Part shown: positions 1 to 64,000 of the stretch, one piece after another
Layout of the letters: every line of letters starts with the position of its first letter
Position numbering within the stretch: position 1 is the first letter of the stretch
Source of the DNA: Craspedostauros australis
Lineage: Eukaryota; Bacillariophyta; Bacillariophyceae; Mastogloiales; Achnanthaceae
Length of the DNA: 64,000 nucleotides
NCBI GenBank assembly: GCA_026770025.1
Contig: JAMXDE010000009.1
Span: 496,001-560,000, forward strand
Direction: 5' to 3'
Made by a program: the position numbers and the translations under genes
The notes under the pieces: model-generated
Databases searched by the model: none
The model's input: only the letters and a program-made list of their open reading frames with translations
What the model was told of the DNA's origin: nothing

Positions 1-1292
1 TTCTTGGGTGGTGATTCCATTCCTTCATGGCAAACACCACCAGCAATACTACCACCATCGGCATTATCGCTTGTACTACCACGCTTGCTGCTCCTGTTGC
101 TGCTACCGTTGCCGTCCTCATCAGAATTCTCGCTCGAAGACATCAGCGCATCGTAGGCTGCTTGCAGTTCGTGGCTGAGTTCGATGGGGTGAGCTTTGCG
201 CAACGCTTCGGCGACTGAACGATGCCTCTTCGTTCCTGAGCTCTTCAGATACTTGATCAAAGGTGTCAGTTTCCTCTCGTTCTCCGTCCTGGCTGCCTCC
301 GGAAACGCTTCCAGAAACTTGTGGATCGTGGATTCCTTCGCCGTGCTGTAGTCTCCGCACAGCAGATGTAGCGGCAAGGATTTGTTCCACGTTTTGGTCG
401 CCATCTTGGCAGCTTCGGGGTACTTGTCCAAGAGGAAAAGGATGGCGACGTCGTTGTTCTTGCAGAGGTTCGTGCATGCGTGATGCAACGGGTAGAAACC
501 ATTTGAGTCTGGTGTGTCAACTGCATCTGGCTTCGCTTCGTACACGTGCTGAATGATGTCGAGAGTTGCTGGTTGAACGCTGGACGAGCACAGCAATGCC
601 AATGGAAGCATGTTGTGGTGCATCACAACGCGATAGATTGCATCGGGGAACATGTCGATGCAGCGTCGGATGAGATTCGCGTAGGACGGACGAAAACGCT
701 GGCACAGATAATGCAAAGGCAGCATCGCCAAGTCGTCGCTGTGATCAAGCATTTTGGGATCCATGTCAAGAAGATCTTCGATAATGCCATGATCTGCCCC
801 GTGGAATATCGCCAGATGGATCGGCAGGCCATTTCTGGCCGTGGTCATGTTCAATTTTCCGCCCATCTCGCTCCTGATCATCGCTGCTTTCGGATCTTTC
901 TCGAGGAGGAACCTGACCGCCTCCCGCTTCGTTTGGGCAGTCGACCATACATCTATTGCGAGCATCGCGAAATGGAGAGGACGCGCGACGATAGAGCAAT
1001 GAGCCTGGGGGATCATTAACGAAGCCTGGTGCATCGCCTCGGGATACACGTCGTAGACTGCTTTGATGGATTCCAGCGACGCGTTCTTTAGGATCATGTG
1101 GTGCAGCACATGCCAACGCCCTCGGATGGCCCGTGGCGAAAACCTGTGAATGAGCTCGTGGCGTGTGGAGCACAGCTTCGGTGCGCTCTGCACCAACGCT
1201 ACGATGGCGGCCTCCTCGAATGATTCGCCGTACTTTGGCTGCAGCAGCTTGAGCAGCTTGTTCTTTTTCCGTTTCAGCGCCTTCGCGGACAT
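1..1292 (-). CDS. Ankyrin-repeat protein, 3' end outside window
   Basis: One uninterrupted minus-strand frame runs from an ATG at 1292 off the left edge, giving about 430 codons. The protein starts MSAKALKRKKNKLLKLLQ and carries repeats of the kind LPLHLLC and FYPLHHAC, each followed by a stretch ending in YPEAA, FPEAA or KPDAV, spaced about 35-40 residues apart. This is the degenerate ankyrin repeat typical of large diatom families. The last visible stretch is Ser/Asp/Gly-rich linker, so the remaining C-terminus lies beyond base 1. Ankyrin repeats mediate protein binding; no partner or catalytic domain is visible. The start is the first ATG of the conserved region, and the frame is open somewhat further upstream. 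Confidence 0.75.
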   Translation of the reverse strand, partial: MSAKALKRKKNKLLKLLQPKYGESFEEAAIVALVQSAPKLCSTRHELIHRFSPRAIRGRWHVLHHMILKNASLESIKAVYDVYPEAMHQASLMIPQAHCSIVARPLHFAMLAIDVWSTAQTKREAVRFLLEKDPKAAMIRSEMGGKLNMTTARNGLPIHLAIFHGADHGIIEDLLDMDPKMLDHSDDLAMLPLHYLCQRFRPSYANLIRRCIDMFPDAIYRVVMHHNMLPLALLCSSSVQPATLDIIQHVYEAKPDAVDTPDSNGFYPLHHACTNLCKNNDVAILFLLDKYPEAAKMATKTWNKSLPLHLLCGDYSTAKESTIHKFLEAFPEAARTENERKLTPLIKYLKSSGTKRHRSVAEALRKAHPIELSHELQAAYDALMSSSENSDEDGNGSSNRSSKRGSTSDNADGGSIAGGVCHEGMESPPK

Positions 1293-1792
1293 CACGTTGC
1301 CGCGCCTTCTTGTGTTGCTCTGCTCTGCGTGGTGGATCGTGCTCTTAGTTTCCGCGGTGTTACGATTTGCGAATGCGGTGCACGAGGGTGACTTTGGTGT
1401 TGATGATTGTGGCAATGCCCGTCCCTCTTTGTGGCTTGACCATGGTCGTGCCACCAGGAGGATGGAGGAGAGACGCAGTGGTGTGTGGCGAATCTTGTTG
1501 TGGCTGCGACTTCGCGCTGTTCCTTGTTGCGCACGCTCTGACAACGCCCCTCGCCGGCGGGAGGGAAAGATCCCCGCGCCGACCGAAAACTTCACTCCGA
1601 TCACTTCTGTGCTGAGAAATGGCAACGACAACTCTGCCTCCACGTTGATAGTCTCCTTGTTTGTATTATATGAATACCGACATGTGGTATTATAATACGC
1701 AATGCTATCATGTAACAATATATTTCTACCACCATGAAACGTCGCATTGACCAATGAATACCATTCATCGGCATTGCACTTGCGCCTCCGCC
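1293..1792. other. Intergenic, ankyrin gene to cap methyltransferase gene
   Basis: About 500 bp between two minus-strand genes. It should hold the ankyrin gene's promoter and the methyltransferase gene's 3' untranslated region. The part around 1650-1745 is AT-rich. I see no further gene. Confidence 0.5.
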
Positions 1793-4309
1793 TCACAATG
1801 CGGCCAGCTTCTCCAGCTGGATTTGTGTCAGCTTCTTCTTGTCATCGCTGGACAGCGTACTCCAAACCGCATCACCGGCAACCTTCTTGGCCTTCATCAT
1901 GGCCATGGGGAGCATCTTCTTTGCCTTGATTGGATCCAGTTCGACGGCTGGCTTTGCAGCTTGCGCTCTGTTGCCATCGTCATCACCATTGCTGTTGTTA
2001 TCATCATCGTCATCGTCATCATCGTCGTCATCGTCCTCCGCATCGGAGCCTTCATCGTCGATTTCGATCGTAGATTCACGGACCTTGCGGAAACTGATGG
2101 CAACGTACAGACGGCTCACGTTCCATTCGTCTTCCGAGATGGTCCCGTTACGATTCAGCACCCTCATGTTCTGCAAGGCGCCGTGCGCTTCGCTGTACTC
2201 CGATGGTTCCTTCCGCTGGTTCCAGAACTCGTGAAAGTTCTGCGCGTAGTCCAATTCTAACCCAGCCTCCTTGGCGATGGATTTCAGAACGGGTAGCGGG
2301 GTCAACCATTCGGGCAGATCGACAGCTTCGCCCACACCTGCGGCGTTGTTGTCACCATCCCTGAGCGTGAACGTGTACTGCAGGCCGAACAGTTCCTCCT
2401 CTCCTTTGCTGCCATCCGATTTCGCCGTGAAGATGCGTTTCACAATCTCGGGATCAAATTTGAGGACGCAGGAACCGGATCCGACAGAGATCTCCGCCCT
2501 GGGCATCGGCCGTTCACCACTTTCGTCGTGGTGGTAGTTCAAGCCCAGGCCCAGCAGGTGCTTCATGATGACACGGGCATCGATCGTTGTGCACACGAGG
2601 TTGCCACCAATCTCTAGCAGCTGGCTGACGGTGTGCAAGAAGCGCCGAGCTCGCTTGCCTGTGCTCATCATGTAATGGATGGCGAATTGGATGGAGACCA
2701 CATCGAAGCGATCGGACTCAGACACGCCGCCACCACGGACGCGCTTGAATTTCGGTTCGCCGGATTCGTGGGGACTTTCATCTTCGAGCGACCAGCTCAG
2801 GAGCTTTTGCATGTGCTTGTGCTTCGGCGACTTCTTCCTGCCCGGGACGTCGTCGCCCAGATCTGCGCAGGTGAAGATGGCTTGATTCAGCTGGTCCCTC
2901 AACCGCATCGCCCGTGTGCGGATGGCCGCATCTTTCAGCGAACCACGCGCGACGTCGATCCCCACGTAATGCTGCATCTTCCGTCTGTGCTTGGCCCACT
3001 TGAGCAAGTCTCCACCCTTGCCGCATGCCAGATCGAGCACGCGGAGCTTGCTCCTGGGCTGCGGTCGGCCATTCTTGATGATGCGCGGGTCGAGCTCCTG
3101 GATCTGCATGGCCTTTACCCATCCGTTGAAGGCACGCATGTGGTAGATCCAGGAGTCGGATCTCGTTCCCTTGTCACGTCTGAGATTCGAGTAGAATTCA
3201 TCGGCGGCGGCTGCACCAGAGTTGGCGTGGAACTTGTTATCGTTGTCCCCACCATCGTCGCCGTCACCATCACCGTCATCTCCATCATCGTCGGCATTCT
3301 GGTTCCACTCATCCGCGCCGCCGTTCATGTCCTCGAAACTCCTTTTCCCGTCATTCCCGGCGCCAACACCAGCAGAGTCGTCTTGTGCCATCCAAGGAGC
3401 AGGAGCGGCGTCAGCAGATGAGGCCCAAGGAGCGGAGTCTCCAGCAGCATCGGAAGTGTCTGCGGAAGCCCAAGGTGCGCTGAAGTCACCGCCGCCACCG
3501 CCACCGTCATCATGATCACCGGTCGGTGGTTTCCAGGCATCGCTGGAACCGTATTGGTCTGCTTCATCGTCGGGAACATACACCGGCGCTCCGTCATCAT
3601 CGCCACCGCCGTTGCGAGGACCATCGTCTGGCGGTGGTGGGTACGGTGGAGTCGTGGGCGCGCCATCATCTTCATCGGCCTCGGTTTCCATCGCGCTGCT
3701 GGAGACCGCACCGCCACCCGACAGGTACTGAATGACATCGTTGACATCCCCGACGAAGCAATCCGCAGCGCAGTCATCAGCGGCCAAATCCCTGCCCGAG
3801 GCCGACGCATCACCATCGCTGGCCAGCGGCATGGGCTTGATGATGCCAAACCGTTTGTGCTTGTCCTTCGCCACCACAGCCACGCAGCCCTCCCGGCGCA
3901 GCCGCTGCATGAACCGGCCGAACGCCTTGGAGTTCTGCTGATGGTTCGGTGGCAGCTTCGCCATGTGCTTGGGGTCTGCCAGCTTGACGGCGATCGTGCA
4001 ACGATGCAAGCAGTCCGGCAGATCCTGATCCAGCTTCCGCACCAGGCTGATCGAGGAATCGGCCACCCCCAGAATGGTGAGTTCCCGACTCAACGGGCCT
4101 GGATAGTCGGGCGCGTCCTTGTATGAGTACACAGCCGCCAGCCGCTTCGACGAAGGCGGGCGGGCATCCTCACTGATGGCTTGGAACATCTTCGAGGTGC
4201 TGGAGAACGACCACTGCGGGGACGACATCAACGTCGTCTCCGGCGGAGGCATGGCGTGCACGAACTTGACGTCGTGCTTGGACTTCGCGACACTCATCGG
4301 GTACGGCAT
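1793..4309 (-). CDS. mRNA cap guanine-N7 methyltransferase
   Basis: A single 838-codon frame with an ATG at 4309. The C-terminal half is an mRNA (guanine-N7) methyltransferase of the Abd1/RNMT family, which transfers a methyl group from S-adenosylmethionine to the cap guanine in the nucleus. Visible marks are a start motif WIYHMRAFNGWVK, motif I VLDLACGKGGDLLKW near residue 425, VGIDVARGSL, and later DVVSIQFAIHYM. RNMT-type enzymes are usually about 400-480 residues. This one has roughly 365 extra N-terminal residues: a basic, possibly folded part (about 60-200) that I do not recognise, then a disordered Asp/Gly/Pro-rich linker. Near the C-terminus an uninterrupted Asp run precedes a Lys-rich tail. 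A start-proximal tandem repeat of GAAT/GAAC units lies upstream near 4424-4470. The catalytic assignment is firm; the role of the N-terminal part is unknown. Confidence 0.9.
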   Translation of the reverse strand: MPYPMSVAKSKHDVKFVHAMPPPETTLMSSPQWSFSSTSKMFQAISEDARPPSSKRLAAVYSYKDAPDYPGPLSRELTILGVADSSISLVRKLDQDLPDCLHRCTIAVKLADPKHMAKLPPNHQQNSKAFGRFMQRLRREGCVAVVAKDKHKRFGIIKPMPLASDGDASASGRDLAADDCAADCFVGDVNDVIQYLSGGGAVSSSAMETEADEDDGAPTTPPYPPPPDDGPRNGGGDDDGAPVYVPDDEADQYGSSDAWKPPTGDHDDGGGGGGDFSAPWASADTSDAAGDSAPWASSADAAPAPWMAQDDSAGVGAGNDGKRSFEDMNGGADEWNQNADDDGDDGDGDGDDGGDNDNKFHANSGAAAADEFYSNLRRDKGTRSDSWIYHMRAFNGWVKAMQIQELDPRIIKNGRPQPRSKLRVLDLACGKGGDLLKWAKHRRKMQHYVGIDVARGSLKDAAIRTRAMRLRDQLNQAIFTCADLGDDVPGRKKSPKHKHMQKLLSWSLEDESPHESGEPKFKRVRGGGVSESDRFDVVSIQFAIHYMMSTGKRARRFLHTVSQLLEIGGNLVCTTIDARVIMKHLLGLGLNYHHDESGERPMPRAEISVGSGSCVLKFDPEIVKRIFTAKSDGSKGEEELFGLQYTFTLRDGDNNAAGVGEAVDLPEWLTPLPVLKSIAKEAGLELDYAQNFHEFWNQRKEPSEYSEAHGALQNMRVLNRNGTISEDEWNVSRLYVAISFRKVRESTIEIDDEGSDAEDDDDDDDDDDDDNNSNGDDDGNRAQAAKPAVELDPIKAKKMLPMAMMKAKKVAGDAVWSTLSSDDKKKLTQIQLEKLAAL

Positions 4310-4423
4310 CTTTGAGTTTCCTTTTGCTCTTCTTTGCGCATGAATCTGTGCCTGGTTTTGCTTGTCTCTGCCGCGATTGCAATGAGTATGGCTTCAGCAA
4401 TCGTTGTGGTAACTGCACAACCA

Positions 4424-4475
4424 ATGAACGAATGAACGAATGAACGAACGTATGAATGAACGTATGAATGAAACA
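4424..4475. repeat. Short tandem repeat of GAAT/GAAC units
   Basis: Simple repeat built from tgaacgaa and tgaatgaa units about 120-160 bp upstream of the cap methyltransferase start. It may fall in its 5' untranslated region or promoter. Confidence 0.7.
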
Positions 4476-4611
4476 ACGTTCTTGAGAAAAGGCAGGATAA
4501 TGCCGGCGTCGCTTCAGGGAAAGGAAGGGACAGGCGCTCAATCAAGAGGATCATGCACCAAGCTTTCCACCGGACAATGAGCAGCCCGTTCTCCGAAACT
4601 GCAATGGATTG

Positions 4612-6292
4612 ATTCGTACACGAGGAAATTCACTAACCAGGTCGTTTTGGAGGCCAAAGTCCACTAACCAGGTCGTTTTGGTGCCCGACACGATGATTGG
4701 ATGACTGAAATGGCCGGCGTGTCTCTACGACAACATCGAAAATATTAGTTTAGCCGTGAAGTAAACACATCAACCATGTCCCTGTCGAGTAGTGTAGAGT
4801 ACTCCAGTTTTTGATGGTGTTGATGAATCCTGTTCTGCGGAAGACGAGGAGAGGGTTAAACCAACTATATTGCATACTGACATCGGTCATGGGCATGTAC
4901 CTACCTTGGGACGGTCCAGATCCAGCTGCAACGAGTGATAAATCTCATATAGCCAGTTCTCATGATACCGTTCGGTCACTGTGTGTACTATGTTGGTCAT
5001 ATGTGCATACAAAATGTCAAGCATACTTGATTACAACAATGCCACCACTCCGAGAACACCTCAGCGAGTACATTCACGAAGTATGAGGTCTCCAGTCCAT
5101 CTGGAAGGCATCCATATCTGAGAATCTAGATGTCATGTAGTGTGGGTGACAGTACTATGAGCTACACACCGTACTGTACAGTAGATTGTCAAAATTTGCA
5201 TATAAAACGTCAATCGCAATGAAATCCAACCCGACGCGCACTTACAACACACCCCAAAGGATCTGTTCACGAAGCATGAGGTCTTAGATCCGTCTGGAAG
5301 GTAGTCAAATCTGAGAATCAAGATTTCGAGTGGTGCTGTGGGTGACAGTACTGTGAGCTACGCACCATACTGTGCAGTAGATTGTCAAAATGTGCAGATA
5401 AAATGTCAATCGCAATCGAATCCAACCCGGCGCGCACTTACAACACACTCCAAAGGATCTGGCCACGAAGTATGAGGTCTCCAGTCTATCTGGAAGGCAT
5501 CCATATCTGGATGTGGAGATTTCGAGTGGTGCTGTGGGTGACAGTCCGGTGCTCCATCTACCTCACAAGACGCAATGTTCCGCTTGAAATCTAGATCCAT
5601 CGATTTGAACACCTTCCAGATGGATCTAGGACCTCATTCTTCGTGGCCAGATCCTTTGGGGTGTGTTGTAAGTGCGCGTCGGGTTGGAGTTCATTGTGAT
5701 TGACATTTATAGGCACATATGGGCAATCTACTGTACAGTATGGTGCGTAGCTCGCAGTACTGTCACCCACAGCACCACTCGAAATCTTGATTCTCAGATT
5801 TGACTACCTTCCAGACGGATCTAAGACCTCATGCTTCGTGAACAGATCCTTTGGGGTGTGTTGTAAGTGCGCGTCGTGTTGGGTTTGATTGTGATTGACA
5901 TTTTCTATGCACATATGACCAACTCATTACACACAGTGACCGAATGACAGCACATGAACTGACTAAATGTAATCTGAATCTCCTTGCAGTTGGATGTAGC
6001 TGTTCCAAGGTAGGTACATGCCAATGGTTGATGTTAGTATGCAATCGATATTAGCTGGTTTGACCCTCTGCTCAACAGGATTCATCGACAACATCATAAA
6101 CTAGACTACTTTCCACTGTTCTGCAGTGAAATGTTTGTGTTGGCTTCGTGGCTAAATTATTATTTTCGACGTTGTCACAGGGACGCGCCGGCCAAAATTC
6201 CGGCCATCGTGATTGGCCAATACCAAAACGACCTGGTTAGTGGACTTTGGCCTCCAAAACGACCTGGTTAGTGAATTTCCTCATTCGTACAC
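4612..6292. mobile_element. Foldback DNA transposon, non-autonomous, MULE-like
   Basis: The element proper is 4622-6282 (1,661 bp). It begins with gaggaaattcactaacc and ends with its exact reverse complement. The terminal inverted repeat is perfect for 61 bp and itself contains cactaaccaggtcgttttgg twice. Both sides are flanked by the same 10 bp, attcgtacac (4612-4621 and 6283-6292), a target-site duplication. A 9-11 bp duplication plus long inverted termini is the pattern of Mutator-like elements. Internally almost the whole sequence pairs with itself: sequence at 4900-5570 recurs inverted and diverged at 5595-6030. The left arm also has direct tandem repeats of about 190-196 bp. No transposase frame is present, so the element would need a transposase supplied elsewhere. 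The perfect ends suggest fairly recent movement. Confidence 0.88.
5080..5580. repeat. Tandem repeats of ~195 bp inside foldback element
   Basis: Successive units share ctggaaggcatccatatct, gtgggtgacagt and acaacacaccccaaaggatc, with about 196 bp between the last motif in neighbouring units (near 5245 and 5440). Inverted, diverged copies lie at about 5600-5860. Together they make the hairpin arms of the foldback element. Confidence 0.8.
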
Positions 6293-6554
6293 ACATCACT
6301 CACTCTGCGTGCGTGTTTGTGTGTGATTTGCCACCAAAGATTTCTGTGCTGAATTGGGGTGTGTTGTGAAATAATATATAATCTCTATTTTTATCAACAA
6401 ACGAATGCGGCGGACAGACATGGATGGACCACAACAAGATCCAAACGAACTGCCAAACGTGTATTCCCACGTTTGGTCCACTCTTGTGGCGGCTGATTGC
6501 TGTCAATGCAGTCACATGAGTCGAGGATACCACACGAGGATAAACCTTTTTCCC
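6293..6554. other. Unassigned DNA between foldback element and duplication
   Basis: About 260 bp with no conserved frame. An open frame beginning near 6405 continues into the duplicated segment, but it is not preserved in the second copy. Confidence 0.5.
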
Positions 6555-7329
6555 AGGAACGACAGCGAAGACCTTCCGCCACGACCAAAATCCTCATTTG
6601 CGAAGGGTGTGCCCGTGCAGCGTTTGGGTGGAATGACTCCCAGCCGTTGCCCTCCACCACCAAAACCAGCGACAGCCAAGGACACGCAGACCCGTACCAC
6701 ACACACGAGTACGCACCGTGCTACTTCGTGCTCACAAGGGCTTACGCACGCCATCACACCCGTTTCAGTACTCGTGGTGATTAGTGGTGCAGTGGGTGAT
6801 CCGGAGAATTCTTCTGCTGCGATCGAGTTCTTCGTCGATCCAATCGCTCTCGCGAAGCTCCATCCTCTCCCTCCCATCCAAGCAGTCGTCCCTTGCTCCG
6901 GCGCTCCGACATGTGCTCTCACGATACTCTTGCGCCATGCGCACATGGTCGCCGCGCGGCTTCCAATCTCTCTTGGATCTGAGAAGTCATGAGAACAGGT
7001 TCCACTCGGTTCTACTCTTTCACCGTTCCTCTCTTTCATCATGGTTCGACGACAGTGGCGAATGGTATGACTACTAATACGGGTACGACTACTAATACGA
7101 GTACGAACTATTCTATGATACTCCAGAGGTTGCTTTCGTGGTCACTCCGTCACACCGATCTTCGCCGACGCCTTCGACAGTGCTGATTCTGTGCTGACAG
7201 TGCTTCGAAGTTGTCCGTCCAACATTCTGTGCTCACAACTTCAAACTCCAAGCCATCAACAAACCATCAACAAACCAACAACCAAAAGAAACACACAATC
7301 CACTCACTGCACTCACTGCACTCCATCGC

Positions 7330-7467
7330 AACCTATTATACAACACCATTATACAACAAAAAACTAGTACTCTCCTCACTAACGCACAAGCTCAGCATCC
7401 CAGCAAGTCACAAACCACCACCATCACCCAAACCAACAGCATTCAACAGCATTCAACAGCATTCAAC
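7330..7467 (+). promoter_or_regulatory. Putative core promoter and 5' leader of dehydrogenase copy 1
   Basis: TATA-like attatacaacaccattatac lies 100-140 bp before the ATG. The leader ends with three tandem copies of cattcaacag directly before the start codon. The same arrangement is kept in copy 2 (26350-26483). Confidence 0.35.
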
Positions 7468-8241
7468 ATGACCGTCTCAGCCACCATTGCTTCCACCTTC
7501 GCTCCAGCAATCACCTCTGGTGCCAACGTCTCGGCGGCCATCAGCAGCGTTCTGATGATCGGCGCCACCGGACGAATGGGAGCCCAACTCATCAACTCCA
7601 TGTCCAAGCACGAAGCCACCAACGGTGCCTCCGTCGAGATCTCAGCATTCTGCCGCACCCCAGGCAAGCTCGATGCCGCCACCAGGGCACGATGCGCACA
7701 TGTCTACAAGGGTGACGCTCGCCGTGCCTCCGACCTCGAGTACGCCATCCATGATTCCAATGCCGATCTCGTCCTCGTCGCCGTCGGTAACGGTGACGAC
7801 GTCAGCAAGTCCGATATCCGCGAGGCCAACGCCAAAGCGCTCGTGCGGGCCCTCACCAGCAATCCAGCATTCGAGCACGTCCGCGTCTTCGTGGTCTCCA
7901 GCAACGGCGCGGGACCCACCAAGATCAAGGCAGGCTTCGGCCTCGGTCTGATCCTGCAGTACTACCTGCGCCACGTGATGAAGGATCACACCAATCAGGA
8001 GAACGTGTTCCTGAGCGGCATGAAGAACCGTGTCGGATTTGTGCGTCCCACAGCATTGACCGATGGCAAGCCGACCGGACACATGAAGACCTTCGGCGAC
8101 AAGGACAAGCCACCGTCCATCCAGACCGACCGTGCCGATTTGGCCGATTGGGTGACCACCAACGTCGTGTTCGGAGCCGATTCCAACAAGGTGAATGCCT
8201 TTGGTTCCAACGCCTTCAACGTCACATGCGTCAAGAAGTGA
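7468..8241 (+). CDS. Atypical SDR / NAD(P)-binding protein, copy 1
   Basis: 257-residue protein from ATG 7468 with no intron. It opens with a short Ala/Thr/Ser-rich leader, then SVLMIGATGRMGAQLI, a Rossmann-fold nucleotide-binding glycine motif (G-x-x-G-x-x-G). Later come ADLVLVAVGNGDD and HVRVFVVSSNGAG at the positions of strands 4 and 5, where atypical short-chain dehydrogenase / NmrA-like proteins end their cofactor site. FVRPTALTDG matches the RP.LTDG segment common in the NAD(P)H-binding (biliverdin/flavin reductase-like, SDR type 5) group. The substrate is unknown. Copy 2 differs at six residues. The start is supported because homology between the copies at the protein level begins here and the upstream frame is broken in this copy. 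Confidence 0.8.
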   Translation: MTVSATIASTFAPAITSGANVSAAISSVLMIGATGRMGAQLINSMSKHEATNGASVEISAFCRTPGKLDAATRARCAHVYKGDARRASDLEYAIHDSNADLVLVAVGNGDDVSKSDIREANAKALVRALTSNPAFEHVRVFVVSSNGAGPTKIKAGFGLGLILQYYLRHVMKDHTNQENVFLSGMKNRVGFVRPTALTDGKPTGHMKTFGDKDKPPSIQTDRADLADWVTTNVVFGADSNKVNAFGSNAFNVTCVKK

Positions 8242-8444
8242 GAACGCAGAATGAGACCTTGATTCGTGATGTGTCTCTGGTGTGAGAATTCGCCCCAGTT
8301 TGACAGGAAGCAACGTGAGCGGCAACTGCGACGACAGCATGAAACTCGCACGAGCCCTGTCGGATAGAGAGGTGGAACCACAGAACAACAACAAATCAAC
8401 GACTTCCAGATCATATAGAATATATTCTAATACGTACCAGTACC

Positions 8445-8687
8445 ATGCGTCGAAGATATCAGTTTGGTGGAAACAGCCAGAGTACTCAGTTCCAAAACAT
8501 ACACAGTCCAGAAGAAGCCACTCCACTTGTGGCGAGAGCAGTCAATTACATCTACTCGTCCTACCAGTATTACCCTCATGCCATGGTGGTTGCAACAGGT
8601 GCAATGCTGCTGCACTCTTTCGCCGCATCGCGTGTCATTCTCTCTTTCTCCTTTGCGGCCTCCGATGGTCTTCACTCCGGAGATTGA
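8445..8687 (+). CDS. Possible small membrane protein, 80 aa
   Basis: ATG frame of 80 codons beginning MRRRYQFGGNSQSTQFQN, with a hydrophobic stretch HAMVVATGAMLLHSF. It sits 200 bp after the dehydrogenase gene and is intact in the second copy (27461-27703) with one Gly-to-Asp change near the end. Preservation over a recent duplication is weak evidence, since the flanking non-coding DNA is also nearly unchanged. No family is recognised. It could equally be untranslated sequence. Confidence 0.3.
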   Translation: MRRRYQFGGNSQSTQFQNIHSPEEATPLVARAVNYIYSSYQYYPHAMVVATGAMLLHSFAASRVILSFSFAASDGLHSGD

Positions 8688-9375
8688 TTTGTGTGTTGCG
8701 CTCCTTGTTGTTGATGCTCTCTTGGTTGTGCTTGTCGTGATGTTTGTGACTTCGTTTTGGATCATTTTTGCCGTTTCGTGACACCATGTCTTCGCCAGAA
8801 ATATGACATCTCTTTATCACTATTAGGTGTTTGTGCTTTTTGCTTTTGCTTCTGGTGTCACGCCATGTGTTCTCTGGAGGAACAATTGGGCTGTCGACGT
8901 CACAATCATCTGGCCGCCAATAGGATGAAGCAGATGGCAAGGAAGCGAAAGAATCGGATCGAGAGGAAAGGAAGAGATGTCAGGGATGGTCCAATCAGAT
9001 GCAAGGGTAGCGATGGCGAAGCCTGAGATGCGATTGCGCGCGCCAACGTACTGGAATGCATGGCCATCCGGTGTAGATGCGACCAGTTGCGTGCCACTGT
9101 AGAGCTCTCGGTTCCAGAATGCATCGAGGTTCGCTCGCTTGATGAACTTCATGAGGGTAGAGTCCTTTCCGCTTCCCACCACAGGCTCCCACTGTTACAA
9201 GTTGCGGAAGTGACACAGCTCGCACTGGAAGCCAACCATAGGGTGGTCTCCAAGACAGGAGTGCTGAAAGCAGTGTTCGTCCAGCTTGAATTGCATATCA
9301 TTGCCATCCTCATCTGCTGGTCTGCGGATCAGGAATGTGTTGTTGCCAAGGAGATGGTAGCAGCAACTGCACCAT

Positions 9376-9455
9376 TGTTGGAAATCTGGGGTGGTGGTGA
9401 TAGTAGAAAGCTAATTGTTTGTTAGAATCTACTTCTCTGAACTGTGAGCTCTTCA
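9376..9455 (+). repeat. Dispersed LTR-like terminal repeat, copy A
   Basis: Starts tgttggaaatctgggg and ends near gaactgtgagctc. It aligns, with substitutions, to the reverse complements of the repeats at 12296-12380, 12921-12999 and 18881-18965. TGTTGG is a common 5' end of Ty1/copia-type LTRs. No partner LTR or coding region was found. Confidence 0.5.
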
Positions 9456-10110
9456 TTGCTCTCAACTTTCAAAGTTCAATCTCCTCCTGAGATCTCCATG
9501 GGTCCATCTACTAGTCTAGCATGCATCCATCTTGCATTCATCTCGAATTCATCATGGACATGCATGCACTACCAAGTTCCCCATGTCCATGCACTCATCA
9601 CGTTGTCTTGCCTCCAATAGTTTTGTTGGCATAGGCATCACTGAATCACAGGCATCACCTGACTCGTTCCATTTGGTTGGATCACAGTCTCCATGTTTCA
9701 CAAGAACAGCTTGGATGTTTCCTCCTCTGGCTTCTCATCTTGGGACAACTCCAATCCTCTCCAATCATTCACCGGTTAGTCATCAGGGACCCGTTCGCAA
9801 GCTATCTCACACTTCGTGACGCCGGCCTGTCTCCAATACTCTTTTCTTGTTCCTTGCGACATGGGGGCCGTAGTTGCGTGTATCATGATGTTGGTCATGA
9901 TTCCAACATCGCCGCCCCCTGTGACATACACATGTGACTCCCATTCCTGCATTGAGGTCACGAACATCACGAACCGGTTCGCATTCGACACGTGGCATTC
10001 TCCGCCTCAAAAACACGTGCAGCTCACAATTTTGGTGTCACAAAGATCCAAAGTGGGATGCGCGGTAATATATTCACAAGGAAATTCTGTCACGATAGAG
10101 GTACCCCTGA

Positions 10111-10165
10111 TGTCTCAGGAGACACACTTTTTGACCTTTGTGCGAGGGGCTTGTCTCCTGAGACA
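10111..10165. repeat. Perfect 14-bp inverted repeat, hairpin
   Basis: tgtctcaggagaca at 10111-10124 and its exact reverse complement tgtctcctgagaca at 10152-10165, separated by 27 bp. Each arm is also nearly self-complementary. No gene is next to it; possibly the remains of a small inverted-repeat element. Confidence 0.6.
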
Positions 10166-10479
10166 AAACCAAGAATAACATGACGTTTCCTCGCGATGGG
10201 AAAAGTGGTCGACCAGTTGGACTAAAACTAGAATTGGACGCTGGTCTCGTCGCACATTTTCTTCGTACTTTTTTGTTGTCCACGTTTTCACGTAGTTATG
10301 GCGTAGTTTCGGACACTCGGTAGGTGTTGTCGTTGTTTGCATTGAATACAAAGTTGCTTGCTCTCTAATTTTATGCAATGTTATTGCTGATGACACACTG
10401 GCAACTACCATAATCAGAATAATACAGAGATTAACCCCACTTATGAGGCTGCGCTGGTGGCGCTATTCTCCGCCTCCTT

Positions 10480-11455
10480 TCAACTTCGTGCGGGGCACGA
10501 AAGGGGCACGGAATCTATGTTTTGTGTGTGTATGCTGTGTATGTGTTGTCTCCTTGTGTGCTGCCAAGGTCGTCTTTGCCAGCGGGGGGTTGGGTAAGCT
10601 TGTTGTTTGTATTTCAGCCACTTGAGCAGGGCGCCAGAGGCGGCAGGTTTGTGTAGCGTCAGCGCGGCTTGCTCCACCCATACTGTGGCCTGTGCCTCGC
10701 CGGCCAGCACCATCTGATGTAGTTGTAGATGCTTGGTGCATTCCTGCTCGAGGCAAAGATGGAGTGACTCTGCCCTGTCATGTAGGGCCTGAACCATCCC
10801 AGCTTCGGCCAGGTCTTGACCTTTGAACAATGCCTCATTGCATGCTCTCCATTGCTCCCAGGCAATGCGCCAAATGCGACGTATGAGCTGTCTGGACCAC
10901 TTGGCTTCTGATTTCTGAGACTGTTGCTGCTGTAGGAATTCACTCTGCATTGGTTCCCACTGCCTGGCTAGGAGCCCTTTTCGGAGCGCCTGTGGACCCA
11001 CAGCTAGCTGCTACCGAACCGCATCATAGAGAGAGCTGCCCAGGCTGGTAGCCCTGAGATGGACCGACCCCTCAAGCTGGCTTTGCAGGATGGCGGTCAT
11101 ATTGATGGCGATTTCAGGCTTCGTGGGATATTTCCGCATCCAGCGCCGCAACTCCCATAAATGCCTCATCGAGATTTTATGCCGGTCCTCCCCTGCGCAC
11201 TGCCAGAAGTGCAACGCATCCCCGCAACCTCTGCAACTGGGGCATTGGTCCAACACACTGGCAACTACTACTTGTTCTTCTACATCAATCCGGTGCCACA
11301 ATATCACCAGCAACTGCTTTCATTTCGTAAAGTTTTCATTGCAGATGTGGCCCTTTCCATTCCTACTTGCTTTTGTTCTGTGGCTGTTGCAGGTCTCACA
11401 CATTGCGTCAACACTGCATTTATACGAATACCTTGCGCCTTGATCGATTTCTGAA
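10480..11455 (-). pseudogene. Decayed retroelement 3' region
   Basis: One minus-strand frame runs from about 11455 down to 10480 but is broken by in-frame stops near 11322 and 11011. It contains CPSCRGCGDALHFWQC, a zinc-knuckle-like motif, and then WEQWRACNEALF. The same order (CPVCNSEEETTDHVMQC, then WAAWTARNKVLHE) closes the intact retroelement protein at 32713-38514, so this is most likely the C-terminal end of a related non-LTR polyprotein. The reverse transcriptase core is missing. The lower part is Gln-rich and may run into unrelated sequence. Confidence 0.55.
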
Positions 11456-12295
11456 TCAGCATTACACTCCTTTGCAGTTGGATCCAATCTCATACAACGG
11501 CTGTTGGCAAGTTCCGTGATTGGAAGCCTACGATCGTGGAAGACAGTGTTGGTTGATAGTCGTTCTGTTTGCTATTTCATTTAGTTGGCACTCCGATCCT
11601 CTTGGTGTCCGTTCTCTTGCCTAATGCTCTTGGCGCGTTTGACTGTCTTGTAGATTGAGTCTCCGACTATGAGTTGGTACGCAAAATGCTCCCTTGCTAC
11701 TCTTCGTATTCTCTCTCTCTCTCTCTCTCAACATCGTGTGCTCGTGCTACACGATATTCCGTGTTCGATGCGTACTCCGCATTCGACACTCCGTTCGTTC
11801 AGTACTGGTTCCTACTCCATGAGTACTTACCATTTGAAGTTCACCTTCAGTACCCATGATCTTCATGGGTCGTCGGATCTTCGCCTTCTGCTTTGACTTG
11901 GAGACAGATGTCGACGTGGTGACATGTTGACATCCTGTCAACGTCAGTAGGCGTCCTTCTGCTCTCCAGATGTCATGTTCCATTGGTGATGCAGCAGCCT
12001 GTCAGATGATATCGTCATCTGAGGTTTAGTTGGGAAGTACCTCGAGATTCTCTTGGTACCATTGATGGATGGACGGACGATATTTCTAACTCTCTCAGAA
12101 ATCGTCGATTGCAAATTTCCTCCAGAAATCTTGCCCCTTTTCATGTGTTCCATTTCCGCTGTAATTCTGACGAATCACAGCATACTATCGACATGAGTGT
12201 AGCTATACCGTCCAAGTGCGTATGAGAGAATAACGGGTGAACGATGCGAATATACACGTACATCTCGACATATACTCACATGTACATCTCGACAT

Positions 12296-12380
12296 GAGAT
12301 TGTGCTCACAGTTCTAAAACGGTACACTTTCTAACAGTAGATTAGATTACAGTACAAACTATAACCCCGGATTTCCAACA
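12296..12380 (-). repeat. Dispersed LTR-like terminal repeat, copy B
   Basis: Read on the minus strand it starts tgttggaaatccggggttat and ends actgtgagcacaatctc. It is closest to copy D at 18881-18965. Similarity stops abruptly beyond this block. Confidence 0.6.
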
Positions 12381-12920
12381 AGTGTTGTTGTAGGCAGGAT
12401 GAAGAAACAATATTCATTGCGTTGGAACGGCTCTGCACTGATCCTCACAGTTCGGTGCTGAGGAGATACTGTACTTGCCCCTTTATCCGTCTCCTCTCGA
12501 TTACTGGCGATGTCATGCAGGAGGTCTTGTGGCTTCAGCAGGTGTTGAAGCAACGGGAGCTATGCAGCCGGAGTCACCAGCTTGGACCTGTATCAAGATT
12601 CCATTGCTGTGGTTGAAGCAGTGTAGATTGCGCTCGGTGAAGCTGGTATAGTCAGCGAACGCCGTGGCAGTAAAAGGGAATCCAGGTAGGCCCATCTGAT
12701 AAAATCTGGGGAGCATATAGTTCCCACATGTGTTGGTTGGTTTAGATGGACCGTATCATAGAATCGGGAATGGTTCGTGACTCAAAAGATGGGAGGACAA
12801 GGAAAGATCTGGCCGTCGTCGGGTTTGGACGACTGCGCGCCAAAAGCAATTTCAAGTGACGACACAGGACACTCTAAAAAGGAAAGTGGTCGATTCTTAG
12901 ATGAACCTCAACTGATGATA

Positions 12921-12999
12921 AGATTGAGCTCACAGTCCTAAAACGGTACGATCTAATAACAGATTAGATTACTACTATCATAACCCCGGATTTCCAACA
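12921..12999 (-). repeat. Dispersed LTR-like terminal repeat, copy C
   Basis: Minus strand starts tgttggaaatccggggttat, keeps taccgtttta and actgtgagctcaatct, and has a few deletions relative to copy B. Confidence 0.55.
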
Positions 13000-13104
13000 A
13001 ATATGGGGAAGGATGAGTTGACAATCCATGATCATTCATTTTCTAATTGCTGCCTAATGCTGCTCAGATCGACACTTCCTTGGAGTACTCTACTCTGTGC
13101 TTCC

Positions 13105-16100
13105 TCATGCTTCCTCATCTTGTGATCCGTCAGATGTCCACTGTGATCTCTTCGTGTCTGATGCTTGCATGTCGCTGACCATCTTCCATGGGGCGTGCTC
13201 CACCAAGGCGGCGCCGTTCGCTGCTGAGCCCTTTCTCATCATCACAAACGACATTTGGTGCATCAGACCATCGATGTAGGATGTTCCCAAGGACAGCGTG
13301 GAAAACACACCGAAATGACCGCTGACGATGGCGTCATCGATCACTGCCCTATCAGCAAATGTGAACAGCGGAGCGTCACAGATGCGGGATCCAAAGTACA
13401 ACATCTTTCCCTGGATGGTCGATCCTCGGAATCGCAACGCAGCATTCATCATCGGTGTGCCCCAAACAACTGCCTCGAAGGACCACGACTGAAAGAAATT
13501 GCTGTAGGACAAGTAGACCATATACAATGAAATCGACCATGGCCTTCCGCGTTCAACGCCTCCCAAGAGAGTGATGGTGACGATCACTCGATAGAAAACG
13601 AGCCAGATGAGGGTCTGGATGATGGTGGATGCCGCAATGGCAACCGGAACCAGCGCCGTCGTCGTGTCTGGCTTGAGTATGATCGCCAACAGCTCATATG
13701 ATGGGATGAGGCTGGCCGCCACTGCTGCAAGGACGATGATATGCAGCAGGGTGTTGTTGATCATGATCGTGAAGAACTGGGATGCGGAGAGAGGCACGTT
13801 GTTTGGATGATGCTCGGTGTTGATCATATCGCTGGTGACGTGAGCGCCAGGAGTCACCATGGCTCTGCGGATGGTCACGCCAGGACCGCATGCCAGCGTC
13901 ATGCCGATGGTGCTGTCTTCGATGGTGATCGCCTTGTATCGGCCATCTTCTTCGACATCGACGTCACAAAAGGACATAAAGGATCGCCTGACCGTGACGA
14001 GGTCCAGCTTGGATGGGGGGAACAGGATTGTCAACGCCCTCGATCTCATATCGATGTCCATGCCGTGTGCGATGAGGACGAGGTTCCAAAGTTGGGAGTA
14101 CAATGTCAAGTCGAGGATCAGTGTTGTCCCGACGAAGAAGTGGAAGTCACAAGCCCAGTCAGCAAACTTGGAGAATGTTCCTGTCCGCGCTAGACCGGAT
14201 CGCTTCTTGCCGATCAGCACCCACTTGAGAATGATGCTGGTGATCACGAAGCAGACGGACGTGAGGCCAAAAAGGACGATCCAGTAGACGATGGGGGAGT
14301 ACCTCCAATCTGGAAGCCCATCTCCGACCAACTGATCAGCAGCCACGAAGCATGCGAAGGCGAAGTACAGCTCGACGGCGAGCCAAACAAGCTTCATTGT
14401 TTCCAGCACGGTCGATGGGCTGGTGGATGTGTCGGATGCCGTGTCCCCACTCGCTGTTCCAGTTGCGGATGCATCGTCATCGCCCTTGAGAGTCGAAGAA
14501 GGAGCATCGACAAATGCTGGGTTGCCTCTGATCGAGGTGTTTGGTGGTGCTTGAGCACCTTCCCCAAGCACGGACATGCGCTGGACCTGACAGCCAGAGC
14601 CGACGCTGGTTCCAGCAAGCAAGGCGCCATTGACCATAGCGTTGGATCCAACCTGAGTCTTGCGAAACCTCACGCTGGGGCCTTCCTGCTCATCCTTCCA
14701 CGGGCCGAACATGCGGCATCGGATGTTCGTGTTGACCGTGGCACCAGCACCAACATCGACCAGGTCAAACTCCCGGACGGTCCCGTTCACGCTGGCCGAA
14801 CGATGGATGTCGGCACCCATCAGGTAGTAGAACAGCGTCATCAAAGGTGTGTTGCCAATGATGCGGCCGACGAAGCGCTCCCAGATATCGACCAACCGAT
14901 CGACGAACCACCACCTGATGAAATATATGTTGGTCTGATTGGCATACCCTTCTGTGTATCTGCCAATGACAATCCACTTCGAGAGGATGATCACGAAGGT
15001 GAGCGTAATAGCCCAGACTGGGACGATCAATGGGAGCAGCACCCATTCATGACCGGAGAGGGCGTCGGAGTCGGCAATGGCTTTTCCAACTTCGTACGCT
15101 GGGACGATGGGGAGCGAGAAGATGAGGACTGCGACGAGCACACCGATGGCCTGGATGATGGCGACGGTCGATTGGGACAGAAACTTCTCATTCGGGATGG
15201 AGAGGATCCTCTTGAGGGTTGGGAGGTTTGTTTGTAGGGGCTCTCCCTTTGATGCCTCGAGGAAAGTCTTGAGATCCATCACTCTCGGAAAGAGCTGGGT
15301 GATATGTGCGGGAAGGGTCGTGTTGTATCGCTCAGAAAGGGACTGGCGGAGCTCCAGCTCCATCATGGAGGACAATCCAACATCCTTCCACTCATCGTCG
15401 GGGTTGACTTCAGTTCCTGTACAGCTCTTCACAAGGTCATAGAAGTCCATCTCTTCGATGTTGACGTTCTCGATGATTGACTTTCTCATCGAGAGTCGAT
15501 TGGATTGACTTGCAAGATTGCTGTCGTGCGAACTGAAGAAGTTCGATTTTCTGATGACATCCAGCACCGTCTTCTGCGTTCCTTCATGGAGACGCTGGCG
15601 ATTTTGGCGTCTCTGGATCTTTCCGCTCGTCGTTTTGGAGATGGATCGCTCTTCCACGGCTGCGACTGTTGCCGGTGTCAATCCGATCTGTGAGATGACG
15701 TTCCTTCTGACTTGTTGGCAGGCCGTCTCGGCATCCTTCGCGTGGCTAGCTCGGATCTCGAAGACGATTTCCAGCTGCCCATCGTTGGACGAGAAGGCGG
15801 CCACGCAACCTGGACGGACAGCGGACGATGCCTCCTCGACGGCATGTTCGATGTCTTGGGGATAGTAGTTGACACCGTTGACGATGATGATGTCCTTCTT
15901 GCGGCCGCAGATGTAGAGGTAGTCGTCTTGATAGAATCCGTAGTCACCTGTGCGCAAGTACATCTTGCCATCGGCACCGACATGGGCATCGGACGATGAA
16001 TCACCCTCCACTCGCAGCGTGGCTTGGAAGGTCCCCTTGCTGAGCTGTGGCTGATTGTAGTATCCAGCGGCAACGGACGCTCCCGCGATCCAGATCTCCC

Positions 16101-17538
16101 CGGTGACGTTGTCTGGGCGTTGCACGCGAGTGTCCGGGTCCACGATGATGATATTGATGGAGCTGTGCAGATTGCTGCGCTGGGCGATGGCGATGAATGG
16201 TTGGAGATCTTCATCTGGTCTCTTGGTGGAGAGATGGAAGCCATGGTTGTAGCTGACTCCGACGACGTTCTCCGCCAGTCCGTACCCTGCGATGAACCAG
16301 TCCTTGCGCAAGTTGTACTGGCCGAATGCATCGGCGAAGTTCTTCTCGGTGTCAAGCCGGATTGGTTCAGCGGCGTTCTGGAGATGAATCACGCTTGAGA
16401 GGTCCAGGTTGGGGATGGGATTAGTCTGCCCTTTGGGGCTCTCCAGAGCCTCGTTGTACTTGCGGGTGACCAGCCGATAACCGAAGTCAGGGGCGGCGCT
16501 GAAATGGCACTTGTGCTGGGACATGAGGTCGACCCAGAGCAACGGGTTGCGGATGAACGAGACCGGTGATATCATATGGAGACGAAAGGCACCGGCCAAA
16601 GGTTGAATGCCCAACTGGATCAGACCCATGTCGTGGTACTGAGGCAGCCAGGAGCATGCTGTGATCTGCTTTGGTGTTTTGCGTCTATCACTCAAATCAT
16701 TTTCAAAGCAATTCAAGCAACCACCATGGAGAAGTTCGATGTTGGCTCTCAGAGCGCCGTGGGTCACCATGACGCCCTTGGGGTTGCCGGTGCTTCCAGA
16801 TGTATACTGGAGGAAGGCGAGGTCCGAGCCTTTGATGTTGGGTTCATCGAATGAAGGTGGCGACGACGATGAGCGGCCGGACATGAGGCTGGAAAGGAAG
16901 CCATTCTTGGCTTGCTTGGGGTTGTTCTTTCTCTTGTTCTTGTCGGTGATAAACGGATCGTGACGGATGATGCGATCGGTGACTTGGTATTTCACCCCGC
17001 TTGGCCACATGGCGCGGCTCTTCGATACTGGGTTGGCTCGATCGGCGGTTCGAAGAAGATTGATGGATGTTTGGGTGAGGATGAGTGCTGGAGCGCAATC
17101 CTCGACCACCTTGTTCACCTTGGTGAGCGACTTGACGAGCGGCGGTCCAGGAGGATAGACCAGCACGGCAGTCACGCCTGCACGGAGACATCCCACGAAC
17201 ATGGCGAAGAAGTGCAGACCGAAGTCGTAGCAGAGAACGACACGGTCGCCTTTGTTGGCGCCCCACTTGTTGCGGATGAGGTGAGCGCAGTGTCCTGCTT
17301 CATCCCAGAGCTGTTGGAAGGTGTAGTTATTGATTGGCTTTCCCTTCTCGTTGTACCAGGTGGAGAAGACGGTGTCGGACTTGAGTTCGACGATGTACTT
17401 GATGTGTTCAACGAAGGACTTGGTTTGGATGGACTTGTGGATGATCTCGTGCTCAGTGGCGTTGGCGTTGGTGGTGCCAGCTTCGATGTCATCGTCGACG
17501 GCGCGGTTTGCATCGGAGGGAGCGGATGGGTTGCTCAT
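13105..17538 (-). CDS. FAAL-ACP-membrane synthetase (Pls-type terminal domains)
   Basis: Intronless, 1,477 residues, ATG at 17538. Residues about 35-650 are an adenylate-forming domain closest in pattern to fatty-acyl-AMP ligases: FLQYTSGSTGNPKGVMVTHG (about 243-262), WLPQYHDMGLIQLG, NAAEPIR, YGLAE (419-423), LRTGDYG, GRKKDIIIVNG (545-555) and a catalytic Lys in TTSGKIQRR. Residues about 695-765 are a carrier domain with the phosphopantetheine Ser in DVGLSSMMEL (Ser724). The rest is membrane protein: three pairs of hydrophobic helices (starting near residues 790, 1075 and 1270), each followed by a soluble hexapeptide-like beta-helix segment rich in V-G-x-G and A-x-V patterns. This order (adenylation, carrier, six helices, three tandem soluble domains) is that of bacterial epsilon-poly-lysine-synthetase-type enzymes, which have no condensation domain. 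Inference: it activates a fatty or hydroxy acid, loads it on its own carrier and passes it to an amine or hydroxyl at a membrane. Confidence 0.85.
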   Translation of the reverse strand: MSNPSAPSDANRAVDDDIEAGTTNANATEHEIIHKSIQTKSFVEHIKYIVELKSDTVFSTWYNEKGKPINNYTFQQLWDEAGHCAHLIRNKWGANKGDRVVLCYDFGLHFFAMFVGCLRAGVTAVLVYPPGPPLVKSLTKVNKVVEDCAPALILTQTSINLLRTADRANPVSKSRAMWPSGVKYQVTDRIIRHDPFITDKNKRKNNPKQAKNGFLSSLMSGRSSSSPPSFDEPNIKGSDLAFLQYTSGSTGNPKGVMVTHGALRANIELLHGGCLNCFENDLSDRRKTPKQITACSWLPQYHDMGLIQLGIQPLAGAFRLHMISPVSFIRNPLLWVDLMSQHKCHFSAAPDFGYRLVTRKYNEALESPKGQTNPIPNLDLSSVIHLQNAAEPIRLDTEKNFADAFGQYNLRKDWFIAGYGLAENVVGVSYNHGFHLSTKRPDEDLQPFIAIAQRSNLHSSINIIIVDPDTRVQRPDNVTGEIWIAGASVAAGYYNQPQLSKGTFQATLRVEGDSSSDAHVGADGKMYLRTGDYGFYQDDYLYICGRKKDIIIVNGVNYYPQDIEHAVEEASSAVRPGCVAAFSSNDGQLEIVFEIRASHAKDAETACQQVRRNVISQIGLTPATVAAVEERSISKTTSGKIQRRQNRQRLHEGTQKTVLDVIRKSNFFSSHDSNLASQSNRLSMRKSIIENVNIEEMDFYDLVKSCTGTEVNPDDEWKDVGLSSMMELELRQSLSERYNTTLPAHITQLFPRVMDLKTFLEASKGEPLQTNLPTLKRILSIPNEKFLSQSTVAIIQAIGVLVAVLIFSLPIVPAYEVGKAIADSDALSGHEWVLLPLIVPVWAITLTFVIILSKWIVIGRYTEGYANQTNIYFIRWWFVDRLVDIWERFVGRIIGNTPLMTLFYYLMGADIHRSASVNGTVREFDLVDVGAGATVNTNIRCRMFGPWKDEQEGPSVRFRKTQVGSNAMVNGALLAGTSVGSGCQVQRMSVLGEGAQAPPNTSIRGNPAFVDAPSSTLKGDDDASATGTASGDTASDTSTSPSTVLETMKLVWLAVELYFAFACFVAADQLVGDGLPDWRYSPIVYWIVLFGLTSVCFVITSIILKWVLIGKKRSGLARTGTFSKFADWACDFHFFVGTTLILDLTLYSQLWNLVLIAHGMDIDMRSRALTILFPPSKLDLVTVRRSFMSFCDVDVEEDGRYKAITIEDSTIGMTLACGPGVTIRRAMVTPGAHVTSDMINTEHHPNNVPLSASQFFTIMINNTLLHIIVLAAVAASLIPSYELLAIILKPDTTTALVPVAIAASTIIQTLIWLVFYRVIVTITLLGGVERGRPWSISLYMVYLSYSNFFQSWSFEAVVWGTPMMNAALRFRGSTIQGKMLYFGSRICDAPLFTFADRAVIDDAIVSGHFGVFSTLSLGTSYIDGLMHQMSFVMMRKGSAANGAALVEHAPWKMVSDMQASDTKRSQWTSDGSQDEEA

Positions 17539-18860
17539 GTTGGAATGCGTCGTTGAAACGAGGGTTGGTTGCAGATGTGGTTGTGTTTTGTTGTGTTGCG
17601 ATTGGTGTGGTGCGGCGTGGTTACATTGATCTTGTCGATTTGTGAGTTGTCGGTTCTGGAGCTTCAGAATTGTGAGCGGTTGGAAAGATCATCGGCGTTG
17701 TGTTGTGTCTGGTGCCTTCTTCGGGCACAAACGTGCCCGTGCGGGTGCTGTCACTGCATCTGCTCACCAGCGAGATGAATTCCCTCGTCAGATTGTTCTG
17801 TTGAAGGATCGTGGAAGGAAGGTGTTGTTGGGTGATGTGTGCGCTGGTTGGAGTAGTAGGTGTGCACAAGACAATCGGAAGACACAGCGCTCCGTCACTT
17901 CCGAGGGCCGCACTTTGGATCAAGGGTGCAGATCCGAGGTCCGATAGGAGAAGACTACATACCAGGACTCCACGCAACACGAAAACGAATACAGTTCTGC
18001 AGAGCACAGTACCAGGATGTTGTGGCAAAACAAAAAAAGCACGTGTCCGATTGCTGGATGAAGAAGCGTTCATGTGGTGACTGGTGAAGAACCCCCAAAA
18101 ACAGTCGGGGAATTATTGGAGTGGAAAGGACGCGTTACCCTGCACAGGCCCTCGTGCAGATGTGGCAGTCGCACACTCCGAGGAAGAACAGAAATGTCTG
18201 TCAGGAATCGAGGGTACGGATTTGTTGTAATATCCATTATTGACGCACCTCCCAAAATTATTCGTCACAACATTGAATATTATTCGTCACATGTTTGGAG
18301 ACTATTCGTCACACCTTTGAATACCATGTCATTATGACTATGACTAAGGAGACGGACATGATTGATACCTGTACTGCCGCGAGGAGGGTAGTCTGTCCTC
18401 TGGTAATGTAAGAATCACACCAAAGGTGGATCAGGAGGTCCCGATACCAAACCAACCATGGCAACCATGCAGATGACGACGTCGATCAGAACAGCAGGTC
18501 AATGGGCAAGTGACGCACCCCATTCAGACGACAGCATGTGCCCCTCCTGCGGACAAGACACACCACAGGTTTGGAACATCAGAAAGGATCAGAACATCCG
18601 CAGGTTTGGAACATCACCAAGGTTGACATCGATCGTGGGACGATGGTGTCATGAAATCAACAACGGAAACATATGATAGGCAAGTGCTCAGGACTGCAGA
18701 TTCCTACCATGCAAACGTAGACAGCTACAACAATGCAGAGGCAAGCAACAATGATGCCAAGATAAGGAAGCAAGAACAGAGCATGATGAATGGGGAAAGA
18801 AGCACCTAAGAACAACAGGACGCCCCGAGTCGCCACCGCGACAGATGCCTACTATGAAAA
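17539..18860. other. Upstream region of synthetase gene, intergenic
   Basis: Holds the synthetase promoter and 5' leader and several short open frames on both strands, none conserved. A frame at 18458-18676 contains MCPSCGQDTPQVWN, which faintly recalls the retroelement zinc knuckle but is too short to assign. Confidence 0.45.
18241..18315. promoter_or_regulatory. Cluster of TGACG / CGTCA half-sites
   Basis: Tgacgcac at 18241 is followed by three copies of attcgtcaca spaced 22 bp apart (18260-18315). TGACG is the core of bZIP (CRE-like) sites, which act in diatom CO2/cAMP responses. The cluster is about 0.7 kb upstream of the synthetase start. Any function is conjecture. Confidence 0.25.
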
Positions 18861-18880
18861 ATGAAATCGAAAGAAAAAGT

Positions 18881-18965
18881 GAGATTGTGCTCACAGTTCT
18901 AAAATGGTACAGTTTCTAACAGCAGCATAGATCACAGTACTAACTATAACCCCGGATTTCCAACA
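18881..18965 (-). repeat. Dispersed LTR-like terminal repeat, copy D
   Basis: Minus strand starts tgttggaaatccggggttat and ends gaactgtgagcacaatctc. It is nearly collinear with copy B. The flanking sequence on both sides is unrelated. Confidence 0.6.
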
Positions 18966-19257
18966 AATGTCAACGACTCAAATTGACTCATGTTTGGTGT
19001 TCTTTTCGTGTTCTCTCTTTTTTCTTGGTTGGTGACATTCGCTCCGCGAGCATCTCCCATAGATTTGGTGTTCGTTGTTCCTTGGGCGTTTTTCGTGCGC
19101 AACATTCGTGCTCGCCACATTCGGTCTTCGGCAAAGACATCACAGGTTCTGTGTTGATAGGCCATGCAAGGTCCCTCGTCTTCCATGCTTGGAGGGGGTC
19201 ACTGGAGACTGTTGAGATCAACCGCCAAGGATCCTTTCGTCGATCTGACGTCCAGGC

Positions 19258-19542
19258 ATGACCAACGCAATCAGTGCAATCAACGCAATCAACGCTAAGG
19301 ATAACAGCGCTGGCATCGAATCGACAAGGGAAGTTTGTGATCTCTGTGGGTGTGAGCTACCAAGATCCGAAGAGTGGCATGCCATACTCGCATGGTGCTA
19401 CGAGTGTCTACGACTGCTATGTGCCGTTGATGATGTCGCCACCATGCCACTGTGCGAAGTATGTCGCACTAAACGTTGGAACTTCAGACCACGAGTACTT
19501 AACCTGACTCTCTTCTCTGCATTCTTCTGCAGTATTATTTGA
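19258..19542 (+). CDS. Possible small Cys-rich protein, 94 aa
   Basis: ATG frame of 94 codons. After an Asn/Ala/Ile-repeat leader it has CDLCGCEL, CYECLRLLC and PLCEVC, four CxxC-like pairs spaced as in a treble-clef or RING/PHD-like zinc site, then a hydrophobic end. It is short, has no recognised family and lies just upstream of the (CA)n tract and retrotransposon. It could be a gene fragment or chance. Confidence 0.25.
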   Translation: MTNAISAINAINAKDNSAGIESTREVCDLCGCELPRSEEWHAILAWCYECLRLLCAVDDVATMPLCEVCRTKRWNFRPRVLNLTLFSAFFCSII

Positions 19543-19600
19543 CACAAGCTATAACAGAGTAGAGCAATCTACACACCCTACTCTCATGTTCTGCTCTACT

Positions 19601-23848
<4,248 letters not shown>

Positions 23849-23880
<32 letters not shown>
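23849..23880. repeat. (CA)16 microsatellite at 3' edge of element
   Basis: 32 bp of CA repeat immediately after the retrotransposon trailer, in the same phase as the long tract at 19602-19728. Confidence 0.95.
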
Positions 23881-23881
<1 letters not shown>

Positions 23882-25604
23882 CCAGGCAATCCCCTGTTTT
23901 TTACCGATCATTGTGTGTGTGTATATATATGTGTTTTGATTTCTGTGGTTCATATCTATACCCCGGATTTCCAACAACCGTTCAAATGCATGCCACAATA
24001 TTACTATATCCATACATGGGAATGCCAACTCCAAACATTTGTCAGTTGGCACCCACCAATTATGCAACATGCAGATTTCGTTACACGCCAGCCAAGCATG
24101 ACATGCTTGCGAAATCATTTTTGGCGAACACGTCATCAACAACTGGCACTTGTCACGATCCCATGCCACACCACTGTGCGAAACAGCACCATCATCGCTG
24201 CTTTTGCCTTTGTTTTGTGTGTATCAAGGCCCCTTGATCATGCTCTATCGCTGCTTTCGTGCCCTTGCACTCGCGCTTGCAGCACTTGCACTGCCTGTAT
24301 CTCTTTGGCTTGCAATCTTTGGCTCACAACCACCACTGATGAAGAGACATTGAAACCTACTCCTGGGTTTGGTGATTGCCGCCACTGACAGGCACCAGCA
24401 ACAACATCTACAGTAACCACTAATTCGCAACAACCACAACACACCCGCGTCATACTGTACAGTTTGCTTTTGGGATTATCTGATATTCGCTGTTGCTGTG
24501 GCACACACATCACCACACGGCACACACGACACACCCACATCACACACGACACACACACAACACACACGCCCTCTCTAGAGATAGAGAGAACTTGACTTCG
24601 TATCGTCCTCATAATAATCGCACGACATCATACTCAAGGCTCGTATTCGTGAAGTTGCAAAGGCACACGGGCTGATCATACTCTACACTGTTGAGAGGCA
24701 GGGAGGCAGGGAGAGTGATCATACAGTGGGACGACGAGAGGAAACAAGGGGAAATCAGGGAAGGCAGTCAGATGGATGTTTGCTTTCGACTTGTCTCGTT
24801 TGCGCCAGCGTGTCGTTGACATCATGTCTGTCTGTCTGTCTGTTTGTTTGTGTGTTTGTTTGTGTGTTGTTTGCGTCTGTCTGTGATTGAATTGTACGAG
24901 TTGAGATTCAATAAGGGACATACTATCACCAAACACGGTATCCACCTCTGATAGGAGAAATTCTTGTTTTGGCGCGAAATCTTCCGACTTGATCGACCAC
25001 CAAATCGTTTCACCCTTTTCTCTCCTCCATTCACGAATCCATCATGACTCAAACATGACCGACCTGACTCACATCTCACCTTGGGAACTATGCTCCTCAG
25101 ATCCTGTCACTACAACATACCTCGATTCCCTCCATGCTAATGACTACTGCACTACTGCTGTAGTCCTGACATGTATATCCAATCTGCTTCAACTCAAGCA
25201 AGGGAATCCGAGAGTGAACTCCAGCCACAGCCATTGCTTCATGACCGCCACCATTGAGTGTCATGACCTACACTGCAGTGTGTCTATGTGTGAGGAGAGC
25301 AAGGGACTGCAATAATTGCCTACCCTCAAGCACTGAACCAAGTACATCAGTGCAGGGTCCTATCAAGCTGTGTGACATTGTTTCTTCATCCTACTAACAC
25401 TACAAGCTAACTCATAATAAACAGACAAGGATTAGCTACAAAGCACTCATCTACTCATCGTTACAGTAACACATCTTCAATCCAGTACACCTCTCTTGAA
25501 CTTCGTCACATGGCTATCCTGAAGCTGGCAGATTCACGAGGCATCCTCCACCGATTCGTGTTGACTAAGCCCGAATCCAAACTCAAGACCAAACCTCGTT
25601 CTCA
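23881..25604. other. Intergenic, simple repeats
   Basis: About 1.7 kb without a supportable gene. It includes a degenerate CACA/CACGAC stretch near 24500-24570 and a TGTC/TGTT run near 24822-24880. Only short open frames occur, none with recognisable content. Confidence 0.5.
23961..23976 (-). repeat. LTR-like end motif only, copy E
   Basis: The 16-bp core tgttggaaatccgggg (minus strand) without the remaining 70 bp of the repeat. Confidence 0.35.
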
Positions 25605-26483
25605 AGAACAACGGCGAAGACCTTCCGCCACGACCAAAATCCTCATTTGCGAAGGGTGTGCCTGCGCTGCGTTTGGGTGGAATGACTTCCAGCCGTTGCC
25701 CTCCACCACTGAGACCAGAGACAGCCAAGGGACATTCAGACCCGTACCACACACACACACGAGTACGCACCGTGCTACTTCGTGCTCACAAGGGCTTACG
25801 CACGCCATCACACCCGTTTCAGTACTCGTGGTGATTAGTGGTGCAGTGGGTGATCCGGAGAATTCTTCTGCTGCGATCGACTTCTTCGTCGATCCAATCG
25901 CTCTCGCAAAGCTCCATCCTCTCCCTCCCATCCAAGCAGTCGTCCCTTGCTCCGGCGCTCTGACATGTGCTCTCACGATACTCTTGCGCCATGCACACAT
26001 GGTCGCCGCGCGGCTTCCAATCTCTCTTGGATCTGAGAAGTCATGAGAACAGGTTCCACTCGGTTCTACTCTTTCACCGTTCCTCTCTTTCATCATGGTT
26101 CGACGACAGTGGCGAATGGTACGACTACTAATACGAGTACGAACTATTCTATGATACTCCAGAGGTTGCTTTCGTGGTCACTCCGTCACACCGATCTTCG
26201 CCGACGCCTTCGACAGTGCTGATTCTGTGCTGACAGTGCTTCGAAGTTGTCTGTCCAACATTCTGTGCTCACAATTTCAAACTCCAAGCCATCAACAAAC
26301 CAACAACCAAAAGAAACATACAATCCACTCACTGCACTCCATCGCAACCTATTATACAACACCATTATACAACAAAACACTAGTACTCTCCTCACTAACG
26401 CACAAGCTCAGCATCCCATCAACTCACAAACCACCACCATCACCCAAACCAACAGCATTCAACAGCATTCAACAGCATTCAAC

Positions 26484-27257
26484 ATGACCGTCTCAGCCAC
26501 CATTGCTTCCACCTTCGCTCCAGCAACCACCTCTGGTGCCAACGCTTCGGCGGCCATCAGCAGCGTTCTGATGATCGGCGCCACCGGACGAATGGGAGTC
26601 CAACTCATCAACTCCATGTCCAAGCACGAAGCCACCAACGGTGCCTCCGTCGAGATCTCAGCATTCTGCCGCGCCCCAGACAAGCTCGATGCCGCCACCA
26701 GGGCACGATGTGCACATGTCTACAAGGGTGACGCTCGCCGTGCCTCCGACCTCGAGTACGCCATCCATGATTCCAATGCCGATCTCGTCCTCGTCGCCGT
26801 CGGTAACGGTGACGACGTCAGCAAGTCCGATATCCGCGAGGCCAACGCCAAAGCGCTCGTGCGGGCCCTCACCAGCAATCCAGCATTCGAGCACGTCCGC
26901 GTCTTCGTGGTCTCCAGCAACGGCGCAGGACCCACCAAGATCAAGGCAGGCTTCGGCCTTGGTCTGATCCTGCAGTACTACCTGCGCCACGTGATGAAGG
27001 ATCACACCAATCAGGAGAACGTGTTCCTGAGCGGCATGAAGAACCGTGTCGGATTTGTGCGTCCCACAGCATTGACCGATGGCAAGCCGACCGGACACAT
27101 GAAGACCTTCGGCGACAAGGACAAGCCACCGTCCATCCAGACCGATCGTGCCGATTTGGCCGATTGGGTGACCGCCAACGTCGTGTTCGGAGCCGATTCC
27201 AACAAGGTGAATGCCTTTGGTTCCAACGCCTTCAACGTCACATGCGTCAAGAAGTGA
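26484..27257 (+). CDS. Atypical SDR / NAD(P)-binding protein, copy 2
   Basis: 257 residues from ATG 26484. It is identical to copy 1 except for Thr for Ile near residue 15, Ala for Val near 21, Val for Ala just after GATGRMG, Ala for Thr and Asp for Gly around residues 64-66, and Ala for Thr near residue 230. By eye there are about four silent and seven amino-acid-changing bases between the copies. The reading frame here happens to stay open 79 codons upstream, to 26247, but that extension is broken by length changes in copy 1, so the shared ATG is preferred. Cofactor motif and family are as for copy 1. Confidence 0.8.
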   Translation: MTVSATIASTFAPATTSGANASAAISSVLMIGATGRMGVQLINSMSKHEATNGASVEISAFCRAPDKLDAATRARCAHVYKGDARRASDLEYAIHDSNADLVLVAVGNGDDVSKSDIREANAKALVRALTSNPAFEHVRVFVVSSNGAGPTKIKAGFGLGLILQYYLRHVMKDHTNQENVFLSGMKNRVGFVRPTALTDGKPTGHMKTFGDKDKPPSIQTDRADLADWVTANVVFGADSNKVNAFGSNAFNVTCVKK

Positions 27258-27460
27258 GAACGCAGAATGAGACCTTGATTCGTGATGTGTCTCTGGTGTG
27301 AGAATTCGCCCCAGTTTGACAGGAAGCAACGTGAGCGGCAACTGCGACGACAGCATGAAACTCGCACGAGCCCTGTCGGATAGAGAGGTGGAACCACAGA
27401 ACAACAACAAATCAACGACTTCCAGATCATATAGAATATATTCTAATACGTACCAGTACC

Positions 27461-27703
27461 ATGCGTCGAAGATATCAGTTTGGTGGAAACAGCCAGAGTA
27501 CTCAGTTCCAAAACATACACAGTCCAGAAGAAGCCACTCCACTTGTGGCGAGAGCAGTCAATTACATCTACTCGTCCTACCAGTATTACCCTCATGCCAT
27601 GGTGGTTGCAACAGGTGCAATGCTGCTGCACTCTTTCGCCGCATCGCGTGTCATTCTCTCTTTCTCCTTTGCGGCCTCCGATGATCTTCACTCCGGAGAT
27701 TGA
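27461..27703 (+). CDS. Possible small membrane protein, second copy
   Basis: 80-codon frame identical to 8445-8687 but for Asp instead of Gly near the C-terminus (SDDLHSGD). See copy 1 for the caveats; it lies in the untranslated or intergenic DNA downstream of the dehydrogenase gene. Confidence 0.3.
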   Translation: MRRRYQFGGNSQSTQFQNIHSPEEATPLVARAVNYIYSSYQYYPHAMVVATGAMLLHSFAASRVILSFSFAASDDLHSGD

Positions 27704-28062
27704 TTTGTGTGTTGCGCTCCTTGTTGTTGATGCTCTCTTGGTTGTGTTTGCTGTGATGTTTGTGACCTTCGTTTTGGATCATTTTTGCCGTTTCGTGACA
27801 CCATGTCTTCGCCAGAAATATGACATCTCTTTATCACTATTAGGTGTTTGTGCTTTTTGCTTTTGCTTCTGGTGTCACGCCATGTGTTCTCTGGAGGAAC
27901 AATTGGGCTGTCGACGTCACCATCATCTGGCCGCCAATAGGATGAAGCAGATGGCAAGGAAGCGAAAGAATCGGATCGAGAGGAAAGGAAGAGATGTCAG
28001 GGATGGTCCAATCAGATGCGAGGGTGGCGATGGCGAAGCCTGAGATGCGATTGCGTGCGCCG

Positions 28063-28433
28063 ATTACGTCAACAAATTGCCGGATGGAGAAAGAAAGCAA
28101 TTCCTGTGCCGCGGCCGGACACAAAGAAGTTTTGGCTCTGTTCTCTCTCTTTTCTTGTGTGTGAATTGACACCACCCCTGCGAGCCTCCTGTCGGGCCGC
28201 AGACCGCTGTGTGGTGACAAATGCAAATGCAAGAGAGACAGAGAGACTCTCGACCACAAAAGAGGCAACACACGTCAACGAGCCACCAACGCTGTACCAT
28301 CCACATCACAACCAATCATCACATTTGTTTGAGCCGCAACAACTTGACAGCAAACGTTCCGAACGGATACTTTACAGAATCGAAATCACAATCGTAATCG
28401 CGATCCCACACTGTACACAACACGAACGACAAG
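28063..28433. other. Upstream region of repeat-protein gene
   Basis: 370 bp of unique DNA between the duplication edge and the next ATG; presumably promoter and leader. No gene seen. Confidence 0.5.
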
Positions 28434-29495
28434 ATGAGCACCGTCCAACATCTCTTCCTGCTGGTGATCTTCCTCTTCACTGCCCTCCGATCTGTGGAGG
28501 TCGCAGCCTTCGCCACTCCCAAGACCACCCGAACGCACAGCACCGCCATCTTCTCTCCATCGCCCCAGGAAGTCTCGTCGTCTCCATCGCTGCAGCCGCT
28601 CGCTCCGGATTCATGGACTTTTGATCCGGCTCTGTCTTCCCGCACGCGCAGCAGCAGAGTTTACAGTTCCGGATTGGCTGCTTCAGACAATGGCGCCGCT
28701 CCTGATGGCAGCGAGACCGACGACGACGTTGACCCCGAAGAACCGGAATCCATGACCGTGGCGAAAGCAATTCGGGTCAAGCTGCGCAAGATGACGGGAT
28801 TTTCGTTCACCGCCATCCGCGTATCATTGCGCCAAATCACAGGCTTCTCGTTCACAGCTGTTCGTACAGCGCTGCGGGCTGCAACAGGCATTTCCTTGAC
28901 AGCAATCTGGTTGTCAACAACTGCCGCAACCGGACTTTGGATTCGCAAGTCGATGGCAGTTGTTCTATCGCTGTTCCCGGCATGGGTGAGTCCTCGTGGC
29001 GATGCCATATTCTTCATCGCAAAGATGGTGGCGGCGCGTGGAGAGACATGATCACACTGGTTGTCGTTGCTCATGCCGTTGCTGCTGCTACTGCTGCTGC
29101 TACATTTTCGTAGGCATGCTTGTCTCATCGGCTGTGTGCTGCGATTTGCTCATCCCTTCACTCTCATCACCAACCTCACAAAATCGTTACTTTCTTCTTC
29201 CAACCTCATTTTCCAACGAACCGTCCAACCAACCAACTATTCTATTATACCTTGTGCCGTCACATTTTCCTCCATTCCATCATCATCGGTCCCTCTCCCG
29301 CAGTTCCGGTACTTCCTGCAACCGTTCCTGGTGCTGTACTACGCCCCGTTGGTGTTCTTGCGATCCATCACATCCCCAGCAGCACGCAGCAGGGACACCT
29401 ACTGGTCCGACGTGCAGTCCGAAACTGAGAAAGCAGAGCAGAGACTCTACGAAGAGGCCAAAGAAGCGGAATCATCCGACGACAAGTCGGACTAG
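28434..29495 (+). CDS. Plastid-targeted protein with 15-residue tandem repeats
   Basis: Two exons, 28434-28985 and 29304-29495. The intron 28986-29303 starts gtgagt after a Trp codon and ends tctcccgcag, phase 0, giving 247 residues. The N-terminus is a signal peptide (MSTVQHLFLLVIFLFTALRS) ending in VEVAAFATP, where AAFATP matches the diatom ASAFAP cleavage motif with the key Phe. A Ser/Thr/Pro/Arg-rich transit-peptide-like stretch follows. Residues 112-171 are four copies of a 15-residue unit, pattern A-[IV]-R-x-x-L-R-x-x-T-G-[FI]-S-[FL]-T, the last one degenerate. Exon 2 adds a hydrophobic FLVLYYAPLVFL and an acidic, charged tail. No enzyme motif is seen. Predicted location is the plastid; function unknown. 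Confidence 0.75.
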
Positions 29496-30257
29496 TTGTC
29501 GTTGCTCGTCGAATATGGCAAATCTAAGCATCTGGATGCACGCTTTGATGAACGAATCATCCTTCAAACTCAGGCGTATTGGACCAAAGCACCACCTTGA
29601 GCAGGTTTTGCCAGCAAGCACGTTGCATTGCCCCTGCGCCATGTGCCAAACGGGAGGCATCGTCGGAGGCCTTGCGCATCGGGATGCCACGAATCTCCGC
29701 GACGATCTGTCTTGTTCGGATTGCATTTGATCCCATCAGACAGTAGCATGGAACATCAGGATGAACCGTAAACAACATTGTACTCGAGAATTGGCGAACG
29801 AAGCGATGGCCCATCCAAAACTGGAAGCCCAACATGAACCACGAGCACCGTACTAATCCGTCGTGCTTTCCAGTTTCGACGAAAAGCGTGATCCATCGCA
29901 ACCCAGTCGCAAAGCGCCAACACCAACAACGTAAATACACATACTTTGATCATAAAGCACAACTACACATGGACGATCGTGCGTCGTTGTTCGTGGATGT
30001 GAGAGGACAACGAACATCAGCTCTCCCGTCATCCTGAATCCTGGCAAAGTACGCACGAGTGCTCAACTCTACATACTAATTTACCTTTCATGAACACGAA
30101 TGATACGATAATGCCTTGGTCATCCTCCTCATCACCCAGCGACTGAAGGCGAAGCAAACCGAAACCCGATGCTCTCCGGAATGGGAGGGAATGAGAGCGC
30201 GGGTATTTTGCCCGCCGCCATTTGATGTGCAATTCGTCGACCACCCCGCAGGAGACC
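29496..30257. other. Convergent intergenic region
   Basis: About 760 bp between the 3' ends of the repeat-protein gene and the Mpv17-like gene. Two short open frames on opposite strands overlap here and neither looks coding. Confidence 0.5.
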
Positions 30258-31147
30258 CTATGAGTCACTAGTGATGCTGGTCTTCCTGTTGGCGACGATG
30301 GATAGGTAGATGGTCCAGACCACCGAACAGAGGTTGATGAAGAGCGGGATCCATTTGATTGGCAGAATGGAGAAGCTGATGAATTCCATGAGCGGCCAGA
30401 AGCTCATGCCTGCCAACCATGCTTCAGGGAGATCCAACCGGATCTTGGACCACCAGGAGCGCAAGGTGAAGTCGTCGTATTGCAACAGACCGGCGGCGAA
30501 GAAGACGCACGTGAAGGAAGGATCGAATATGACCTGTCCCCAGAACGCCTTCGCGAGCGCAGACCCCAACGATGTGCCAGGCAGGAGCCGAAAGATGATC
30601 CCGTACCAGTAGTGCGCGGCGGGGCCAAAGTATACCAGGTCCACGAGGCCGGATGAGACCAGTCTCGCCCAATCCAGTTTGGTGTCCCTGGACTTGCGCT
30701 CGATTCGTTGAGCCAGAAAGTCTGAGAAGGCAAAAATGACACCTGCCGTCACGCTCTTGGTAAAGATGGGGCGTGCTTCCAGACTCGACGAATAGATACG
30801 GCCGAAGGATGCGAATGGGACCAGCAGCGCTGCTCCCAGCGTGTTGCCACCTGCCGAAGGTGGATCTGTGTTGATGATTTCCTTCTCGTCCGCCTCAGTG
30901 GCCGAGAGATTCTTGTTCTCTGCTTTCTGCCCGCTGAAGTGGTTGGCGCCTCCACGAAAAAAACTCTTCATGGTGCATTGGCTGCGGATGTTGTTTGGGC
31001 GGTGAATGCCGACAGGACTCTGCGACTCGAGGCCGCAGCTGTGGGATGCAGTTCAGCAGGTGCGGCGAACGCCGTCGTTCCAGCAACAATAGTTGCTGCC
31101 ATGCACAGCTCAAGAATGAGCACGAGAAAGTTATGATGATGATGCAT
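30258..31147 (-). CDS. Mpv17/PMP22-family membrane protein, plastid-targeted model
   Basis: The Mpv17 domain is in a frame ending at 30258: FTKSVTAGVIFAFSDFLAQ, YFGPAAHYWYGIIFRLLPG, QVIFDPSFTCVFF, and the C-terminal signature EAWLAGMSFWPLMEFISF...WTIYLS. The simplest ORF starts at ATG 30971 (237 residues). A better model adds an exon from ATG 31147: MHHHHNFLVLILELCMAAT continues to GTTAFAAP, a textbook diatom signal peptide with an ASAFAP-type site, then a Ser/Thr/Ala/Arg-rich transit region. That frame stops in the next 60 bp unless a 92-bp intron (30927-31018, GT after SRR, AG before KAEN) is removed. Joining 31147-31019 to 30926-30258 keeps the phase and gives 265 residues. The donor (gtcctg) is weak. 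Mpv17 proteins are four-helix organelle inner-membrane channels. Confidence 0.75.
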
Positions 31148-32214
31148 TATCGCACAGTCGTAATGGGAGTGGCAATAATGTTGGGGAGGTTGTCGCTGTT
31201 CGTTGTGTGAGAGTGATCAAATAGTGTCGACATTGACTTTGGCGTCGATGTTGTTGTTGTTTTTTGTGGGCGGTTTCTGCTTCTTCGGAATTCGCGGATT
31301 TGTGGATACGTGCGTACACATGTGTGAGCATGGATGGCAGAGCCACCAAACCAATCATGCCGCCAGTGAAGAGGAATCCGCCAGAAACTGGACGGTTTCA
31401 TTGCAAGGTTGTGCAACCTTTTCAACCGCGGACAATTCTCCAGCTTCGAGCAACAACGTGGCCACATCCTTGGATGCTTGACTTCAGCTATGATGTTCTG
31501 CGTTGGTGTCAGAGGCAGACGCCATATCCATGCTTGTGCAGATATCTCCGTTGGCATGAAAGTCATCGAGTGCTGGTGTGCGGACCGGCATTCAACCAGG
31601 TCCGAACCAATGCCATCATCTTGGGATGGTCAAGCTGCGATGTGGAAGGCGGCTGCGTCACCCCATGCCATGCGGTAGCAGTGGGAGAGTTCATGGCTTC
31701 TCGAGTGCCCGACCCCGGCCACTCTTCCTCATCCATGAGGTGTGTGTCTGTTTCCTGGTTTGGTCTTGGTTTGTGGTTTGTTTCGAAAGAATTCGTCTTG
31801 TCTCGTTTTTGTCGCCAGAAAGAGGTATCTTTGGTGTCGTTGGCTCAAACGTCGCTTCCACGTGGAGAGACGCGATTTGTGAACGGCAGAAGACTCGTAC
31901 GACACTTGGCATTTTCTCTTTCTCTTCTTCGTCGTTCGCGAAAACGCGAAAACAGGAACACCTCCACCCACCAAGAACAGAACAACAACAGGGACTGCGC
32001 GTCCAACGAAAGAGAACGCATCGGTGGAAGTAGCAGTAATGCCAACAGCACCAGCTTCGACCCTCTCTGTCTCCCTCTCTCTCCATTCTGCTCCGCAAGC
32101 ATTGTACGATCATCGCCTCTGCATCTCTCCACCAATACTCCTTCGCAAGTGTCACGTGCGCACAATAAGGACGGCGGCGGCAGTTGAAGGGGTCAGAAAC
32201 AGAGCGGACATAGT
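31148..32214. other. Intergenic, no supported gene
   Basis: About 1.07 kb. A plus-strand frame stays open for 307 codons (31264-32187) and overlapping minus-strand frames are also open, but none has domain-like content. Left unassigned. Confidence 0.4.
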
Positions 32215-32409
32215 CTACGCCCGCTGATTGGCTTCTATCGTGGAGAACTCGTCGAGCTGCTCGGCGTCTTCTTGGTCCAACATCCAATCAGTGCCATCGA
32301 CGCTGCCATCGTCTTGGCGCGCATTCCTCGCGATCTCGGCCTTGCTCTCCGTTTTGTGTGACCGTTGTCGGTCGTCCGGCCACAGCGACCCCTCATCAAC
32401 AAGCGCCAA
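32215..32409 (-). CDS. Possible C-terminal coding fragment, 64 codons
   Basis: Minus-strand frame with acidic, hydrophilic content (DDGSVDGTDWMLDQEDAEQ) ending in a stop at 32215. It has no ATG of its own and a stop just upstream, so it would need to be a terminal exon or a gene remnant cut by the neighbouring retrotransposon. Low certainty. Confidence 0.2.
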   Translation of the reverse strand: MALVDEGSLWPDDRQRSHKTESKAEIARNARQDDGSVDGTDWMLDQEDAEQLDEFSTIEANQRA

Positions 32410-32712
32410 TCGCCCACAGTGTCAGAGACGGAATCAACATGAAGCACGTCGCCGATCGTCGGGGCATGTCGTCATCTTCACTAATAATAACGCACTGATT
32501 ATCCCCTCATACGAGGGTCGCCTCGAAAGCTTTAACGTCGCCGGCATACAGCGAGCCCATACGGGCCGACTGCGCTCGAACGACTCACCTAGATCTCCCA
32601 CTCCTTGGTCTACTGCGGGCGTGTCACTTCCCACAGGCCACAAAACATACCGCACTGGGCATCCGATCGCCGTCGAATTGCACTTCACTTGATTTTTCTG
32701 TTGTTGCGGAAC

Positions 32713-35700
32713 TTAAGAGCACCGCGGACGGACGCGCCTTCGCTGCCTTGTCCTTGCCGCACTTGCTCCTCGCTTCCGACTTCGTCCTACCTGCCGATGT
32801 GGACTTCGCCGCAACCCTGCCTGCCGGGCCGCCTGCACATGGCGAACCCATAGCACTTGGTTGCTCACCGACTGCTGTCGCACCGCCACTTCCGTGGTAG
32901 CTGACATCAGCCGCACATCATCCCCTTGTAGTCCTGCAGTTCCTTTCTGCCACTCGTTCCTAACAGCCGCCGCTGCATTTCTAGCGGCAACCGTCACTGC
33001 CTTCACTTCCTCGCTCTCATGCAGCACCTTATTGCGTGCTGTCCACGCTGCCCATCGCACCTCCCACAGGCCCACCATCGCCCTTGCCACCCAATTGGTT
33101 GGTGTGCCTGGGTGCTCATGAACTTCCATCGTGCGTCCTTGCACGTCGCGCCATAACTCAGACCATCTTCCTCGCACCATCATGCCCCATCCAAGGCGAG
33201 CTTGCTCCTGTACGGCCTTTGTCAGTAGCACCCCGCCTTCGATAGCGACCTCACGCCCATTACACCACGCTCTTACTTGTCTCACCATCTCTCGGACCAT
33301 ATATGGATCCCCTCTGGCCGCCATCATCGTCGTCTCCCACTCCTTGATCGCCACGTCCCGTACCGTCGTGGCGGCAGGGTGTTGGCATTGCATCACATGG
33401 TCTGTTGTTTCTTCTTCGCTGTTGCAGACTGGACATAAATCGCCGGCCCAAAACTTCCACTTGCGCATGTTCCGACCCACTGGCCCAAAACTGCACGCAT
33501 GCTTAGCCACCCACTTCCGTCGTGACGGGTTGATGCCGCGCATAGCAACCTTCGCTGATGCAATGTCCACCCTTGCTGGCTGGCCGTCCTGGATCCGGCC
33601 TGTTCTCCGTTGCCACCGCACCGTCCTTTGGCCTTGGACATAGTCACGCACCTCCTCGGAGATATCGGTGCACACCTTCCTTGCTCCTAGCCACACTGAC
33701 CATTCCTTTGGATCCCATTCCACATCTCGGAACTCCGTGTCCTCCGAGTGCGCTTCGCCTGCATACTTGTCCACGTCATCATTCCAATAGGTGAACTCGT
33801 CCTTCTTCACTCCTCGCTCTCTTTCGAGCTGATGCCCGTACACATGCTGATACTGTAGTCGCACGGGGAGCCGCCGTTGTATGCTCCGTATCTCTCGTAA
33901 GATGTCAAAGTGGCGAACCGACGTTCCCACATCTTGCGTGTACTGCACCGCTTGAATGCCTGCCATCTTGTTGTCGCATGCCACGATTATGGTGACCCCT
34001 GACCAGTCCTGCTGCTCTGGGTATTTTCGTATCACTTCTTCCACTCGTCGCAACGCGTGCATAATACCACCGAGCTCGGCACGATACGCACTTTGGACTT
34101 CCTGCCGCCCTTGCACTGCCATCGCCGCTGACACCAAGCTTTTCCGTTGGCCCCGCACGTTGAGCGCATACGCCGCCGTACTTCGCCCGTTCTTGAACGA
34201 CCCGTCTGTGCTTACCACCGCTGCCCCTTGTGCCGCGGCCTCAGCCCACGTCTTCTCCGCTGGCCGAAGTTTAGGACTGCCCTTTGCCCGTCGCCGTCGT
34301 GCTCGACTCCCTACTCCTGCCACGCAAAGAGTCCCTCTTCTCGCCCTCACGTACACTGCCAACCAATCGTCTGGCGGATCCTGTGTTGTTTCGCTTGCGC
34401 GTTCGTATCTCTCCATGCCCGGCACTGCTCCTGGCCGCGCGTTCCATCGTCTCCACTCCGTCTGGCCCTCCCTCGTCCACATCTCTTTCCTATCCTCGCT
34501 GCGAATCGCACTGACTTGGTCTTGCCACCATTCCTCGGCTGGCACTGAAACAGCCGCCACTTTCCTGGTAGCTTGCTTCCACAGTGTCCAGTCCTGTCTT
34601 GGTAGCTGCCCTTGTCGCGGCCACAGGACTCCGCACCGTCCTCTCCACTGACCTGATGTGCTCCGCCATTGGCTGCCAACAACCCGCTGTCTCCGTGTGT
34701 CGATCACATCCGCCACGCTGACTGCCTTCATGACAATGCGGCACCGGTTGAGCCTGACTTGCTGCGCTTTGCTGTATCCGATGCGGGCAAATGCCTTCAT
34801 GAGCCATTCGTCTTTATCGTGCAGCAGTCCTGCCGTGTTCGTTTTCTCTCGCAGTTGGATATTGCATTCGTGCACCTCCTTCCACACCGTCTTGACCCAG
34901 CTTTCGGTTGCCAAGAATCCCCATTGGCCAAAATCGATCTCGAACATCGACGACCCTGTTCCGACTTCCAGCTTCATGGCTTGTATGCACCCCCGAAGGA
35001 GCTTGCCAGTCATAGTCGCTCGTTGTCCATGCTCCATGACCATTCTGACGTGCTCCACTATTTGGGTCGTGTGCAGCTCGTGCAAGTTTGCCCCCAGCCA
35101 CTCATGCGATGCGTAGGCCATTTCTCGCGGAAACCCTTTGTTGAATCCGATCTTCGACATCATGGTTTTCCATACTGGTCTCATCACCTTGTGGCATTGG
35201 TCTCGCGACAGTTGTGCCACCGGTAGCACATACTCCAACTTCTTCATGAGTACTGTCCGTATCGCTGTCTCCGCATCTTCCTTGCGCATGCGCCACGTTC
35301 TCACTTGATCAACCCACTTTGCAGCCTTACTCCTCAGAGCTTCTTCGATGGCTGACCCGTTTCCGTCCGGTGCCAGCCTGACTCCTAGTGTCTCGAACGC
35401 CTGTCCCACTCCACTTCTTGGCATGGGCTGTGGCATTCCTGTTGTCCCTCGCATCATTAACTGTGCTGGTGTCTCGGCGTCGTTCGTGTACCTCCATGTC
35501 CCGTCCTCTTCCCATTTGAACCCGATCGCCCACCACATGCACTTTTCTACCACTAGTGCTCCACCCGTTGCTCTCGCCAGACTCTCCCATGATTTCACGC
35601 TCTGTTGCATTCTCTGGATGACTTCTTGTATATCCTCACCTTCGCGTGCGTTGACTACCAAGTCTGTGTCATCCACAAATGCGTAACCCACCATTTGGAT

Positions 35701-38514
35701 GTCCTCTCTGTCCACTGCTGTCTCGATCCGCGCTGTATGTCCTTCCGCTTTCATGATTTCCAGTATTGGCGATGAGATCACCGCCCATATCACTGGCCCT
35801 GCTCCATTCCCTTGGTAAATACCTTGCATTGGTACCACCCATTTGCTTCCACCGTACGTATCATTGGATTCCCCGTACGCTGTGCGAATGTGGTGCTCAA
35901 GTTGCTGGAGTGTGCTGAACATGCATACCACCTCCGATTGTGCTATTCCTTGTCGTTGTAGTCCGATTGACGCAACCGAATGTACTATGCGATCATAGCA
36001 ACTCTTGAGATCGTTGGTGCACACCACCATGGGTGTTCTTGTCTGGCGTGCCCAATCCATCGTGAGCTGTTTGTTCAGCGCATGGTCAATCGCCCGGTGC
36101 CTTTTGCGGCTGCCGTATTGCTCTTCTGCGAACCCGGTTTGCTGTTCTGCTTGTTTCGCCGCTTTCCTTCCGATAGCCTTGTTGGCGAAATTGAAGTCCG
36201 CTTCAAATAGCACAATGGTCCTGAGCTTGTCGACTCGAAAGCTGTTCGCCTTCTTCATCAGCTCCACATCCGTGCCTTTCCGCCATCGCCGATACGAATA
36301 CCCGCTTTTCATGGCTATCGACGTCATGCTTGCTTCAAATTCCGAATTCTTTTGGTGTGCTGCGATTGCTTTGAAATGTCCGAAATGTAATCCCGACGGT
36401 CCTGCTGATGTATCTTCCTTTGCTTTCCTCCATCCGTCTCTGAATTCTTCCGTTGTCATCCCTGCCGGTATTTGCTTTCTCGCTACCGACGACAGCCCTT
36501 GCAGTAGCTTCCTAGCACCTTCATCTACCCATGGTTTCGGATCGTACTGGCCCAATAGCGTTTTCTCAGCTGCTTCCGTCACTCCCAGGTATCCGAACTC
36601 TCTGGCCAATTCCCCATGCATGAATGGTGTTTCTTCCGTCTGTCTGAACCGCCTTTTGTTCTCTTCCATGCATCCTTTTTCGATATCCTCTTTCCCCGTT
36701 CTCTCCACCCAGTTGCCGTTGCCGTCAGGTGCCACCACCATTGAGATCCCTGCTGTCGCCTGTTCTCCTGTTGCCATGCGTATGCGCCGATACGTGGCCC
36801 TGACCCTTTCTTTCCGTCGTAGTTGGTACAGTTGCTGCGCTGTCGCCTCTCCCTTCCCGATTGCCATCTTCTTGCTTTGCGTTGATCTGTCTTGTCTCTC
36901 CTTCTCCCCTCTCGCTGCCGCCAATCCGTCAAGCCAATTTTCTCTTGCCTTGGTTGCCCTCGCCCGAAACTGTTTGAGGTTACCGTATGCTTTCTCTTGC
37001 TCTTGTTGCACTTCTTCGTCACTCTTCCTCATAAGCTCTTTCACTCGTCTGTCTTCGTTCGCTCTCTTGGCCAATCGCACGATCGTAGTTGACGACACCT
37101 TCATCCCTCGTCGCTTCCGTGCAATGTTATTCCATAGCCCTATCGCGGCCTCGATCATCTTGTACTCTCTGGAATATGGCATGCCTCCCATGCGTAATCT
37201 TCGGCACGCCTTGTCTGCCTGCCAAATCCCTTGCACTCGTACTTGATCCAGTGCTTCCGCCTCTGCCTCCATCGCCGCTGTCCACGTCTCTGACGCCTGC
37301 TTTTCCAGTTGAAATGCTCGCTTCCGCGCCTTGTGTTGTTTCAGGTATGCTTCATACTTCTCGTTGAATTTTTGTACGATGCGTGGATCCTCCGTCTTGA
37401 CACGCCTCGATACCGCTTTTCGTAACGATGGCATCGATTGTCCAAGCACCGCCTCCATGCTGATATCAACCCACAGACACCGGTGGTCTGCTTGTTTCAT
37501 CTGGATCCCTTCGTCCCAGTCGCTGACTCCTGCGCCTTCCACGGTCACGGCTATGGATGCAAATATCCCGTCGATCGGGACTTTGCCTAACCTATGGGTC
37601 GGCGTCCGGCGCACATCCTCTCCTGCTTTCTCCATGACATTCACTAACCCTGTTGCGGATTGGAACTGCCTCATGGTCGTCGAGTCGGTGTCCTCATTGC
37701 AGTCCATGATGACAACAATATGGTCTCCGCTTCGCTTCCACTTCTGCACTTCTTTTTGTAGGTCATCCATCATCGCTGCCCTTGGTTCCTTATCCATGTT
37801 TCTCTCGTTGAAGTACCGTCTCTGCTGTGCGTGCGTGTTGAGAAATCCCTTACTTCGCGGTCGGCACGGCCGATATGCCGTTGCTACCCGGAGTGTTTGT
37901 TGGTTCGCCCCTCGGTATCGTTGCCATACCCACCTGCCCAGTCGCGTCGCGTCTTCGCCTTGCTCCATGATTCTTATTGCTGCTTGGAACCGACTTATCA
38001 TCGCCACTCCGCCCCATTGCTTGCTGTACGTTGGCTCGTTGGTTTGGTTGTTTGCTGTTCTTGCCACCGATGTGCCGGTTGGCCACCACTCCTTGGTTCT
38101 TCCTTTGAGCGAGTGTTCCGTCGTCGTCGTTCTCCAATCCACGTTGACTTCCGTGATCCCGAACACATCAAATTCCCCCTCGTTCATCCATTGCTTCAAT
38201 CCTTCATCCACATCCCCTGGTCGTCTTCCTAGCCCCCCGAAGTTTTGTAGCCCTATTCGCAGGTGGCCTTTCTGCTTCCTCAGCATCGTCCTCCTCACCC
38301 TGTTCGTCCTCCTCCTTCCTTGTTCCACTTCGTCTTCTCCACGTCGAGTCCGTTGCGGTATAACGGCCTCTATTGTGGGCGCTTGTTCCGGGCTCTGGGT
38401 CTGTCGTTGTGCTTCCACCAACTGTTGCCCTTGCCCGTTAGGTCTAACCCTTTTCCGGGTCCTCTTCCGAGTCCCCGTCGCTTCTTTTGTCGTGCACCTC
38501 GTCCAGGTTGTCAC
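32713..38514 (-). CDS. Retrotransposon ORF2: endonuclease, reverse transcriptase, RNase H
   Basis: Open for 1,933 codons; the first true ATG is at 38286, after 76 basic residues, and the upstream end overlaps ORF1. Domains in order: apurinic-type endonuclease, about 85-350 (LRIGLQNFGG, FGITEVNVDW, VVIMDCNED, PIDGIFAS, ADHRCLWVD); reverse transcriptase with VVCTNDLKSCYDRI (about 838), YQGNGAGPVIW and FVDDTDLVV (about 948); RNase H with VVSTDGSFKNG (about 1435), YRAELGGIMHAL, VACDNKMAG and HVYGH (about 1558), so the D-E-D-H set is present; CCHC-like CPVCNSEEETTDHVMQC (about 1698); and WAAWTARNKVLHE. The QGNGAGP/FVDD variants instead of QGxxxSP/YxDD recur in stramenopile elements. It may be made by +1 frameshift from ORF1 or by reinitiation. 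Confidence 0.88.
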   Translation of the reverse strand: MTTWTRCTTKEATGTRKRTRKRVRPNGQGQQLVEAQRQTQSPEQAPTIEAVIPQRTRRGEDEVEQGRRRTNRVRRTMLRKQKGHLRIGLQNFGGLGRRPGDVDEGLKQWMNEGEFDVFGITEVNVDWRTTTTEHSLKGRTKEWWPTGTSVARTANNQTNEPTYSKQWGGVAMISRFQAAIRIMEQGEDATRLGRWVWQRYRGANQQTLRVATAYRPCRPRSKGFLNTHAQQRRYFNERNMDKEPRAAMMDDLQKEVQKWKRSGDHIVVIMDCNEDTDSTTMRQFQSATGLVNVMEKAGEDVRRTPTHRLGKVPIDGIFASIAVTVEGAGVSDWDEGIQMKQADHRCLWVDISMEAVLGQSMPSLRKAVSRRVKTEDPRIVQKFNEKYEAYLKQHKARKRAFQLEKQASETWTAAMEAEAEALDQVRVQGIWQADKACRRLRMGGMPYSREYKMIEAAIGLWNNIARKRRGMKVSSTTIVRLAKRANEDRRVKELMRKSDEEVQQEQEKAYGNLKQFRARATKARENWLDGLAAARGEKERQDRSTQSKKMAIGKGEATAQQLYQLRRKERVRATYRRIRMATGEQATAGISMVVAPDGNGNWVERTGKEDIEKGCMEENKRRFRQTEETPFMHGELAREFGYLGVTEAAEKTLLGQYDPKPWVDEGARKLLQGLSSVARKQIPAGMTTEEFRDGWRKAKEDTSAGPSGLHFGHFKAIAAHQKNSEFEASMTSIAMKSGYSYRRWRKGTDVELMKKANSFRVDKLRTIVLFEADFNFANKAIGRKAAKQAEQQTGFAEEQYGSRKRHRAIDHALNKQLTMDWARQTRTPMVVCTNDLKSCYDRIVHSVASIGLQRQGIAQSEVVCMFSTLQQLEHHIRTAYGESNDTYGGSKWVVPMQGIYQGNGAGPVIWAVISSPILEIMKAEGHTARIETAVDREDIQMVGYAFVDDTDLVVNAREGEDIQEVIQRMQQSVKSWESLARATGGALVVEKCMWWAIGFKWEEDGTWRYTNDAETPAQLMMRGTTGMPQPMPRSGVGQAFETLGVRLAPDGNGSAIEEALRSKAAKWVDQVRTWRMRKEDAETAIRTVLMKKLEYVLPVAQLSRDQCHKVMRPVWKTMMSKIGFNKGFPREMAYASHEWLGANLHELHTTQIVEHVRMVMEHGQRATMTGKLLRGCIQAMKLEVGTGSSMFEIDFGQWGFLATESWVKTVWKEVHECNIQLREKTNTAGLLHDKDEWLMKAFARIGYSKAQQVRLNRCRIVMKAVSVADVIDTRRQRVVGSQWRSTSGQWRGRCGVLWPRQGQLPRQDWTLWKQATRKVAAVSVPAEEWWQDQVSAIRSEDRKEMWTREGQTEWRRWNARPGAVPGMERYERASETTQDPPDDWLAVYVRARRGTLCVAGVGSRARRRRAKGSPKLRPAEKTWAEAAAQGAAVVSTDGSFKNGRSTAAYALNVRGQRKSLVSAAMAVQGRQEVQSAYRAELGGIMHALRRVEEVIRKYPEQQDWSGVTIIVACDNKMAGIQAVQYTQDVGTSVRHFDILREIRSIQRRLPVRLQYQHVYGHQLERERGVKKDEFTYWNDDVDKYAGEAHSEDTEFRDVEWDPKEWSVWLGARKVCTDISEEVRDYVQGQRTVRWQRRTGRIQDGQPARVDIASAKVAMRGINPSRRKWVAKHACSFGPVGRNMRKWKFWAGDLCPVCNSEEETTDHVMQCQHPAATTVRDVAIKEWETTMMAARGDPYMVREMVRQVRAWCNGREVAIEGGVLLTKAVQEQARLGWGMMVRGRWSELWRDVQGRTMEVHEHPGTPTNWVARAMVGLWEVRWAAWTARNKVLHESEEVKAVTVAARNAAAAVRNEWQKGTAGLQGDDVRLMSATTEVAVRQQSVSNQVLWVRHVQAARQAGLRRSPHRQVGRSRKRGASAARTRQRRRVRPRCS

Positions 38515-39325
38515 CCCTTTCGATAGCTTTCTGTTCGCACTGGACCGTCCGTGGCCTTACGTCGTTGGTTGTTGGCTGGGTACACGCTTCCGATCGGAGC
38601 TTCTCGTTCTCGGATTGTGTATTCGCCAGCATCGTCCTCATTTCCTCCATTTGCTGTTGCATCGCCGCCATCATCGCTCTTGTGGTCCCTGTCGTTCTGC
38701 CTGTGCTGCCCGACAAAGTTGAGGTCACAGATCCTTGTGTCTGTGCGTCCAGGATCCTTCCCATCTGCTCCTGCAGCATTGCGACCTTCTCTCGCTGTGT
38801 TTCTGTTGTCCTTTTGCTGCTTCCCGTCAGTGATGACGCTACTGATCCTTCGTCCTCTCTTGCCTTCTGTGCCTTTTTCCGTTTCTCTGCCCGTTTCTCC
38901 TTAATTTGTCTCCATGCCTTCTTGTCTCGCATTGACGGGATCGTGTCCTCTTCGCCGAAATCCTTTTCTTCTCTGATATTGGACTCCCACCTTTCTGCTT
39001 CGTCTTCACTCCCCTCGTCTTCTTCTTTGTCCGTCTTGAAGTGCATGTCTTCATCCCCTTCCATCGCCGCTTCGACTTCTCGATCTTTTTCCGAAATCAC
39101 TCTTTTGGTCTCCTCGTCCCATCTCATTGTCTGTGCCTCAACTCTTGCCATGGACGTGAATACCCTTGCCACATCTTCCCCGTGATCCGCTGTCAGCTTC
39201 ACTAGTAGTCCTGTCGTCATCTTCACTACTGCCTTTGCTGGCATCGGCATTGGCCGTGCTTCTGACATGCAGGTCGCATCCATCCTTCGTCCATGGTCTG
39301 AACATCGGAGCTGCACAACCGTCAT
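38444..39325 (-). CDS. Retrotransposon ORF1, gag-like
   Basis: About 293 residues from ATG 39325, highly charged, with a predicted coiled coil (QMEEMRTMLANTQSENEKL) and Ser/Thr-rich spacers that share SVxSxLxGSxxRTT twice. It lacks zinc knuckles. It overlaps ORF2 by 71 bp in the frame +1 relative to it, as in elements that join or couple the two proteins. The start may be artificial: 39325 is only 24 bp from the oppositely oriented host start codon at 39349, so the first residues may be host DNA. Confidence 0.6.
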   Translation of the reverse strand: MTVVQLRCSDHGRRMDATCMSEARPMPMPAKAVVKMTTGLLVKLTADHGEDVARVFTSMARVEAQTMRWDEETKRVISEKDREVEAAMEGDEDMHFKTDKEEDEGSEDEAERWESNIREEKDFGEEDTIPSMRDKKAWRQIKEKRAEKRKKAQKAREDEGSVASSLTGSSKRTTETQREKVAMLQEQMGRILDAQTQGSVTSTLSGSTGRTTGTTRAMMAAMQQQMEEMRTMLANTQSENEKLRSEACTQPTTNDVRPRTVQCEQKAIERGDNLDEVHDKRSDGDSEEDPEKG

Positions 39326-39348
39326 CAAGTCAAGCTCGCTTTTGCACG

Positions 39349-41003
39349 ATGAACGTTGCGAGATGCCTGCCCAGATCTCATCCCATTCATCACCAGTCCA
39401 TCGACATCCATCGCGGCATCGGCAGCAACAGCATCGACGACGTGAGTGATGCCAGCTACCGTGGCCAACGATGGAAGCTGAAAGTCAGAAGCGTTGCCTG
39501 GGATACGGATGAAAGTGCTGTGGTCGATCGCAGAAACGACAGCAGCAGCTCCTCCAGCACTTCGTCGTTGACAGCAACGCCCGCAGCAACATCAACTGTG
39601 CTGGCGATTGTCGAAGAATCGCCAATCAAACCAACCACGACGCTGTTCTCGACTTCGTCATCTCAACCCCCTCTGCCGCCCGATGAATCCAAGAAGAACA
39701 GCAACCGAAGACAACGAGTCCTTGCAAGGATTATCCGATTGTTCTTGATCCCATTCGTAAGTTCTCACGCTGTAGTGCATGTCATGGATCCATCGGGTCG
39801 CTTGAAGGTATCAGCGGTTTCTTTTCGTGCCATTTCCTGTCTCACTCATTCGATTACTCTATTCGCGCCATCTCTATTCTGGGCATAAACTCTGTACGAA
39901 CATTGCTTTCGACGAAAACCATTGCCGGTGCTACCATACCTGCGAGTACGCACCACAAATGGATGAACCAATCCTCAACGACTTTGCAGAAGTTATTGTC
40001 TCAGTCACTTCGTATGTTGACATCCAATAGCATTGAGGAAGCGAATCAAGATGACTCGGACACCGTGCCACTTGGTGAAAGCGCCGCGCCGCAGACACAA
40101 GAGCGAACGAACGAATCGCGCCCAATGAACATGACCATTCTTCGTGACTCTGCGGTGATTGCCAATGATGATGATGATGATGCACTGGCAACAGCTCAGG
40201 TGAGGATTGGGCATGGCACATTGGCGGCGCATTCGATTGGCACAGCACTGCCCAGTGCCCCGCAGAAAACCGTTTCACTCGCCGAAGCGGCAGTGGCCAA
40301 GACTGAAACGTTGTTGATGAGTCCGGATTCCAGAATCTCAACCACTGATGCGGTCGATGAGACGGAGATCGATGCCAGCTCTATCGAAAACAAAGATCCT
40401 TCTCCGCATGATAGTCCAACGCCAGCAGAGGTGACAGAAACAAGCATGGGCACACCAAATGGAAATCGATGGGCAATCTCCTCACCCGACGTGGATTTTT
40501 CTGGAGACTGGATCGTGATCGTCACAAACGAATTCAAGAAGGAGTATGATGAATATCTGAAAGGTTTGGGGCAACCCTTCTTAGTTCGATCCGTTGCTCT
40601 CAACGTCATCTCGATGACGACAGAAAAGATCACGCAATCCGAAAATGGCAAAACGTTGCTGTTGCATTCCACGAATGCCCGAGGTGTTTGGGACCGCACC
40701 TTGGTCGCCTCTGGGGCCTCCATCGAGAACGATGACTACACTGCGTTGGAAGTTCCAATGCTGACGGCAGATTCGGAACAAGTCACGGCAGAGTCATGGT
40801 GGGCAGAACGCGGCACGGTACATCGATCATGGCTGCGTGGTGTGAAGAAGTACGGTGGCGGGGCCTTCGAAAGCAGGCGGTACTTGGAAGATGACGGTGC
40901 GACGTACGTCTGCGAATCTATCTTCCATAAGAGCAGTGCGGAGGAGAATGCCAACCCAATCACATTGACTTGGAAGTTCCGTCGACAATCATCAAAGAAA
41001 TGA
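39349..41003 (+). CDS. Diatom-type lipocalin-like protein
   Basis: Exon 1 39349-39756, intron 39757-39989 (gtaagt ... actttgcag, phase 0), exon 2 39990-41003; 473 residues. The N-terminal 310 residues are polar and disordered, with Ser and Asp runs. The C-terminal 160 residues look like a lipocalin / fatty-acid-binding beta barrel that I associate with stramenopiles: FSGDWIVIVTNEFKKEYDEYL, GQPFLVRSVALNVI, ARGVWDRTLVASG, ESWWAERGTVHRSWLRGVKKYGGG, SRRYLEDDG. Binding of a small hydrophobic ligand is expected from fold alone. The frame is open upstream to 39166 but that part is retrotransposon antisense; ATG 39349 is chosen for this reason. No signal peptide. Confidence 0.75.
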
Positions 41004-41269
41004 TCCCCAGATCATCATAGCAGCAGCCGTTGAGCACCATCAACCAACGGCGATGTAGGCGTACTAGAAAATAATCGAATGTAACGTTGCATATTGCATG
41101 GATACAATGACGATGAAACAAACAAAATGTGATGCCAGTAATGGTGTTGGTCTTCTCGTTGCTGTCATGCTCGTAATTCGACATCTTGTTTTCTTGCATC
41201 GGCCAGGGCGTGTCATGCTTGCTGTCGCAACAGCATTCCTCTTTTTTCGATCTAATCCAACCAAGCTCA

Positions 41270-42637
41270 TCATGGATCTGTCGCGGCAGGCGCGGCCCCA
41301 TGCGATGCTGAGCCGTTATCAGCGGCGTGCATCGCATCTCGCTGCCGTTGGCTTTGTTTGATTGCATACGCCAGCGATCCAGGCGACCCTATTCTCTCAT
41401 TCGGTGGCACAGTTTTGGTGTTGGATTTTGTGTAGATTGACTGCGTCGGTGATCGATTGGTCTGCGGCCAGCAAGAACGTTCCTCGTTTGCCTTGTATAC
41501 AAGAACGACAGAATCTCCTCGCAGCATCATCTGCTTCATCTCCCGAACACGCACGTGCCATTTTGTCGTGGTGTTGTTATTGCTGCTGCTGCTGCTGCTT
41601 GGGTTGGGCTGATTTGCAATCATTGGATCGTTCTTGTTTACTTCTTGTGTGCCATCCTTCTTGGCACTATTCGGGCAGCTCGTTTCGATCCGCCCCGAAC
41701 ATTCTCGCAAGGCATTGCGTCGCCGAGCCAACTCCTGTTCCATGTTGGATACCCGATTGTCCGCATCTGGTTCTGCATACCGCGGTGAGTATACTTCTTC
41801 CACATTGCACAGGATCATGTTCATGTGCTTATCGTACGTCATCAAGTTGCCCGTGACCGTGCCGCGGATGCCGTTGACGTATCGCACCAGCACCCGCACG
41901 CGCTGGTGCATCAGCCGGTGCAACGTCGCAAATGGTCCTGTTTCATAGTTGGAGGCCACCGCGCGAAATGGTCCTTGCTGGCGTTTGCGCGCGGCTGTCG
42001 TCGCATTGCGGCTGTCATTTGCCTTGTTGTTGTTATTGTGGTTGGCGATGGTAGTTTTGCGCAGGATCGGCTCTTTGCGCAACGGGTCCTCTGCCGGCAG
42101 ATGCTCGGCAAACTTGTCCACCCTATCCAGCCGTGGGCAGTTGGGAACGAAGGGATTCGCCAGTTCCACCTTGGATTGGGGTGCACGCAGCAATGTGGCG
42201 ACCGGATCGAACGTGCCGCATGTGAAATCGAGGTTGCCGCTGTTACATTCGTCTGGTCGCAGATCGTACCAGCTTTCATCCCGAACAGTCGAAGACGCGC
42301 TGACACCAGCGCGTTGCTTGTGTTGATCGCCGGCCACCAAGGATGACGGTATCGCAAGCTGCAACCGGACTGACGTCCCGTACTTCCTGTGCAGCTTCAT
42401 CGCCAGCTTGTGCTCGCCCGCCTGCGTCCCACCGAACTTGGCATAGATCTGCACGAACCGTTCCTTCCACGCAGGTTTGTCGGCGATGATGTCCGGTGCC
42501 ACTTGCGCGTAGTACGCTTCCAAGCGCGTTCGGAGGGACAGCTTTCCCAATGAAACCGTCACGTTGGCAGGCTGCACCTGTCTTGGATCCGATGACACAT
42601 TTTTGCGGGACGATGATGGCTGCGAACGGCGTTCCAT
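41270..42637 (-). CDS. LSm11-like U7 snRNP Sm protein
   Basis: 455 residues, ATG 42637, no intron. Residues about 236-283 hold Sm motif 1 (VRVLVRYVNGIRGTVTGNLMTYDKHMNMILCNVEEVY) split here as VRVLVRYVNGIRGTVTGNL and MTYDKHMNMILCNVEEVY. Residues 365-381 hold Sm motif 2 (MMLRGDSVVLVY). The roughly 80-residue insertion between the motifs and the LDFTCGTFDPVATLL block upstream (about 136-150) are LSm11 features. LSm10/LSm11 replace SmD1/SmD2 in the U7 particle that processes replication-dependent histone pre-mRNA. The N-terminus (33-90) has LEAYYAQVAPDII and KLHRKYG, like the FYxxxNPxK...KYG motif seen in many protist proteins. Low-complexity Asn and Ser runs follow. A divergent LSm14-type protein is less likely. 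Confidence 0.75.
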   Translation of the reverse strand: MERRSQPSSSRKNVSSDPRQVQPANVTVSLGKLSLRTRLEAYYAQVAPDIIADKPAWKERFVQIYAKFGGTQAGEHKLAMKLHRKYGTSVRLQLAIPSSLVAGDQHKQRAGVSASSTVRDESWYDLRPDECNSGNLDFTCGTFDPVATLLRAPQSKVELANPFVPNCPRLDRVDKFAEHLPAEDPLRKEPILRKTTIANHNNNNKANDSRNATTAARKRQQGPFRAVASNYETGPFATLHRLMHQRVRVLVRYVNGIRGTVTGNLMTYDKHMNMILCNVEEVYSPRYAEPDADNRVSNMEQELARRRNALRECSGRIETSCPNSAKKDGTQEVNKNDPMIANQPNPSSSSSSNNNTTTKWHVRVREMKQMMLRGDSVVLVYKANEERSCWPQTNRSPTQSIYTKSNTKTVPPNERIGSPGSLAYAIKQSQRQRDAMHAADNGSASHGAAPAATDP

Positions 42638-43431
42638 TTCATTCAGTGGCGCGAACTGTCTCTCTCGTCGATGGCAACTGATCCTTGATGATGGTCAAGA
42701 TCGTTTGATAGTGATGGATCCTTGGTGGTGACTCTCAACACATTGCGACTTCAGCCTCGGCTTCCATCACGGCCGCTGCCGTTGTCGTCTCGCCATTGCC
42801 ATTGCCGCTGCCCATCATCTGGGTGCCTGTCTCCGCTTCTGTGTGTGCGTGTTGCGAATCCAACAGAAAACAAAGAGAACAGACCAGTTCTGTCACATCA
42901 CCGCTCTCGTGAGTCGCGGACATCACATTTTTTCATTCCCGTAACTCTCTATTCGAACGAATCGGTCATCTGAACGACTGGAATGGTTTCTCTGTGACCC
43001 TCGTTGTCGTGCACAGAAACGGTACTCCACTCAATCACGAATGAGAAGAAGTCTTTCTCCTCACCAACAACACGCACAAACGCGAGGCGCAAACGAGAAA
43101 ACCATTCCTCGGAAGAAAGTACGGCGAAATCTCAACCCAACGGAAGGAAAATAGAGTCCGTGAACGATTTCGCAAAGTTGGCGCGCTGTTCCTCGTTCTT
43201 CCTCCTCGCCAGATTACCCGAATCGGCGCACCACCAGTGGGGAATGGTAGTTCGCGTGGTTGCAGTCCACACAAGGCATTACCCACACTCTCCCACTCTC
43301 GCTGTCTCACTCACGAACTCATTAATCCAAGCAAGCATCGCTACGTGCAGCATCGTCTACTCTTCCAACAAACCAAGCTCACCCGCATTCCCACTACTGT
43401 CCAGAGCACTTGTCCAACTGCAGCCTTCAAG
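42638..43431. other. Divergent promoter region
   Basis: About 790 bp between the LSm11-like start (minus) and the mitochondrial protein start (plus). Both promoters should be here. No gene of its own is supported. Confidence 0.5.
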
Positions 43432-44489
43432 ATGATCTCCTCCACAGCCAGATTCTCCACGCGCATCTTGGGCGCCAACATGTCGCGCGCCGTTGCCGCC
43501 GCACGTCCCTTCGCTTTGGGCACCACCGATGTGACCAGCCGCAGCTTCCAGTCGCCTTCCGTGCGACGCTTCAACCGCAAGAACCGCGTCAAGCAGCAAC
43601 CTGCCATGTCGGCGCTGGCCAAGGAGCCATCCAACGTCCCGACCATGGAGATGGCGCGCAGCGTGGAGACCGGATTCTCGCAGATGGACAACAACACCCT
43701 CGTGTTGATCGCGCACATGGACAACCACGACGCGCGTTCCGAGCTGCTCAAGCGTCACATCATGAGCGTGGACAACGTCTCCTACGAGGAGGCCGGCAAG
43801 ACCTTCGACACCATGGCAGCGAAGAACCAAGAGGGCATGCTCCTCATCTCCGTCCCGTACATCGCCGGTGTGTCGCTTGGATGTGCTGCCGCCGCGGCCT
43901 CCTTCCCAATGGTCTTCGATCTGGGAACTGCAACCTGGTTCAACAAGTACTACGTCACGACGGAAGTGCCGGACGCGCATGACCTGGAGACATGGCTGGA
44001 GGTCGGAAGCTGGACATGGAACTGGATGGAACCTCCGCTTGGGCAGATCAGTTTCGTGTTACTATGCTTGCAGTTCTCGCGGTACGTCACTCTTTGCATG
44101 CCAATTCATTACGCAATCCTCCATGCCATGCCGCATTTGTGATGCGCTTGTCTCAACATGTCCAGCCAATGAACGGTTGAGCACTGCGTGCCGATAGCTG
44201 ATGTCGTCGCTCTGTATGTTAATGATCATCGTTCACTGCTCACACGTTTTCATTCTCATCGGTGCCATTCATCGTTTTCTTTCTGTCTCCTCCTCCGCAC
44301 GATACGACTACACGCCAATCAAATGACAGCGCGCAAATGCTCAACCTGGGCATCCGTCCCTACACCAGCAAGGTGAAGCAGATGCGAGCCGCACGTCTGT
44401 CCAGCGCTTTCCCACAGTACGACAAGAAGATCGTTGAAGATTTCAGCGAGACTGACAGCCTCTTCGTGGATCCATTCCATGGAAAATAG
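43432..44489 (+). CDS. Mitochondrial-targeted membrane protein, unknown family
   Basis: Exon 1 43432-44081, intron 44082-44329 (gtacgt ... aatgacag, phase 2), exon 2 44330-44489; 269 residues. The N-terminus MISSTARFSTRILGANMSR and the next 40 residues are Arg/Ser/Ala-rich and lack acids, a good mitochondrial presequence. The core has YEEAGKTFDTMA, then a hydrophobic ISVPYIAGVSLGCAAAAAS, then LEVGSWTWNWMEPPLGQIS and a second hydrophobic FVLLCLQFSRAQ, so two membrane helices are likely. The C-terminus is YPQYDKKIVEDFSETDSLF. I have the impression this is conserved in stramenopiles but cannot name it; a respiratory-chain or ATP-synthase accessory subunit is possible. Joining exons across the intron restores one frame, which supports the model. 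Confidence 0.7.
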
Positions 44490-45096
44490 GCGTGGAAACA
44501 ACTCACGAGAAGAGTGCAAACAATGCAATGAAGCGGCGAAATAAGATTGATCGGAGGGTGCATCATCCTCCTTTCATCGTCATCATCATCGTCACCGCTC
44601 TCTCTCCCTCCCTCTGCGTTGTCGGGGTCCAAGAAAAGACGAAAGCATGAATAGAATACACACGCAAGCAAAGGCTGCCATATGTTGTTGATCATAATAG
44701 TGCATGACGCAACGCAGCCAACTCAACGAAGTACAAGCAAACAAACAAATAGGTCGCACTGCTCTTGTGTGCGCAGATATCCGTCACGTTGGTGGCCGCG
44801 TTCACCAACTCACTCACTCGACAGGATGGCAAACGGACGGATCCTCATGGCAATCATAATTGATGCATTGCCACCGTGAAAAAGTGTATCAAATGGTACA
44901 GTGGGAACAAACCAATTTAGAATGGTACATATTCTTATCCACCGCCGTCCCATGTTGCTGCTATATCATCTATTATGTCACACACGTAGTATCTCCTTTT
45001 CTTCTTCGGTGCACGCGTAAGCCTGCCAAGTGTGTCAATACTCGCGCGGTGGCCACTAAAGTTAACAGTATGTATGTGTTCCAGAGCGAGAGTAGT
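44490..45096. other. Convergent intergenic region
   Basis: About 600 bp between two genes that end toward each other; 3' untranslated regions expected. Nothing else seen. Confidence 0.5.
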
Positions 45097-47136
45097 CTAC
45101 GCGAACAAATTCCAGTATTCGTCGTCCTTCTTCTTCTTGTCGATCTTTGCGATGTCGTTCGGCGTGAATTGCAGCACAGTTCCAATCGCATTCTCCATCT
45201 TCTCCCTCGTTTCCCAATCCGATATCAAGTAATTCACCATCAGGTTCCGCAAGTAATCCAGCTTGCCTTCGGCTCCGTTTCCCGTGGGATCGGACAATGT
45301 GATCAGCTGCAGTTGTGTCGACGTGTCGATGAAGTGATCGTTGAGGAACGTTGCGAGGTGAAACGATCAAGAAATAAACGTAGGTGGCAATGTTGAGGCG
45401 GCATAAAGGTGAGAGATGTTGAACAAGGAGACAGCGCTGGCATCGCTCGTGCACCACTGAACGAACGGCACAGAACCAAGCAGGCACTGGCAACCAGCAG
45501 CACTGCCACCACCAAGAATGGCAACAGGAAGAACGACGTACCCCAGTCTCCCCCTTTTGTTGGGCCTCGAAGATCTCTTTGGCCTTCTTGCGATACAACC
45601 GAAAGGATTCCTTCAGATCGCGATACTTCTCTTCGAATTTGCCCTCGTCGCCGTTGCCAGACTTCTGTGCCCTGAGCTTGTTCTCCACAATCTCCTTCTC
45701 GCGCAGCATGGCTTCGTAGCGATTGCGCCATTGCGACGCCAGCAGGGCTTCCGACCCCGTGCTTTGCAGCATCTCATTTTGATCCAGCAGCATGTCGTAC
45801 GCTCTCTTCCATTGCGCCTCCTGGTTGGCCATGGCCAGCTTGAGTTCTTCGAGCTCGGTGTTGTTTTGGTTTGACCGATTCCCGCCAATCTTCTTACCAC
45901 CTTGACCGTTGCTGCTGCTGATACCGCCGATGTTACTGCTGCTGCTGCTGTTGTTGTGACTGTTGTTGTGACTGTTGTTTGCCTCGATCTGACGCTTCGT
46001 GGTTTCGACCTTGGAGTTTTGCAATTCGCGGATGTGCTGATCGGCCTGCTTGCGGCCCATCTCTGCCTTGACTCGGAATCTGCGAAACTCTTCCGTGATT
46101 TCGGACACCTTCTTTTCCGCATCCTCCTGGATCTGTGCCGATTGCTGTGGCGTGAGCGATGGCGGTGGCAGCACAATGGGTTCTCCCGTATCCCGGCGCA
46201 CAAAGTCTTGCAAATCGCTCTCGACGTCGAACCGCTTCCACTTCTTGAGTCGCTTCGGCGCGACGTGCTCCGGCTGATCGGGATTGTACACCTCAAACTC
46301 TACCAACGCCCAGTACTCATTGCGCTCTCCTTTGGGGTTGACCTCGTGCGGCAGCAATTCCACGCATATCCGTTGGCACACGCGAACGATCGTGCAGCTG
46401 TGCTCTGCTGCGTCGCCAACTGCGTCCGCATCGTCCATCCCATACATGCTGTTCGAATCTCGCTCATCTGATTCGCTTTTGCGTTTGTATTCCTCTACCT
46501 CGGTTGCGTTCGAATGTATGGCATAATGGCATGATGGTATTGTTGTGTGTGTTGAGGAGGAGCAGGTAGCGATGCGCCGTATGCGAGTATGAGCGCGGAT
46601 TTGAAGGAAGGACAAGGTCAGTTTTCAAGGAATGAATTCGAAATGAAACGATCCAAGCTAAGCCAAACCAAGCCAGTGATGACGCCGATCGGTGTGGTCA
46701 TGCCAATGGCGAGAGAATCGCATACATCATGCCATGCCGAGTCGCTCTATCTCACATTGACTCGGGAGCATTGACCGAGTTGCAATTTTGCGACACATGC
46801 CAATCTACGCAGTCGTGCCGAGTCCTTGCAGAGACTGATTGCGTCCAACCTGTATCCAACCTGTATCCAACGCATATCCACCACGATGGCAAGCAATAAG
46901 AGCATCCAATGCCCATGTTTTCAATGCCATGCCGTGCCATAGGTTGTCTTCTATAATAATACCCACGCACCTTTCAATCGCCGGATTTCATCCTCCTGAT
47001 CCTGAATGCGCTCCTTCGCCAGCTTGAGGACATCCTTGTACTTGTCGTTCGTGTCGCGCAGCTTCTTGAACTGCACAGCGACCTTGGTGGCCTGCGCCGA
47101 TCCTCCGCCTCCCACGTTCGCCTGTTCGTCTGCCAT
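45097..47136 (-). CDS. GRIP-domain coiled-coil protein (golgin)
   Basis: Three exons on the minus strand: 47136-46971, 46494-45542 and 45306-45097, with introns of 476 and 235 bp (gtgcgt...gtag, phase 1; gtacgt...ctgcag, phase 0). The model is 442 residues and keeps one frame throughout. Exon 1 is a short acidic leader plus a heptad-rich FKKLRDTNDKYKDVLKLAKE. Exon 2 is mostly coiled coil (SEITEEFRRFRVKAEMG, KRAYDMLLDQNEMLQ, EKYRDLKESFRLYRKKAKE), with an Asn/Ser-rich gap in the middle. Exon 3 carries LDYLRNLMVNYLISD and MENAIGTVLQFTPNDIAKI, a GRIP domain, which binds Arl1 at the trans-Golgi in animals, fungi and plants. A membrane-tethering role is inferred. Confidence 0.75.
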
Positions 47137-49115
47137 CGTCGATATCTGTGCTGCATGTACAAAGAGTCGTATTTCCAGTGAGGATACAGGGGTCGTCTGT
47201 TCGCGTTCGCAGGCACCAGTGCGATGATGCGCTCTTCCTTGCACCGAGAATGATGGATGCTGCAGTCTCTGTTGGACACGATTGTAGTCCGGACGTGTGC
47301 GGGTGTGTGCTGGGTTCTTCTCCCGTTCCTTTGGTTGATGCTGATTCCTTTCGCTTTTGTCTCTTTTGTGTGTGTGAATGAACAACGCTGTTGTGTGTTG
47401 TGTGTTGGTTGGAGTCCTCGCGCCGTTTTGCGTCAGTTGCGCGCAGTCAAATTCGTCTTGTCGTTGCTGTTTTGGTCGTACGTCAATCGTGTACTCGAAC
47501 AAATGGAATGATCATGACTCAATGGATTAACTCTTCTTGACTCAGTCTACGATAAGTATAGATACAATCAACGATAGCCACAGAAAACTATAATCGTTCG
47601 CTATTCGACGATCAAACACTCTCTTCGCGTTACGCGACCTTTTCTCCGATCACCCAACGCAAACATCGACGGCTTCTTGGTGGCTGTCATGTGAAGGGAG
47701 AAGGTTTAACACCATCAAACACGAAGTCGCCCACAACGAGAACAGGAAGCACGAGTATCGGGAGGAAAGCGGAACGATACCAACGCTACAGATCGTAAAG
47801 TCGAGAACCGCCGCGCTCATCTGTCCTGTTGCGTCCGTCACAAGCCGCGAACAAATTCAAACTTGACATTGACAGAGGAATACTGGTACCACACGTGGGC
47901 ATGGTGGCGTAGATCAGTAGATCAGCACGCACGGCCCCGGTTCGTCTTTGCACTTGGACAACATGGTACGAGTATGGCGAGTTGAGTGTGGAGCGGAGAG
48001 GAGATCCATCGCAGAATGCCCATCCAGTAGAATACGTCATTCCTCATCATCTTTGTTGGGCAGGCGGAGGCACGTGTCCTAGCCTCGTTGGAGAAAGGGA
48101 CGCGTCTGTGATGATCGCAACCACCAATCAACAAACCAAAGCACACCATCTCCGCAACACGGCAGTTGTGTAACTTTGGAAAACAGAATCCTGATGTCAC
48201 TCGAAGTGTAGAATCTCTCGCTCCGACGCCGTTTTCTTACGACGACGTATGTGGCATCCAAAGCTGATGCAGCCTCCACACGCAGCAACCTTGTTGATTC
48301 CTATTGCTGCCGTTTGGCTTACGTCGTGCACGATACTCGAATCTCCATCATCTCTGGAGTTTGCGACTTTCCTTCCCTTCTTGCAAATGCCGTTATGCCC
48401 CTCCTTTTGGTCGTTCTTCAACGCTGGGACTCCGCCCTAACCTGACTTTTCTGATCTGTCTGTGGAGAGAGCCCCACACTCCGCGAGTATCGGACTCCTT
48501 CGCCCAACTGCTCTAACTTGAAGCCCAAACCAAATCCCGTCTGTCCTTCCGATTGGAAGAACGTGCTCGAAACGCGTTGCCATGCGCCGTGTCATGTTCT
48601 TGAGCGGAGGGGATGAGAAGGATGACCCTTTTCATTCGCACGAGTAGGAGTGGTTACCATCACACAAGCTGAACTTGAACAAGAACATGCTTCATCTATC
48701 CGTATTGCACATCTCTCATTTCAATTCAAGGAGTGGTTCTTGCTCCCTCGCACCAAGCGGATGCCAAGTGAATCTTCGATCCAATAAATACGATCTGCTC
48801 GTAGTTCGTAGCCGTAGCTCGTCGATCTCATGGGGTGATGATCCACGATCGTGCAAGACCACGCGTCCGGGTGTACGGAGACAGAGAGTAGTGGTCTTGT
48901 CCCAATGCGGAGTTCGTCTTCCTTGTGTGTCATCAAAACAGAGGGAAGTTGCGGATTCGGGAACGATGTCAAAGATTGTGTGGCTGTGCAGGCATGTTCT
49001 TTTGATGTCACAGAATTTCACTTTGACGTCACCCAACTGTATCCGGCGACGTTCAACGACAGATGGCTGGACAAGAACCAGAAGAGAAGAAGAAAGAGCA
49101 GAGGATGAACAATCA
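47137..49115. other. Intergenic, no supported gene
   Basis: About 2 kb. Contains the golgin promoter on its left side. Open frames of 60-150 codons overlap on both strands with no recognisable domains. Confidence 0.4.
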
Positions 49116-49769
49116 TCAATCGATTGAATTCTTCTGTTCTTGTTCTGTCACGTTTTGGTTCGAACCGACACATGATGATGGACTTCGCGGCCAAAGAGGT
49201 TGGTGCGTGCCAAGAGGGCACTCCCCACACGGAGGATAGGAAGGAACACTGGCATCAGCGACAGCGGCTATCGTGGCACCAGCTGTCATGGCAGGAACAA
49301 CTCGAGGAGCAATAGCGTAAACGAGAGCGATCACAAGTATTCGCTCTACGAGCTGAGGATGGTATGTAGCGCTGTCTATTTGGTGGTTTAGCATGGGTCT
49401 TGGTATTGTGTTGTTGTTGGTAGTATTTGTTTTTGTGTAGCATCTGTATTTGTAAAGGTCGTTGACGTCAGTGATGGACTTCCGTAATGGCGTGCCGAGA
49501 AGATTCGATTTTGTAGCTGAGAATCCGAACCAGTCTCCAGCGGAATCAAGGAGAGCAGAGCCCTCGAAGGCCATGCCGCGCAGTGTGCAGCCATTTGGGC
49601 ACTCTGCTCGTACATGGCAGCGTCTCTGCAGAGATCGTAGCCTCTCCGTAGAGAGCCATTGTGAGCAGTGGAAAGTACCGCCCTCCCGAGGCTGCAATGG
49701 TCGGATTGGGCAAGTGCTCAAGCAAATTCTCACCCTCCCATTGTATTCTAGTAGCTGCCCGGATGACAT
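49116..49769 (-). CDS. Uncertain gene, 217 codons
   Basis: A minus-strand frame with ATG 49769 containing ILVIALVYAIAPRVVP, which could be a membrane helix, and several Cys. A second frame over 49388-49615 (AAMYEQSAQMAAHC) looks equally plausible, and splice-like gtgaga and ttgcag sites lie inside, so a spliced gene may be hidden here. No family recognised. Confidence 0.25.
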   Translation of the reverse strand: MSSGQLLEYNGRVRICLSTCPIRPLQPREGGTFHCSQWLSTERLRSLQRRCHVRAECPNGCTLRGMAFEGSALLDSAGDWFGFSATKSNLLGTPLRKSITDVNDLYKYRCYTKTNTTNNNTIPRPMLNHQIDSATYHPQLVERILVIALVYAIAPRVVPAMTAGATIAAVADASVPSYPPCGECPLGTHQPLWPRSPSSCVGSNQNVTEQEQKNSID

Positions 49770-49977
49770 GTAGGAATATCTTCTATCATATCGTTTCGAA
49801 GCAAGCTAGAGTCCCCCAGGGTTGGATAGTCAGCTTTCTTGCTTTCCTTTTCGTTTGTTTGCAATTGACATTGATCTTGACTGGGCGTAGGTGCTGTTGC
49901 TTGCACCACGAACACGTGCAGTTCATGATTGTCAATCTGTTCATTCCGGGATAAAAGGAATGCAATAGGATCTCGTG

Positions 49978-51240
49978 CTACAGGTCTAGCTCGAAGATCT
50001 CGTCGTCACCATCGTAGTGTGGTGTTGGGCGTAGCGAAGGAGAGCGATCGTTGAAGCCGCCGGAACTGCCCGCGTTGTCTTGGTAGGCGGCATGCTGAGC
50101 TGATGGTGCGAAACCGTAGGTATCTGGGGCGGGCATGATGCCATTCACGTTTGCGAAGGCTGGTTGTTCACGCAAACTGTATTGGTGATGTGACCGATAG
50201 TGCTGCTGTTGGAGCTGGTGCTGGTGCTGTTGATGATGAAGTTGTTGGTACGGCCGGTCAGGGCTCTTGTGCGGCGGTGAAAGTTCCGTCGCGAATCCAG
50301 AGACTGACCAATCGTCGCTGGGTGTGCTGGAGCTCTGGTGCTCCCCCAACTGAGGCAAGAAGGAAGGCGTGGGGCCTGAAGATGGATCCGTGATCATATG
50401 GTACTCCCGAAGCTGCTGTGCCAGAGGTTGGTGGCGACGATGTGGCTGCTGCACTATCGGTTGTATGATCTGAGGCGGGACGGCATGGGGTGTCGCATGG
50501 GCGGGACTCGGTGGCAAAACCGAAGACATGCCGCTGCTGCGTCGTCGTAGCGGAGCGTTTCTGGTTTCGATGATACCGGCGATGCTCTGATCGTGGAGGT
50601 AGCCGTGTGTCCGTGACGATGCACGGTGAGTGGTGGTGGTGGAAGGGGAGCTCTGCTCTTCTTCGTGATTCTGCTGTGCCAGGACCAGCTGCCTCTCACG
50701 GATGCCATTGACGAGGCGGTAGAACATGTTGAGATCATTCTGCTCCGCCATGGCCATGCTATGACGTAACCGCAGCTCCGATTCGATGCGCCGCATGTCT
50801 CTGTCAGGCAGAGGAATGTTCTGCGTACCAGTAGCGATGTGCGTTTCACTTGGCTGGTGCTGTTGCTGTTGCTGTCCTTCCTGCTGCTTTCGGAATGCGT
50901 AGCCTTTGACCCCGCCTCCAGGTGCTGAAGATGTCATTGCTGGATTGCGATCATCCCAAACGGCGATAGATGTGTCCAGCATCGCCGGGATCTGACCTCC
51001 TTCTCGTCCACCTGCTGTGGTGGCCGCACTGGGGTGAACTTGACCGTCCTCGGTTGAGCGTTGCTGCTGACTGGTCTTATTCTTATTCTTACGCTTGTTG
51101 TTGTTGTTGCTGTTGCTGTTGCTGTTGGGACTCCCACTGCCCGAGAGAGCTGGCCGTCCAAAGGGCCACAAGGGCTGCGACGAGTGCTCCATACTGGCTA
51201 TGGCGTTGGCGTGGAGATGCGGTGCCTGTTCTGCGATCAT
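49978..51240 (-). CDS. Gln/His/Ser-rich disordered protein
   Basis: The frame is open from 51606, but its first codon is not ATG; the first in-frame ATG is 51240 (420 residues), or 51192. It has runs of Asn and Gln, a basic KRKNKNK patch, and one non-repetitive segment, about residues 160-200 (DRDMRRIESELRLRHSMAM, FYRLVNGIRERQLVLAQQ), likely a helix pair. The last part is His/Gln/Pro-rich and ends DDEIFELDL. It resembles activation-type or scaffold disordered regions; no DNA-binding domain is seen. An upstream exon joining at 51240-51606 is possible. Confidence 0.5.
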   Translation of the reverse strand: MIAEQAPHLHANAIASMEHSSQPLWPFGRPALSGSGSPNSNSNSNNNNKRKNKNKTSQQQRSTEDGQVHPSAATTAGGREGGQIPAMLDTSIAVWDDRNPAMTSSAPGGGVKGYAFRKQQEGQQQQQHQPSETHIATGTQNIPLPDRDMRRIESELRLRHSMAMAEQNDLNMFYRLVNGIRERQLVLAQQNHEEEQSSPSTTTTHRASSRTHGYLHDQSIAGIIETRNAPLRRRSSGMSSVLPPSPAHATPHAVPPQIIQPIVQQPHRRHQPLAQQLREYHMITDPSSGPTPSFLPQLGEHQSSSTPSDDWSVSGFATELSPPHKSPDRPYQQLHHQQHQHQLQQQHYRSHHQYSLREQPAFANVNGIMPAPDTYGFAPSAQHAAYQDNAGSSGGFNDRSPSLRPTPHYDGDDEIFELDL

Positions 51241-53845
51241 CAGGTCGGGCTCCGGAGAAGTTGGAGTCCGCGAGGCCACACAACTTGACGCAATGCTGTA
51301 TGCTATGAATCGAAACAAACGGTATCGTCGACTGTGTGTGGTATGGTCCGAGCATGCGCTGGTACGAGTACAACAGACCAACAAGATGCTGTGCAAAGCA
51401 GTGTCGTATACGGCAACACGATTTCTGCTGGTGTCCTCTGCGGTTGCTATGGTTGGAGAGATCGAAGTAGCGCTCCTCTCTGGGTGTCGACAGCAATGCT
51501 GCGGCCAGATGGATGAATGCGATGAATCGGTGGGCTGGATGGTTGACTGCAGCGTGATGTTTCCCAATTGGCCGATGTCAACACGCAATGGAGATGACGT
51601 TTCCACCTCGCTTCAACCCCTCCTGATGGTTGTGCAACTGGTGAGTATGGTCGTTGTCGTTGTATGGCACTCGTAGTGTACGACCGACGGTATACGTGTG
51701 CTTGTGGTAGAGTATGGCACGCACAACAAAGGGTGTGTTTGCAGTTGGAGCTGCTTTTGCGGAGTTCGACTTGTCGCCCCCTACTTTCGTATACTCCTCC
51801 AATCCAACCTCCCCCCTCTATCTCTCTTGTTGTTCTTACCTCCGTCGTCCTCTTCCCTCCTTTGTCTCTCTCTCTCTCTCTCTGTCTTGGTTGCTGCTGC
51901 TGCTGCTGCTGCTGCCGTTGACGCTGCCGTTGACGTTGCCGTCGCTGTTGCCGTGTTATCGGTGGCTTCCTTGGGGTGGGTTTCGCCTTCTCCCTTTCCG
52001 TGTCATGTTCCTCACCAGGGCAGGTCTCGTGTTGTCCTTCCGCTTGACAGCGAACCCTGCCGCGTTCCCACCCTCGTTGGCGGAGATTCGTGGGCGGCGG
52101 TCAACATGTCTTTGGTCTGACCTTGTTGGTTGGGTGACAGGCAGAAGAAGTTTCCTCTTTCGGGTGCCATTGGTCGGTTCAGTGGCCATCCGATTGTTGA
52201 TTGGTTGGTGTCTGACATCCACGAGACAAATGGCCTCAAGCAATGACCCCAAGCAGCTGCAGTGTCGGCAGATGTCATCGCGTCCGCCAATCAAATTGCC
52301 GCGTTCATGCAGAAGTGGTGGTCTTCTTCAAGTTGTCGCGTCGAGGAGAACACGTTTCGCGACTGATCCGATGTTCGCTGAGTCAACTTTGTGAAAACCG
52401 TGGTCTGATCTGTTCCTGACCACAAATTCAGTTCTGCGCAATTTTTGCAGTGTCACGGAATGCGCATCGCGGAAGCAACACGATGTCGCGCGCATTGTGG
52501 AGCTACACGGACAAAGAGGTGGGTGGACAGACACGCAAGAACACGTGCATCACTCAGGCGATCTCCCCTCAGGGAATGAGTCTCTCCCCAACCATCGCCA
52601 CCGTCATCATTCTTCGACACACATGCTCCGCTTGGCTGCGCGGTTGCATCATTTTGTCGCGCTTCTGGCAGGCAATGCAAAACCGTGTGTTTCGAAAACC
52701 ATCTGAGGGTTGTAACTGCGATGCACTTTTTACGCGCTACGATGGGTTGCGTCATTGTCGCTGCCACCTTCAACGCCGGTTCCAGTATCGTCACCATTAG
52801 CATCGGTCGTACTCGTACCATAGATCAGAGTGGAGTAGTAGTAGGTGCGCCATGCTTTCCGGAGTACGAATAGAGTAGTGCAGAGTACTCCTGATCCGAA
52901 CACGTGCGATGAAATGGCTGTTGTGCTGCCTCATGCTGTTGACACATGGAAGTACAGTAATGTGACAGTGGGCGGACGGTGTTCCTGTTTCTGCACTCTT
53001 CTAGCATCGAGTGTGTCTTGTCGGCACCGGATGACGTGCCTCCGTGTGTGTTGGCAATGATACCACAGAGCAGCAGACCATGTACCACATGAGTCTCATG
53101 AAATGATTGCGCTTCCTCCCTGAGTAGCTGTGCCAGCATTCCAGGCCACTCGTGCCATACGGGTACGAGTACAGCCGCAACACTGCCATGCATGCAGCGT
53201 AACGCAACAACACTCAAAGCTATGGATAATGCTCCCTTGAGAGTGACAGGACAGTGCCGGCCGACCGACAAATATTATACGAGTACTATGCTCTCTCTTT
53301 CTGGAGAGAAGTACGTAACAATGATCCAGAGTCAGGGAGAAGTTGTGGAGCATGCATACCACGCGCTTTGGAACGGCTCATTTTGGCCAGCGCGTGCAAA
53401 ATGGACTTTGTGCGGTTGGCAGAACATGGCGGAAAGTCGGCAGTATCCTGTGGCCGTACACGGCACGGGCTTCGTCTGTCGCAGTCCTTCGTGGCGAATG
53501 CGACCAAGGTATCGCAACCACTTGCTGCTATGAGCAAATTCATGTTGAGTAGAGGACGGTGCATTCATCGGGGTGTCGCCTCGTCGTACCAAGCGCACGA
53601 GGGACGCAGAAGCAGTGACACCACCCACGGCTCATTTTCGGTTGTTATTGGTACGAGTAGGAGTACGAGTCTGTGAGATGATGCACATCCGGTCCTGCGC
53701 ATGAGGTCTGAATGGTTGCCATTGCAACAATGTCAGATGCACCATGCACCATCGCTCCAGTTTGCTTTTGCGGCTCTGCTGCGTGCGCTGACTCATTCGA
53801 ATCTGCACTACCGCTGTTGCTGCCGCTCTCTTTGTTCACTCCGCC
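51241..53845. other. Intergenic, low complexity
   Basis: About 2.6 kb between two minus-strand genes. Contains a TCTC run and an adjoining CTG/TGC run (about 51862-51915). A 226-codon plus-strand frame crosses it and owes its length to these runs. No gene supported. Confidence 0.45.
51862..51915. repeat. TC and CTG simple repeats
   Basis: A TC run followed by a run of GCT/CTG triplets. Confidence 0.8.
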
Positions 53846-56373
53846 TTACTCGGCAGAGACGTCAGATGGATCCATTGCCTGTTCAATGGCATTCTTGAAA
53901 TCCTCGAACGACACCTTGCCATCTCCGTCGCTGTCCAGTATCGTGAACACTTCTTTGGCTTGCTTTTCTTCGCCCTTGAAAATATCCTTGAAGTCAGTGA
54001 GGGTGAGGCAGTCCCCCTCTGTGTGGCGGAAGTGATCGAACGCTATCCTGATCTTGTCCTCCCTCATCACGAGGTTCTTGTCCATCGTGGCTGCCAGGAA
54101 TTCTCTCCAGTTCAGTGCATCGTTCCCTGTCAGCGACAGTTCGTTCTTCAGGGCATCGATGTTGTCCTTGATCTCTTGTGGGAATTGGCCTGTGCATAAT
54201 TATCGTGGTCGTCGTCGTTACCAATCGTTGTCATCGTCATGTTTTTTCCCGTGGTAGATGATGGGGCAGTACAATGATCGAGTTGTATCAGTATGTATGG
54301 ACGAACCAAAGCAGAGTAAAACAATGCGGCGCAATACAAGTGTGAGCAAAAACGGGGGAAGGCAAGAAGGAGGGAGAGAGAGGCCCACTATGGAGAATAG
54401 AGTAACAGCACAACCACCCGCTCTGATCAATTCCACGCATGCAGCAACGTACCTTGTGATATGGCATTGTCCAGCTCTGTCAGCGTCATGTGCCCGTCAC
54501 CGACCTTGTCAATTTGACGGAAGATGTCACCCAACGACCCGACCTGATCCTCCGTCAGGTTGGTTGCGATGACGACGAGCGCGGCCTTTTTCAGCTTCTG
54601 GATGGCCATGAACTTTTGGAATGTCGTCGACCTGGTGCTGCCGGTGCGGACGGAGGAACGCGTGCTGGGCGCCTTCGTCGAGGTGTCATGCATCCTGATC
54701 CATGTGTGGTCGATGGCCTGCGCGGCCGTAGGTCTCTGCTTGGCATCCTTTTGCAGCAGGAAGGTGACGAAATCTTTGGCGGTTTTGCTGATGTCATCCC
54801 ATTCCGGCGATGGGAAGTCAAACCTGCCCGTCCGCACGGAATCGAAGATTTCTGTATCCGAATCGCCATAAAACGGAGGGTATCCGCACAGCAGGATGTA
54901 GGAGATTACCCCGATCGACCAAATATCGCAGCTCTTCGTGTACTCGCGTCGCAGGACTTCCGGCGCAACGTAGTACGGTGTTCCAACCTTCGTCTTCATG
55001 ATGCCGTGGTTGGTGTCGTTGTGCCGTGACAATCCGAAATCGATAATCTTGATGGGTGCATCATCTGCCTCCGTGAGGAAGAGGAAATTCTCCGGCTTCA
55101 AGTCTCGGTGCACGATGCCCTTGTTGTCATGGCAGTACGCAATGGCATCCAGGATGTCGCGGACCAAGCAGGCAGCGTCGTGCTCCGAGAAGTGCCCCTC
55201 GGACGATTTGGTCTTTGCAATGATGCGATCGAACAGCTCCCCACCTGTACATAGCTCCGTGACGAGGTGCAAGTATTTGGAATCCTCGAAGACATCCGTC
55301 AGCTCGATAATGTGCGGATGTTTCACCTCCTGGAGGATGGCAATTTCTCGTTTGAGGACTTCAATTTTTGACACCTTTGATTTTCGGATCGATTTGATGG
55401 CGTACCACGCCTTCGTTTCGCGGTCCATGCACTTGCGGACGACGCCGTAATGGCCGTGGCCCAGTTCCTTGGGATTGATATGATACCTGCATCACCGGAA
55501 ACGATCGTTGCAATGAAAATAAACGACGATGTTGTTGATAGAGTTTCGTTGGGTGAGTTTGTTGTGGGTTTGGTTTGGTTTGCGGTGCATCGCATAGAGT
55601 ATTCCATGCGACCGTGCCATTGCAAAACGCATTGTTTCGAGTGTTAGCCGTTGCGAATGGGTCGGCCCAATTTCGACACACGCGCATGTTGTAAGGATCG
55701 AGAGAGAGAGACGGCATGGGCATGATATCAAAGGTCATGAAAGTTGGTTAGAGTATGATGGTCAGCTGGTAGAAATCCACTCAATGTACCCGAACGCCCA
55801 CATTGATTTTCTGGACGCGCGATCGGTGGGATACGGGCATGACTCAATATTGCATTGCATCGCATTGCGGGTGAGAGTAAGAAGAGACTTACTTGACACG
55901 AACATCGGAGAGGGCGTCTGTGATCATGACGGGATTTGATCGGTCTCGTCTGTGAGCATTGGGACCGGCAAATGATTTGACGCTGGGTTCCATGGTGACG
56001 ATGCGTTTCTCGGCTGGCGGAGTGCTTTTGTTGCTGCTTTTCTTGGAGGCACTCGAGCTCGTCTTTGCCCGTGTCTGCGCCTGTATTGGCTGTTCGGCAG
56101 ACCTGCCGGAGTCTCCGCCGGTGGCCTTCCCTCTTCCGTTGCTTTTCTTGCTTCCTGCAAACATGCAATGCATCCATACATTTGAAAGAAAAAAGAAAGA
56201 AATAGAGTAGAGCACATTGGGTTGAGTGGAGTGAAGGGAAGGCGAATCAAGTCGAGCAAAGCGGGATCATGTTGGGTTTAGTTTCGACGGGAGAGTGTCA
56301 TGTAGAGCATTGTGAACTCACCTTTGCCTCTTCCGACGCCTCGCCGGCCTTGAGTTGATACGTCGTTGCCCAT
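53846..56373 (-). CDS. Calcium-dependent protein kinase (CDPK)
   Basis: Four exons: 56373-56322, 56154-55893, 55486-54453 and 54189-53846, with introns of 167, 406 and 263 bp (gtgagt/gcag, gtaagt/gcag, gtacgt/acag; phases 1, 2, 1). The model is 563 residues. It begins MGNDVSTQGRRG, a possible N-myristoylation site. A basic Ser-rich variable region precedes a complete Ser/Thr kinase: LGHGHYGVV, AIKSIRKSK, HRDLKPENF, IIDFGLSR, GTPYYVAPEVL and DIWSIGVISYILLCG. After the junction (AIQKLKKAALVVIATNL) come EF-hands: QIDKVGDGHMTLTEL and LDSDGDGKVSFEDF look competent to bind calcium; the middle two (GNDALNWREF and HTEGDCLTLTDF) lack key acids. CDPKs couple Ca2+ to phosphorylation in plants, alveolates and stramenopiles. 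Confidence 0.88.
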
Positions 56374-57848
56374 GTTGATGCGTTGTCTGGGTTGTGGTGG
56401 ACTTGTGATAGAGTAGTGGTATGGAGTGGAGTGGAGTAGCTCGTTGATGCTGGCGCGATTTGTCGTGCTCTGTCTGGGTCTTTGGCTTTAGCTCCAAACT
56501 GTGTGCGTTCTCTCGTGTTTGAAGATTCTGCAGAACAGTGCAGCTGATTTGGCGCGTTGTGGTGTGATGTGAATGTGGAGGCGGCGTTCTGTGCGGCGTG
56601 ATTGAGGAGAGTCAGGCTTGATTGGTGACTTCTCTTTCTTGTTCCTGTTTCTGACTGCGTCAAGATGATGTGTCTGTCTGGCTGGATCCGCTTGCGTCTC
56701 GGTTTCCCTGTTGCCGTCTCGTCGTTTCTCTCTGCTTCGTGATGCTGCTTCCTGAGACCTTTTTCGGTACTCAACAAGACACAGGCTGTTCCGAGTCTTC
56801 GTGCTCGTGCTCGTGTGCTTGTGCTTGTGTGTGTGGTGCTTCCTCTCACAAGGGCTTCTGCTTTTGTCTTTGGCAACGACTTGGCGTGCGGATGCTCTCT
56901 GAACGGCTGTCTTTCGCTTTGTTGTTGTCAATCCTTATTGGTGCGCCTGTCCTTGTTGATGGTCTGGCTTTCTATGGTCACTGCGAGAGTCTTTGTGGGT
57001 GCGGAGCAGCAGTGTTGCTGTTGTTGGTACACCTCTTGAACCACTCTCTGCGTGTGCTCTTCAGCACTCTTTTGTTCGCGAGGATGGGCTCTGCGATCTA
57101 TGGGTATGTACTCTACTAGTATGAGTCGTTGTTTCCACTTCAACCCAAGGAAGAGAAGCAAGCGATTGGACCTGTGTGTAGTGGTGGTGGTGAAGGGAAG
57201 GAGGCGCTGATTCAAGGAGGCCGCGCGAGGTCAATCGGGAAATCGGGTTGGGAGAAACAACGGAGGCGAGGGAAGCAGCCTTCGCTATGTGTCCATCTGT
57301 CAAGGGGAAGGAGGCGTTGCTGCCGCCAACCAGCGCGGTACCGCGCAGACATCTCCACTCCTGTCACAACGCATTGTGCATCCGCAACAACGCGCAACAC
57401 GACCCAACCAAAAGGGCCACAACACACCAAAAACAACGCGAAGACACAAAAAGTCATCCAAGCGAACATCACCCTTGACTCTCAGAAAGAAAGACGAAGA
57501 TCTTCGCTGTTCTTTTCTTCGTCAGAAACCGAACACATCCGAGCTTTTAGTCGAGGTGATCAGTTGATTCTTGATTCTCATCACATGTGACTGAAGTTCG
57601 ACTATCAGTCTCATGTGACGTCATGATAGGAAGACGGAAGAGACACGTGGAACCAACTGACGAGCAAACGAGATGCCAAAAGAAAAGAGGAAACAACGCT
57701 CCCACCACGCACAACTCACCACACATCGCACACACCACACACCACTTGTTGCCAATCATTTTTCATTCACCCATTCCTTCCATTCCTCCCATTGCTTCAT
57801 CACTTCCCATAGAGATCAGGAACGAGGAACATCAATCACATTGCAACG
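56374..57848. other. Divergent intergenic region, CDPK / DnaJ
   Basis: About 1.47 kb holding the promoters of two divergent genes. Several overlapping open frames (56298-56931 minus, 57129-57590 plus) lack domain content. Confidence 0.5.
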
Positions 57849-59525
57849 ATGGTGAATCCCAAGGTTGTTCTGCTGGCATCTGCCACGACAACAGGATATG
57901 CTTCAGCATCGTCCGCCCGGTCAGTGCTGTCGCCGTCGCCGATGCCGCCGTCCGCTTTCATTGCCGACGGCCATCCAAGCCGCAGGCAACCGAGCGGCTG
58001 CGATCAAGTCATCTCATCGCCGCCTGCCCTCAGCGCATTGGCTCAGGAGATCTTGCATTCCGTCCCAAGAGGCGGAGAGTCCAGCAGCAATGCTGATAGC
58101 CACAGTGGCAGCGCCAACACAGCGAACAGCACGAGCACGCATACCAACAGCAAAACCAGTACCAGCAGCAGCAAAAAGAAGAAAAAGAAGCATCGTGATA
58201 GGCAGGGCCATCCAAGGACGGCAAGGCAAAAGCAGCAGCGTGCAAAGCCAACGGCAAACGCCTCGTCGTCGGCATCAGCATCGACATCGACACCAGCGTC
58301 CGAAGCACAGTCAAAGCCATCAGCGCCCAAATCCAAGTCATCACCACCACCGCAACCAGCGCCAACCCCCGAAAACGCTGTCGTGCAAGAGGTTCTCAGA
58401 GCCAATGACTACTATGCTATTCTCGGTGTGCCCAAGTCTGCGACAGCCAACGACATCAAAAAGGCCTATCGCAAGCGATGCGTGCACACTCACACCGATA
58501 AACCCGGCGGCGATCGCAAGGCATTTGACAAGGTGACGGAGGCATATGATGTGCTATCTGACGAAGCAAAGCGCCCGCTCTACGACAGATACGGCAAGCA
58601 AGGTGTCGATCCCACCAATCCTGCAGGCGCCGCTGGTATGGGCGGATCCTATCAGGACATCTTCCAACAGATGTTCCGCCAGCAACAACAGCAACAGCAA
58701 CAACCACGTCGCAATCCAACCATGCGATATCAGATGGATGTCACGTTGGAGGATCTCTACTTTGGCAAAACGCAACGGCTGTCCGTCCAAATGCCCACAT
58801 CGCCAAATCCACGGTCCGCACCATCCTCCAAAAACGTGGAGGTGACCATCCCCAAGGGCTCCGTCAACGGCGAACGCATCAAACTCAGCGGCGAGGTGGA
58901 TTTCTCCGATGACTCTCATCCTGGCGATCTCATCTTCATCCTGTCCGAACGTCCTCACCCCACCTTCACGCGCAAGGAGCACGATCTGGCCATCAAGGTC
59001 ACGATCTCGCTGGAGGAGGCCATCAACGGCATGCAAAAGACGATCCGTCACATCGACGGAACCTTCCTCACCTTGGCATCAGCACCCGTCGTTATCACCA
59101 ACGGCGACGTGCACGTCCTGCCGGGATACGGCATGCCGAAACGCAACAACGTGCACGAGCATGGCGATCTGTACGTGCAGTACCGTGTGACATTGCCCAA
59201 GATCACAGATCAGACGGCGTCGCGATTGACGGAAGACGAACGCCAGGAGTTGGGGCGGCTGTTGTCCAAGTTGGAAGGCAAGCCGCGTTCTGCGCCGCGT
59301 CCTTCCAAAAAAGCAAATGTGAAATGCATGCAGAAGGCATCGGTGGCCGACTTCGGGCGCAAAAGTGGGCGCATCCAGTTAGAGCAGGACGACGACGAGG
59401 AGGAACAGATGCCCGGGTCGGGATTCTTTCCTGGTGGCGGTGGCCGCAGCTTCTTTTTTAGTCAGGGATTTGGTGGCGGCGCTGGCGGCAGCGATGATGC
59501 CAACGTCGAATGTAATCAAATGTAG
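57849..59525 (+). CDS. DnaJ (Hsp40) type II-like protein with HTD motif
   Basis: 558 residues from ATG 57849, no intron. Residues about 187-249 are a J domain (DYYAILGVPKSATANDIKKAY, split as DYYAILGVPKS and NDIKKAYRKR, then TEAYDVLSDEAKRPLYDRYG). The catalytic HPD reads H215-T216-D217, so the Pro needed to stimulate Hsp70 is replaced. After a Gly/Met/Gln-rich stretch come two C-terminal substrate-binding barrels (MDVTLEDLYFGKTQRLSVQ, HPGDLIFILSERPHPTFTR, HVLPGYGMPKRN, HGDLYVQYRVTLPK). The four CxxCxG zinc repeats of type I proteins are absent. The N-terminal 185 residues are a low-complexity Ser/Lys/Pro leader; SAFIADG at 35-41 faintly recalls a plastid motif but no convincing signal peptide precedes it. 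The tail is Gly/Phe-rich. Confidence 0.85.
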   Translation: MVNPKVVLLASATTTGYASASSARSVLSPSPMPPSAFIADGHPSRRQPSGCDQVISSPPALSALAQEILHSVPRGGESSSNADSHSGSANTANSTSTHTNSKTSTSSSKKKKKKHRDRQGHPRTARQKQQRAKPTANASSSASASTSTPASEAQSKPSAPKSKSSPPPQPAPTPENAVVQEVLRANDYYAILGVPKSATANDIKKAYRKRCVHTHTDKPGGDRKAFDKVTEAYDVLSDEAKRPLYDRYGKQGVDPTNPAGAAGMGGSYQDIFQQMFRQQQQQQQQPRRNPTMRYQMDVTLEDLYFGKTQRLSVQMPTSPNPRSAPSSKNVEVTIPKGSVNGERIKLSGEVDFSDDSHPGDLIFILSERPHPTFTRKEHDLAIKVTISLEEAINGMQKTIRHIDGTFLTLASAPVVITNGDVHVLPGYGMPKRNNVHEHGDLYVQYRVTLPKITDQTASRLTEDERQELGRLLSKLEGKPRSAPRPSKKANVKCMQKASVADFGRKSGRIQLEQDDDEEEQMPGSGFFPGGGGRSFFFSQGFGGGAGGSDDANVECNQM

Positions 59526-59743
59526 CAGACTACGAGTACGCTCTCACTCTCTCTCTCTCTGGAGGGTACAACAGACCATCCGCGCAGCGAGCCCTTCTCC
59601 ATTTTTGGATTATTCACTTCAACCTACTCCTCGCACGGTTTGTCGCTGAAGATAATATGCCTGGTAGCTTCTCCATGCCACTTACGGGCTTATGGTACTA
59701 AGTGGGCATGCTTGTCTACCACGCATTCAATACAGTGCGTTCA

Positions 59744-62416
59744 CTACGATCCGATCGGCAATTTGCGACCGACGAGCATTTGCAAACCTCCAATGTGCAA
59801 GCTATCCAGAATGGAATCAGTTCGCATCTGCGCCAGATACCGAGATGCCTGGAGGAACTTTTCCGAGGCTGCATCGCGTTGACTCAGCTTGTCCGCTCCC
59901 AAATCATTGCATACCCTTGCCTGCAGGTAGTGGATTTGTTTCAGCTTGTGAATGTCCTGGCACTTCTCGAACAGCTCCTGCGCCCGTCGCAAGAAGGACA
60001 GCGCGTTCAGTCGGTCGCGTTTGCGTTGATTGGAGGAAGGTCTGGCGCCCCGTTCGCCCGTCACCTCCATCCAAGCATCGTTCTTTGGGTTGGAAAGCTG
60101 CATGTAGCACATCGCATACGTCAGCATGGCCTCGCCTTGGTAATGCACATGTTCGTGCTGCACGAGCTGGTTGATGCAGGACTTCAGCAACGCAAGAGCT
60201 CGTTTGGCATGTCCCATCTTCAGAAATAAACGCGCAAGAAGAGAAAGCGCGGTGGCATGGATGCCATCCATCTCATCGTGCTTGGAGAGTGTCAGCACCT
60301 GCAGAAGGGACTTCAGGGCCGCCATGCCTGTTGAAGATGCCTCCAGCTGCAGCTCGCTCCATCGTAGCAACAGATCCGCTCGCTTGTGCTTGCTTGCACC
60401 TGAAGCTGCCGTTGCATCGATCATTGGTTTCAGAATATCCCGCGCTTCGTCCCAGGAGCCAGTGGAGATCAGCAAATGGACTCGCTGCAGCTTGATGTCA
60501 TCCGCGTAGGCTTCGCATGAAACGCCCATGCGCGGGTACAGGTAGTCGGGCAGTACCGTCTGCAATGCTCTGGCATCGTCAAGATCACCGCGACGGACCG
60601 CCCATTCGTGCAGCAGCAACAAGATGGATCGATAGAATGGCTCTTCCAATGCAGCATCGTCGTTTTCACTTTTGCTTTCATCGTGAGACGATTGGAGCAG
60701 GTACCGTTCGCGTAGGGTCAGCATGGTCTGGATGGCAGTGGCATACACGCACCGTCCCACCACCGGATTCGCACTTTGCAGCGATCGATGCATTCCCATC
60801 TTGTCGTTGGAGCATCCGTGCAAGGCATTGCGCGCAAGATTCTGGATGGCAACGATTGCATCGTTCTTTGACAGCGTGTTGATGGATTCCAAGACAGTGA
60901 GCGACGAAATGCCCGACATGATCGGGTTGCCCAAATCATTCCACAGGCTGGCCGACATCATGCGCTGCTGTGATAGATCGGCCGTGGCGTGCTTGATGCT
61001 GTACCCAGCAGACATGGCAGTCGATCGATCCAGCATCTGGGGGATCGCATCGTTGGTTGCGGCTGCAGCAGCGGCGGCGGCAGCTGCGTTCCCCGCATTC
61101 TGGCGTCCTTGATTTCCGGATGCGGACGAATGGGCACGAGGGATGGTGGTCATCGCGTCGAGCAAACTTGTCCATGCGGCGCTTGTGGATGACGCCGCAT
61201 CGTCGAACTCCTGATCTGCGGCACCCGATGACTCGCCCATGCTCTGCAGGCGATATCGCGCCAGCAGCATGTTGGCACCTGACTGCAGGGTGCGTAGGTT
61301 GCCTTGCATGGCACGTGCGACACATCGCTGCAGCATCTCGCCTTCCACATGCGTAGAATCGCTGAGGACGGCACCGTTGCCCAAGCTGCTGCCGGATGTT
61401 GCCCCTTTGCTGCGTTGGTGCAGCATCGCCAGCCAACCCAACGCGAACGCAACGCAAGAGGCATCTTTGGATTGCTGCGCCACCTTGACAGCCTCTTCCA
61501 CGGCCATCTCTGCGATGTGCCAGTCGCCGAAATTAGCATGGGTGCTTGCCAGCAGTAACGCGGAGAATTGAAGGATGTCGGAGTGCACCATCATCGCATG
61601 ATCCAGGTACGCATGCAAGGAGTCGATGGCGCCGGCCTTCTCGCCATGGCGCAAGCAATTGAGGTACCTCCAGAAATAGAGCAGCGGTATCTCCGGATCG
61701 TTGTCCAAGTAAGCCTGGATCTTGATTTCAGTTGCGTGATATCCATCGCCACCGTCCTTGTCTTCGTCCTGTGTTTTAGTATCTGCAGTCGCCGATGTAC
61801 CATTCATGTCCGATATCAGCACGAGGCACTCCTTCCTCACCAACCGTTCCACCTGCTCTCGTGAAGTCGACCAGGATGATGGCCAAACACCTGATGTTTC
61901 GGGATGTGACGCGGGTGCATTCGTGCCATCCCCATCCGTCGCCTGGGCAGAGGTCTGCATGGAGGTATCCCACATCACCAGTTCGTCCCGCAATGCCTGA
62001 CACAGCATGGTGACGGATTCGAAGGAAAGCTCCTCGAATCCCAGCAGCACCTGGCGCAGATACACGCCCTGACTGGAGGTGGGATCGATCATGCCTTCCG
62101 ACAGGCTCACTTGCAGCGATGACATGAGCTCCATGAGACCCTCTATGGTCGTGGCTGCATCGTTGAGAGATTGGAACAACCCGTTCATGATCGTTGCGCC
62201 GCAACCCTTGATTCTCATCGTGAAGGCCCATTCGTGGAGCGGGGCCACGGATCCACCCTCCCTCCATTCCAACGTGACCTCCTGCTCCAGCGTTCTGCCA
62301 AGCACGGCGCGGGCATCGCCGTCATTGGTGCTGCTGTTCAAGGATGACTTGGGGTCGGAATGCAGCGCGATCAATGCGCAAACCGCGATGGATTGCGGCG
62401 TGGGTCGTTCGGCCAT
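59744..62416 (-). CDS. Anaphase-promoting complex subunit 5 (APC5)
   Basis: 890 residues from ATG 62416 (MAERPTPQSIAVCALIAL); the frame is open to 62812 with another ATG at 62536, but similarity to APC5 begins at TPQSIAV. Characteristic parts: GVYLRQVLLGFEELSFESV (about 190-210), PLLYFWRYLNCLRHGEKAGAI followed by SLHAYLDHAMM, and the TPR-like ASTHANFGDWHIAEMAVEEA then KDASCVAFALGWLAMLHQ. The C-terminal half is further TPR repeats (HAKRALALLKSCINQLVQ, LSFLRRAQELFEKC). Low-complexity Ala and Ser inserts break the middle. APC5 is a scaffold of the cyclosome ubiquitin ligase that binds the platform with APC1 and APC4. It lies tail to tail with the DnaJ gene, 218 bp apart. Confidence 0.85.
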   Translation of the reverse strand: MAERPTPQSIAVCALIALHSDPKSSLNSSTNDGDARAVLGRTLEQEVTLEWREGGSVAPLHEWAFTMRIKGCGATIMNGLFQSLNDAATTIEGLMELMSSLQVSLSEGMIDPTSSQGVYLRQVLLGFEELSFESVTMLCQALRDELVMWDTSMQTSAQATDGDGTNAPASHPETSGVWPSSWSTSREQVERLVRKECLVLISDMNGTSATADTKTQDEDKDGGDGYHATEIKIQAYLDNDPEIPLLYFWRYLNCLRHGEKAGAIDSLHAYLDHAMMVHSDILQFSALLLASTHANFGDWHIAEMAVEEAVKVAQQSKDASCVAFALGWLAMLHQRSKGATSGSSLGNGAVLSDSTHVEGEMLQRCVARAMQGNLRTLQSGANMLLARYRLQSMGESSGAADQEFDDAASSTSAAWTSLLDAMTTIPRAHSSASGNQGRQNAGNAAAAAAAAAATNDAIPQMLDRSTAMSAGYSIKHATADLSQQRMMSASLWNDLGNPIMSGISSLTVLESINTLSKNDAIVAIQNLARNALHGCSNDKMGMHRSLQSANPVVGRCVYATAIQTMLTLRERYLLQSSHDESKSENDDAALEEPFYRSILLLLHEWAVRRGDLDDARALQTVLPDYLYPRMGVSCEAYADDIKLQRVHLLISTGSWDEARDILKPMIDATAASGASKHKRADLLLRWSELQLEASSTGMAALKSLLQVLTLSKHDEMDGIHATALSLLARLFLKMGHAKRALALLKSCINQLVQHEHVHYQGEAMLTYAMCYMQLSNPKNDAWMEVTGERGARPSSNQRKRDRLNALSFLRRAQELFEKCQDIHKLKQIHYLQARVCNDLGADKLSQRDAASEKFLQASRYLAQMRTDSILDSLHIGGLQMLVGRKLPIGS

Positions 62417-64000
62417 CGTGTAGAATGCTCCCTTGAGTCTCTTGAGTGCGTCCTTGCCCGTGTCGTCTGGTGTAATAGTCGTAGTATACCTCTTCTGTGT
62501 TGGAAGATGTGATCGAAGAAGTTGTATCGGTCGCATGTGATGATGTCGATGTGTTCTGTCGTTGGTTGATGCGCTGTGTTGTGTTGGCACCGCGTCACGC
62601 TTCTGAATTTCCACTCCATCACGTGTGTCGCGATCACGATTTGAACGAGTCTTGTAATTTAATCGTGTGTTTCGACTCACGAGTATTTTCGCCGATGGAT
62701 TTCGACAACAAGATCCACGAACAAAAGGAAGAGAAGGAAAGGAACAGAACAAGACAGAGAACCACGAAGCAAACAAGGGAGGCAGGGAGTTGTCGGAAAA
62801 AGAGAAAATCACGTTTTTCGTGTCGGAGTCTGTTCACAAATGACAAGAAACTACCAGTTGCCAGTTCGCCACACGTGATGGAGCGCACTCGATTCGAGAT
62901 GTTCGACTCATACGACTACTACAAGAATGCCGAGTTGGTTCACGAGAGCAAACGATCATTTCTGAGTCCCGCATTGTTGCGGGTGTGGAGATGGGATTTC
63001 CTCGCTGCGGCATTGTTTTGGTGTTGCTCATTCTCGTCACACTTTGCTGCGGTGGTCCGGAAAAAGCACCGTCTTCTTGGTTGGCAGAACAAGTCTTTGT
63101 CTTCTGGTTTGTTGGCTTGTACTACTGTTATATTGAACTCATCAAAAGCCCACCAGGGACGATCGAGTATCGTTCCTGACCCCACGCCATTTACCTTCTT
63201 GACGATGTGATGCGTTTGATTCCCATCAGTGAGAGTTGCCTGCAGGGTAGAGCGCAAGGAATCCACCAGCAGTATCGCACGGCAAAAAATCACCACAATG
63301 CGAGGTGGCCTGATGACCAACCACCAATCGTCACTCTCCACATCACTATGCACTGGGTGTCACTCTCATCCATCGTTGTGCAACATTGATAGCAGCAGAC
63401 TCAAGGAGTAGCAGCCCAATCGATGTTGATAGAGTATGAATCCTTGTCCCGTGCAATGATATCAGAGCTGATCACGCGCCGACACGCTCCATTTTGTTGC
63501 AACATGCGCAGACCGTGCACGCACACCGCAGCATACTCCCTCTGGAGAGAGAAAGAGAGATCGTACCTCCATAGTCGCGTTGTTGAGTCTCGTATCGTTG
63601 AATACGAAGCAACGTTGTACACACCCAAGCGAAGGCGGTTGCTCTATTGGGTCTCCTTCGTTGCGCTTTGTTCTCGAGTTGACTGTCTGAAGAGCTCACA
63701 CAATTTTGCGCACGCAGAGTAGTGCAGTACTTTCTCATCGTGCTGCGCTTACATGCTCGTTGACGTCCTATCCATCCCAGAATTGCTGCATCGTCTCACA
63801 GTTTAGGACAAGGTGTGGTGTATCTGGTCAATAGTAAAGTTGATAATAGATCTAATACGATTATAGTTCATGAGTGGCGGTGCAGTGCTCTTCTATTTGC
63901 CAGATTCGATGCGATTCAATCTCCTGGTTGCTGTTGCAAGATGCGTTCCAGACCACGAATCCCTCAGTATTGTTGAAACTTGTATAATCTAGTATTGTAC
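62417..64000. other. APC5 upstream region and right edge
   Basis: About 1.6 kb. The left part is the APC5 leader and promoter. A 64-codon plus-strand frame at 62985 begins with a hydrophobic, signal-like stretch (CGIVLVLLILVTLCC) but is too short and isolated to call. Nothing else is supported up to the window end. Confidence 0.4.

Follow-up and report, generated by a model that had tools for sequence, protein, structure and literature searches.

The locus and its gene

The window analysed here is a stretch of 64,000 nucleotides of Craspedostauros australis. On its minus strand, at 13105..17538, a single intronless open reading frame (ORF) encodes a protein of 1477 aa plus stop, exactly where the initial annotation had placed it. 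The protein consists of an adenylation domain resembling fatty-acyl-AMP ligases (FAALs), a carrier domain and a membrane tail of the Pls type, and all of the parts given below lie on the minus strand. The FAAL-like domain (15574..17421, residues about 40-655) was located through profile and structure-database matches. It contains the motifs YTSGSTGNPKG, WLPQYHDMGL, YGLAEN, YLRTGD and SGKIQR, the last of which includes Lys640; the names that we use for the adenylation motifs are presumed assignments. The carrier domain (15244..15471, residues about 690-765) was recognised by the phosphopantetheine-binding profile, with Ser724 of the GLSSM motif (15367..15369) as the expected attachment site of the phosphopantetheine. 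The tail begins with a predicted membrane helix pair (14956..15183, residues about 786-861) and C1, the first predicted left-handed beta-helix domain (14509..14892, about 883-1010). A second predicted helix pair (14203..14415, about 1042-1112) leads to the second soluble domain, C2 (13789..14202, about 1113-1250), and a third (13555..13785, about 1252-1328) to the third soluble domain, C3 (13174..13503, about 1346-1455). C3 holds His1408 (13315..13317), a candidate catalytic base that is conserved in algal and bacterial tails.

An ORF of 1272 aa at 19854-23672 on the plus strand adjoins this gene and has no Pfam match at 0.01. Further along, at 32713-38514 on the minus strand, an ORF of 1933 aa that matches endonuclease, reverse transcriptase and, weakly, RNase H represents a retroelement of the non-LTR type.

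The FAAL-like front and the carrier

The front domain (residues about 40-655) matched the AMP-binding profile at 1.6e-54. The best 10 NCBIfam rows comprised eight fatty-acyl-AMP/fatty-acyl-ACP ligase models, one NRPS/PKS model and one named CoA ligase and spanned 1.2e-86 to 2.9e-53, with the amino-acid A-domain model (AA-adenyl-dom) next at 1.7e-35, all of these matches lying below the curated whole-protein cut-off of the respective model. Solved FAALs in the PDB matched at up to 1e-72. The difference between about 1e-86 for the FAAL models and 1.7e-35 for the amino-acid model, together with these structures, bears out the earlier reading of the front as FAAL-like and not amino-acid specific. 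The alignment to 7r7f shows a 14-residue gap at the place where the FAAL-specific insertion, which prevents the use of CoA, is to be expected; with this stretch shorter than in 7r7f, our protein may or may not reject CoA. The C-terminal part of the domain also fits the DIP2-like AMP domain (1.7e-8).

Residue conservation was assessed across 35 paralogues, leaving out locus L045, whose FAAL and tail do not differ from those of L044. Lys640 and Ser724 are present in 35/35. Residues 273-287 (window 16678-16722), between the A3 motif and WLPQYHD, vary more in this set than any other part of the FAAL domain, which is conserved elsewhere, and our guess is that they are involved in the choice of the acyl group. 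The carrier scored 22.5 bits with the PP-binding profile as an isolated segment (cut-off 20.8) and 17.7 bits, below the cut-off, within the whole protein. The isolated score and the invariant serine confirm the carrier that the initial annotation had read around Ser724. Two phosphopantetheinyl-transferase loci are present in the genome.

Homology and predicted structure of the tail

When the last 741 residues were scanned alone, the Pls/PosA terminal domain model TIGR02353 matched with an E-value of 1.6e-18 (66.4 bits), the best stretch covering profile positions 21-321 of 695. This score misses the curated cut-off of 423.1 bits, as do all 43 matches in the genome. At the loose threshold the model also matches in 13 of 14 control genomes (above the cut-off in one), so hexapeptide repeats alone are a weak argument for homology. 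The match of the window tail to Pls-type tails takes in the membrane helices and the motifs KWxxIGR and RWW. A tblastn search of the tail against plasmids found 27 records; among the 25 listed, 14 were annotated as Pls/PosA at the matching place, 5 had no feature there and 6 were unannotated, and no other name occurred. With blastp the Pls of Azospirillum thermophilum matched over the tail at 1e-15 with 22% identity, and bacterial tails are in general about 17-20% identical to it. The profile, plasmid and Azospirillum matches all uphold the proposal that the C-terminal tail is a homologue of the Pls terminal domain.

The layout reported for that domain in the part of PMC10522769 accessible to us has three pairs of membrane helices, six in all, together with three soluble repeats. 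In our protein three helix pairs (six helices) are predicted as well, each followed by a soluble domain. The prediction of three helix pairs had been set beforehand as a test, and the arrangement appears both in the sequence-based prediction and in the AlphaFold model. With a mixed algal and bacterial alignment the model reached a pLDDT of 82.9 and a pTM of 0.86; the model from a paralogue-only alignment was poor (pLDDT 54.8). The predicted tail has the left-handed beta-helix fold of hexapeptide acyltransferases, with shorter beta-helices in C2 and C3.

His1408 is the sole histidine kept across the 56 aligned tails (20/20 algal, 36/36 bacterial) and is found in all 33 paralogues that reach this point. 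Glu1388 is kept in 19/20 algal and 36/36 bacterial tails. The window protein itself has Asp1388, and the 33 paralogues reaching this position have Glu in 30 and Asp in 3 cases. The bacterial histidine stands in (Q)THL(Y/F)ED, and the algal family has GHxGVF-like sequences in which the acids are not kept. As the acid pair of HL(Y/F)ED is absent from the algal C3, the bacterial chemistry may not carry over. Bacterial ALQTHLYED aligns with ILQSVTLGG of serine acetyltransferases and thus places the bacterial histidine opposite no histidine of those enzymes, so that it is conservation that points to a possible catalytic role of His1408.

Relatives in other genomes and in the literature

Searching genomes of 84,980 species with the mixed tail alignment yielded 336 relatives, of which 80 were kept. 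Their fronts were amino-acid A domains in 77 cases and ORFs cut by the contig end in the other three; a FAAL front was seen in none of these 80. We found no relatives in phages, and none of 39 pattern matches in viral contigs was a relative. The comparison with the bacterial fronts and the FAAL-model scores rule out an ordinary Pls-type amino-acid synthetase as far as the front domain is concerned.

Pls homologues have been reported in bacteria, archaea, fungi, some Metazoa, Alveolata and Amoebozoa (PMC10522769), and a fungal poly-lysine synthetase (Epls) has been described (PMC7179176); the accessible parts of both papers mention neither a FAAL front nor diatoms. With relatives in bacteria as well as in fungi and other eukaryotes, the bacterial origin that the initial annotation considered is one possibility. 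The portion of PMC7073580 available to us describes different proteins in three diatoms, with an A-ACP-reductase layout unlike that of FAAL, carrier and tail. Our literature search, with most subscription journals outside it, returned no paper on FAAL-fronted Pls tails or on such a diatom family. We therefore rate the FAAL front on a Pls/PosA-type tail as a new combination that is not described in the literature searched.

A large gene family

The search of the alga's own genome (74.8 Mb, 90 contigs) with TIGR02353 gave 43 matches at 38 family loci, three loci being matched twice and two matches being other hexapeptide stretches. The family thus has at least 38 loci. Intact ORFs of 1477-1595 aa are present at 33 of them. 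The damaged or partial copies are L010, whose frame is open from about residue 53 onwards, L019, which carries a stop, L033, whose frame is broken, and the fragments L030 and L037. In a protein search 32 of 65 candidates were scored; the window gene is among the 32 reported, and so is the stop-bearing L019. Across 36 long ORFs the median pairwise identity is 0.64. Copies are less alike in the tail (median identity 0.55) than in the FAAL domain (0.80). The median dN/dS over 528 pairs of the 33 intact copies is 0.15 for the FAAL domain, 0.21 for the carrier and 0.26 for the tail. The intact copies are under purifying selection, and their number together with dN/dS rules out a chance ORF or pseudogene.

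At C20:618738-630797 the L037 tail fragment (C20:621238) and a FAAL stretch (C20:629529) share a strand, and the roughly 7.8 kb that separate them hold a long ORF of opposite orientation. The two fragments are perhaps one copy interrupted by an insertion, and the FAAL stretch was not counted as a separate gene. L044 and L045 (C27:485015-497426), which lie head to head about 3.6 kb apart, show no difference in FAAL or tail and stem from an inverted duplication that is very recent.

The owner of the genome is a photosynthetic, silicon-transporter-bearing alga, in keeping with a diatom. Light-harvesting proteins gave 61 matches and silicon transporters, a very large family here, 88, of which 32 scored above 760 bits (4 with internal stops, 28 without), plus many fragments. 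Of 39 FAAL-tail loci, 3 (L013, L018 and L021, on contigs C11 and C9) have a silicon-transporter gene no more than 6 kb away, where 0.42 would be expected. L018 and L021 have their tails in common and also 900 downstream bases at 98%, which makes them one duplicated block. As two of the three linked loci are copies of this block, the linkage is too weak to serve as a functional clue.

Reassortment of modules

The two halves of the protein give conflicting relationships among the copies. For L021-L023 we found a dS of 0.06 in the FAAL domain and 1.33 in the tail, and for L015-L017 the values are 0.14 and 1.80. The reverse holds for L018-L021 (FAAL 0.64, tail 0.07) and L009-L046 (0.74 and 0.14). 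Across the 12 pairs displayed, sliding identity falls sharply either near the linker between FAAL domain and carrier (about 630-690) or past the carrier (about 750-870). Clustering sorted 32 copies into 10 types by the FAAL domain and 9 by the tail, and 15 pairings of the two occur. The FAAL type of L014, L015, L017, L020, L028 and L040 and that of L035 and L046 each occur both with the tail type that includes L009, L017 and L020 and with the one that includes L014 and L015, and recombination is needed to account for this. AU tests on the same number of copies reject the tail tree for the FAAL data (delta lnL 1640, p 4.9e-6) and the FAAL tree for the tail data (delta lnL 4164, p 1.4e-54). The carrier travels with the tail: identities correlate at 0.82-0.84 between carrier and tail versus 0.55-0.67 between carrier and FAAL domain. 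We conclude that paralogues have exchanged FAAL modules and carrier-plus-tail modules with one another. Exchange could favour the FAAL half for no other reason than its greater similarity among copies.

Assembly chimeras are an unlikely source of the mosaics, as both halves have diverged since and many copies are involved. Among 13 pairs examined, several close pairs resemble each other in their flanks too, which gives no support to retrocopies as their source; L015-L017 and L009-L023 have no similar flank on either side.

Proposed function and alternatives

We think that the protein is probably a membrane-anchored, self-loading N/O-acyltransferase. The FAAL domain would make an acyl-AMP from a fatty (or similar) acid, and this activation is well supported by the family to which the domain appears to belong. 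The acyl group would then be handed to the phosphopantetheine on Ser724, a loading step for which Ser724 and Lys640 speak at the level of sequence. The tail may work at the face of the membrane as a pseudo-trimer formed by one chain and transfer the acyl group to an acceptor amine or hydroxyl, the candidate catalytic residues being His1408 and Glu(Asp)1388 in C3; homology and predicted fold argue for this transfer. Our best inference for the product is N- or O-acyl conjugates; the short lipid-capped polymer that the initial annotation also proposed is possible but has gained no support. Module exchange among more than 30 copies could yield enzymes with differing combinations of acyl group and acceptor.

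As iterative polymerases have a homologous tail and His1408 and Glu1388 are kept, the front might instead activate a bifunctional acid (an amino- or hydroxy-fatty acid) whose units the tail links, as in Pls, into a polyamide or polyester. The front scores like a plain fatty-acid ligase, however, which lends no support to a bifunctional substrate; the acids of the bacterial HL(Y/F)ED are lost and the C2 and C3 beta-helices are shorter, and we regard a polymerase as improbable. We would give about the same low weight to a house-keeping acyltransferase of lipid metabolism with a membrane lipid (diacylglycerol, lyso-lipid, sterol or glycolipid) as acceptor. DIP2 acts on diacylglycerol, and both the DIP2-like fit of the FAAL C-terminal part (1.7e-8) and the membrane anchoring would suit such a role, but at least 38 loci with swapped modules would be unusual for a house-keeping step. 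The greater variability of the tail (median identity 0.55 versus 0.80) could also mean that it is a non-catalytic anchor or scaffold and that the protein does no more than load an acyl carrier on behalf of partners. Against this stand the purifying selection that the tail shows (median dN/dS 0.26) and the retention of His1408 across algal and bacterial tails, and we consider it very unlikely.

For the acyltransferase that we favour, swapped fronts and tails in so large a family suggest an undescribed and diversified attachment of fatty acids to some acceptor at the membrane. More tentatively, the family may be combinatorial, with recombination reassorting FAAL domains with carrier-plus-pseudo-trimeric tails so that more than 30 single-protein synthetases would produce, at the membrane, a range of acyl conjugates or lipid polymers. 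If so, it would be a eukaryotic counterpart of NRPS/PKS module swapping, built on a Pls-type tail. If the acyltransferase reading is right, the Pls-type tail would be a general carrier-fed device for acyl transfer, open to other loading domains and not confined to poly-amino-acid polymerases. The size and mosaic structure of the family would hint that this silica-using alga makes a class of acylated products not yet described, and dozens of natural chimeras of fronts and tails would be available for separating loading from transfer specificity by experiment.

Comparison with known systems

The epsilon-poly-lysine and delta-poly-ornithine synthetases Pls and PosA resemble our protein in that a single chain runs from an adenylation domain through a carrier to a tail of six helices and three beta-helix domains, and the tails are homologous. 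Their front is an amino-acid A domain, whereas here it is FAAL-like; the tail reaches 66 bits against a cut-off of 423, and of HL(Y/F)ED in the third domain only the histidine is left. Fatty-acyl-AMP ligases (FadD28/FadD32 type and the FAAL fronts of PKS/NRPS) match our adenylation domain at up to 1e-72. FAALs pass acyl groups to a carrier, and to our knowledge those described load PKS/NRPS or stand alone, whereas here one polypeptide continues with a carrier and a Pls-type tail. Hexapeptide O/N-acyltransferases (maltose/galactoside O-acetyltransferase, serine acetyltransferase, AntD) have the same left-handed beta-helix fold and are homotrimers using acyl-CoA; our protein would instead unite three copies in a single chain that is bound to the membrane and brings its own carrier. 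The fungal Epls, as the accessible part of its description shows, is likewise a eukaryotic enzyme with an A - T - C1-C2-C3 layout, but has a Lys-specific front and makes epsilon-poly-lysine (PMC7179176).
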